From NCBI RefSeq assembly GCF_028868675.1, contig NZ_JAGWUA010000009.1:1-49627 (forward strand): 49,627 bases of DNA, in the 5' to 3' direction. Every line of letters starts with the position of its first letter. Position 1 is the first letter of the stretch. The DNA is from Bradyrhizobium sp. (GTDB lineage Bacteria > Pseudomonadota > Alphaproteobacteria > Rhizobiales > Xanthobacteraceae). The translations under genes and the position numbers were made by a program. A model generated the notes under the pieces. That model did no database searches. It was not told where the DNA came from and saw only the letters and a program-made list of their open reading frames with translations. Below, one piece after another: positions 1 to 49,627 of this stretch.

Positions 1-2
1 CT

Positions 3-230
3 GCGGCGCACAACGGGCGCTTGGCGGATGCTATTTTTAGAGCTGGTCAATTCTACTTCAATCAGCGAATTGCGGGGCTCACCACTGAACGTGAGTTCAA
101 GGTCAATCAGGCAGACCACGGACGGATCCTGAAAGCATTGAAGGAGCGCAACCAATCCGCAGCGGAGGAGGCGATGCGGGCTCATCTCGATTTTGCGTAC
201 AAGACTTACCGGCGAATCATGGGGCTTTAG
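3..230 (+). CDS. C-terminal fragment of a GntR/FadR-type (FCD domain) transcriptional regulator, truncated by window start
   Basis: Open frame from window edge; ending ...DHGRILKALKERNQSAAEEAMRAHLDFAYKTYRRIM resembles the FCD C-terminus. Confidence 0.65.
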   Translation, partial: AAHNGRLADAIFRAGQFYFNQRIAGLTTEREFKVNQADHGRILKALKERNQSAAEEAMRAHLDFAYKTYRRIMGL

Positions 231-678
231 AAGTTCATGGCCGTCGGCGAGCAATCATCATCGCGCGACGCTGCGCTGCGCCGACACGCGCGGTGTGAAT
301 AGCCAGCGCTAGATGGACTAACTGGTCAGCCCAGGGAATGTGTCGCCGCGGTTGCAGTCGGCATCCTTGAACCCTCGTCGCGTGAAGGCGCGGAGATCGT
401 AGAGATGGCTGCATTCGGCGGTTTGGCGCGCCCGAAAAGATTCGAGCTCGTCGCTGACGTCCTTCCGACATTCGGAGGGCGATCTGGTAACACCGCACCT
501 AGCCGAACTTGAGTTTCCCAGTAAGCGCCATATCCATCGCGGCGGTTAGACCGGTATGGTGATTGAGTTATAATAGGTGGTTGCAGGGGCAGGCTTTAGA
601 TCTCTACGGTCAACAAGTGTCGATCTCGGCCAGAACCTGCCCGGGCATGACGACCATCCGGAAATGGGCCACTCTCGC

Positions 679-1227
679 TCATCGCCCGTCCAGCGCGGCG
701 ATCATCCAGGCCTTCATGTCGACCCGCTCCAGGAACGCGAGCGCCTCGTGCCGCATCGCTCCCGCCGTGGTACTGCCCTGCGTGACCGCGACGAGCACAT
801 CACAGCGGCGCGAGACGGCGATGCCGGTCGCCGCGTGCCTGATGCCGTCGGGCATCTCGAGATCGTACGACCTGGCGCGCCCCTGCATCCCGCCGAGGCG
901 GATCGGCTCGCCCGTTCCCGCCGCCGCAAAGCGCGGGCTGATCAGGTCGATGTCGGCGACGCGATCCACCTCGTCGTCATCGGCAACGCCGCGGTCGCAG
1001 TTGCAGAAGCCGCGCTTGGCGCGCACGATGAGTTCGACGCCGTCCGCGCAGACACCGCCTTCGCAGCGGAAGGCGCGCCCCGCCGGCCAGCCGTCGCGCG
1101 GAAACGGCCAGGCGATCTCGCGCCAGTGCGCAGGTTCTGCCCGCGGCGGCGCCAACTGGTCGGCGCCGACGCCCGCCAGCGCGCCGAGCGCGACCATCGC
1201 CACCACGATCGCCGCCGCGCGCCACAC
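679..1227 (-). CDS. hypothetical membrane-anchored/exported protein (~182 aa)
   Basis: GTG start (VWRAAAIVVAMVALGALAGVGADQL...) a few nt from the stop of the upstream LVIVD gene; N-terminal hydrophobic segment; final part of the over-extended 679..2145 ORF. Confidence 0.6.
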   Translation of the reverse strand: MWRAAAIVVAMVALGALAGVGADQLAPPRAEPAHWREIAWPFPRDGWPAGRAFRCEGGVCADGVELIVRAKRGFCNCDRGVADDDEVDRVADIDLISPRFAAAGTGEPIRLGGMQGRARSYDLEMPDGIRHAATGIAVSRRCDVLVAVTQGSTTAGAMRHEALAFLERVDMKAWMIAALDGR

Positions 1228-1229
1228 GG

Positions 1230-2675
1230 TCAGTTCTTGAGGCCGGCGGCGGCCCGCGCCGCCCCGGTCAGTTCGAGAATGTGCATGCCGGTATTGGCAC
1301 GGTCGACGACGTAGATGTAGCCGCGGTCGTCGGTCTCGACGTTGTTGGTCTGGATCGCGACCTTGCAGCGCTCGCCGCCCTCGACCGGGACGCAGCGCTT
1401 GTCGGTGGCCTCCGTGATCGCCGGAATGAAGTAGCCGATTTCCTTCGGATGATAGGGATCGCGGATATCGAGCGCGCGGACGCCGGCGTTGAAGAAGGCG
1501 ATGAAGGCCAGCTTCTTGTAGTAGACCGGCGCCATGCTCTCGTTGGAGGAATGCGAGCCGAAGCGGCCGCCGCGCTGGCAGAACGAGCCGCTCGCCTCCG
1601 GCACCGTGTAGCTCGAGATCATCATCGGCCGCGTCTCGGTGGTGACGTCGGCGAACCACACCATCTGCCGCGCCTCGGCGCATTCGTTCAGGATCGCCTC
1701 GTCCACGATCATGACGATGTCGCGGGTCTTGCCGTCCCTGTCCGCGGCGAATTCGGCAATCGGCATGTCCGGCATCGGGAATGTGGTGTGTGCGCCGTTG
1801 AAGGCCGACATCGGCAGCCGCGCGACTTCCGGATAGCGCAGGTTTTCCGGCGTCGGCTCCTTCGGACCGTTCAACAGTTTTTCGCGGTCGACGATCTGCA
1901 AAATGCCGCCCTTGTTGGTGCCGTAGCCGAAATAGACCCGATTGCCTTGCGGTCCGGTCGAGATCGGCCCGTGCAGTTCGGTCGGCACCGCGCCGGTCGC
2001 GCCCGGCTGTTGGCCCGGCAGGCCGAAATCCCGGATCTTCTGCGGCTTCGCGGGATCGCTGAGGTCGTAGACCTGCGTCATGCGCCGCGTGCGCCAGTCC
2101 GGCGCGCCCGACACGAGATAGGCGATGCCGGTGTCGCACTCCCACCAGTTCTTGTGCGTGTCCTTCAAGCCGCCGATGCGGCTGACGAGGACGGGATTTG
2201 CGGGATCGGCGACGTTCCAGATCTCGTGCGCCTCGCCGCCGAAGGTGCGGAGCATGTAGACCGCGCCGGGATCGCCCTTCGGCAGCGACGCGCCGTCGCA
2301 GATCCGCACCATCTGCGCGCCGCCGGACTCGTATTTGCCGGGCGCCCCGGGAAGATGGCGCAGATATTTCGGCCGCGCGGGATCGGTGACGTCGACGATC
2401 GAGGTGCCGTTCGGCTCGGCCCGCCCCGTCAGCGGATTGACCGGCTCCGGCACCGCCTCGGTGCCGCCGTGATGGCCGATATAGGCGATCCAGCGATCGC
2501 CCTGATGGTGGATGGTCGGCTGATAGCCGCTGCGCGCCTGCAGGTCGCTATATCCGACCAGCTTCATGTTGGAGGCTTCCGGCGGCGCTCCGATCACCTG
2601 CTGCTTCTGCGCGAGGGCGATCGTGCTGCAGGCAAGAAGAACGAGGCCGGCAGCAAGTGAGACCCGACCGATCAT
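1230..2675 (-). CDS. exported LVIVD-repeat (beta-propeller-like) protein
   Basis: Signal peptide MIGRVSLAAGLVLLACSTIALA; repeated 'IVDVTDPARPKYLRHLPG', 'IWNVADPANPVLVSRIGG', 'VYDLSDPAKPQKIRDFG', 'ALDIRDPYHPKEIGYF' motifs. Confidence 0.8.
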   Translation of the reverse strand: MIGRVSLAAGLVLLACSTIALAQKQQVIGAPPEASNMKLVGYSDLQARSGYQPTIHHQGDRWIAYIGHHGGTEAVPEPVNPLTGRAEPNGTSIVDVTDPARPKYLRHLPGAPGKYESGGAQMVRICDGASLPKGDPGAVYMLRTFGGEAHEIWNVADPANPVLVSRIGGLKDTHKNWWECDTGIAYLVSGAPDWRTRRMTQVYDLSDPAKPQKIRDFGLPGQQPGATGAVPTELHGPISTGPQGNRVYFGYGTNKGGILQIVDREKLLNGPKEPTPENLRYPEVARLPMSAFNGAHTTFPMPDMPIAEFAADRDGKTRDIVMIVDEAILNECAEARQMVWFADVTTETRPMMISSYTVPEASGSFCQRGGRFGSHSSNESMAPVYYKKLAFIAFFNAGVRALDIRDPYHPKEIGYFIPAITEATDKRCVPVEGGERCKVAIQTNNVETDDRGYIYVVDRANTGMHILELTGAARAAAGLKN

Positions 2676-2752
2676 GTGCCCTCCCGGAACCAATCTGCGT
2701 TGGCTGACATGAGACGCTAGCACGGCGGTCGGAGCCCGCCAAAGACACTATC

Positions 2753-2782
2753 TTGACAAGCAACCATTTGGTTGCCTATTAT
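2753..2782 (+). promoter_or_regulatory. sigma70-type promoter (TTGACA-18-TATTAT) with palindromic operator GCAACCATTTGGTTGC between -35 and -10
   Basis: TTGACA 2753-2758, TATTAT 2777-2782, perfect 16-bp palindrome 2760-2775. Confidence 0.65.
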
Positions 2783-2789
2783 CACCGCC

Positions 2790-3104
2790 ATGAATGAGGT
2801 CTTCAAAGCGCTGGCCGACGCGTCGCGGCGGTCGCTGCTGGACAGGCTTCACGCCAGGAACGGACAGACGCTGAACGAACTCTGCGAAGGCCTGGAGATG
2901 ACGCGCCAGGCCGTCACGAAACACCTTGCGATCCTGGAAGCGGCGAACCTGGTCACGACGTTCAGGCACGGCCGCGAGAAGCTGCACTATCTCAATCCGG
3001 TGCCGATCCACCAGATCGGCGAGCGCTGGATCCGGAAATTCGAGCGCGGCAGGCTCGCCGCTCTCGGCGAGTTGAAACGCCAGTTGGAGAAGCGTGATGA
3101 GTAA
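2790..3104 (+). CDS. ArsR-family HTH transcriptional regulator
   Basis: MNEVFKALADASRRSLLDRLHARNGQTLNELCEGLEMTRQAVTKHLAILEAANLV: winged HTH of ArsR family; start chosen at the ATG after the -10. Confidence 0.9.
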   Translation: MNEVFKALADASRRSLLDRLHARNGQTLNELCEGLEMTRQAVTKHLAILEAANLVTTFRHGREKLHYLNPVPIHQIGERWIRKFERGRLAALGELKRQLEKRDE

Positions 3105-3567
3105 GCCGCAATTCGTCTACGTCACCTACATCGAGACCACGCCGGAGAAATTGTGGGAGGCGCTCACCTCGAGCGACTTCACACGACGGTACTGGTTCGG
3201 CAGCGAGGTCCGCTCGGACTGGAAGGTCGGCTCGCCCTTCGCGCTGGTGATCGACGGCAGGACCACCGACAGTGGCGAGATTCTGGAAGCCGATCCGCCG
3301 CGGCGACTGTCCTACTCCTTCAAGCACGAGCTCTACGAAGAACTGCGCAACGAGCCGATATCGAGGGTCACGTTCACGCTCGAGCCGTTCGGCAATCTCG
3401 TGAAGCTCACCGTGGCGCATGACGGGCTCGTCGAGGGCGGCAAGTATCTCGGCGCCATCTCCACGGGATGGCCGGCGATCCTGTCCGGGCTGAAGAGCCT
3501 CCTTGAGACCGGCAAGGTGCTGCCCATTCCGCGGGAGGCGCTCGGCAAGCAAGAGTGGAAGCGATGA
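3097..3567 (+). CDS. SRPBCC/AHSA1-like domain protein (copy 1)
   Basis: 'TYIETTPEKLWEALTSSDFTRRYWFG...GWPAILSGLKSLLETG' typical of the AHSA1 family; overlaps the arsR-type gene. Confidence 0.85.
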   Translation: MSKPQFVYVTYIETTPEKLWEALTSSDFTRRYWFGSEVRSDWKVGSPFALVIDGRTTDSGEILEADPPRRLSYSFKHELYEELRNEPISRVTFTLEPFGNLVKLTVAHDGLVEGGKYLGAISTGWPAILSGLKSLLETGKVLPIPREALGKQEWKR

Positions 3568-4076
3568 ATCTCGACGCGTTCAGGCCGCTCACGGTCTACA
3601 CCATCTACATTGCCGCCACGCCGCAGCAGGTATGGCAGGCGCTGACCACGGCCGAGTTCAGCCGAAAATACTTTTCCGGCTTTGCGGTGGAGATGGAGGA
3701 AAGGCTCGGCGGCAGATTCCTGGTGCGCGCGCCGGATGGCTCGACGCACATCTCGGGCGAGGTGCTCGAACATGATCCACCGCGGAAGCTGACGGTGAGC
3801 TGGAACGTCAACTGGCCCGATCTGGTCGAGAAGCTCGGCCCGACGCTCGTAACCTACGAGATCGAGCCGGCCGGCGAGGCCGTCAGACTCACCATGAGCG
3901 AACGGCACGACCGCGCGCTCTCGGACGACATCCTCTCCGGCGGACGCCGGGGCTGGCCCGCGATCCTGTCCGGCCTGAAGAGTCTGCTCGAGACAGGCAC
4001 CGTGCCGCAGATCAAGATGACCCCGCCGCAGGCGATGCTCGCGGCGTTGAAGGCGATGGGGATCAGGACGCCGTAG
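3564..4076 (+). CDS. SRPBCC/AHSA1-like domain protein (copy 2)
   Basis: Tandem paralog of the preceding ORF (shared 'GWPAILSGLKSLLETG'), 4-nt overlap ATGA. Confidence 0.85.
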   Translation: MNLDAFRPLTVYTIYIAATPQQVWQALTTAEFSRKYFSGFAVEMEERLGGRFLVRAPDGSTHISGEVLEHDPPRKLTVSWNVNWPDLVEKLGPTLVTYEIEPAGEAVRLTMSERHDRALSDDILSGGRRGWPAILSGLKSLLETGTVPQIKMTPPQAMLAALKAMGIRTP

Positions 4077-4092
4077 CTGCCCAGCAAATGGT

Positions 4093-4228
4093 GTCGTCCC
4101 GGACCAGCGGCGCAGATCCGGGATCCATAGCTACAGGAGATCGTTTGGCGAAGACTGGTCGTTCGGTACTGCCACCGTCCGCAACCGATAGATCGCGCGG
4201 TATGGGTCCCCGCGTTCGCGGGGACGAC
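4093..4228. repeat. palindromic intergenic repeat (GTCGTCCCGG... / ...GGTCCCCGCGTTCGCGGGGACGAC), copy 1
   Basis: Same end motifs as 38541..38661. Confidence 0.7.
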
Positions 4229-4265
4229 ACCGAGATCAGGCCCCCGCCTTCGCGGGGGCGACGGG

Positions 4266-5042
4266 CTACGCCGGCAGCGGCGCCACCAGGCGGCGATAGA
4301 GATGCCAGGTCGCGTGCCCGAGCACCGGCAGCGTGACGATCAGCCCGAGAAAATACGGCAGCGCCGACACGATCAGGAGCATCACGATCACCGCGGCCCA
4401 GCCGATCATCGGCAAGGGGCTGCCAACGACCGCGCGCACGCTCGTCACCATCGCGGTGACGAAGTCGACCTCGCGGTCGAGCAGCAGCGGAAACGACACC
4501 ACGGTGAGCGAGAACAGGATCAGCGACAGCGCCGCGCCCACCGCGTTGCCGATCGCCAGGAACACCAGCCCCTCGTTGGTGGTCAGCACCGCCGTCATGA
4601 ATTCGTGCATGCTGGAGAACGAGGCGTGCAGGCCCAGGATCAGCGCGATCAGGAGCCGCACCTGGTACATCCAGACCACGAACACGAACAGCGTGACGAA
4701 GGCCATCCAGCCGATCTCGCTGCGCGAGCGCACCGTGGTCCAGATCGCGCCGAAGGACACGGGCTCGCCGGCCTCGCGGCGGCGGCTGACCTCGTAGAGG
4801 CCGATCGCGACGAACGGCCCGATCAGCGCAAAGCCGGCGGCGAGCGGATAGGCGAGGTAGACCATGCCGAAGGCCGTGAGACACAGCACGATGGCGATGC
4901 CGCCGAGCGCATAGAGCACGCCGAAACAGAGCCCGTAGAGCGGCAGCGCCTGAAAATCGCGAAGACCCTCGGCGAGCGCCTCGGCGATATCGGTCGCCGC
5001 CACGGTCCGTACCACAGGATCGACTTTGCCCGAGATGGACAT
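4266..5042 (-). CDS. DUF2189-type multi-pass membrane protein
   Basis: MSISGKVDPVVRTVAATDIAEALAEGLRDFQALPLYGLCFGVLYALGGIAIVL...; several TM segments; start at MSISG rather than the ORF 5' end. Confidence 0.75.
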   Translation of the reverse strand: MSISGKVDPVVRTVAATDIAEALAEGLRDFQALPLYGLCFGVLYALGGIAIVLCLTAFGMVYLAYPLAAGFALIGPFVAIGLYEVSRRREAGEPVSFGAIWTTVRSRSEIGWMAFVTLFVFVVWMYQVRLLIALILGLHASFSSMHEFMTAVLTTNEGLVFLAIGNAVGAALSLILFSLTVVSFPLLLDREVDFVTAMVTSVRAVVGSPLPMIGWAAVIVMLLIVSALPYFLGLIVTLPVLGHATWHLYRRLVAPLPA

Positions 5043-5256
5043 TGGCTTCCTCCCCTCTTGGTCGGCGCGATCTTTGCCGCGCGCGTTGGGAGCGATGTTA
5101 GCCGGCTCGCTCGCCGCTTGCACGTGCGAGTTGATTTCAAGATGCGGAGGAGAGCGGTCAATTGATACCGCAACAGGTGTTTCACGACATCCTGCGCTGG
5201 AGGGTGAATGACGCAGGCCCCCACGCCCTCGGTGAATCCGGAAGGACGTTGGCGCG

Positions 5257-6396
5257 CTATCGCAACGTCCTGAAGAACTTCCGCACGTCGCGCACGAACA
5301 GCTCCGGCTGCTCGAAGGCGGCGAAATGGCCGCCCTTCTCCATCTCGCTCCAATGGGTGATGTTGGAAAAGTTCGGCTCCATCCAGCGCCGCACCGGCGT
5401 GATGATCTCCCCGGGGAACACCGCAACCCCCGTCGGCACGTTGACGACGGGCGCGGTGCGGCGCTTGCCGAAGCTTTCCCAGTAGAGCCTTGCCGACGAG
5501 GTCGCCGTCTCCGTCACCCAGTACAGCATGACGTTGTCGAGCAGTTCGTCCCGCGTGAAGATGTTTTCGGGATGGCCGTCGCAATCGGTCCAGGCCCAGA
5601 ACTTTTCCAGGATCCAGGCCGCCTGCCCGCTCGGCGAATCCGTGAGCGCATAGCCGAGCGTCTGCGGCCGCGTCGATTGCTGTTTTGAGTAGCCGGAATC
5701 GAGATCGACATAGTGCTTGAGCCCGGCGAGCGCGCGCCTCTCTTCCGGCGTCGGCTCGCCCTCGACCTTCGGCGCCGCATTGAAGGCGAGCGTGATGTGG
5801 ATGCCGGCGCAATGCTGCGGATCCTGCGCGCCGAGCGAGGACGTCACCGCCGAACCCCAGTCGCCGCCCTGCGCGCCGTAGCGCCCGTAGCCCAGGCGCT
5901 CCATCAGCCTGGCCCAGGTCGCGGCGATGCGGTCGACGCCCCAGCCGGTGGTCTTCGGCTTCGCCGAGAAGCCGAAACCCGGCAGCGACGGGCACACGAC
6001 GTGAAAGGCGTCGGCGGGATCGCCGCCGTGCGTGACCGGGTCGACCAGCGGCGCGATCACCTTGGTGAATTCGACGATCGAGCCGGGCCAGCCATGGGTG
6101 ATGACGAGCGGCAGCGCCGACGGCTCCTTCGAGCGCACATGGATGAAGTGGATGTCGAGCCCGTCGATCCCGGTCGTGAACTGCGCAAAGCCGTTGAGCC
6201 GCGCCTCGCGCGCGCGCCAGTCGTAGCCGCTCGCCCAATGGGCGCAGATCTCCTTGATCCATTTCAGCGGCGCGCCCTGGCTCCAGTCGTCCACCAACTC
6301 CGCCTCCGGCCACCGCGTGCGCGCAAGCCGCGACTTCAGATCGGCGAGGACGTCGTCGCCGACGTCGATGCGGAATGGTTTGATGGCGGCGCCCAT
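5257..6396 (-). CDS. epoxide hydrolase (EHN + alpha/beta hydrolase fold)
   Basis: IDVGDDVLADLKSRLARTRWPE (EHN domain), LVITHGWPGSIVEF, GAQGGDWG nucleophile elbow. Confidence 0.9.
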   Translation of the reverse strand: MGAAIKPFRIDVGDDVLADLKSRLARTRWPEAELVDDWSQGAPLKWIKEICAHWASGYDWRAREARLNGFAQFTTGIDGLDIHFIHVRSKEPSALPLVITHGWPGSIVEFTKVIAPLVDPVTHGGDPADAFHVVCPSLPGFGFSAKPKTTGWGVDRIAATWARLMERLGYGRYGAQGGDWGSAVTSSLGAQDPQHCAGIHITLAFNAAPKVEGEPTPEERRALAGLKHYVDLDSGYSKQQSTRPQTLGYALTDSPSGQAAWILEKFWAWTDCDGHPENIFTRDELLDNVMLYWVTETATSSARLYWESFGKRRTAPVVNVPTGVAVFPGEIITPVRRWMEPNFSNITHWSEMEKGGHFAAFEQPELFVRDVRKFFRTLR

Positions 6397-6408
6397 CGAT
6401 GGCCTTCA

Positions 6409-6864
6409 CTAGCCCGACAGCGCGGCCTTCACGAGACCGGACGCCTTGCCAAAGTCCATTTGCCCGGCGTGCTTCGCCTTCAGGGCGGCGATCACCTTGC
6501 CCATGTCCTTCATGCCGGCGGCTCCCGTCTCGGCGATCGCAGCCGAGATCGCCTTCTTCACCTCATCGTCCGACATCTGCCTGGGCAGATAGGCCGAGAT
6601 GACGGCGATCTCCTCGCGCTCCTGGGCGGCAAGCTCGGCGCGGCCGCCCTTGTCGTAGAGCTCGACCGCTTCCTGGCGCTGCTTGATCATCTTCTGCAGC
6701 ACGCCGAGCAGGTCGGCGTCCGACAGCGGCGGCTTGCCATGGCCCCGCGCCTCGATGTCGGCGTTCTTGATGGTCGCGTTGACCATGCGCAGCGTGGAGA
6801 GCTTCCGCTCGTCCTTGGCCTTCATGGCCTCCTTGACCGCAGTGTTGATGTCGTCGCGCATCAT
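6409..6864 (-). CDS. GatB/YqeY domain protein
   Basis: MRDDINTAVKEAMKAKDERKLSTLRMVNATIKNADIEARG...; typical YqeY sequence, divergent from carA. Confidence 0.9.
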   Translation of the reverse strand: MMRDDINTAVKEAMKAKDERKLSTLRMVNATIKNADIEARGHGKPPLSDADLLGVLQKMIKQRQEAVELYDKGGRAELAAQEREEIAVISAYLPRQMSDDEVKKAISAAIAETGAAGMKDMGKVIAALKAKHAGQMDFGKASGLVKAALSG

Positions 6865-7115
6865 GGCCGAAATCCCTCTAAAGCCGTGCCGCGCCTGATC
6901 TAGCCGGTTCACGGCAGGAAACAACTCGGTTCTGGCCGAATCCGGAGATCCCGCGGCGGCCGGGTGCTTTCTTGCGCGGCAAGGCTCGAATCTTCCCGGA
7001 AGTTCTCGGTTCGAGCTTAAGTGCCTGAAGGGGCCTGTCAAATATGCAAAAACGCATGTGAATCCGCGCTCTCCCGCTTTGACGGCGGCCCCGGGCGGGA
7101 CTAAGAAGCGGGCTC

Positions 7116-8306
7116 ATGACACAATCCGAAAACGCTTCCGCCTGGCCGGACCACAAACCGACCGCGCTGCTCGTGCTCGCCGATGGAACGGTGCTCGAAG
7201 GTTTCGGCCTCGGCGCCGAAGGACAGGCCGTCGGCGAGGTCTGCTTCAACACCGCGATGACCGGCTATGAGGAGATCCTGACCGATCCTTCCTATGCCGG
7301 GCAGATCATCACCTTCACCTTCCCGCACATCGGCAATGTCGGCACCAACGAGGACGACATCGAGACGGTGAACATGGCCGCGACGCCCGGCGCGCGCGGC
7401 GTGATCCTGCGCACCGCCATCACCGATCCCTCGAACTACCGCGCCACCCGCCATCTCGACCAGTGGCTGAAGGCTCGCGGCATCATCGGCCTCTCCGGCA
7501 TCGACACCCGCGCGCTGACCGCGCTGATCCGCAGCAAGGGCATGCCGAACGCGGTGATCGCGCATGCGAGGAACGGCGAATTCGACCTGCACGGGCTGAA
7601 GGAGGAGGCGCGCGAATGGCCGGGGCTCGAAGGCATGGACCTCGTGCCGATGGTCACCTCCGGCCAGCGCTTCACCTGGGACGAGACGCCCTGGGTCTGG
7701 GATGAGGGTTTTGGCCGGCAGAGCGATCCCAAGTTCAACGTCGTTGCCATCGATTACGGCATCAAGCGCAACATCCTGCGCCTGCTCGCCGGCGTCGGCT
7801 GCAAGGTGACGGTGGTGCCGGCGACCACCTCGGCCGACGACATTCTGGCGATGAAGCCCGACGGCGTGTTCTTGTCGAACGGTCCGGGCGATCCGGCCGC
7901 GACCGGCAAATATGCCGTGCCCGTCATCCAGCAGGTGATCAAGTCGGGCACGCCGACCTTCGGCATCTGCCTCGGCCACCAGATGCTCGGGCTCGCCGTC
8001 GGCGCCAAGACGAGGAAGATGCATCAGGGCCATCACGGCGCCAACCATCCGGTCAAGGACGAGACCACCGGCAAGGTCGAGATCACCTCGATGAACCACG
8101 GCTTTGCCGTGGACCAGGCCAGCTTGCCGAAGGGCGCGACGCAGACCCACGTGTCGCTGTTCGACGGCTCCAATTGCGGCATCCAGCTCGACGGCAAGCC
8201 GGTGTTCTCGGTGCAGTATCACCCCGAGGCCTCGCCCGGCCCGCGCGACTCCCACTATCTGTTCCAGCGCTTCGCCGATTTGATGCGCGAGAAGAAGCGG
8301 GCATAG
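7116..8306 (+). CDS. carA: carbamoyl-phosphate synthase small subunit
   Basis: CFNTAMTGYEEILTDPSYAGQIITFTFPHIGNVGTN; glutaminase FGICLGHQMLGLA. Confidence 0.98.
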   Translation: MTQSENASAWPDHKPTALLVLADGTVLEGFGLGAEGQAVGEVCFNTAMTGYEEILTDPSYAGQIITFTFPHIGNVGTNEDDIETVNMAATPGARGVILRTAITDPSNYRATRHLDQWLKARGIIGLSGIDTRALTALIRSKGMPNAVIAHARNGEFDLHGLKEEAREWPGLEGMDLVPMVTSGQRFTWDETPWVWDEGFGRQSDPKFNVVAIDYGIKRNILRLLAGVGCKVTVVPATTSADDILAMKPDGVFLSNGPGDPAATGKYAVPVIQQVIKSGTPTFGICLGHQMLGLAVGAKTRKMHQGHHGANHPVKDETTGKVEITSMNHGFAVDQASLPKGATQTHVSLFDGSNCGIQLDGKPVFSVQYHPEASPGPRDSHYLFQRFADLMREKKRA

Positions 8307-8311
8307 CACGC

Positions 8312-8452
8312 CCTCGTGCCCCGGAGGATGCGCCGCGCGCCCCTTCTTTGCGGCGTGATGCGCTGCTGATCCGGGGCCTACCCGCTTGCGAAGGTCTGGG
8401 TTGCCGGCTCAGCGCAGCGGCACTGTGCGCCACAGCGCGTCCGGGACACGAG
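8312..8452. repeat. intergenic repeat ending CGCGTCCGGGACACGAG, copy 1
   Basis: 17-bp identity with 33328-33344 plus shared TCTGGGT..CCGGCTC.GCGCAGC internal segment. Confidence 0.6.
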
Positions 8453-8511
8453 AAGGAACGCGAATCGGCTACCGAGGTTGAACCGTCAGCGTGTTACGCC
8501 CGGAGCCCGCC

Positions 8512-9039
8512 ATGTCCGTGGTCCGCGACAATGCCGAGCCGCTTGCGATCGTCTTCGAGGACGACGGCCTCGTGCCCAACAACATTTTGCCCTTCCTGGT
8601 CTACCAGGACGCTATCGAGCTCGACCGCGACCGTCCCGAGGAGACCATCGAGGACCTGTTCGCGCGCAACGGCTGGAGCGAGATGTGGCGCAACGGCGTC
8701 TACGACTATCTCCATTATCATTCGACCGTGCATGAGGCGCTCGGGGTGGCGCGCGGCAGCGCCCGCGTTCGCTTCGGCGGCGACCACGGAGAGGTGCTGG
8801 AGATATCGGCCGGCGACGTCGCGATCCTGCCCGCCGGCACCGGGCATCAGCTGGTATCCGCAAGCCCCGATTTCTGCGTGGTCGGCGCCTATCCGCCGGG
8901 ATGGACGATGGAGATCACACGCCCGACGCCTGAAAACCACGCCAAGGCATTGAAGACGATTCCGGCGGTGAAGGGGCCGGACAGCGATCCCGTGCGCGGC
9001 AGGGACGGGCCGCTGGTGAGGCTGTGGACGAGAGCGTAG
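8512..9039 (+). CDS. cupin-domain protein (YjlB-like)
   Basis: MSVVRDNAEPLAIVFEDDGLVPNNILPFLVYQDAIE..., cupin motif DVAILPAGTGHQLVSASPDFCVVGAYPPG. Confidence 0.8.
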   Translation: MSVVRDNAEPLAIVFEDDGLVPNNILPFLVYQDAIELDRDRPEETIEDLFARNGWSEMWRNGVYDYLHYHSTVHEALGVARGSARVRFGGDHGEVLEISAGDVAILPAGTGHQLVSASPDFCVVGAYPPGWTMEITRPTPENHAKALKTIPAVKGPDSDPVRGRDGPLVRLWTRA

Positions 9040-9057
9040 CAGCGGTCACGCAATTGC

Positions 9058-9131
9058 AGGGTGGGCAAAGCGAAGCGTGCCCACCGGTCGGCCAGTGGTG
9101 GGCACGGCGCGTCGCGCCTTTGCCCACCCTA
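9058..9131. repeat. inverted-repeat element GTGGGCAAAG...CTTTGCCCAC between convergent genes
   Basis: GCAGGGTGGGCAAAGCGAAGCGTGCCCACC ... GGTGGGCACGGCGCGTCGCGCCTTTGCCCACCCTAC. Confidence 0.75.
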
Positions 9132-9148
9132 CAGCAGTGAGTCGGGTA

Positions 9149-9700
9149 TCACGCCGCGTTGCTGCCTTCCTGGCGGCTCGCCTCGTACAGGAACCAGGTA
9201 CGCCGTTCGGTCTCGTCGATGAAGGTCTCCAGCAGCGCTGCGGTGCCGGCATCCCCGTTGTCCTCGCACAGCTTGTGGGCTTTGCGCATGGCGGCCGCGA
9301 CGTGCTTGTTGTCCTCCATCAGCTCGCGCAGCATCTCGCGCGGCGGCACGTAGGCCTCGTTGTTGTCCTGGATGGTCTGCAGCTTCGAGACCTGGCCGAT
9401 CGAGCGCAGCGTGGTGCCGCCGAGCTTGCGGACGCGCTCGGCGAGCTGGTCGGTGGTGGCGAAGATCGCATCCGACTGCTCGTCCAGCAGCAGATGGTAG
9501 TCGTGGAAATGCCGCCCGCTGACATGCCAATGGAAGTTCTTGGTCTTCAGGTAGAGCGCGAAGGCGTCGGCCAGCAGCGCGTTGACCGCTTCGGAGATCT
9601 TGTCGACCGCCGCCGCCGGCAGATCGGTCGGGGTATCGAGATCGGGCGAGACAGACCTGTCGTTGTCGGACTTGTCGTTGTCGAACTTGGCTTTGCTCAC
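9149..9700 (-). CDS. Dps-family DNA starvation/ferritin-like protein
   Basis: ADAFALYLKTKNFHWHVSGRHFHDYHLLLDEQSDAIFATTDQLAERVRKLGG ferroxidase-site motifs; GTG start. Confidence 0.92.
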   Translation of the reverse strand: MSKAKFDNDKSDNDRSVSPDLDTPTDLPAAAVDKISEAVNALLADAFALYLKTKNFHWHVSGRHFHDYHLLLDEQSDAIFATTDQLAERVRKLGGTTLRSIGQVSKLQTIQDNNEAYVPPREMLRELMEDNKHVAAAMRKAHKLCEDNGDAGTAALLETFIDETERRTWFLYEASRQEGSNAA

Positions 9701-9812
9701 GGGGAACCTTCCTGTTAGGACCGCACATTGACGGCGCGCCGTCGCACCCCTAACGCTGGCGATCAGCCCCGGTTCCGCTTCGGAACCGTCCTTTCCGGGA
9801 TCCCCGACTGCC

Positions 9813-10517
9813 ATGGACGACTGGATCGACTACTACGATTCCACGCACACGATTTACGTCAGCAGGCTGCATCGCGACCTGCATTTCCAGGCCATTGCGC
9901 GCGACATCATCGGCTACATCTCCTCGCCCGACGCCGTCGTGCTCGACTATGCCTGCGGCGAAGCGCTGTCGGCCGCCAGGGTGGCGGAGGCCTGCGGCCA
10001 GCTCATCCTGGCCGAACCCGCCCCCGGCGTGCGGGGCCGGCTGATCGCTCGGTTTGCGCCCAACACCAGGATCCGCGTCCGCTCGCTGGACGACCTGCGC
10101 AAGATGCCCGAGCACACCATCGATCTCGTCGTGATGAACTCGGTCGCCCAATACATGACCAAGGACGAACTCGATTCCGCCTTCGCGGTGATCCTGCGGC
10201 TGCTCAAGCCGTCGGGAAAGCTCGTGCTCGGCGACATCCTGCAGCCCGACGTCGGCATGTTCACCGACGTGCTGGCGCTGCTCAAGTTCGGCGCGCGCCA
10301 CGGCTTCCTGAAGGACGCGCTGATCGGGCTGGTCTCGACCGCGCTGTCCGATTACCGGCAATTGCGCACGCGCATCGGCCTGCAGCGCTACGGCGAGGCC
10401 GAAATCATCGCAAAGCTCGCCAGGGCCGGCTTCGACGCCCAGCGCGCGCACGCCAATATCGGCCACAATCCCTCGCGCATGACCTTCATCGCCCGCCCCG
10501 CCTTCGCCCGCGGTTAG
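9813..10517 (+). CDS. class I SAM-dependent methyltransferase
   Basis: VVLDYACGEALSAARVAEACGQLILAEPAPG...IDLVVMNSVAQYMTKDELDSAFAVILRLLKPSGKLVLGDI. Confidence 0.85.
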   Translation: MDDWIDYYDSTHTIYVSRLHRDLHFQAIARDIIGYISSPDAVVLDYACGEALSAARVAEACGQLILAEPAPGVRGRLIARFAPNTRIRVRSLDDLRKMPEHTIDLVVMNSVAQYMTKDELDSAFAVILRLLKPSGKLVLGDILQPDVGMFTDVLALLKFGARHGFLKDALIGLVSTALSDYRQLRTRIGLQRYGEAEIIAKLARAGFDAQRAHANIGHNPSRMTFIARPAFARG

Positions 10518-10571
10518 TGTTAACGAGGCGTTGCGGTGGCCTCCCCCGCCCTGATCGGCCATGATCGAGCC

Positions 10572-10647
10572 GGCCCGGTGGCGGAAGCGTCAACGCGAGG
10601 GCGGTGCAACGCCCTTTATCCTGGTTCAAATCCAGGCCGGGTCTCCA
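10572..10647 (+). tRNA. tRNA-like cloverleaf (possible tRNA-Cys-derived or non-functional tRNA; identity undetermined)
   Basis: 76 nt: acceptor GGCCCGG/CCGGGTC, D stem GCG/CGC, anticodon-arm AGGGC/GCCCT with an 8-nt loop GGTGCAAC (or 6-bp stem and 6-nt loop), T arm CCTGG-TTCAAAT-CCAGG, encoded T-CCA end. Confidence 0.45.
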
Positions 10648-10727
10648 GCCTTCGCTGCTCCGCAGCTACGGCTGGGCGAGCCGGAAGTAGGCGAAGGCTG
10701 CCTCGCCGCAGCTCGAAGAGCGAAGGC
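10648..10727. repeat. palindromic repeat GCCTTCGCT...AGCGAAGGC directly abutting the tRNA-like CCA
   Basis: Arms GCCTTCGCT (10648) and AGCGAAGGC (10719-10727) plus inner AGCTACGGC/GCCGCAGCT. Confidence 0.6.
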
Positions 10728-10891
10728 GGGCTGTAACCGCCAGGCCAGCCGCCCGAAGGCCCAAATCCCCCCAAAATTGCCGGTTGATGGGCGTTTTTCG
10801 GGGTTTCGCGGCCCGAAAATCTGGTCTAAAGACCAGCCGCGCGCGAGGGTGACCCCCGCGCACGCGCATGATCCGCCAAAGTGTTGGCGGT

Positions 10892-10920
10892 TTGGCGCGA
10901 AGATCATGCGCTCTTATAAT
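10892..10920 (+). promoter_or_regulatory. strong sigma70-like promoter TTGGCG-17-TATAAT
   Basis: TTGGCG 10892-10897, TATAAT 10915-10920, upstream of hairpin/terminator unit and carB. Confidence 0.6.
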
Positions 10921-10923
10921 GTC

Positions 10924-11011
10924 GGGAGCGCGATCGGACGCAAAACCGGGCGCCACTTTTGCTGATCGCGCTCCTGCTCCAGGGGACGCGCGGCAAGCGC
11001 GCCCTTTTTTT
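10924..11011 (+). ncRNA. candidate ~85-nt sRNA or carB transcription-attenuation leader
   Basis: 11-bp perfect stem GGAGCGCGATC(10925)/GATCGCGCTCC(10964) with inner CAAAA/TTTTG, followed by intrinsic terminator. Confidence 0.55.
10983..11011 (+). terminator. intrinsic terminator just upstream of carB
   Basis: GGG(A)CGCGC-GGCAA-GCGCGCCC-TTTTTTT. Confidence 0.75.
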
Positions 11012-11039
11012 GTGCCCGTTTTCCAGCTCGCGAGCGTTG

Positions 11040-14504
<3,465 letters not shown>

Positions 14505-14712
14505 TCCGTTAGCGGGGCGGAGCTCCGCTAAGTGATTGGCGATGAAGCCGGTATTGGCCGGAACGATCCGGCCATGCGGCTGTTCCGTCCCACCGCCAGG
14601 GTGACGAGAAACGTTCCGGCGGCCGCGTGGTTGAACCCCGGAATAAATGACGAATCAGGGTTGCGGCGCCCCCTCGCGTTTGGGGGCGCACGATCGGAGA
14701 ACGAGAGAGACG

Positions 14713-15186
14713 ATGGAAAAGGTTCCGATGACTCTGGCCGGCTTCGCCGCGCTCGGGGAAGAATTGAAGAAGCGCCAGTCGGTGGATCGTCCGCGCATCA
14801 TCGAACATATCGCCGAGGCGCGCTCGCATGGGGACCTGTCGGAGAACGCGGAATATCACGCTGCGAAGGAAGAGCAGTCGCACAATGAGGGCCGCATCGC
14901 CGAGCTCGAGGACAAGCTCGCGCGTGCTGACATCATCGACATCTCGAAACTCTCCGGCGACACGATCAAGTTCGGCGCCACCGTCACGCTGGTCGACGAG
15001 GACACCGAGAAGAAGACGGTGTGGCAGATCGTCGGAGAGGTCGAGGCCGATGCCAAGAAGGGCCGCATCTCCGTCACCTCGCCGCTGGCGCGCGCCCTGA
15101 TCGGCAAGAAGAAGGGTGCCTCGGTCGAGGTGAACACGCCCGGCGGCGCCAAGGCCTACGAGATCACCAAGGTCGAGTGGCGCTAA
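14713..15186 (+). CDS. greA: transcription elongation factor GreA
   Basis: [22 protein letters not shown]...[21 protein letters not shown]. Confidence 0.97.
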
Positions 15187-15214
15187 CCATCGGCGCGATC
15201 GTTCCGCGACAAGA

Positions 15215-15241
15215 GCCGCGCTATCTGCGCGGCCCTTTTTG
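15215..15241 (+). terminator. intrinsic terminator of greA
   Basis: GCCGCGC-TATCT-GCGCGGC-CC-TTTTT. Confidence 0.8.
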
Positions 15242-15625
15242 TCGCGTCATGGAGACCACACTGACGCGATTGTGAACGAAGCTTCCTCCGTCATGCTCGG
15301 CTGCGCGGTCCGTCGCGGCCGCGAGGACTCGCCTTTGCCAGGCGACAGCGAGGTCACCAGCCAACTCGAACGGCTCAGTTCCAGCGACACAAGAATTGCG
15401 CCAATATGCGTGTGGATAGCGGCCGGTCCGTCGGTAGGATGATCGAGCAACATCGTTCTCTCCAGGTTGAGTGGTCTTGCGACCTCAGTCTGGCCTCAGA
15501 CCCGGTCGCTATCCACTCCCCATGGAATCTTCGCGGAGCCTGTCATCGGGCCGCGCTTCGCGCGGACCCGTTGGCGCGCAATGACGGAGAAGACGGGATA
15601 GCGCGAAGCCGCGGAGGGAGAAGAG

Positions 15626-16105
15626 CTACCGCCGCACCTTCACGTCGAGCGGTACGGCGGCCTCGTACTTGGAATTATGCAGCACGAGCGAGGTGCGGAC
15701 GTTGCGCACATGCGGCGCCGCGGTGAGGTGGGTGACGAAATCCTGGAAGGTCGCCATGTCGGGTGCCACGCATTTCAGGATGAAGTCGACCTCGCCCGAC
15801 AGCATCCAGCATTCCCGCACCAGGGGCTCGGCGCGCACGAACTCCTCGAACGCCCGCAAGTCCGCATCGGCCTGGCTCGACAGATGCACAGAGGCGAACA
15901 CCGTGACGTCGAAGCCGAGCTTGCGCGGATCGAGCAGCCCGCGATAGCCTTGGATGTAACCCTCCTCCTCCAGCGCTCGGACCCGGCGCAGGCAGGGCGG
16001 CGGCGAGATGCCAACCCGCTTGGCGAGCTCGACATTGGTGATTCGCCCATCGGCCTGGATTTCGGCGAGAATTTTGAGATCGATCTCGTCTAGGTTCCGG
16101 GACAC
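15626..16105 (-). CDS. Lrp/AsnC family transcriptional regulator
   Basis: LDEIDLKILAEIQADGRITNVELAKRVGISPPPCLRRVRALEEEGYIQGYRGLLDPRKLG; GTG start. Confidence 0.93.
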   Translation of the reverse strand: MSRNLDEIDLKILAEIQADGRITNVELAKRVGISPPPCLRRVRALEEEGYIQGYRGLLDPRKLGFDVTVFASVHLSSQADADLRAFEEFVRAEPLVRECWMLSGEVDFILKCVAPDMATFQDFVTHLTAAPHVRNVRTSLVLHNSKYEAAVPLDVKVRR

Positions 16106-16370
16106 GGGGATGGAACTCCTGGGCCTTCCAAAGGTACGGGCGGGGCGATCGTAATCCTCATAACCCAGTCGGGCTGACGGGCGCAATTTTATTGCGCGCA
16201 ACCAGCGCAGCTTTTGTTCCCGGTGGGAAAAATCCGCCGAGATGGGCTGCAATTCTTGCATGGCTCGCCAGAAGGCTTAGATTACCCCGACATTTCAGCG
16301 CCTCCGCGAGGCCTTTCCAGGCACTTTCCGCGCCCGCGCTGCAGTTCCCCCGAGAAAGGCACACCGCTCC

Positions 16371-17336
16371 ATGTCCGCTCCGATCCATGCCAAGGTCGTC
16401 ATCATCGGCTCCGGACCCGCCGGCTACACGGCAGCGATCTATGCGGCACGCGCGATGCTTGAGCCGATCCTGATCCAGGGCATCCAGCCGGGCGGCCAGC
16501 TCACCATCACCACCGACGTCGAGAACTATCCGGGTTTTGCCGACGTGATCCAGGGCCCCTGGCTGATGGAGCAGATGGAGAAGCAGGCGACCCATGTGGG
16601 GACGCAGATCAAGACCGATCTGGTCACCCGGCTCGAGACCGCGCAGCGGCCGTTCCGCATCACCTGCGACAGCGGCGACGTTTACCTCGCCGAGACCGTG
16701 ATCCTCGCCACCGGCGCCCAGGCGCGCTGGCTCGGCATTCCCTCGGAAGAGAAGTTCAAGGGCTTCGGCGTCTCCGCCTGCGCCACCTGCGACGGCTTCT
16801 TCTACCGCGGCAAGGAGGTCGTGGTGGTCGGCGGCGGCAACACCGCGGTCGAGGAGGCGCTGTTCCTGACCAATTTCGCGAACCAGGTGACGGTCGTGCA
16901 TCGCCGCGACCATTTCCGCGCCGAGCGCATCCTGCAGGACCGCCTGTTCAAGCATCCCAAGGTCAAGGTGATCTGGGACAGCGCCATCGACGAGATCTGC
17001 GGGGCCGAGAACCCAAGCAAGGTCACCCATGTCCGCCTGAAGAACGTCAAGACCGGCGCGCTCGGCGAGATCAAGGCCGACGGCGTCTTCATCGCCATCG
17101 GGCATGCGCCGGCGACCGAGCTCGTGGCCGGACAGGTCAAGCTGAAATCGTCGGGCTATGTCGAGGTCGCAGCGAACTCGACCGCAACCTCGGTGCCGGG
17201 CCTGTTCGCCGCCGGCGACGTCGCCGACGAGACCTATCGTCAGGCCGTGACAGCCGCGGGCCTCGGCTGCATGGCGGCGCTCGAAGCCGAGCGATTCCTG
17301 GCCCTGCGCGCCAGCGAGCGCGCGGCAGCGGAATGA
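16371..17336 (+). CDS. trxB: thioredoxin-disulfide reductase
   Basis: VVIIGSGPAGYTAAIYAARA, CATCDGFFYRGKEVVVVGGGNTAVEEALFLT. Confidence 0.96.
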   Translation: MSAPIHAKVVIIGSGPAGYTAAIYAARAMLEPILIQGIQPGGQLTITTDVENYPGFADVIQGPWLMEQMEKQATHVGTQIKTDLVTRLETAQRPFRITCDSGDVYLAETVILATGAQARWLGIPSEEKFKGFGVSACATCDGFFYRGKEVVVVGGGNTAVEEALFLTNFANQVTVVHRRDHFRAERILQDRLFKHPKVKVIWDSAIDEICGAENPSKVTHVRLKNVKTGALGEIKADGVFIAIGHAPATELVAGQVKLKSSGYVEVAANSTATSVPGLFAAGDVADETYRQAVTAAGLGCMAALEAERFLALRASERAAAE

Positions 17337-18265
17337 AGATCATGCCCAGAGCACGCGACGGATTTACCGATATGGACTGGGACAAGCTGAAGGTGTTCCA
17401 CGCGGCTGCGGAAGCGGGCAGCTTCACGCATGCCGGCGAGCAGCTCGGCCTGTCGCAATCGGCCGTGTCACGCCAGGTCTCGGCCCTGGAGCAGGAGCTC
17501 TCGGTCTCGCTGTTCCATCGCCACGCCCGCGGCCTCATCCTGACCGAGCAGGGCGACTTGCTGTTCCGCACCGCGCATGACGTGTTCATGCAGCTGCAGG
17601 CGGCACGCGCCAAGCTGACCGACAGCCGCGAGCGGCCGAGCGGCGACCTCAAGATCACCACCACGCCCGGTGTCGGCATCAACTGGCTGATCCCGCGGCT
17701 CGGCGAGTTCACCGCGCTCTATCCGGAGATTCGCATCTCGCTGATCGTGACCGACGAGGAGCTCGATCTGTCGATGCGCGAGGCCGACGTCGCGATCCGG
17801 ACCCGCAAGCCGACGCAGCCGGACCTCATCCAGCGCAAGCTGTTCGCGATGGGTTTTCACGCCTACTGCTCGCCGGAATACATCAAGCGTTTCGGCACGC
17901 CGCGGACTCTGGAAGAACTCGACTCTCACCGCATCATCACGCTGGCCGACGGCAGCTTCGCGCCGCATCTGCAGAACCGCAACTGGCTGGTGGAAGCCGG
18001 GCGCAACGGCTCGGGCCCGCGCGAAGCCTACTTCCGCGTCAACAACATCCTCGGCCTCGTGCGCGCCTGCCAGCAGGGCCTCGGCATCGCCGCGCTGCCG
18101 GATTACCTCGTCGAGGACAACAGCCGGCTCGTGCAGCTGTTCGGCGAATCTGACTCGATCCAGCTCGACACCTACTTCGTCTATCCGGAGGAGTTGAAGA
18201 CGGTCGCGCGCGTGCAGGTATTCCGCGATTTCGTGGTGAGCAAGGCGCAGCGCTGGCCGTCCTGA
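17333..18265 (+). CDS. LysR-family transcriptional regulator
   Basis: MDWDKLKVFHAAAEAGSFTHAGEQLGLSQSAVSRQVSALEQELSVSLFHRHARGLILTEQG; 4-nt overlap with trxB. Confidence 0.93.
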   Translation: MKIMPRARDGFTDMDWDKLKVFHAAAEAGSFTHAGEQLGLSQSAVSRQVSALEQELSVSLFHRHARGLILTEQGDLLFRTAHDVFMQLQAARAKLTDSRERPSGDLKITTTPGVGINWLIPRLGEFTALYPEIRISLIVTDEELDLSMREADVAIRTRKPTQPDLIQRKLFAMGFHAYCSPEYIKRFGTPRTLEELDSHRIITLADGSFAPHLQNRNWLVEAGRNGSGPREAYFRVNNILGLVRACQQGLGIAALPDYLVEDNSRLVQLFGESDSIQLDTYFVYPEELKTVARVQVFRDFVVSKAQRWPS

Positions 18266-18332
18266 TTTCCGCATGACTGACATGCGGCCTCGGCGGTTGC
18301 TGCGGGGCGCTCGGCGACCCCATACTGCTTGC

Positions 18333-18468
18333 ACGCTGAGCGCTCGCGTTGCGCATTTGTCCCCCTCCTCCAGTGGCGCGGGAGCTCAGTAATCCCTCTT
18401 GGAAGGTGATTGTGTCGGCCTCACGTGGCCAATACCTAAGCCGGGCTCCTTCGGGCCCGGCTTTTTTT
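18333..18468 (+). ncRNA. candidate ~136-nt structured sRNA (four hairpins, anti-SD loop)
   Basis: Promoter-like TTGCTG-18-CATACT upstream; 14-bp stem GCTGAGCGCTCGCG/CGCGGGAGCTCAGT with loop containing CTCCTCC; hairpins AATCCCT..AGGTGATT and GGCC..GGCC; intrinsic terminator. Confidence 0.6.
18439..18468 (+). terminator. intrinsic terminator
   Basis: AGCCGGGC-TCCTTCGG-GCCCGGCT-TTTTTT. Confidence 0.85.
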
Positions 18469-18534
18469 CGTCTCGATCGGCTTTCGCGTTCCGCGCGCAT
18501 TGACAGTTCCGCGCATCCCGCGCATCATTTCACA

Positions 18535-18609
18535 ATGATCACGATGTCGTGCACCGCAGTCTCGAAAAAAGCTCCCCGTCCGGGGATCAGGGATATTTGC
18601 GCGCGCTAG
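18535..18609 (+). CDS. possible 24-aa leader peptide MITMSCTAVSKKAPRPGIRDICAR
   Basis: ATG at 18535 to TAG at 18607-18609, upstream of attenuator-like terminator; tandem AAA AAA codons at 18565-18570; no clear SD identified. Confidence 0.3.
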   Translation: MITMSCTAVSKKAPRPGIRDICAR

Positions 18610-18633
18610 AAACTTCCGCTTCGTCGCGATCCC

Positions 18634-18662
18634 AAAACCCCGCCGCCTGGACGGGGTTTTTT
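18634..18662 (+). terminator. intrinsic terminator in the leader of the dapA-family gene
   Basis: AAAACCCCG-CCGCCTGGA-CGGGGTTTT-TT. Confidence 0.8.
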
Positions 18663-18704
18663 CATGCCCGTCTCCGGCCGGCTTCACCGAAAAGGAGATG
18701 AGAG

Positions 18705-19613
18705 ATGACCGATCTGGGACAGCATTTGCAGGGCCTCTGGCTGCCGCTCGTGACGCCGTTTCGCGACGGCGTGCTCGACGAGACATCGCTGCGGCGGCTG
18801 ACGCGCCACTACACCAGGCAGCCGGTCGACGGCTTCATCCTCGGGGCGACCTCGGGCGAAGGCATGACGCTGCGGTCCGGCGAGCTCGAGCGACTCGTCG
18901 CGACCGTGCGCGAGGCGATGGCGACGGATGGCCGCAACGTTCCGCTCTGCCTCGGACTGTCGGGCGCCGACACGCAGCGGCTGAAGGATCTGCTGGATGA
19001 GACCGCGGACTGGCCGATCGACGGCTATCTGATCGCGAGCCCCTATTACCTGCGGCCGTCGCAGCGCGGCCTGGCCGCGCATTTCGAGGCGCTCGCCGAC
19101 CACGCCGCCTGGCCGCTCGTGCTCTACAACATTCCCTATCGCACCGGGGTCAACATCGACAACGATACGCTGCTGCGGCTTGCCGGACATCCCAACATCG
19201 TCGGGCTGAAGGATTGCGGCGCGAGCCGCGAGCGGACCATCGCGCTGCTGCGCGACCGGCCGGCCGGCTTCCGCGTGCTGACCGGCGAGGATGCGCACGC
19301 CCACGACGCGCTGAGCGACGGCGCCGACGGCGCCATCCTGCTCTCCGCGCATCTGGAGACCGCAACCTTCGCCGCGGTGCGCAGCGAGCTGAAGCGCGAC
19401 AACGCCGAGGCGGCGCTGGCGCGCTGGCGAGAGGTCAGCGAGTTGACGCGGCTGTTGTTCGCCGAACCGAGCCCGGCGCCGGCAAAGTACTGGCTGTGGC
19501 GCACCGGACTGATCGACAGCGCCGAGGTGCGCCTGCCGATGGTCGAGGTGGGCGCGGAGCTGGCCGGAACGCTCGACCGCGAGATCGCGCGGCGGGTGGC
19601 CGTTGCCGCGTAG
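18705..19613 (+). CDS. dihydrodipicolinate synthase/N-acetylneuraminate lyase family protein (DapA-like)
   Basis: LWLPLVTPFRDGVLDETSLRRLTRHY...GFILGATSGEGMTL...VLYNIPYRTGVNI...VGLKDCGASRERT. Confidence 0.9.
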   Translation: MTDLGQHLQGLWLPLVTPFRDGVLDETSLRRLTRHYTRQPVDGFILGATSGEGMTLRSGELERLVATVREAMATDGRNVPLCLGLSGADTQRLKDLLDETADWPIDGYLIASPYYLRPSQRGLAAHFEALADHAAWPLVLYNIPYRTGVNIDNDTLLRLAGHPNIVGLKDCGASRERTIALLRDRPAGFRVLTGEDAHAHDALSDGADGAILLSAHLETATFAAVRSELKRDNAEAALARWREVSELTRLLFAEPSPAPAKYWLWRTGLIDSAEVRLPMVEVGAELAGTLDREIARRVAVAA

Positions 19614-19691
19614 CGCGCTCCATCTCCCACCTCTCCCCGCTTGCGGCTGGGCTATCGCACTTGAAGAAGAACGCGGTGGGAGTTTCTTTGC

Positions 19692-19801
19692 GGCCCATCC
19701 TTCGAGACGCCGCGCAAGCGCGGCTCGTCAGGATGAGGTCTGGTTCGCAGCCCTGATGGTGAGGAGCGCCGCTTGCGGCGCGTCTCGAACCATGAAGGGC
19801 G
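19692..19801. repeat. rhizobial-type intergenic palindromic repeat (CATCCTTCGAGACGCCGCGC...GCGTCTCGAACCATG)
   Basis: Inverted halves CGAGACGCCGCGC..GCGCGGCTC..CAGGATGAGG and GAGGAGCGCCGC..GCGGCGCGTCTCG. Confidence 0.75.
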
Positions 19802-19973
19802 GGCACAGTCTCGCAACCTCGAGCTCGCCATATGCGACAGCCCTGCCGCCCGCGTGCGCCGTGGTTAACCCGCGCTGAATCGCGTTCGGCAGCGCCGCAT
19901 GGCGCGTCCACGTCCCGTTTACGCCTCGCGCCGTATCGTCGCCTGCAAAGAAACTCCTCGAGGGGGAAAATCC

Positions 19974-20123
19974 ATGGAGCTAAGGACTCGCGATCCGGCG
20001 GCGCAACACTATGCGCCGGCCGATCTCCTGCAGGGAATCCTGCTGGTCTCGTCGTTCGGCTTCTGGGCGGTGATGCTCGGCCTGATGCCGGCGCTGCTGT
20101 TTCGCGTCTGGCTCGCAGCCTGA
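19974..20123 (+). CDS. 49-aa single-TM membrane microprotein, copy 1
   Basis: MELRTRDPAAQHYAPADLLQGILLVSSFGFWAVMLGLMPALLFRVWLAA; SD-like GAGGGGG upstream. Confidence 0.6.
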   Translation: MELRTRDPAAQHYAPADLLQGILLVSSFGFWAVMLGLMPALLFRVWLAA

Positions 20124-20250
20124 CGAAATGCGCGACGTGGTTAATCCGCGGTAGTGCCCGTGTTCGAATTGCGCGCGAAATCGCGGCCGGGATTTTAAAT
20201 CCGGCGAGGTAGTCCTGGACGCACGAGCGAAGAAATCGCGGGGGCGTTTC

Positions 20251-20400
20251 GTGGATATTCAGAACGACATTGCGCCGCCTTGTCAGGCGGCCGAGCAGCA
20301 GGGCTTCACCACCGAGGACATCCTCTGGGCCGTCGGCATCTGGTCGGTGATCCTGACGCTGTCGCCGGTCATCGTGTTCTACATGCTGATGGTGGCGTAA
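20251..20400 (+). CDS. 49-aa single-TM membrane microprotein, copy 2 (not in supplied ORF track)
   Basis: GTG start, SD-like GGGGGCG; VDIQNDIAPPCQAAEQQGFTTEDILWAVGIWSVILTLSPVIVFYMLMVA; aligns with copy 1 over the TM (FWAVMLGLMPALLF / IWSVILTLSPVIVF). Confidence 0.6.
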   Translation: MDIQNDIAPPCQAAEQQGFTTEDILWAVGIWSVILTLSPVIVFYMLMVA

Positions 20401-20473
20401 GCCGCACCGCGCAGGCGAAACGCAAAACGCGCGGTCAACCGCGCGTTTCTCGCCCGCACATCGATCGGGAAAC

Positions 20474-21151
20474 TCAGGCCGCCTGCTTGTGCATCGCGCC
20501 GGAGGCCGACGCCGTACCGCGGATGGCCTTGACCGATCGCTCGATCGCCGCCCACAGCCTTGCGATCTCCTGCGCCGCCCGGCTTTCGGCCTGGTACTCG
20601 CGCGCACCCTCGCCGTGGCTCAGCGCCATCAACAGGTCGGATCGATTGGTGATCTGCCCGCCCCACACTGGCGCGCGGAACTTCGCCAGCGCCTCGCGGG
20701 CAATGGTGACGATCGGGCTTTCGGCATCGTCGCGGCGGGCCGGCGCGCCGTTGAGCACGACCGCGTAGGGCTTGCGGGCCGCACGGCACATCTGGATCGT
20801 TTCCTGCACCGCATTGACGTCGAACACGCCCGGACGCGCCGGGATGATCACCATGGTGGCGTTGCGGATGGCGTCGTCGACGACCGCCGAGAGGTTCGGC
20901 GGCGTGTCGATCAGCACCCACTCATAGCCGTCGCGCTTGGCGGCGGAGACGATGCCGCTGACCGAGTTCACTGCGGCCTTGATCGGCGGCTCGTTGGTGC
21001 CGCGCAGCTTGTGCCACAGCGTGAGGGACCCTTGCGGATCCGCATCGACGAGCAGAATGGGCTTCGTCGCCTTGATCTGCGCGGCGAGATGGGCAGCCAA
21101 GGTACTTTTGCCCGAGCCCCCCTTACGCGATGCAAAGACAATGACGTTCAT
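20474..21151 (-). CDS. ParA-family (deviant Walker A) ATPase, orphan
   Basis: MNVIVFASRKGGSGKSTLAAHLAAQIKATKPILLVDADPQGSLTLWHKLRG; no ParB-like gene adjacent. Confidence 0.9.
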   Translation of the reverse strand: MNVIVFASRKGGSGKSTLAAHLAAQIKATKPILLVDADPQGSLTLWHKLRGTNEPPIKAAVNSVSGIVSAAKRDGYEWVLIDTPPNLSAVVDDAIRNATMVIIPARPGVFDVNAVQETIQMCRAARKPYAVVLNGAPARRDDAESPIVTIAREALAKFRAPVWGGQITNRSDLLMALSHGEGAREYQAESRAAQEIARLWAAIERSVKAIRGTASASGAMHKQAA

Positions 21152-21508
21152 ACCTTTGGCCTCCAGATTGACCCCAGAGCGCGAAAATGAATCAGCGCCG
21201 TGATTCGCGAAAGAAAAATTTACCGAGAGTTGCGTTCAAGCCACGAGATAACAACAGGCGTTGGCTTTTGAGTCACACTGCCTGCCACAACGCGGTCGCC
21301 AAGCCCTAAAAATGCCTTTCGAGGCTCAAAGCGGGCATTCCTTGGGCAACGATTCGGGAAAAAACAGCATTCAACCTTCCCGAGCAAACCGTTTTCCGAC
21401 TCTTTTTCGGAAGTCGTCCCCAGACTTGCTGTCGCCGAATGGCGCGACGCGGGCGAACAAAAGGGGTCCGTTCCGCTCTTGCCTTCGCCCCTTGCCTTGG
21501 ATCGGAGG

Positions 21509-21868
21509 CTAGGCGTCGGGCTTCGCCGGTTTCTTCTTGCTGGCGGTCGCCTTCGGCTTCTTCGTCTTCGCCGCGGTCGGCTTGATGCTCAGCGGCTTGC
21601 CGACGGCACGCGAGGACGAGGCCTCGGTCGGCTCCGGTCCGCTGCGGAAGTACACCGCGCATTGCGGCGACAATTGCGCCTTCTTCTGGATCATGCAGGC
21701 AGTGATGGCATCGACGTTCGGAACGAACTCGCCGCACAGCCGCATGGCGTCGGGCGTGCAGGCTTGCTGCTGCTCCGGCGTATAGGCATGGCCGGGCGCG
21801 ATCAGCGTCGCCAGCGCGATCCCGGAGACCGCGGCCAGTCGAAAACTCCCCAAGCGGAACGCCGGCAT
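21509..21868 (-). CDS. small exported Cys-containing protein with Lys/Ala/Pro-rich C-terminus
   Basis: Signal peptide MPAFRLGSFRLAAVSGIALATLIAPGHA, then CTPDAMRLCGEFVPNVDAITACMIQKKAQLSPQC and KPTAAKTKKPKATASKKKPAKPDA. Confidence 0.7.
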   Translation of the reverse strand: MPAFRLGSFRLAAVSGIALATLIAPGHAYTPEQQQACTPDAMRLCGEFVPNVDAITACMIQKKAQLSPQCAVYFRSGPEPTEASSSRAVGKPLSIKPTAAKTKKPKATASKKKPAKPDA

Positions 21869-21987
21869 TGATTCCCCCATCGTCGAGTCGCGGGCCGATA
21901 CTGGGTGATGCCCCCGGGCTTGGCAAGGCGAGGGCTACGGGAAGAGGGCCGCCGTGCGTTGCGGGCAACAGCGCGCGATCGCAAGGC

Positions 21988-22248
21988 GGACGCAAACAGG
22001 CGATGGTCGTGAGGATGACGTGCCGCGTGGACGTCGCGAATTCGCGCCGCGTCGGGATGTCGCGGGTTGATGAGGAAGTTCGAGGCAAACGGCACGATGA
22101 CCGAGGGAACGGCCGCCACGGCCGTCCTCGCCGCATCGAACCACGGCCGCAGCAACTCTCGTGTGACCTCGGGATCCTCCGCCCACCCCTGCGAGATCGC
22201 TTCCAGATCGGCTCGGCCGACCGTTTCGGGACACGCGAATTCAAGGCC
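21988..22248 (-). pseudogene. C-terminal remnant of a RES-domain protein
   Basis: LEAISQGWAEDPEVTRELLRPWFDAARTAVAAVPSVIVPFASNFLINPRHPDAARIRDVHAARHPHDHRLFAS matches the RES C-terminal pattern (VPSvivp..N.LiNP.HPd....fd.RL); no N-terminal half found. Confidence 0.5.
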
Positions 22249-22338
22249 CGCCAGGGATTTCGCGGACGGCCGAATCCGCCCATACACGAAGACAGGTCGG
22301 CTGCGTTTGCTAGGTTTCGATGAGGGACGAGGCAGCGC

Positions 22339-22415
22339 TGGTACAGTTGGGTGGGCTCGAACCACCGACCTCCTGTTCCACAGACAGGCGCTCTAACCAA
22401 CTGAGCTACAACTGC
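22339..22415 (-). tRNA. tRNA-His (GTG anticodon)
   Basis: GCAGTTGTAGCTCAGTTGGTTAGAGCGCCTGTCTGTGGAACAGGAGGTCGGTGGTTCGAGCCCACCCAACTGTACCA; anticodon loop CTGTGGA. Confidence 0.95.
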
Positions 22416-22539
22416 ATCCGGCAGGGCCGCGCCTCGGTTTCCGAGGGGGCCAAACGGGGCGGAAACTAGGTGCAACGGCTCTGTTTTGCAAGGCCGCTGC
22501 CACCCGGAAACGGCCCGCGAAAAGTACCTCTTCCAAGAC

Positions 22540-22569
22540 GAAAACCCGGGCCAGCGGGCCCGGGTTTTC
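22540..22569 (-). terminator. bidirectional-looking intrinsic terminator of the phasin gene
   Basis: GAAAACCCGGGC-CAGCGG-GCCCGGGTTTTC. Confidence 0.8.
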
Positions 22570-22590
22570 AATTCAATCAGGCCGGATCGA

Positions 22591-23025
22591 TCAGGCGGCC
22601 GGCTTGTAGAACTTCGACGCGTTGGTCTTGATCGGCTCCACGGTCTCGGCGGCGACGCGCTGGCCGATCTCGGCGAGCTCCTTGGCCTGGGCCTGGAACG
22701 TCTCGAGCTGCTTGCGGCTGTGGCTGGTCCACAGCTCGAGCGCCTCGGCGGGCGACTTCAGGCCGAACAGTTCCTGGGCGAAGTCCAGCGTCGAGCTGGT
22801 GTTGGCCTTCATGAACTCCATCACCTTGGCGGCGTATTCGCTGGCGCCCTTGCTGGCGCAGGTGAACACGGCCTCGATGGTGCCGTTCTGGCTCTCGGCG
22901 GCGTCCTTGAACTTGGCGTAGCTCTCGCGGGCCTGCGAAACGCCCTTTTCGGCGAACGCACGCATCTGCTCGGGCACCTCGAACGGAATGATCGAGGCGG
23001 AGAATGGATCAGTCGCACCTGTCAT
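22591..23025 (-). CDS. phasin-family protein
   Basis: FEVPEQMRAFAEKGVSQARESYAKFKDAAE...AAKVMEFMKANTSSTLDFAQELFGLKSPAEALELWTSHSRKQLETFQAQAKELAEIGQRV. Confidence 0.9.
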   Translation of the reverse strand: MTGATDPFSASIIPFEVPEQMRAFAEKGVSQARESYAKFKDAAESQNGTIEAVFTCASKGASEYAAKVMEFMKANTSSTLDFAQELFGLKSPAEALELWTSHSRKQLETFQAQAKELAEIGQRVAAETVEPIKTNASKFYKPAA

Positions 23026-23482
23026 GGCAGTTATCCCTTACAATGTCTGAAATGAGTGAGCCTTCCGGCGCACCCGCCGACCGGAGCGGGAACGAAAACT
23101 GGAAGCGTAGGATGGCAGCTCGTCCGTACTTTGAACGCACATCATGTCAATATTGTGCAACGCAACGCAATCTGAGGTGCGGCGCCGCATTTTCATCCCG
23201 AACAGGATGCAATTCTCATTCGAACGCTCCCCCTGGTTGAGCCACGCGGTCCGGCGCGGAGGTAGGGCGGCCCGATCGCGTCGCGTGGTCCGCCCGGTGG
23301 CGGCAATGCTCAGGCCGCTTGCGAGCCCGGCCACATTAAGGTTATCGCCGCTTAAGGGCCGGCCGGGCGCCTGCCCGACGTGGACCTGACGCCGCCCGCG
23401 CGCGATAGTAACCCTTTGTTAAGGCTGCCATCCGGGCCGCCCCCGGCACATCAACATCGAGCCCCCAAAGCAAATCGGTCGG

Positions 23483-26400
23483 ATGACGAGTTCGGATTTC
23501 CAGTTGCGAGGCGTGAGCGATCCGCGGCTGGCCGTGCATGCGACCTCGGCGCTGCCGGCGTGGCTGTGGTCGATCGACGGCAGCCGCGTGCTGTGGGCCA
23601 ATCCGGTCGCAGCAAAACTGTTCGGCGCGGCCGACGCCGCCGATCTCGCCGGCAAGACTTTCGGACCGGCCGATCCGCACCGCCGCCAGGTCGCGCGGCT
23701 CGCGCGAGATCTGCCGCCGTCGGGCGCGATCCGGCTGGAACGGCTGCGCGGCTTCGGCGCGCCGCTCGGCACGCTGATGACCTGCGCCTGCGCGCGGCTC
23801 GAATTCCACGACGGCGGTCAGGGCGTGCTGGTCGCAGCCATGGCGGCGAGCGGGCGAGGCATGCCGCTGGTCGAGCGACTGCAGCGGCTCGTCGAGGGCG
23901 CGCCGGCGCCGATGGCGGCGTTTGCCAGCGACGGGCTGTTCGTCGGCGCCAGCGAGGCGGCGCGTCCCCTGCTCGGCTTTCGCGATCTTGCCGAAGCCGG
24001 CCTCGCGCAGGCGGGGCGCGACGCGCTGGCCCGGGGCCGGGTCGAGACGCCGATCGGCATCGGCCACATGGTGCTGCAGCGGGTCGGCAGCGGCGCCGAT
24101 ACCGCCCTGGTCGCGTTGATCGAGCTCGGCGCAACGCAGGCCGCGCATGCGATGCGTCACATGCTGCCGGAGGCGGTGGCCGAAGCCGCGCCGGCGCAGT
24201 GCGAACCGGTCCCCGCGGCACCCGCACTGCCGGACTACGAGCAGCCGGCGCTGTCGAATGAAGCGCCGTCCGAATACACGCTGTTCGATGCTTTCGCAGC
24301 GCCGGCGCCGCGCCTTCTGCCCTTGCGCTTCCTGTGGCAGATGGACGCCGACGGCCGCTTCGTGCTCGCATCCAACGACTTCATCCGCCTGATCGGTACG
24401 CACACCGCGGCCCAGTTCGGCCGGCCCTGGGCGGAGATCGCACGAGACCTCGCGCTCGATCCCGAAGGCCGCGTCGCGCGGGCGCTCGCGACGCACGACA
24501 CCTGGGCCGGCATCACCGTGAACTGGCCGGTCGACGGCGAGAGGCCGCTTGCCGTCGAACTCGCAGGCCTGCCGGTCTATGACCGCGCGCGCAGTTTCGC
24601 GGGCTTCAGGGGTTTTGGCGTGTGCCGCGATCTCGACGCCCTCAACCGGCTCGACGCTTTGCGGCGATCCGAACCGGCCGCCGTACCGCAGCCCGCAAGA
24701 ATCATCGAGGCGGAAGCCGAGCCGCCGCCGGCCGCGCCGGAGGGGCCGGCGACCGGTCCCGAGTTGCCCGAACCCGCCGTCGAAACGAATTCACCACCAA
24801 CCGATCCGGACGAAGCCGTGGAAACGCCCCCCAACGTCGTGCCGTTCCGCCCCCTCGGCGAAGCCAAATCGCCGAGCCTGACGCCCGTCGAGAACAGCGC
24901 CTTCAACGAGCTCGCCCGACAATTGTCCGAGCGCCTGGAGCGCGAGAGGGACGCCGCCGCCGCCGTGACGCAGATGGCGCAAGAGACGGCTCCGACCGAG
25001 CTGCCGCCGTTCGTACCGGACGCGCCGCGCGCAACCGCGCAATGGCTGACACCGCCCGAGCCCGCACCGCGCGGCGACAGCGGGCGCGACCGCACGCTGC
25101 TCGACCTGCTGCCGACCGGCATCCTGATCTACCGGCTCGACCGCCTGCTCTATGCCAACCCGGCGCTTCTGGCGCGGATGGGCTATGCCAGTCTGCAGGC
25201 GCTGGAAGAGGCCGGCGGTCTCGACGCGCTCTATGTCGAGCCCGGCGTGTCGGCGGCGAGCAGCACCTCCGAGGCCGGCACGCCGGTGACCATCTCGGCG
25301 ACCGGCGCGGGCGAAGGCGCCGCGGCCGCCGAGCCGACCTCCGCACGCCTGCACGCCATCGCCTGGGACGGCGACAGCGCGCATGCGCTGATCTGCGCGC
25401 CGGCGCAGGCCGCGCCCATCGTCGTCGACGCGGCCGCGATGGAGGCCCATGAGCCCGAACCGCAGCCCCAGGCCGGACACGCCAACGCGGAGGATCTCGC
25501 CGCGATCCTCGACACCACCGCCGAGGGCATCATCATGTTCGATGCCGAAGGCAACATCACCGCCTGCAACCGCAGCGCGGAGGCGCTGTTCGGCCATGAC
25601 GGCGACCGGCTCCTGCAGGAGAACCTCGCGACGCTGTTCGCGCCGGAAAGCCGGCGCGTGATCTCCGACTACCTGGAGAGCCTGAAGACGCCCGACATCG
25701 CGAGCCTGCTCGACCACGGACGCGAGGTGCTGGGCCGCGAGAGCAAGGGCGGATTGATCCCGCTCGCGATGACGATGGGCCGCACCCGGCCCGACGGCCC
25801 GAACTTCTTCGCCGTGTTCCGCGACCTCTCGCAGAGCAAGCAGGGCGAGAGCGAGCTGCGCGAGGTGAAGCGGCTCGCCGACCGCGCCGCCGGCGCCAAG
25901 GCCGACATGCTGGCGCGCATCAGCCACGAGATCCGCACACCGCTCAACGCCATCATCGGCTTCGCCGAGGTGATGATCTCCGAGCGGTTCGGCGCGCTCG
26001 GCAACGAGCGCTACGGCGAGTATCTGAAAGACATCCGCGCCTCCGGCGAGCGAGTGATCGCGATCATCGACGATCTGCTGGAGCTGACCCGCATCGAGAC
26101 CGGCAAGCTCGACCTCTCCTTCGCCAATCTCAGCCTCAACGATCTGGTCGAGGCCTGCGTCGTGGTGATGCAGCCGCAGGCCAACCGCGAGCGCATCATC
26201 ATCCGCACCTCGCTCGCGCACGCGCTGCCGCCGGTCCATGCCGACGCGCGCGCGACGCGGCAGATCGCCATGAACCTGATCGGCAACTCGATCCGGCTTG
26301 CGGGCGCCGGCGGCCAGGTGATCGTCTCGACCGCGCTGACCGATCGCGGCGAGGTGGCCTTGCGCATCCGCGACACCGGCCACGGGCTGAGCGAGACGGA

Positions 26401-26587
26401 CGTGGCGGCGGCCATGGAGCCGTTCCGCACTGCGCCGCCGTCCGACTCCTCCGAGACCTCGGGGCTGAGCCTGTCGCTGACGCGTGCGCTGGTCGAAGCC
26501 AACCGCGCCCGCTTCAACATCAAGAGTGCGGCCAATTCCGGCACGCTGATCGAGGTGGTGTTTTCGCCGACGCTGGCGCGGGCGTAA
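23483..26587 (+). CDS. large PAS-domain sensor histidine kinase (PdhS/PleC/DivJ-like)
   Basis: 1034 aa; PAS segments; H-box ARISHEIRTPLNAIIGFAEVMISERFG; N-box RQIAMNLIGNSIRLA; Pro/Glu-rich linker. Confidence 0.85.
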   Translation: MTSSDFQLRGVSDPRLAVHATSALPAWLWSIDGSRVLWANPVAAKLFGAADAADLAGKTFGPADPHRRQVARLARDLPPSGAIRLERLRGFGAPLGTLMTCACARLEFHDGGQGVLVAAMAASGRGMPLVERLQRLVEGAPAPMAAFASDGLFVGASEAARPLLGFRDLAEAGLAQAGRDALARGRVETPIGIGHMVLQRVGSGADTALVALIELGATQAAHAMRHMLPEAVAEAAPAQCEPVPAAPALPDYEQPALSNEAPSEYTLFDAFAAPAPRLLPLRFLWQMDADGRFVLASNDFIRLIGTHTAAQFGRPWAEIARDLALDPEGRVARALATHDTWAGITVNWPVDGERPLAVELAGLPVYDRARSFAGFRGFGVCRDLDALNRLDALRRSEPAAVPQPARIIEAEAEPPPAAPEGPATGPELPEPAVETNSPPTDPDEAVETPPNVVPFRPLGEAKSPSLTPVENSAFNELARQLSERLERERDAAAAVTQMAQETAPTELPPFVPDAPRATAQWLTPPEPAPRGDSGRDRTLLDLLPTGILIYRLDRLLYANPALLARMGYASLQALEEAGGLDALYVEPGVSAASSTSEAGTPVTISATGAGEGAAAAEPTSARLHAIAWDGDSAHALICAPAQAAPIVVDAAAMEAHEPEPQPQAGHANAEDLAAILDTTAEGIIMFDAEGNITACNRSAEALFGHDGDRLLQENLATLFAPESRRVISDYLESLKTPDIASLLDHGREVLGRESKGGLIPLAMTMGRTRPDGPNFFAVFRDLSQSKQGESELREVKRLADRAAGAKADMLARISHEIRTPLNAIIGFAEVMISERFGALGNERYGEYLKDIRASGERVIAIIDDLLELTRIETGKLDLSFANLSLNDLVEACVVVMQPQANRERIIIRTSLAHALPPVHADARATRQIAMNLIGNSIRLAGAGGQVIVSTALTDRGEVALRIRDTGHGLSETDVAAAMEPFRTAPPSDSSETSGLSLSLTRALVEANRARFNIKSAANSGTLIEVVFSPTLARA

Positions 26588-26591
26588 GACC

Positions 26592-27803
26592 TCAGCGCGC
26601 CGCGGCCACGCGGCGCGGGATCGCCAACGCGCGCAGGCGGCTGCCCAGCAGCAGCGGGCCGAAGGCGACCGCAAAGCCGAGGAACGCCGCCGCCCAGCAG
26701 AAGGCCGCAACGTGCAGCAGCACGTCGCTCAGCGGCGGATGCAGCACCGCGCAGATCCGCGCCGCCGCAGCAATCACGATCGCGACATAGATCGCCTGCG
26801 TGGCCGGCGACGCGGTCAGCGCCTGCCCGGTATGGCCGAGGCTCGCGCGCGTCATCACCGCGAGCGTCATGGTGCCGGCCGCGCCCGCCATCCAGGCGTG
26901 GATGCCGGCGCTCGACGGCAGCGCGCCGAAGGCGGCGACCGCGTGCAGCAGGAAGCCGAGCGGAACGAAGACGTAGCCGACATGCAGGATCAGGAGCAGC
27001 CGCTCGCGCACGGTGCGCTCGCCGGCCCAGCGCGACAGCCGCGCCAGATGCAGCAGGCCTACCAGTCCGGCAAGGGCGCCCGTGACCGGATGCAGGGGAC
27101 TTGCGACCCAGGCGAGCAGCGCCAGCGCGCTCGCCCCGAGCACGATGCCGTCGAAACGGCCGTGCGGCACCGGCAGGCGGCCGGGATTTTCCCGCACCAG
27201 CCAGTTGCGGGTGAAACTCGGAATGATGCGGCCGCCGATCAGCGAGATCAGCAGCACGACCACGCCGACGCCGAGCCGGATGCTGAAGTCGGCCGCGCCC
27301 TCGAAATGCGCTTCGAGATGGAAGGCGACGTTGCCGGCGAGCAAGAGCAGCACCAGCATCACCACCGGCAGGTTACGCCAGTTCTTGCCGGCCACGATCT
27401 CGCGTGCCGCAGCGGCCGCGACCAGCGCCAGGAACGCGGCGTCGACCACGAACGCGAGCGCCCAGCCGGTCGTGGCCGAGCAGGTCACCGCGACCCGCCC
27501 GGCGAGCCAGACCGCCACCAGCGTCGCCAGGGGTGCGCCGCGGATCGGCAGCCGTCCGGTCCAGTTCGGGATCGCCGTGAACAGGAAGCCGGTGATCACC
27601 GCCGGCAGGTAGCCGTACAGCATCTCGTGCACGTGCCAGTCCCGCGGCGCGAAGGCGGAGGCGACCGACAATTCGCCGTGAAAAACCGGCAGCCAGACCA
27701 GGATCGCCAGCCCGGCCTGGATGGCGCCGAGCAGGAAAAACGGCCGAAAGCTGTTCGCAAACAAGGGCCAGCCTTGATAGGCGCGGGAACGGGGGCCAGC
27801 CAT
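26592..27803 (-). CDS. nnrS: NnrS-family heme/copper membrane protein
   Basis: LFANSFRPFFLLGAIQAGLAILVWLP...WHVHEMLYGYLPAVITGFLFTAIPNWTGRLP...GRIIPSFTRNWL. Confidence 0.93.
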   Translation of the reverse strand: MAGPRSRAYQGWPLFANSFRPFFLLGAIQAGLAILVWLPVFHGELSVASAFAPRDWHVHEMLYGYLPAVITGFLFTAIPNWTGRLPIRGAPLATLVAVWLAGRVAVTCSATTGWALAFVVDAAFLALVAAAAAREIVAGKNWRNLPVVMLVLLLLAGNVAFHLEAHFEGAADFSIRLGVGVVVLLISLIGGRIIPSFTRNWLVRENPGRLPVPHGRFDGIVLGASALALLAWVASPLHPVTGALAGLVGLLHLARLSRWAGERTVRERLLLILHVGYVFVPLGFLLHAVAAFGALPSSAGIHAWMAGAAGTMTLAVMTRASLGHTGQALTASPATQAIYVAIVIAAAARICAVLHPPLSDVLLHVAAFCWAAAFLGFAVAFGPLLLGSRLRALAIPRRVAAAR

Positions 27804-27866
27804 GGTATAAGCTCCGGTGAGATCAGGGGTTTATTTGCAAAAATACCGCTGACCGGGGGACTGGTT

Positions 27867-27880
27867 TTGCGCTAACGCAA
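27867..27880. promoter_or_regulatory. FNR/FixK/NnrR-type box TTGCGCTAACGCAA between divergent nnrS and nnrR
   Basis: TTGCG-N4-CGCAA inverted repeat. Confidence 0.75.
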
Positions 27881-27938
27881 ACACCTGTGCGATTGAAAGG
27901 TTCGGTTCCGCCAGGGGGCGGCCCGCCCGGGAGACAGA

Positions 27939-28655
27939 ATGGCCAAGGTCGACACGTCGCTGGTTGCGCATCTGCCGCTGTTCGCCGGCTTCAAGCCGGA
28001 GGAACTGGAGGAGATTTTGCGCGAGGCCCGCTCGGCGCGCTATGCGAAGAACACTGCCGTGTTCGAGCAGGGCGAGGACGCGCATTCCTTCTTCCTGCTG
28101 CTGCACGGCCATGTCCGCGCCGCCAAGACCACGCCGACCGGCGAGCAGATCGTGGTGCGCTATGTCTCGACCGGCGAGACCTTCGGCCTCGCGATGGCGA
28201 TCGGGCTCACGCAATATCCGGCGACCGCGACCGCGGTGGACGACAGCGTGGTGCTGGCCTGGCCGACCGGCACCTGGCCGCGGCTGGTGCAGAAGTTTCC
28301 GGGGCTCGCCACCAACACGCTGCAGACCGTCGGCGCCCGACTGCAGGAGACCCACACCCGCGTGGTGGAGATGTCGACGCAGCAGGTCGAGCAGCGCGTG
28401 GCGCATGCCTTGCTGCGCCTCGCCAAGCAATCCGGCAAGAAGCTCGATCACGGCATCGAGATCGATTTCCCGATCAGCCGGCAGGACATCGCGCAGATGA
28501 CCGGCACCACGCTGCACACGGTGAGCCGCATCCTCAGCGGCTGGGAACAACTCGGCCTGATCGAAAGCGGCCGCCAGCGCATCATCCTGCGCGAGCCGCA
28601 CAAGATCGTGGTGCTCGCCGAGCAGCACCCCGAGGACGGCGGCGCGGCCCGCTGA
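27939..28655 (+). CDS. nnrR: Crp/Fnr-family regulator, NnrR-like
   Basis: Cyclic-nucleotide-binding-like fold plus Crp HTH (ISRQDIAQMTGTTLHTVSRILSGWEQLGLIESGRQRI); divergent from nnrS, near nirK. Confidence 0.8.
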   Translation: MAKVDTSLVAHLPLFAGFKPEELEEILREARSARYAKNTAVFEQGEDAHSFFLLLHGHVRAAKTTPTGEQIVVRYVSTGETFGLAMAIGLTQYPATATAVDDSVVLAWPTGTWPRLVQKFPGLATNTLQTVGARLQETHTRVVEMSTQQVEQRVAHALLRLAKQSGKKLDHGIEIDFPISRQDIAQMTGTTLHTVSRILSGWEQLGLIESGRQRIILREPHKIVVLAEQHPEDGGAAR

Positions 28656-28853
28656 TCACGCCGGCTCGCAGGCGCACAGCGCGTCGAGGAACGCCTCGCG
28701 GTCGACGCCGTGCTCGCGGCAGGCGTCGTCGACGGTGTGGAAGCAGGCGATCGGGCAGCCGACACAGGCCATCTTGAAGGCGAGGAACACGCGAATGGTC
28801 TGCGGCGCCTGGCTCATGACGTCGTCGACCAGATCGTCAAATCGGAAGGGCAT
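28656..28853 (-). CDS. DUF1858-domain protein (65 aa)
   Basis: MPFRFDDLVDDVMSQAPQTIRVFLAFKMACVGCPIACFHTVDDACREHGVDREAFLDALCACEPA. Confidence 0.85.
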   Translation of the reverse strand: MPFRFDDLVDDVMSQAPQTIRVFLAFKMACVGCPIACFHTVDDACREHGVDREAFLDALCACEPA

Positions 28854-28901
28854 GGGCAACTCCGCTCCGATTTGACGGTAGCGGATCCGGCCGTCATCTC
28901 T

Positions 28902-28915
28902 TTGTCGGAGCGCAA
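28902..28915. promoter_or_regulatory. imperfect FNR/FixK-type box TTGTCGGAGCGCAA upstream of the DUF1858 gene
   Basis: TTG-N8-CAA geometry, GCAA half-site intact. Confidence 0.5.
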
Positions 28916-28967
28916 GCTGGTGCGCAGTTCTCCGCCTGCGCATGACGAGCGGGGGACGAGGCGCGAG

Positions 28968-30320
28968 CTACACCGCGCGGCTGTGCAACTGCTTGGCGGC
29001 GTCGAGATGCGCGTCGAAGGCGGCGGCGACGCTGCGCAGCAGGAAGCGGGAATCGTTGGCGACCGCGAGGCGGTCACCCTCGAGCTTGACCACGCCGTCC
29101 GAAATCAGGCCTTTCAGCCGGGTGGCCGATTGCAGCATCGTCTCCGGCGCAGCGCCATGGCGCGCGCAGACCTCGCCGAGATCGACGCGGTAATCGCACA
29201 TGATGCGTTCGATGATGTCGGCGCGCAGCCGGTCGTCGTCGGTCAGCGCGTAACCCTTGACGGTCGCCAGCCGGCCGTTCGCGATCGCCTGCGAATAGGC
29301 GCCGATCTGGACGTCGTTCTGGACGTAGCCCTGCGGCAGATGGCCGATCGCGCTCGCACCGAAGCCGATCAGCAACTCGCTGGCGTCGGTGGTGTAGCCC
29401 TGGAAATTGCGCCGCAGCCGGTGCTCGGCAAAGGCCTTCGCCATGGCGTCGTCCGGCAGCGCGAAATGGTCGAGTCCGATCTGGACGTAGCCGGCCTCCT
29501 TCAGCGCGTTGGCGATGGCGCAGGACTGGTCGTGGCGCGCCAGCGTATCGGGCAGGTAATTCTCGTTGATCTTGCGCTGGTGCTTCTTGAAGCTCGGGAC
29601 GTGCGCATAGCCGAACACCGAGAAGCGGTCGGGCTTCAGCTCGAGACAGCGCCGCACCGTGTCCAGGCACGAGGCGACCGTCTGATGCGGCAATCCGTAG
29701 ATCAGGTCGAAGTTGACGCCCGCGATGCCGGCGCGGCGCAGGTTCTCGGTGACACTCTTGGTCTGTTCGAAACTCTGCACGCGGTTGATCGCGACCTGCA
29801 CGCCGGGATCGAAGCTCTGCACCCCCAGGCTCGCGCGATTGACGCCGCCGAGCCTGAGCGCCTCGATCATCTCCGCCGTCAGCGTGCGCGGATCGATCTC
29901 GATCGCGATCTCGGCCTCGGGCAGCACGAAGAAGGCCTGCCGGAGCGCCGCCATCAGGTCGGTGAACGACTCGGGCGCCATGATCGTCGGCGTGCCGCCG
30001 CCGAAATGAATGTGCTCGACCTTGATGCGGCGGTCGATCGTCTGCGCGACGAGCTCGATCTCGCGGCGCAGCGTCCGCTGATAGGCGGCGATCAGGTCGT
30101 CGCGGCGGGCGATCTGGGTATGGCAGCCGCAGTACCAGCACATCTCGCGGCAGAACGGCACGTGCAGATAGAGCGAAGCGCTGAGATTGGCCGGAATCTC
30201 CGCTAGCCATTTGGCATAGACATCGGAACCGACGGCCGGAGAAAAATGCGGCGCGGTCGGATAGCTCGTATAGCGCGGCAGACGCTCTTCGCCGTAGCCC
30301 GCCGCAAGATCCGCCCTCAT
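28968..30320 (-). CDS. hemN: oxygen-independent coproporphyrinogen III oxidase
   Basis: RYTSYPTAPHFSPAV...LYLHVPFCREMCWYCGCHTQIARR radical-SAM motif. Confidence 0.96.
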   Translation of the reverse strand: MRADLAAGYGEERLPRYTSYPTAPHFSPAVGSDVYAKWLAEIPANLSASLYLHVPFCREMCWYCGCHTQIARRDDLIAAYQRTLRREIELVAQTIDRRIKVEHIHFGGGTPTIMAPESFTDLMAALRQAFFVLPEAEIAIEIDPRTLTAEMIEALRLGGVNRASLGVQSFDPGVQVAINRVQSFEQTKSVTENLRRAGIAGVNFDLIYGLPHQTVASCLDTVRRCLELKPDRFSVFGYAHVPSFKKHQRKINENYLPDTLARHDQSCAIANALKEAGYVQIGLDHFALPDDAMAKAFAEHRLRRNFQGYTTDASELLIGFGASAIGHLPQGYVQNDVQIGAYSQAIANGRLATVKGYALTDDDRLRADIIERIMCDYRVDLGEVCARHGAAPETMLQSATRLKGLISDGVVKLEGDRLAVANDSRFLLRSVAAAFDAHLDAAKQLHSRAV

Positions 30321-30407
30321 GACAGTCCCGTTCCAAAATTGCCCATTGCCGTGAACCCGTCAGGCCCCTGATCGCAATTCGACTAACCCGGAACCGGATG
30401 GCCCACC

Positions 30408-30421
30408 TTGCGCTTGCGCAA
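30408..30421. promoter_or_regulatory. FNR/FixK-type box TTGCGCTTGCGCAA upstream of hemN
   Basis: TTGCG-N4-CGCAA. Confidence 0.75.
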
Positions 30422-30463
30422 AGATCATCGAATTCCGGCAGCGTTCATGCGTAAGCGGGAACA

Positions 30464-30477
30464 TTGCGCTCGCGCAA
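30464..30477. promoter_or_regulatory. FNR/FixK-type box TTGCGCTCGCGCAA between hemN and a small membrane ORF
   Basis: TTGCG-N4-CGCAA. Confidence 0.75.
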
Positions 30478-30542
30478 AGTGAGTGCCCGGGCCCCGGTCC
30501 ATGGTCGATCGCCAATCCACGACCTCGTCCGGAGCTGCCGTC

Positions 30543-30749
30543 ATGGCGCTTTTCGCACTCGACATCGTTTTCTGGCTGGTGGGTGTTCGCGGCCATATCC
30601 CGCGCTTCGACGATTTTCGCCCGGAGCCGGCCGTGCCCGCCGCCGGCCCCGTTCATGCGGCGCGCGTGCTCGCCGTCACCGTCGCGGTTCTTGCCGTGCT
30701 GGCGCTCACGGTCTGGACCACGGTCTGGCTCGCCATCCGGCTGTTCTAG
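30543..30749 (+). CDS. 68-aa two-TM membrane protein in denitrification locus
   Basis: MALFALDIVFWLVGVRGHIPRFDDF...ARVLAVTVAVLAVLALTVWTTVWLAIRLF; SD-like GGAG; downstream of a FixK-type box. Confidence 0.55.
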   Translation: MALFALDIVFWLVGVRGHIPRFDDFRPEPAVPAAGPVHAARVLAVTVAVLAVLALTVWTTVWLAIRLF

Positions 30750-30998
30750 CCGCCCGTCCCCCGATCTCCATCGCCCGCACGAAAGGCGCACGCCAGCACG
30801 GCGTCGCGCCGGTGACGGCGAGTGCGGAACGCGTCGGACACGATCAATGGTGCGTGAAGATGTCGGCGCCGCTGTCGGGCCGCTGGTCGCTCGGGCTCGC
30901 GATCGGCATCAGCGAGTCCGATACGGTTAACGTCGTATCACCGATCCTGCTCAGGTAACGCGCTTACGTAGTGGTGCGGAGGCAAAGGCGGCCGAAGT

Positions 30999-31012
30999 TT
31001 GTCGCAGCGCAA
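30999..31012. promoter_or_regulatory. imperfect FNR/FixK/NnrR-type box TTGTCGCAGCGCAA upstream of nirK
   Basis: TTG-N8-CAA, about 54 bp before the nirK start. Confidence 0.55.
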
Positions 31013-31065
31013 CATAAGTTGCCGCGAGCAGCGCAATGTGCGGGGCATCGAACGTAAGGAAAAGG

Positions 31066-32172
31066 ATGCCTCCGATGTTGACCCGCAGAGCCGCTCTCAT
31101 CAGCGCCGCCGCGACCGCCCTCATGCTGGCGACGCCAGCGCTCGCCGCCGAAGATCTCAAGCTGCCGCGGCAGAAGGTCGAGCTGGTCGCGCCGCCCTTC
31201 GTGCACGCGCACGAGCAGGCCACCAAGCAGGGCCCCAAGATCATGGAGTTCACGCTCACGGTCCAGGAAAAGAAGGTCGTGATCGACGACAAGGGCACTA
31301 CCTTCCAGGCCATGACCTTCAACGGCTCTATGCCGGGCCCGCTGATGGTCGTGCATGAAGGCGACTATGTCGAGGTCACGCTGGTCAATCCGTCGACCAA
31401 CTCGATGCCGCACAACATCGACTTCCACTCCGCGACCGGCGCGCTCGGCGGCGCCGAGTTGACGCTGGTCAATCCCGGCGAGCAGGTCGTGCTGCGCTGG
31501 AAGGCGACCCGCACCGGCGTCTTCGTCTATCACTGCGCCCCGGGCGGCCCGATGATCCCCTGGCACGTCGTCTCCGGCATGAACGGCGCCGTGATGGTGC
31601 TGCCGCGCGACGGGCTGAACGACGGCAAGGGCCACGCGCTGAAGTACGACAAGGTCTACTACATCGGCGAGCAGGACATGTACGTGCCGCGCGACGAGAA
31701 GGGCAACTTCAAGTCCTACGACTCGCCCGGCGAGGCCTACACCGACACCGAAGAGGTGATGAAGAAGCTGATTCCGACGCACGTCGTGTTCAACGGCAAG
31801 GTCGGCGCGCTGACCGGCAAGAACGCGCTGACGGCCAAGGTCGGCGAGAACGTGCTGATCGTGCACTCGGAAGCCAACCGCGACAGCCGCCCGCACCTGA
31901 TCGGCGGCCATGGCGACTATGTCTGGGAGACCGGAAAATTCTCCAACGCACCGGAGACCGGACTCGAGACCTGGTTCATCCGCGGCGGCTCTGCGGGAGC
32001 GGCGATGTACAAGTTCCTGCAGCCCGGCATCTATGCCTATGTCACGCACAACCTGATCGAGGCCGCCGATCTCGGCGCCACCGCCCACTTCAAGGTCGAA
32101 GGCAAGTGGAACGACGACCTGATGACCCAGGTGAAGGCGCCCGCGGAAATCCCCGCCCCCAAGACCAACTGA
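31066..32172 (+). CDS. nirK: copper-containing nitrite reductase
   Basis: Two cupredoxin domains: [66 protein letters not shown]. Confidence 0.97.
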
Positions 32173-32179
32173 CGACGAG

Positions 32180-32226
32180 AGCATGATCCGGAAGAGTGCG
32201 TCGCGGTTTTCCGAAGAGATCATGCT
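32180..32226. repeat. rhizobial AGCATGATC...GATCATGCT inverted repeat
   Basis: AGCATGATCCGGAAGAGTGCGTCGCGGTTTTCCGAAGAGATCATGCT. Confidence 0.85.
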
Positions 32227-32296
32227 CCAGACAAGAAGCCGGAGCGCGACATCGTCGCGCTCCTGGGGCTGAGCAATCCGGCCCCGTCTTCATTCG

Positions 32297-33184
32297 GTGA
32301 ATGTCATGCTGATCGCGTTCAAGCTCAAACTGGCGGTTGCCTGCGCGGCCGGCCTTGCCGGACCGCTGGCGCTGGCGCCGCTCGTCTCCGACGTCGCCAA
32401 TCGCAGGGCCGGCGACGGCCCGGCGCTGGTGGAGATCGCTCCCGGCGCAATGTCCTATCGCGCCGCCGGCGATTTCACCCGCGGCAACCGGCAGGCGGAA
32501 GCGCCGCTCGTATCGCTGCGCTTCAGGAAGCCGCTCGCGATCATGCAGCACCAGGTCTCCTCCGCCGACTATCAGCTCTGCGTGCGCGACGGCGGCTGCC
32601 GCGCGCTCGACCGCGGCGTCGTGGTCGCGCCGGACCGCCCGGCCGTGCAGGTGAGCTGGCACGACGCGGAAAGTTATGCCGCCTGGCTGTCGCGCCGCAC
32701 CGGCGAGCATTATCGCCTGCCGACCGACGAGGAATGGGCGTTTGCCGCCGGCAGCAAATTCAGGGACGATGGCCTGCCGGTCGATACCAGCGATCCGTCG
32801 AAGCGCTGGATCAGCCGCTACGAGCGCGAATCCGATCGCGACCTCTCCGACACCGCCGCCTATCCGTTCGGCAAGTTCGGCGTCAACGAGCACGGCGTGC
32901 TCGACCTCGCCGGCAACGTCTGGGAGTGGACCTCGACCTGCTTCGTGCGCAGCCGGGTCGATGAGGCCGGCCGAGCCGAGCGAAGCACCGCCAATTGCGG
33001 CGTGCGTGTCGCCGAAGGCGCGCACCGCGCCTACGTCACCGACTTCATCCGCGACGCCCGCGCCGGCGGCTGCGCCGCAGGCGTGCCGCCCGCCAATCTC
33101 GGCTTCCGCCTGGTGCGCGAGCCGAAATCCTGGGTGGCCGGTGTCGCACACCGCGTGAGCAAGGCGCTGTCGGCGAGGTCGTAG
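32297..33184 (+). CDS. nirV: formylglycine-generating-enzyme-like (SUMF1) protein NirV
   Basis: AVQVSWHDAESYAAWLSRRTGEHYRLPTDEEWAFAAG...DLAGNVWEWTSTCF; immediately downstream of nirK. Confidence 0.85.
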   Translation: MNVMLIAFKLKLAVACAAGLAGPLALAPLVSDVANRRAGDGPALVEIAPGAMSYRAAGDFTRGNRQAEAPLVSLRFRKPLAIMQHQVSSADYQLCVRDGGCRALDRGVVVAPDRPAVQVSWHDAESYAAWLSRRTGEHYRLPTDEEWAFAAGSKFRDDGLPVDTSDPSKRWISRYERESDRDLSDTAAYPFGKFGVNEHGVLDLAGNVWEWTSTCFVRSRVDEAGRAERSTANCGVRVAEGAHRAYVTDFIRDARAGGCAAGVPPANLGFRLVREPKSWVAGVAHRVSKALSARS

Positions 33185-33204
33185 CGGGCTCCCTTCGCGC
33201 GTCA

Positions 33205-33344
33205 TCGTGCCCCCGACGCAGCGCAGCGCTTCTTCAGCGGTGCGCTGCAGAGCGGGGGCCATGTCGCCCACACCGTGTCTATTGCTTTCTGGGTCCCGGC
33301 TCTGCGCAGCAGCGTTGCACGCTGCATCGCGTCCGGGACACGAG
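33205..33344. repeat. intergenic repeat ending CGCGTCCGGGACACGAG, copy 2
   Basis: Same family as 8312..8452. Confidence 0.6.
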
Positions 33345-33361
33345 CGCCGAGTTTCCCGGCG

Positions 33362-34012
33362 TCAGGTGTTCTTCAGCGCGACGCGGAACTCGGCTTCGGT
33401 CTTTTCCTTGACCTCGTCGAGCGTGACGCCGTCGGCGAGCTCGATCAGCGCCATGCCGCCAGTGCCGTGCTTGTCGATGGTGAAGACGGCGAGATCGGTG
33501 ACGACCATGTCGACCACGCGCTCGCCGGTCAGTGGCAGGTTGCACTTCTTAAGGAGCTTTGCACCGTCCTTGGCGGAATGCTCCATCACCACGACCACGC
33601 GTTTGACGCCGGCGACGAGATCCATCGCGCCGCCCATGCCCTTGACCATCTTGCCGGGGATCATCCAGTTGGCGAGGTCGCCGTTCTGGGCCACCTGCAT
33701 GGCGCCGAGGATCGACAGGTCCATGTGGCCGCCGCGGATCATGCCGAAGGAATCGGCGCTCGAGAAATAGCTGGTCGAGGGCAGCTCGCTCACGGTCTGC
33801 TTGCCGGCGTTGATGAGGTCCGCATCGACCTCGTCCTCGTAGGGGAACGGGCCCATGCCGAGCATGCCGTTCTCGCTCTGCAAGGACACGTCCATGCCCT
33901 CGGGGATGTAGTTGGAGACCAGCGTCGGGATGCCGATGCCGAGATTGACGTAGTAGCCGTCGCGCAATTCCTTCGCGGCGCGCGCGGCCATCTGTTCACG
34001 GGTCCAGGCCAT
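33362..34012 (-). CDS. scoB: 3-oxoacid CoA-transferase subunit B
   Basis: [54 protein letters not shown]. Confidence 0.93.
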
Positions 34013-34743
34013 CAGATTTCTACTCCCGTTCCGGCCGCAGCCGAGGGCCGCGGGCGGGTGTTGCGGAATTCAATGTGTTTCTTGGCGGTGCCGACCTGGA
34101 CGATTCGCTTCACGAAAATGCCAGGAGTGTGGATGTGATCGGGATTGAGCTGGCCGGCCGGCACGAGGTGCTCGACCTCGGCGACCGTGATCCTGGCCGC
34201 GGTCGCCATCATCGGGTTGAAGTTCCGCGCGGTCTTGCGATAGATGAGATTGCCGGCGGTATCGCCCATCCAGGCATGCACGATGGCGAGATCGGCGAAC
34301 AGCCCGCGCTCCATCAGGTACTTCTCGCCGTCGAACTCCTTCACTTCCTTGCCTTCCGCGATCAGCGTGCCGACGCCGGTCTTGGTGTAGAAGGCGGGAA
34401 TGCCGGCGCCGCCGGCGCGGATGCGCTCGGCGAGCGTGCCCTGCGGATTGAATTCGAGTTCCAGTTCGCCCGCGAGGTATTGCTGGGCGAACAGCTTATT
34501 CTCGCCGACATAGGAGGAGATCATCTTCCGGATCTGCTTGGTCTCCAGGAGGCGGCTCAGCCCGACGCCGTCGACGCCGGCATTGTTGGAGACCACCGTG
34601 AGGTTCTTGACGCCGGAATCGCGGATGGCGTCCGACAGGGTCTCGGCGATGCCGCAGAGGCCGAAACCGCCGGACATGATCATCATGCCGTCCTTCAGAA
34701 TGCCGTCGAGCGCCGACTTCGCGTCGGGATAGACCTTGTTCAT
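34012..34743 (-). CDS. scoA: 3-oxoacid CoA-transferase subunit A
   Basis: [45 protein letters not shown]...[49 protein letters not shown]. Confidence 0.93.
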
Positions 34744-35005
34744 GCGGAAAACCTTGAACTGGACCTTGATCTGGAGGCAGCGCGCCTCGATTGGCCCGGA
34801 GTATTAGGCGAAATGCTCCAAAGCCGTCAACGTACGGGCTTCTCCGCCCCCCGACCGCGATGCTAGAAGCTGCCCACGCCGTGGGCATAACGCTACCAGC
34901 GGCCTTGAAAGCGACAAGAAAACCCATCAAGTTGCGAGGGTTGGGCGTGGGGCGCGCATTCCCGGCCCGCCCTTCCGAGCATCCAGCAACCGACCCGACC
35001 AGGAC

Positions 35006-36946
35006 ATGCCATTGACGATGGCCGACGGAATAAAGCGCCTTGGGACGCCGATTGCGGCGCTGCTCGGGCTGGCGCTGGTCGCCCTGATCGCGGCCTCCTG
35101 GCTGATCAACCGCGACGCGCTGCGCAACGCCGTGGAGGCCCAGATCCGCGACGTCACCGGGCTCGAGCTCAGCGTCGCCGGCGCGATCGACGTCTCGGTG
35201 CTTCCGGCAAGCTACGTGTCGTTCCACGACGTCGGGCTGAAGGGCAGCGGCAGCGAGCCCGCCCTCCACGTCGACGTGCTCACCGCGAATTTGCGCCTCC
35301 TACCGCTCCTGCTGCAGCGTTTCGAGATTTCCGACCTGTTGCTGCTGCGGCCGCACATCCGCGTCAGCGTGGCGGCCGACGGCCAGAGCAACTGGACGCC
35401 CTTCATCCAGACCATCGCGCGCACGATGAAGCCCGGCGCCGACAACCAGGTCTCGTTTTCCGAGATCAGGGTACAGGACGGCGTGCTGAACTACGACGAC
35501 GCCGCGAGCCACGCCGCAGAGAAGCTCGAGGACATCGACCTGTCGCTGGCCTGGCCCTCGATCTCGCGCTCCTTTGCCGCGACCGGGCAGTTCGACTGGC
35601 GCGGCGAGCGCGTCGACGGCTCGATCAGCTTCTCCGATTTCGTCGCCGCCCTGTCCGGCGACCGCTCCGGACTGAAGGCGCGGCTGGTCAGCGCGCCGCT
35701 CAAGGTCGCCTTCGACGGCAGCGTCGCCAACCGCACCAGCCCGATGATGGAAGGCACGCTCACCGTCGACAGCCCGTCGCTGCGCAACGCCCTGCGCTGG
35801 ACCGGCCAGCCCGCGCCGGGCAGCGGCGGCTTCGGCCGCTTCGCGTTGAAGGCCCGCGCCAACGTCGTCGGCGCCTCGATCGCGCTCACCAACGTCAATG
35901 TCGAGCTCGACGGCAACGTCGCCGAGGGCGTGATGACCTACGCCAACAACGGCCGGCAGACGCTACAGGCGACGCTGGCGGCCGATGCGCTCGACTTCAC
36001 GCCCTACATCTCGACCTTCCGGCTGCTGGCGAGCGGCGCACGCGACTGGAACCGGCAGCTGTTCGACCTCAACGCGCTGCTCGCGACCGACCTCGACATG
36101 CGCCTGTCGGCGGCGCGGCTGACGGTCGGCCCCTCGAAGCTCGGCCGCACCGCGATCGGCGCCAACCTGCGCAACGGCACGCTCGCACTGTCGGTCGGCG
36201 AGGCGCAGGTCTATGGCGGCATCGCCAGGGGCTCGTTCGGCATCGCGCGCTCCGACACCGTCGCCGACGTCAAGGCGCAGCTCCAGTTCACCGACGTCGA
36301 CCTGCAGACCTGCGCATCCGAACTGTTCGGCATCAGCAAGCTGTCCGGCCGCGGCAACATCAACGTGTCCCTGGTCGCCTCCGGCTCGAGCCCGTTCGGT
36401 CTCGCGCAGTCGCTCGACGGCACCGCGACCGTGACGGCGCATGATGGCGCCATCAGCGGCTTCAACGCCGAGCAGCTCCTGAAGCGGCTGGAGCGGCGGC
36501 CGCTGTCGGGCGGCGGCAATTTCCGCAGCGGCTCGACGCCCTACGACAACCTCACCATCGCGATGAAGTTCTCCGACGGGATTGCGACCGCCCAGGACAT
36601 CCACATCGAGGGACCGGCGGCGAAGATCACGCTGACCGGAACCGCCTCGGTGCCGACGCGCGAATACGACATGAAGGGGATCGCGAGCCTGAACGGGACA
36701 GGCGGCTTCGAACTGCCCTTCGTGGTGCAGGGCCCGTGGGACGATCCGCTGATTTTTCCCGATCCGGAAAGCCTGATCCGCCGCTCGCCGGCCTCCGCGC
36801 CGCTGCTCGACGCAGTCAAGGACCGCAAGACCCGCGACGCCGTGCGCTCCGTGCTCGAGCGCTTCACCGGCGGCAAGCCGGCCGCGCCCGACGACGCCGC
36901 CGACAACGCCAGGGACGGCGGCAAGGGCGGCGCCCGGTCGAATTGA
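35006..36946 (+). CDS. AsmA-family protein
   Basis: N-terminal TM then LRNAVEAQIRDVTGLELSVAGAIDVSVLPASYVSFHDVGL...; AsmA C-terminal region GTASVPTREYDMKGIASLNG. Confidence 0.88.
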   Translation: MPLTMADGIKRLGTPIAALLGLALVALIAASWLINRDALRNAVEAQIRDVTGLELSVAGAIDVSVLPASYVSFHDVGLKGSGSEPALHVDVLTANLRLLPLLLQRFEISDLLLLRPHIRVSVAADGQSNWTPFIQTIARTMKPGADNQVSFSEIRVQDGVLNYDDAASHAAEKLEDIDLSLAWPSISRSFAATGQFDWRGERVDGSISFSDFVAALSGDRSGLKARLVSAPLKVAFDGSVANRTSPMMEGTLTVDSPSLRNALRWTGQPAPGSGGFGRFALKARANVVGASIALTNVNVELDGNVAEGVMTYANNGRQTLQATLAADALDFTPYISTFRLLASGARDWNRQLFDLNALLATDLDMRLSAARLTVGPSKLGRTAIGANLRNGTLALSVGEAQVYGGIARGSFGIARSDTVADVKAQLQFTDVDLQTCASELFGISKLSGRGNINVSLVASGSSPFGLAQSLDGTATVTAHDGAISGFNAEQLLKRLERRPLSGGGNFRSGSTPYDNLTIAMKFSDGIATAQDIHIEGPAAKITLTGTASVPTREYDMKGIASLNGTGGFELPFVVQGPWDDPLIFPDPESLIRRSPASAPLLDAVKDRKTRDAVRSVLERFTGGKPAAPDDAADNARDGGKGGARSN

Positions 36947-37093
36947 TCCAGCCTCTCGATGAAAGCGAATCGAGCGGGGCGGATTGATGCGCCGATCGAG
37001 TGAAATTCACGATTCGCGCATGCGCCACGCCCCTCGAAACGCGCGACCTAGGTCTGCCAAGATGCCGCTAGATTGCGCTACCATCCTGCGCTA

Positions 37094-37119
37094 GTGTTTT
37101 ATCCAACCGGTTAAAACAC
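37094..37119. promoter_or_regulatory. inverted repeat GTGTTTTA-N10-TAAAACAC with overlapping AACCGGTT
   Basis: Perfect 8-bp arms; AACCGGTT at 37105-37112; 22 bp before the binding-protein gene. Confidence 0.5.
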
Positions 37120-37141
37120 CGGCGGTTTCAGGGAGAAAAAC

Positions 37142-38527
37142 GTGAGATCCAAGGCTATTGGCGCACTTTCGCTTGCGGTCGCTGCAGTCGGGCTGTTTGC
37201 CGCCGCGGCACCCGCTCTTGCCCAGCAGAAGACCATCACGGTCTGGTGGGGCAAGGGATTTTACAAGTCCGAAGACGACGCGCTGCTCGACACGATCAAG
37301 AAGTTCGAAGCCAAGACCGGCATCAAGGTCGAGCTGTCGCAATACGCCATCCAGGACATGATTCCGAAGACGGTGGCGGCGCTCGATTCCGGCACGGTAC
37401 CCGATGTCGCCTATTCCGACACGTACGACGTCCAGGCGCAGGGCAAGTGGGCCTATGAGGGCAAGCTCGAGGACCTTTCGGACGTCATGACGCCGATTCA
37501 GGACCGGTTCGCGCCGAACACGCTGGAGGCGTCGAAGCTCTACGACAACGTCGCGAAGAAGAAGGCCTATTACGGCTTCCCGCTGAAGCAGCAGAGCATG
37601 CACGTCAACATCTGGAGCGACATGCTGGGGAAGGCGGGCTTCAAGCAGAGCGACATCCCGAACGACTGGAACGGCTATTGGACCTTCTGGTGCGACAAGG
37701 TGCAGCCGGCGATCCGTAAAGCCACCGGCCAGCGCATCTACGCGGTCGGCCAGCCGATGGGCGTGGAATCCACCGACTCCTTCCAGTCCTTCTACACCTT
37801 CATGGACGCCTACCACGTCAAGCTGGTCGACGACGACGGCAAGCTCCTGGTCGACGATCCCAAGGTGCGCGACGGGCTGATCCACGCACTGAAGGATTAT
37901 ACCGACACCTACATCAAGGGCTGCACGCCGCCCTCCTCCACGACCTGGAAGGATCCGGACAACAACGTCGCCTTCCACAACAAGACGATCGTGATGACCC
38001 ACAACTTCACCATCTCGATCGCGGCGAAGTGGTACGAGGACTCGACCAACCAGGCGCTGACGCCCGAACAGCGCGCCGCCGGCAAGAAGGCCTATGAGGA
38101 GGACATCATCACCGCGTCCTTCCCGAAGGCACCCGACGGCTCGACCATCCGGTATCGCTCCGACGTCAAGACCGGGCTGATCTTCGCCAACGCCAAGAAC
38201 AAGGCGGAAGGCAAGCAGTTCATCAGCTTCCTGCTGCAGGAGGAGAACGTCCGTCCCTATATCGAGGGCGCACTCGGCCGCTGGTTCCCGGTGACGAAGG
38301 AAAGCCAGGCGAGCCCGTTCTGGCAGGCCGACAAGCACCGCAAGGCGGTCTACAATCAGTTCATGGGCGGCACCGCGCCGTTCGACTTCACCAAGAACTG
38401 GAAGTTCACGATCCTGAACAACGAGAACGTCTGGGCCAAGGCCATGAACCGGGTGGTGAGCGAGAAGGTCCCGGTCGACAAGGCGGTCGACGAACTGATC
38501 GCCCGCCTCAAGCAGGTCGCGGGCTAG
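37142..38527 (+). CDS. ABC transporter extracellular solute-binding protein (carbohydrate-type)
   Basis: Signal peptide, ITVWWGKGFYKSEDDALLDTIKKFEAKTGIKVELSQ; followed by two permeases. Confidence 0.9.
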   Translation: MRSKAIGALSLAVAAVGLFAAAAPALAQQKTITVWWGKGFYKSEDDALLDTIKKFEAKTGIKVELSQYAIQDMIPKTVAALDSGTVPDVAYSDTYDVQAQGKWAYEGKLEDLSDVMTPIQDRFAPNTLEASKLYDNVAKKKAYYGFPLKQQSMHVNIWSDMLGKAGFKQSDIPNDWNGYWTFWCDKVQPAIRKATGQRIYAVGQPMGVESTDSFQSFYTFMDAYHVKLVDDDGKLLVDDPKVRDGLIHALKDYTDTYIKGCTPPSSTTWKDPDNNVAFHNKTIVMTHNFTISIAAKWYEDSTNQALTPEQRAAGKKAYEEDIITASFPKAPDGSTIRYRSDVKTGLIFANAKNKAEGKQFISFLLQEENVRPYIEGALGRWFPVTKESQASPFWQADKHRKAVYNQFMGGTAPFDFTKNWKFTILNNENVWAKAMNRVVSEKVPVDKAVDELIARLKQVAG

Positions 38528-38540
38528 GCCAGGATGCACC

Positions 38541-38661
38541 GTCGTCCCCGCGAAAGCGGGGACCCATGAACCGTATCGCTTGTTGTGGGAAAGGCTGCCC
38601 GACGCCTTTCACGCAATAACCGCGGCCGGTGAATATGGGTCCCGGCGTTCGCCGGGACGAC
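38541..38661. repeat. palindromic intergenic repeat (GTCGTCCCCGCGAAAGCGGGGACCCAT...ATGGGTCCCGGCGTTCGCCGGGACGAC), copy 2, inside an ABC operon
   Basis: Terminal hairpins in inverted orientation, shared with 4093..4228. Confidence 0.75.
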
Positions 38662-38682
38662 GCCACGGTGTAGGATACGCAT

Positions 38683-39555
38683 ATGGCGATCACGCTTTCT
38701 GGCGATCATGCGATGCCTGCGCCGCCGCTGTCGGCGCGGCTGACGCCGCCGCAGGTCTGGGGCATCGTGCTGCTCGCGCCCTATATGCTGGTGTTCCTCG
38801 CCTTCGTCGTCTATCCCGTCGGCTACGGGCTGTGGCTGGCGCGCCAGCCGGCAAGCTATGTCGCGCTCTACAACGACCCGATCTTCGCGCGCGCCGCCGT
38901 CAACACGCTGATCTTCCTGGTCGTCGGCATCAACGTCAAGATGCTGATCGCGCTGTTCCTGTCCGGCTTCTTCATCCAGCAGCGCACCTGGATCAAATGG
39001 CTCTCGGTGCTGTTCATCCTGCCCTGGGCGGTGCCCTCGATCCCGACCATCCTGTCGGTCCGCTTCATGCTCAATCCCGAATGGGGCATGGTCAACCAGA
39101 TCATCTTCAAGTTCACCGGCGATGACGGCCCGAACTGGCTGAATGACCCGACCGTGGCGCTCGCCATGGCGATCGGCGTGCACATCTGGAAATCGCTGCC
39201 GTTCTGGACGCTGATCCTGATCACCGGGCGGCTCGCCATCTCGCACGATTTGTTCGAGGCGGCCGAGGTGGACGGTGCGAGCTGGTGGCAGAAGTTCCGC
39301 TACATCACCTGGCCGTCGATGCAGACGCTCTACGTCACCTGCACGCTGCTCTCGATGATCTGGACGCTCGGCGACTTCAACAGCGTCTACCTCCTGACCG
39401 GCGGCGGGCCCGCCGACCTCACCCACGTGCTGTCGACGCTCGGCATCCGCTACCTCCGGCTCGACCAGCTCTCGCTCGCGATGGCCTCCATCGTCTGCGC
39501 GATGCCGCTGGTGCTGCCGCTCGTCTACTTCATGATGAAACGGCTGTCGCGATGA
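38683..39555 (+). CDS. carbohydrate ABC transporter permease 1
   Basis: Multi-TM; EAAEVDGASWWQKFRYITWPSM EAA loop. Confidence 0.92.
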   Translation: MAITLSGDHAMPAPPLSARLTPPQVWGIVLLAPYMLVFLAFVVYPVGYGLWLARQPASYVALYNDPIFARAAVNTLIFLVVGINVKMLIALFLSGFFIQQRTWIKWLSVLFILPWAVPSIPTILSVRFMLNPEWGMVNQIIFKFTGDDGPNWLNDPTVALAMAIGVHIWKSLPFWTLILITGRLAISHDLFEAAEVDGASWWQKFRYITWPSMQTLYVTCTLLSMIWTLGDFNSVYLLTGGGPADLTHVLSTLGIRYLRLDQLSLAMASIVCAMPLVLPLVYFMMKRLSR

Positions 39556-40403
39556 AGCTCCCCACCTTACGCGACGTCGCGACCGAGGCGCGGCTGCTGC
39601 TGATCGGCATTCCCGTGTTCATCTGGACCATGGTGCCGATCTATCACATGTTCCTGTTCGCGATCTCGCCGAAGGAGGACGCGTTCTCCGGCAGGATGTG
39701 GCCGGAGCATCCGACGCTGCACAACTTCTCGATCGTGTTCAACGAGCAGCATTATTTCCTGCGCGACTTCTACGTCCAGTTCTGGAACTCGGTGGTGATC
39801 GCGGTCGCGGTCGGCGCGCTGACGCTGTTCGTGGCGACGGCAGCCGCCTTCTCGATCTCGCGGCTGCGCGTGCCCGGCGGGCGCGCGGTGATGAATCTCG
39901 CGCTGTTCACCTATTTCATTCCGGCCGCATTCCTCGCCGTGCCGATGTACCGGACCATGGGCAATTACGGCCTGCTCAACAATCACTGGTCGCTGATCCT
40001 CGCCATGGTGACGATCGCCTCGCCCTACGCGATCTGGGTCCTGAAGCAGGCCTCCGACAAGCTGCCGGTCGAGCTCGACGAGGCCGCCGTGATGGATGGC
40101 GCCACCACCTTGCAGATCTTCCGCCTGGTCTATCTGCCCTTGATGATGCCCTCGCTGGTCGCGATCGGCACCTACGCGGTGCTGCTCGCCTGGAACGAAT
40201 ATCTCTACGCGTTCCTGCTGCTGTCCAACGACAAGGAGATCACGCTCCCCGTCGCGCTCGGCAACTTCCTCGCCGCCGACGATTCGCCGTGGGAGCTGTT
40301 GATGACCACGGGCTTCATCTACGCGCTGCCGCCGGCCGCGATCTACTACGCCTTCCGCCGCTACATGGTGGGCGGGCTCACGGCGGGCGCGGTGAAGTCG
40401 TGA
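39552..40403 (+). CDS. carbohydrate ABC transporter permease 2
   Basis: MKLPTLRDVATEARLLL...; EAA loop ELDEAAVMDGATTLQIFRLVYLPLMMPSL; ATGA overlap with permease 1. Confidence 0.92.
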   Translation: MKLPTLRDVATEARLLLIGIPVFIWTMVPIYHMFLFAISPKEDAFSGRMWPEHPTLHNFSIVFNEQHYFLRDFYVQFWNSVVIAVAVGALTLFVATAAAFSISRLRVPGGRAVMNLALFTYFIPAAFLAVPMYRTMGNYGLLNNHWSLILAMVTIASPYAIWVLKQASDKLPVELDEAAVMDGATTLQIFRLVYLPLMMPSLVAIGTYAVLLAWNEYLYAFLLLSNDKEITLPVALGNFLAADDSPWELLMTTGFIYALPPAAIYYAFRRYMVGGLTAGAVKS

Positions 40404-40410
40404 GCTGCGC

Positions 40411-41223
40411 CTAGAGCGGAGCGGCGCTCTCGCCTTGCGTGCTCGACAGCTTCGAGGCCAGGGAGGCGACGATGATCACCACCGCGATGAGAGCGATCAC
40501 CAGCGTGCAGATCGCGTTGATCTCGGGCTTCACGCCAAGCCGCACCTCGGAATAGATGCGGATCGGCAGCGTCGCGGATCCCGGGCCGGTGGTGAAGCTC
40601 GCGATCACGAGATCGTCGAGCGACAGCGTGAAGGCGAGCATCCAGCCGGCGGCGATCGCCGGCGCGATCAGCGGCAGCGTGACGGCGAGGAAGGCGCGGA
40701 CCGGATCGCAGCCGAGGTCCATCGCGGCCTCCTCGAGGCTCCTGTCGAGCGAGCCGAGGCGCGACTGCACCACCACCGCGACGAAGCACATCGTCAGCGT
40801 CGTGTGCGCGATCGTCACCGTCCAGAAGCCGCGCTCGGCGTTCAGCGCCACGAACAGCAGGAGAAGCGATAGCCCCGTGATCACCTCCGGCATCACCAGC
40901 GGCGCATACAGCATGCCCGAAAACAGCGTGCGGCCGGCAAAGCGCCCGCCGCGCGAGAGCGCAACGGCCGCGAGCGTCCCCAGCAGCGTCGCGATGCTCG
41001 CCGAGCACACCGCGACCCGCAGGCTCATCCAGGCCGCCTCGATCATGGCGCGATCGTTGAAGAACTCATGGTACCAGCGCAGCGACCAGCCGCCCCACAC
41101 TGTCACCAGGCGCGAGGCGTTGAAGGAGTAGATCACCAGGATGATTATCGGCAGATAGAGGAAGGCGAGGCCCAGCGCCAGCGAGACGACGTTGAAGTTG
41201 GAGAGGCGGCCGATCCTGCGCAT
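40411..41223 (-). CDS. potI: spermidine/putrescine-type ABC permease (PotI/PotC-like)
   Basis: MRRIGRLSNFNVVSLALGLAFLYLPIIILVIYSFNASRLVTVWGGWSLRWY...; SLEEAAMDLGCDPVRAFLAVTLPL. Confidence 0.85.
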   Translation of the reverse strand: MRRIGRLSNFNVVSLALGLAFLYLPIIILVIYSFNASRLVTVWGGWSLRWYHEFFNDRAMIEAAWMSLRVAVCSASIATLLGTLAAVALSRGGRFAGRTLFSGMLYAPLVMPEVITGLSLLLLFVALNAERGFWTVTIAHTTLTMCFVAVVVQSRLGSLDRSLEEAAMDLGCDPVRAFLAVTLPLIAPAIAAGWMLAFTLSLDDLVIASFTTGPGSATLPIRIYSEVRLGVKPEINAICTLVIALIAVVIIVASLASKLSSTQGESAAPL

Positions 41224-41228
41224 GGCCT

Positions 41229-42143
41229 TTAGCGCCCCTGTTCCAGTTGGCGGCGCTGCAGCCGGTCGTAGAGCAGGAGCGGCGCCAGCAGCACGACCAG
41301 CAGCACGATCGCCGCCGCGGAGGCCACCGGCCAGTCCTTGTTGGTGAAGAACTCGAGCCACAGGGTCTGGCCGATCATCAGCGAATTGGAGCCGGCCAGC
41401 AGATCGGGGATCACGAACTCGCCGACGATCGGAATGAAGCAGAGCAGCGCACCGGCGCCGACGCCCGGCAGCGACAGCGGAAAGGTGACGAGCCAGAACA
41501 CCTGCCAGGGCGGCGCGCCGAGATCGGCGGCGGCCTCCTCCAGCGCCGGCTCCATCTTCGCGAGCGTCGCGTAGAGCGGCAGGATTATGAACGGCAGATA
41601 GGAATAGACGATGCCGAGATACATCGCGCTGTCGGTGGAGAGCCAGACCACCGGCCGGCTCACGATGTGCAGCGCGAGCAGGATCTGGTTCAGCAGGCCG
41701 TCATGCTGCAAGATGTTGATCCAGGCGTAGATGCGGATCAGGAACGAGGTCCAGAACGGCACGATCACCAGCACCATCGCCACCGCCTGCCAGCGCTTCG
41801 GCAGCCGCGCCATGCCGTAGGCGATGGGGTAGCCGATCAGCAGCAGAATCGCGGTGGCCGTGAGCGAGACATAGAGGCTGCGCACATAGGCGAACACGTA
41901 GAGACTGTCGGAGGCCAGCAGCTTGAAATTGTCGAGCGACAGCGCCGCCAGCGCGGCGCGGACCGCCTGCCAGCCCGCGGTCAGGTCGAACAGCGGCTCG
42001 TAGGGCGGCTGCGCGATCGCCGTCTGCGACAGGCTGATCTTCAGCACGAAGGCGAACGGCACCAGGAAGAACAGCACCATCCAGCCATAGGGCGCGATCG
42101 CAGCGAAGCGCGCAGGCCGGGTGAAGATGCGGCGCGCGCTCAT
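41229..42143 (-). CDS. potH: spermidine/putrescine-type ABC permease (PotH/PotB-like)
   Basis: FLVPFAFVLKISLSQ...YLPFIILPLYATLAKMEPALEEAAADLGAPPWQVFWLVTFPLSLPGV. Confidence 0.85.
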   Translation of the reverse strand: MSARRIFTRPARFAAIAPYGWMVLFFLVPFAFVLKISLSQTAIAQPPYEPLFDLTAGWQAVRAALAALSLDNFKLLASDSLYVFAYVRSLYVSLTATAILLLIGYPIAYGMARLPKRWQAVAMVLVIVPFWTSFLIRIYAWINILQHDGLLNQILLALHIVSRPVVWLSTDSAMYLGIVYSYLPFIILPLYATLAKMEPALEEAAADLGAPPWQVFWLVTFPLSLPGVGAGALLCFIPIVGEFVIPDLLAGSNSLMIGQTLWLEFFTNKDWPVASAAAIVLLVVLLAPLLLYDRLQRRQLEQGR

Positions 42144-43327
42144 TGCTCGAGCACCAGGCAGTCGTCGGGCGTGAACCAGGCGACCACGTGCTGGTCGATG
42201 CCGTAGGCGTCGATGTCGATGCGCGCGGTATTGGCCATCGAGGACCGCACCGTTCCGCCGGCGTCGAGCCTGACCTTGTAGGTGGTGGTGCCGCCGAGAT
42301 AGCAGACGTCCGTGACCACGCCGTCCAGCCGGTTGATCGCCGATCCCTGGCCCGCGTCGCTCGCCGGGCCGCGGCGCGAGAGCTTCACCTTCTCGGGACG
42401 GATCGCGATCGACACCTTGGCCTTGTCGAGCGCCCTGTCGGGCGCGGCCACCAGCAACGCCCCGGCGTCGCGAGTCGCGATCGTCAGGCGATGGCCGTCT
42501 TGCGACTGCAGTTCGCCGTCGAACAGGTTGATGTCGCCGACGAACTCCGCGATCCAGCGCGAGCGCGGCGCCTCGTAGAGCTCGCGCGGAGCCGCGACCT
42601 GATCGAGCCGGCCGGCGTCCATCACCCCGATTCTATCAGCCATCGTCATCGCCTCCTCCTGGTCGTGGGTGACGATGATGAAGGTCATGCCGAGCCGGCG
42701 CTGCAGCTCCAGCAGTTCGCCCTGCGTGCTCTCGCGCAGTTTCTTGTCGAGCGCGGCGAGCGGCTCGTCGAGCAGCAGCACTTTTGGGCGGCGGGCGAGC
42801 GAGCGGGCCAGCGCCACGCGCTGCCGCTGGCCGCCGGAAAGCTGGTCCGGCTTGCGCTTCTCCAGCCCCCCGAGCTTGACCAGCGCGACCATCTCCGCCA
42901 CGCGCGCGGCGATATCGGCGCGCGCCATGCCCATGCGCTTCAGGCCGAAGGCGATGTTGTCGCGCACGGACAAATGCGGAAACAGCGCGTAGTTCTGGAA
43001 CATCATGTTGATCGGGCGCTCATGCGGCAGCGTCGGCGCGATGTCGCGCCCGCCGAGCAGGATGCGCCCCGCGTCCGGCGCCTCGAAACCGGCGAGCATG
43101 CGCAACAGCGTCGTCTTGCCGCAGCCGCTGGGGCCCAACAGCGCGAAGAACTCCCCGGCCCTGATGTCGAGCGACACGCCGTCGACGGCGCGAAACCCGC
43201 CGAACGATTTCACCACGCCCTCGATTCGCAGCAGCGGCTCATCCGACGGCGGATACGCGTCCGGCCCGGCCGCGGCAGCGACGGTCCGATCCGCAGACGC
43301 CTCGATGTCGGATAGTTCCTCAGCCAT
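42140..43327 (-). CDS. potG: spermidine/putrescine-type ABC ATP-binding protein (PotG/PotA-like)
   Basis: LLGPSGCGKTTLLRMLAGFE, LSGGQRQRVALARSLARRPKVLLLDEPLAALD, TOBE-like C-terminus. Confidence 0.88.
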   Translation of the reverse strand: MAEELSDIEASADRTVAAAAGPDAYPPSDEPLLRIEGVVKSFGGFRAVDGVSLDIRAGEFFALLGPSGCGKTTLLRMLAGFEAPDAGRILLGGRDIAPTLPHERPINMMFQNYALFPHLSVRDNIAFGLKRMGMARADIAARVAEMVALVKLGGLEKRKPDQLSGGQRQRVALARSLARRPKVLLLDEPLAALDKKLRESTQGELLELQRRLGMTFIIVTHDQEEAMTMADRIGVMDAGRLDQVAAPRELYEAPRSRWIAEFVGDINLFDGELQSQDGHRLTIATRDAGALLVAAPDRALDKAKVSIAIRPEKVKLSRRGPASDAGQGSAINRLDGVVTDVCYLGGTTTYKVRLDAGGTVRSSMANTARIDIDAYGIDQHVVAWFTPDDCLVLEQ

Positions 43328-43439
43328 GGTCCCCGCCGGCTCCGAAAATGCAGCCGCACGCTAGCGGCGGATCGATCCCGGCTCAACCGGTTCGAGCCGA
43401 ACCCTGCAAGATCTCCCTTCATATCCAGCCCGACCGACC

Positions 43440-43445
43440 TATAAT
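43440..43445 (+). promoter_or_regulatory. -10 element TATAAT 7 nt before the antitoxin ATG (leaderless candidate)
   Basis: TATAATTACTGTATG. Confidence 0.5.
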
Positions 43446-43451
43446 TACTGT

Positions 43452-43682
43452 ATGACCAAGCTGCTGGATCAGGCTCTTGAGATCGCGCGCAGCCTTCCCG
43501 CGGAGGCGCAGGACGATATTGCCCGTATCGTTCTTCAGCTTGCCGGTGGTGAGGCGTCATCGCCCGTGAAACTGTCGGATGATGAACGATCGGCGATCGC
43601 GACATCGAAGGCGGCTGCCGCACGCGGCGAATTTGCAACGGACGCACAGGTTCGCGCGACCTGGGCGAAGCACGGGCTGTGA
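43452..43682 (+). CDS. type II antitoxin (RelB/ParD-like)
   Basis: MTKLLDQALEIARSLPAEAQDDIARIVLQLAGGE...RGEFATDAQVRATWAKHGL; overlaps toxin gene by 4 nt. Confidence 0.8.
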   Translation: MTKLLDQALEIARSLPAEAQDDIARIVLQLAGGEASSPVKLSDDERSAIATSKAAAARGEFATDAQVRATWAKHGL

Positions 43683-43972
43683 AGCTCCGATATACCCTCC
43701 CCGCTCTCGCAGACCTCGATTCGATCCTGACCTACATTGCAGCAGCTTCCCCACAGGGAGCAGGACGCGTCCAGCGACGTATCCAGGACGTCGCCGATCT
43801 GTTGCTGGCGCATCCGGAGATCGGCATCCGAACCGACGATCCGGATATTCGAAGGTTGACAACGACGCCTTACCCCTTCCTGATCTTCAATGAAATCGCG
43901 GCCGACGAAATCGTCATCCACGCCATCCGGCACGCTGCGCAAGACCCCGGCGGAATGCCTGGCGCTCGCTGA
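43679..43972 (+). CDS. type II toxin RelE/ParE family
   Basis: MKLRYTLPALADLDSILTYIAAASPQGAGRVQRRIQDVADLLLAHPEIGIRTDDPDIRRLTTTPYPFLIFNEIAADEIVIHAIRHAAQDP. Confidence 0.9.
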   Translation: MKLRYTLPALADLDSILTYIAAASPQGAGRVQRRIQDVADLLLAHPEIGIRTDDPDIRRLTTTPYPFLIFNEIAADEIVIHAIRHAAQDPGGMPGAR

Positions 43973-43978
43973 CCGACT

Positions 43979-45448
43979 TCAACACACGCTGGCCATGAAC
44001 GCGGCCAGCGCGTCGCGGTCGGCTTGCGACATGGTCAGGCCGAGCTTGGAGCGGCGCCACAGGATGTCGTCGGGAAAGCGAGCCCATTCCGTCGTCATGA
44101 GATAGCGCACCTCGGCGCCCGTCAGTTCCGGGCCGAAGGTCGGACCGAGGTCGGCGCGGCTCGTGGCCTCGCCCAGCACGGCGGAAAGCCGCGAGCCATA
44201 GGCCGCCACCAGGCGCCGGGCCTGCGGCTCGGCGAGGAATCGCCAGCGGTCGCGCACAACGTCGACCTCGTCGTCGAAGCGCTGCCAGGCGAAATCGCCG
44301 CCCGGCAGAACGGCGCCGGCCGTCCAGCGCGGCGACATCGGATAAAACGGCGTCAGCCGGCTGACGGCCCGCTCCGCGCGCAACCGCGAGATCGTGACGT
44401 CGCCGCCGAAGATCGTGATCAGCGGCGCCCGGCGCCTGCGCGCGTCGACGACGAGCGCGCCGTCCCGCGTGAGGCGCCGCTGCGCGGGGTCTTGCGCCAG
44501 GTTGACGCCGGAGACGGTCCGAACCACGTCGGTCGGCTCGACCCGTTCGCGGAAGTAGCGGTTGGCCGCCTCGCAGAGATAGCTGACGTCGGCCGCCGGC
44601 ATGGCGACAATCCCCGGATCGCCCTTGAAGGGATGCGTGGCGGTGCCGATCAGCGTGAAGTCGCGCTCGAAGGGGCTCGCGAAGATCAGCCGCCCGTCGC
44701 TGTGCTGGAACACGTAGACATCGTCGGACTCGAACAGCCGGCGCACGATGATCTGGCTGATCTGAATGGCGCCTGCGGCCGGCGGCTTCTGCCGCAGCAC
44801 GGTCTCGGCGACCATCGAGGTCCAGCCGCCGGTGGCGTTGACCAGCGCGCGCGCCGTGATTGCCCGACGATGCCCGCGATCAACCACCGCAAGGCGCCAG
44901 ATATCCGTCCGGTCCGCACGCACGCAGCGCGCGCCGGTGCGGATGACGGCGCCGCGTTCGGCCGCATCCAGTGCGGTCAAGATCACGAGCCGGGCATCGT
45001 CGACCACGCAGTCCGAATATTCGAAGGCGGTGCCGAACGGCCGCTTCAGAGCATTGCCAACCGGATGGTGGGTGATGTCGATCGTCGCCGACGGCGGCAG
45101 ACCGTTCCGCCGCGTCAGGCGGTCATAGAGCAGGAGGCCGGCGCGCACGAGCCAGGGCGGCCGCTCATCCGAATGGGAGGGGATGGCGAAGCGCATCGGG
45201 CGGACCAGATGCGGCGCGATCTTGAGCCAGGTGCCGCGCTCGGCGAGGGCTCGCCGCACCCGCCAGAAGCCGCGGCGCTCGAGCACCGACAGGTCGCCGT
45301 GGACCAGGCGCGGCGTAGCCGAGGAGGCCGCGCCGCCGAGGTCGCCCTGCTCGAACAGGATCACCCGCAGGCCACGACCGGCGGCGTCACGCGCGATGCT
45401 GACGCCGTTCAGGCCGCCGCCGATGATCGCGAGATCGTAATCCGCCAT
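43979..45448 (-). CDS. glpD: glycerol-3-phosphate dehydrogenase
   Basis: YDLAIIGGGLNGVSIARDAAGRGLRVILFEQGDLGGAASSATPRLVHGDLSVLE. Confidence 0.95.
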   Translation of the reverse strand: MADYDLAIIGGGLNGVSIARDAAGRGLRVILFEQGDLGGAASSATPRLVHGDLSVLERRGFWRVRRALAERGTWLKIAPHLVRPMRFAIPSHSDERPPWLVRAGLLLYDRLTRRNGLPPSATIDITHHPVGNALKRPFGTAFEYSDCVVDDARLVILTALDAAERGAVIRTGARCVRADRTDIWRLAVVDRGHRRAITARALVNATGGWTSMVAETVLRQKPPAAGAIQISQIIVRRLFESDDVYVFQHSDGRLIFASPFERDFTLIGTATHPFKGDPGIVAMPAADVSYLCEAANRYFRERVEPTDVVRTVSGVNLAQDPAQRRLTRDGALVVDARRRRAPLITIFGGDVTISRLRAERAVSRLTPFYPMSPRWTAGAVLPGGDFAWQRFDDEVDVVRDRWRFLAEPQARRLVAAYGSRLSAVLGEATSRADLGPTFGPELTGAEVRYLMTTEWARFPDDILWRRSKLGLTMSQADRDALAAFMASVC

Positions 45449-45490
45449 GAAGCCGTCGTGAGGGAACGAACAGAGGAGCCGCGCCCATCA

Positions 45491-48175
45491 CTAGCCGGTC
45501 TTGAGCGCAAGCTCCATCGTCTCCGCACGGCCGACCAGGCCGGCATAGCGTCCGATCGGCAGCGGCTTCCCGAGCAGGTAACCCTGCACGCCGTCGCAGC
45601 CCTCCCTGGCGAGGAAGGCGAGTTGTTCCGTCGTCTCGACGCCTTCGGCGATGATCGACATCTCCAGGCCGTGTCCGAGATCGATCACGGCGCGGACGAT
45701 CGCCGCCGATTGCGGGTTGCGGCCGAGATTGACGACGAAGGCGCGGTCGATCTTGATCTTGTCGAACGGGAACGCCTGCAGGTAGCTCAGCGAGGAATAG
45801 CCGCTGCCGAAATCGTCCATCGAGATGCGCACGCCCAGCGCCTTGAGCCGGCGCAGCAGGGCGAGGCCGCGGTCGAAATCCTCGATCAGCACGCCTTCGG
45901 TGATCTCGAGCTCCAGCCGGCCCGGGGCAAGGCCGGTCTCCAGCAGGATCGAATGCACGAGCCCGACCACGTCGCCGTGCATGAACTGCGCCGGCGACAG
46001 GTTGACGGCGACCTGGAGCGGCTTCGGCCAGGATGCGGCCTCGCGGCAGACCTCGCGCAGGATCCACTCGCCCATCTCGACGATCAGGCCGCTCTCTTCC
46101 GCAATCGGAATGAACTCGGCCGGCGACACCTGTCCGCGAACCGGATGCCGCCAGCGCGCCAGCGCCTCGAAGCCGATGATCTCACTCTCCGCCACGGTGT
46201 GGCCGGCGATCCCCTGCGGCTGGAAGGCGAGCGAGAGCTCGCCGTTCTTGATGGCCTTCGACAGGTCCTGGTGCAGCACGCGACGGTCGCGGATCTGCTG
46301 GTCCATCTCCGGCTGGTACAAGCTGATGGTTCCGCGCGACTTCTGCTTGGCGCGGAACAGGGCCGCGCTGGCGTTCGCCAGCAGCGAGGCGCCGTCGGTG
46401 CCGTTGTGCGGAAACACGGAGATGCCCGTGGTGACGCCGGCGCGGACCGCCCGGCCGTCGATCTGGAACTCCTGGGCGAGCGCCTCGCCGAGCTGGCGGG
46501 CCAGCGCCATGCCGGCCTCCGGCTGCCTGCCGTCGATGATCAGGCCGAACTCGTCGCCGGACAGGCGCGCGACCACACCGCCGCGCGCGACGTCCTGGAA
46601 GCGCTGGGCCACCTCGACCAGCAGCTTGTCACCGAGCGCATGGCCGAAGACGTCGTTGACCTCCTTCAGCCCGTCGAGATCGAGGCAGAGCACCGCGAAT
46701 TCCTCGCTCGTGCCCTCGCAGGCTTCGATCATCTGCGTCAACGCCTGCAGGAAGGCGGCCCGGTTCGGCAGATCGGTCAGGCCATCATGATAGGCCATGT
46801 GCGCCATGCGCGACTCGGTCTGCCTGCGGTCGGTAACGTCTTCGTGGGTCTTGATCAGGTATTGCGGCTCGCCGGCGTCGTCGAGCACGGTCATGCGCCG
46901 GGTCAGGAACAGCCGCAGGCCGTCCTTGGTCGAGATCGGATGTTCCTCGGTGAGGAGTCCCCGTTTCTTGATCGCCGCCTCGTCCCGCGCGATGATGAGC
47001 TTGGCTTCCTTGGCGTTGAAGATGTCCGCCGCGGTCAGGCCCATGGCGTCTTCGCGGCTGCGATTGAGAATTGCCTCGGCGCTGCGGTTGGCGAGCAGAT
47101 AGCGGCCGTCCTTGACCCGCTCCACGATCAGCGACACCGGGATGTTGTCGACCACGAGCTCGAGGAACTTCTTGGTGCTCTCGAGCTCCCGCGACAGCGA
47201 CCGGCGATCGGTGACGTCCTCGAACAGCGCGATCAGGAATTCCGGCTGGTTCTGCTCGTTGCGGGCGAGGACGCGGACGGAGGACAGGACGCGCGTCTCC
47301 GGCCCGCGCTCGACCTTGAACTCGTTGCGGAACTGCCCCTCGGGGGAATCCAGCGCCGCGCGATCGGCGGCCTCGATGCTCGCCGCCGTCGCGGGACGGA
47401 AGATCTCGTCGGCCCGCTTGCCGACGATGCGGTCGCGCGAGAAGCGCGAGAAGCGCTCGAAGGCGCGGTTGGCGAAGATGTAGCGGCCGTCCTCGATGTT
47501 CTTCGCGGCGACGCAGACCGGGACGTTGTCGAGCACCGATTCCAGGAACTGCTTGGTGGAGGCGAGCTGCCGCGACAGCTTGCGCTGTTCGCTGACGTCG
47601 AGATGGGTCGCCACCGAGCCGCCGTTCGGCAGCACGAAATACTTGACCAGGATGGCCCGGCCGCCCGGCAGCTCCGTGATCAGGCCGTTGTGGCTCTGCG
47701 CCTTCTCGTAGAACTCCTCGTTGCTGACGCCGAGCACGCCGCGGTCGCGACGCAACTCGAGGATGTCGTCACCGGACATGCTGTGCCAGAGGTCCGACCG
47801 CGACAGGCCGTAGATCTCGAGGTAGCGGTCGTTGCAGAAGATGACCCGCTGCCGCGAATCGGTCATCACCACGCCCTGGTTCAGATTATTGAGCGCGGAG
47901 GAGACGAAGGCGTTGCGCCGCAGCTGCATACGCCTGGCCCGGCGCAATGCGGAGTGGATCCACAGCACGATCGCCGCAAGAAGCGAGCAGACGGCAACGC
48001 CGCCGATCAGGGCTTCCCAGATCAGGTTGGGATCGAGATTGCCGACATAGCTTTGCGGGGCGAAATCGACCGACAACGCAAAGGCGCGTGCAGGCGCGAT
48101 CGCGCAGCCGAGGCACACGACGGCCTGCACAGCAATCAGGATAGTGCTGCCCGCGTGCCAGTTCTTCTCAGCCAT
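45491..48175 (-). CDS. membrane multi-PAS GGDEF-EAL protein
   Basis: Three PAS-like repeats, ARLSGDEFGLIID (GGDEF variant), IGFEALARWRHP (EAL motif), N-terminal TM. Confidence 0.93.
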   Translation of the reverse strand: MAEKNWHAGSTILIAVQAVVCLGCAIAPARAFALSVDFAPQSYVGNLDPNLIWEALIGGVAVCSLLAAIVLWIHSALRRARRMQLRRNAFVSSALNNLNQGVVMTDSRQRVIFCNDRYLEIYGLSRSDLWHSMSGDDILELRRDRGVLGVSNEEFYEKAQSHNGLITELPGGRAILVKYFVLPNGGSVATHLDVSEQRKLSRQLASTKQFLESVLDNVPVCVAAKNIEDGRYIFANRAFERFSRFSRDRIVGKRADEIFRPATAASIEAADRAALDSPEGQFRNEFKVERGPETRVLSSVRVLARNEQNQPEFLIALFEDVTDRRSLSRELESTKKFLELVVDNIPVSLIVERVKDGRYLLANRSAEAILNRSREDAMGLTAADIFNAKEAKLIIARDEAAIKKRGLLTEEHPISTKDGLRLFLTRRMTVLDDAGEPQYLIKTHEDVTDRRQTESRMAHMAYHDGLTDLPNRAAFLQALTQMIEACEGTSEEFAVLCLDLDGLKEVNDVFGHALGDKLLVEVAQRFQDVARGGVVARLSGDEFGLIIDGRQPEAGMALARQLGEALAQEFQIDGRAVRAGVTTGISVFPHNGTDGASLLANASAALFRAKQKSRGTISLYQPEMDQQIRDRRVLHQDLSKAIKNGELSLAFQPQGIAGHTVAESEIIGFEALARWRHPVRGQVSPAEFIPIAEESGLIVEMGEWILREVCREAASWPKPLQVAVNLSPAQFMHGDVVGLVHSILLETGLAPGRLELEITEGVLIEDFDRGLALLRRLKALGVRISMDDFGSGYSSLSYLQAFPFDKIKIDRAFVVNLGRNPQSAAIVRAVIDLGHGLEMSIIAEGVETTEQLAFLAREGCDGVQGYLLGKPLPIGRYAGLVGRAETMELALKTG

Positions 48176-48380
48176 CCGCCACCCGCAATTTCAACTGAGG
48201 ATTGTCTGGCTTCACGCGTTTGGATCGGGTAAACGCCTGTTCGCGCGACGGAAAAATGTGACGTCAAATACGGCAATTGCCCTGACATGATAAATGCTTC
48301 CTTAACGGCGAGCTATCCGGCGGCCCGTGTTCCGGGCGAGCCGGGCGTCGCTTCGCGGCCAATCGAATCCCTCGGCAACC

Positions 48381-49484
48381 ATGGATAGAGTCGATTGCGT
48401 CGTGATCGGAGCCGGCGTGGTCGGTTTGGCGGTGGCCCGGCGGCTGTCGCAGGCCGGACGCGAGGTCATCGTGCTGGAGGAGGCCGAGGGAATCGGCACC
48501 ATCACCTCCTCGCGCAACAGCGAGGTGATCCATGCCGGGATTTACTATCGCGCGGGCAGCTGGATGGCGCGCTTCTGCGTCAGCGGCAGGCACGCGCTCT
48601 ATCGCTACTGCAGGGAGCGCGGCATTCCGCACAGGAACTGCGGCAAGCTGATCGTCGCGGCCAATCCGGAGGAGACCGAGAAGCTGCAATCGATCAAGGC
48701 GCACGCCGAGGCCAACGACGTGCTCGACATGCAGCTGCTCTCGGGCGAGGCCGCGCGCGCGCTGGAGCCGGCGCTCGCCTGCGACGCCGCCCTGCTGTCG
48801 CCCTCCACGGGCATCGTCGACAGCCACGCCTACATGCTTTCGCTGCGCGGCGAGGCCGAGGAGGCCGGCGCCGCCTTTGCGTTTCATACGCCGCTGCTTC
48901 GCGCCAAGGCGGCCGGCGGCATGATCGAGATCGACGCCGGCGGCAAAGCTCCGATGACGCTGCAATGCCGGCTGCTGGTCAACGCCGCCGGGCTTTCAGC
49001 CACAACGGTGGCGCGCGGCATCGACGGGATGCCGCTGGAACGGATTCCGCCCGCCTATCTCGCCAAGGGCAATTATTTCAGCTGCAGCGCGCGGGCGCCG
49101 TTCTCGCGGCTGATCTATCCGGTGCCTGAACCCGGCGGGCTCGGCGTTCATCTGACGCTGGACATGGCGGGCCAGGCCAGATTCGGTCCCGACGTGGAGT
49201 GGATCGAGGCCATCGACTACGCCGTCGATCCGGCGCGCGCCGAACGGTTCTACCCGGCCATCCGCAAATACTGGCCGGGCCTGCCGGACCGCGCACTGAT
49301 GCCGAGCTATTCGGGCATCCGGCCGAAGATCGTTCCGCCCGCCGTGGCGACGCAGGACTTCCTGATCCAGGGTCCGCAGGACCATGGCGTCGAGGGCCTG
49401 ATCAATCTGTTCGGGATCGAGTCGCCGGGACTGACGTCGTCGCTTGCGATCGCCGATCATGTCGGCGCCATCGCAGAAATCTAG
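48381..49484 (+). CDS. NAD(P)/FAD-dependent oxidoreductase (L-2-hydroxyglutarate oxidase-like)
   Basis: [56 protein letters not shown]. Confidence 0.9.
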
Positions 49485-49500
49485 ATGCAGAAATCTAGAT
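49473..49500. repeat. perfect 14-bp tandem duplication GCAGAAATCTAGAT x2 across a stop codon
   Basis: GCAGAAATCTAGATGCAGAAATCTAGAT. Confidence 0.95.
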
Positions 49501-49532
49501 CATGACGCGATCGTTCGAAATCGCATCATGAT
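49497..49532. repeat. inverted repeat GATCATGACGCGAT...ATCGCATCATGATC (rhizobial GATCATG element)
   Basis: Arms directly visible around TTCGAA. Confidence 0.75.
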
Positions 49533-49627
49533 CTGATCGCTTGTTTGAGCTTGATCTCCGTGCAAACGCGTTACGCGCTTGTCGCGAGGCAAAGCCGGCT
49601 TCCACTTCCCGATCAGCTTCAAAAAGA

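Follow-up and report, generated by a model that had tools for sequence, protein, structure and literature searches.

Ribosome-mediated transcription attenuators are known for the trp, his, leu, ilv, phe and thr operons in proteobacteria. To our knowledge, lysine is not among the amino acids with textbook ribosome-mediated attenuation, and the RNA control known for it is the lysine riboswitch (L box). This riboswitch senses lysine directly, without a leader ORF, and is terminator-based in some bacteria. Here we analysed a leader that precedes a dihydrodipicolinate synthase (DHDPS, dapA)-family gene of Bradyrhizobium sp., within a window of 49,627 nucleotides (contig NZ_JAGWUA010000009.1, the whole stretch of DNA under study). 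Like the operon attenuators named above, it combines a short ORF rich in codons for the end product with mutually exclusive helices 1:2, 2:3 and 3:4 and a terminator just before the structural gene, and in both a stalled ribosome favours 2:3. Unlike them, it uses Lys codons and belongs to a dapA paralogue. With the L box it would share the lysine-responsive control of lysine-pathway genes, but it matches no Rfam riboswitch.

Two rhizobial leaders invite direct comparison. In Sinorhizobium meliloti, the ORF of trpL / rnTrpL is leaderless and lies at the transcription start, and the attenuator releases a small RNA (PMC7298713). The trpL / rnTrpL leaders of S. meliloti and Bradyrhizobium come from the same bacterial order as the dapA2 leader, but they carry Trp codons, precede trpE and encode peptides without sequence similarity to the one described here. 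SEP5 of S. meliloti is an ORF in a 5'UTR with six Thr and three Lys codons that is translated in Ribo-seq, precedes a gene called aspartate dehydrogenase and was suggested to be a leader peptide (PMC10117765); it differs from the dapA2 leader in its mixed Thr/Lys codons and in the gene it precedes. In the open-access papers searched, we found no earlier report of a Lys-specific ribosome-mediated attenuator. With at least 57 sampled genomes spread over several families of a single order, a conserved Lys-codon attenuator would close this gap for lysine. Computation revealed the architecture of the leader, its conservation and covariation, the placement of its codons and its predicted switching, and we consider it very probable that the locus is a ribosome-mediated transcription attenuator which senses lysyl-tRNA and controls DapA2.

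Layout of the dapA2 leader

The LysR-type gene (17333-18265) and the DapA2 gene (18705-19613) are separated by 439 bases, which comprise two distinct units, one at about 18330-18470 and one at 18500-18704. The second unit and the gene that follows it contain these features:

18500-18528, + strand: predicted promoter (TTGACA 18500-18505, 17-nt spacer, CATCAT 18523-18528)
18535-18609, + strand: predicted leader-peptide ORF of 24 codons, MITMSCTAVSKKAPRPGIRDICAR, with stop codon TAG at 18607-18609; frame kept in orthologues
18565-18570, + strand: regulatory Lys-Lys codons AAA AAA, codons 11-12 of the ORF
18573-18577, + strand: region 1 (UCCCC), 5' arm of the protector hairpin 1:2
18581-18605, + strand: region 2, composed of CGGGG (18581-18585) and the distal arm GGGAUAUUUGCGCGCG (18590-18605); pairs with region 3
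18622-18642, + strand: region 3, composed of the distal arm CGUCGCGAUCCC (18622-18633) and CCCCG (18638-18642); identified by the swap test described below
18634-18662, + strand: intrinsic terminator 3:4 with U tail, present in the minimum free energy (MFE) fold
18649-18656, + strand: region 4 (GGACGGGG), 3' arm of the terminator, with region 5 as alternative partner
18667-18675, + strand: region 5 (CCCGUCUCC), able to pair either with the dapA Shine-Dalgarno region or with region 4
18694-18700, + strand: Shine-Dalgarno region of the DapA2 gene (GGAGAUG), conserved, with region 5 as its partner when the terminator forms
18705-19613, + strand: DHDPS (dapA)-family gene 'DapA2', 302 aa (Pfam PF00701, 163 bits)

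An initial annotation of this DNA had already pointed to several of these elements. AAAAAA (18565-18570), GCT, CCCCGTCC (18574-18581), the ORF, the terminator and the ATG at 18705 are all where it had placed them. The local alternative fold UCCCC-GUCC-GGGGA and the terminator that it had described both appear in the MFE fold. The terminator sits between the leader ORF and the DapA2 gene, ends 42 nt before the ATG of the latter and is conserved in the aligned orthologues.

A promoter search returned one promoter-like site, compared to a mean of 0.1 in shuffled sequences. When 70 orthologous regions were aligned, promoter, ATG, A6, stem arms, terminator and Shine-Dalgarno region proved conserved and the spacers variable. 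The best-conserved columns include TTGACA, the -10 CATCAT, the ATG, A6 and the terminator, with TTGACA and most of the -10 being nearly invariant. The distance from the -10 to the ATG is 6 nt in nearly all orthologous leaders. Transcription is predicted to start at 18535, the A of the ATG, and since the ATG follows the -10 by only 6 nt, the 24-codon ORF is probably leaderless. The conserved promoter and its spacing argue for a putative start of transcription upstream of the terminator. Neither this promoter nor the pairing of regions 2 and 3 had been noticed in the first reading.

The leader region is kept in 146 of the 149 genomes of the genus. From one genome (L039, G048:C27) the DapA2 gene and the leader are both absent, and only a decayed ORF start is left after the lysR gene.

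Two other classes of leader were considered and rejected. For the lysine riboswitch (L box), no Rfam riboswitch was matched at gathering level in the window or up to E = 5 in 18250-18720; for a T-box leader, there was likewise no Rfam match at gathering level or at E up to 5.

The first intergenic unit (18330-18470, + strand) is a nearly invariant RNA-like element that contains CCCCCUCCUCC, has its own terminator (18438-18463) and folds better than shuffled sequences (z -3.9). About 14 genera of the family carry it, frequently at a site other than dapA2, and a search of Rfam at gathering level gave no matching family. It is probably a conserved small RNA.

Covarying helices and Lys codons

Two segments of the leader serve in more than one helix: CGGGG (18581-18585) of region 2 doubles as the 3' arm of hairpin 1:2, and CCCCG (18638-18642) of region 3 is the 5' arm of the terminator. 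We compared the duplex energy of each helix with its own partner to that with partners from other leaders, a swap test which does not rely on column alignment, in 31 leader clusters at about 80% identity. Cognate partners were better for 1:2 (z -4.8), 2:3 (z -3.9), 3:4 (z -5.1) and the distal arm of 2:3 alone (z -4.6), where the z-scores, here and below, are not strict probabilities because the leaders are related by descent. Reversed-sequence controls gave no cognate preference in the 31 clusters, and pairing of the 5' end of the ORF with region 2 or region 3 was weak or absent in the swap test. The distal arm covaries: it reads GGGA:UCCC in the window, GAUCG:CGAUC and GGAUU:AAUCU occur as well, and other forms are found outside the genus. 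Thus, the antiterminator is the covarying helix of region 2 (18581-18605) with region 3 (18622-18642).

The initial annotation had proposed a different antiterminator, formed by A6/CCCC (18565-18581) and the terminator 3' arm (18649-18662), with reversed or ligand-dependent control. The underlying 14-bp complementarity between A6/CCCCGTCC and GGACGGGG/T6 is literally present. However, it is not cognate-specific, as swapped partners pair better than the natural ones (z +3.2, 31 clusters), and several genera without A6 still keep Lys. Ligand-dependent control is further opposed by the lack of a match to any Rfam riboswitch family. We therefore give this arrangement almost no credence; the complementarity of regions 1 and 4 probably follows incidentally from the conservation of two arms rich in C and G. 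What stands of the earlier proposal is attenuation coupled to translation, with Lys codons, on a dapA-family gene; its antiterminator does not.

The Lys codons are tied both to the reading frame and to the helices. All 67 leaders that have A6 keep it in frame with the ATG, and the distance between the two varies by multiples of 3 (e.g. 27, 30, 33, 36 or 45 nt); the length from the stop codon to the U-tract varies freely among leaders. Deviations from A6 or ATG include one leader with AAA AAG, which is synonymous, one with GAA AAA and one with ACG for ATG. Lys lies next to stem 1 in all clusters and in 97 of 97 leaders. Among the six codons next to stem 1, it is the only residue found in all 31 clusters, and Lys codons account for 185 of 582 codons there versus 36 of 1778 elsewhere. 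Each of the 31 leader clusters has a Lys codon 16-18 nt upstream of region 2.

Since nearly every Bradyrhizobium leader retains A6, one might take the poly-A run for a slippage site or a generic pause site which senses the rate of translation and not lysine. Outside the genus, however, the run is broken (KNR, KNK, KHR, KR, SKSK) and at least one Lys codon is in place: the peptides read SKNRA, YKNRA, MKHRA, SKSKASA, KNK or SKRAA, and genera without A6 show AAA AAC, AAA CGC or AAA UAC yet keep Lys. In addition, sister leaders before thrS (see below) use Thr codons. A role of the run as such is therefore extremely unlikely, and we retain the reading of these codons as Lys sensors.

Loss of either the ORF or the alternative pairing from orthologous leaders had been named as evidence against attenuation, and the orthologue comparison did not refute the attenuator. 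As for conservation of the ORF itself, frame and Lys are kept, but the remainder of the peptide is weakly conserved (pN/pS 0.7-0.85, a ratio confounded by RNA structure and by the mixture of two length classes); this we counted against the attenuator.

Computed switching and proposed mechanism

We computed the switch for 97 leaders on a transcript that ends before region 4, with region 3 already made. The probability of 2:3 averaged 0.05 in the absence of a ribosome, rose to 0.96 when one was stalled on Lys and was 0.03 when one had reached the stop codon. When the stall position was scanned along the ORF, the probability of 2:3 exceeded 0.8 only for stalls located about 14-21 nt upstream of the GGGG in region 2, and the effect was gone from 9 nt on. 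According to these stall computations, the Lys codons are placed such that a stalled ribosome covers region 1 and leaves region 2 free. The initial annotation had noted that a ribosome stalled on Lys would block its antiterminator, the opposite of the usual logic. This objection arose because the wrong helix was taken as antiterminator; a Lys-stalled ribosome frees 2:3. With the helix derived from comparison, the puzzling reversed logic turns into the classical one, in which lysine shortage would lead to stalling, antitermination and expression.

Two results of the folding computations were counted against the attenuator. Switching was robust for a downstream ribosome footprint of 10-14 nt, the footprint being an assumption, but with 16 nt a stall on the last Lys codon stopped working. 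Furthermore, most leaders favour the terminator at equilibrium even when a ribosome is stalled, which means that switching has to depend on folding during transcription.

From the layout and the computed switching we infer the transcription start, ribosome stalling, termination and the direction of regulation as follows. Transcription would begin at 18535, with the ribosome trailing RNA polymerase on the leaderless ORF. If charged tRNA-Lys is plentiful, the ribosome would translate the ORF to its stop codon, which would let hairpin 1:2 and terminator 3:4 form, and a transcript of about 128 nt with its end at about 18662 would be released. If lysine is short, the ribosome would stall at codons 11-12 and cover region 1, such that region 2 could pair with region 3 while region 4 is still to be transcribed. 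The 2:3 helix would then block the terminator and the DapA2 gene would be transcribed. Region 4, freed in this way, may pull region 5 off the Shine-Dalgarno region and aid translation.

Several computations bear on this last step. Pairing of region 5 with the Shine-Dalgarno region is cognate-specific (z -3.1, 31 clusters). Pairing of region 4 with region 5 is cognate-specific among the 97 leaders (z -5.4) but not significant in the 31 clusters (P=0.10). Forcing 2:3 raised the computed openness of the Shine-Dalgarno region from 0.04 to 0.23, with a rise in 30 of 31 clusters. These values are suggestive of a coupling between the switch and the dapA ribosome-binding site through a further helix. 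In its full form, a chain of five helices (1:2, 2:3, 3:4, 4:5 and 5:SD) would relay the stall to the ribosome-binding site, and in the bacterial order other aspartate-family genes (asd, thrS) would be run by such a design on Thr/Lys or Thr codons. We regard this extension as tentative and somewhat doubtful. If it holds, lysine shortage would both permit transcription of dapA2 and open it for translation, and read-through transcripts made without antitermination would remain silent.

DapA2 orthologues and sister leaders

DapA2 scores 196.6 bits against NCBIfam TIGR00674 (dapA), short of the cut-off of 206, and the genome has a separate standard DapA (C148); both facts were counted against the attenuator. 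In an alignment with this DapA and a solved DHDPS, the catalytic residues (Thr, two Tyr, Arg and Lys) are all present in DapA2. The protein carries Gly, Ser, Leu, Ala and Arg at positions Ser48, His53, His56, Asn80 and Glu84, which in DHDPS numbering we take to be the residues that bind inhibitory lysine. The standard DapA retains these residues and, by model search and by reading of its upstream region, lacks such a leader. Together, the changed residues of DapA2 and the unchanged standard enzyme, which has no such leader, point to a feedback-insensitive second enzyme controlled by the supply of charged tRNA-Lys. Most likely, DapA2 serves as an auxiliary dihydrodipicolinate synthase, one not subject to feedback inhibition by lysine and produced under lysine shortage. 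The attenuator would give an unassigned dapA paralogue a function, as a backup enzyme predicted to escape this inhibition.

Training of the covariance model had used A6 leaders, a possible source of bias, so we also picked orthologues by protein alone. Close DapA2 proteins in the order sample scored above 440 bits, with the next matches at 213. In this sample, 18 genomes had a close DapA2; the covariance model detected the leader in 17, and in the 18th it was read by eye (MLYSINILPKNKPLL...). The leader was also found in 49 of the 49 family-sample genomes with a close DapA2, 42 by the model and seven by eye, the latter all from one genus and with a single Lys. Without double counting, 57 of 57 protein-chosen close orthologues have the leader directly before the gene, including 8/8 outside the family. 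In three distant DapA relatives (G192, G220 and G241; 342-367 bits) the leader is absent. The leader is thus restricted to the clade of close DapA2 proteins.

This association also bears on whether 18535-18662 is a stand-alone small RNA gene that acts in trans, with dapA2 expressed independently. Such a gene would fit the unit's own promoter and terminator, and the trp attenuator of S. meliloti does release a trans-acting RNA and peptide (PMC7298713). However, the leader always lies directly before DapA2 in the 57 protein-chosen orthologues, it is lost together with DapA2 in L039, its Lys codons are tied to region 2, and region 5 pairs with the dapA Shine-Dalgarno region. We thus consider an independent small RNA very unlikely and favour the attenuator, which may have a trans role in addition.

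In the contig search, the best 80 matches were all close Bradyrhizobium-like records, and a search of the plasmid collection gave no match. One record titled 'Frankia sp. RB7' (L176, JAUEPE010000011.1) holds a Bradyrhizobium-like dapA2 locus with 78% protein identity and is probably mislabelled.

The covariance model of the leader also matches Thr/Lys-rich leaders (e.g. MTTSTKATAKTKAPSGGSGAVRA) before the aspartate-semialdehyde dehydrogenase gene (asd) in Bradyrhizobium genomes. In the genome studied here, an attenuator-like Thr/Lys leader, MFATTKRTMKTTKPSGASGGVRA, precedes asd at G000:C285:2817-2947 (L137). The asd leader is the likely Bradyrhizobium counterpart of SEP5. A Thr-Thr-Thr leader precedes a short threonyl-tRNA synthetase gene (thrS) in L116, L118, L120 and L122, and in the stall scan of the thrS leaders a ribosome held at the Thr codons shifts the fold towards the antiterminator. 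The codons of the sister leaders match the product of each gene, as attenuation predicts. The attenuator would join dapA2, asd and thrS of Bradyrhizobium into one set of tRNA-charging sensors.

In L118, the 3' arm of the terminator, CGGACGGGG, also has a perfect complement, CCCCGUCCG, a short distance downstream. A related leader (e.g. MINVVRITNRKHMTRFRWAMEGVVR) precedes a DUF1127-containing small protein in L123, L125, L128 and L134. For the asd and DUF1127 leaders, the stall scan was less clear-cut than for dapA2 and thrS; the regulatory codons of the DUF1127 leader are perhaps those for Arg.
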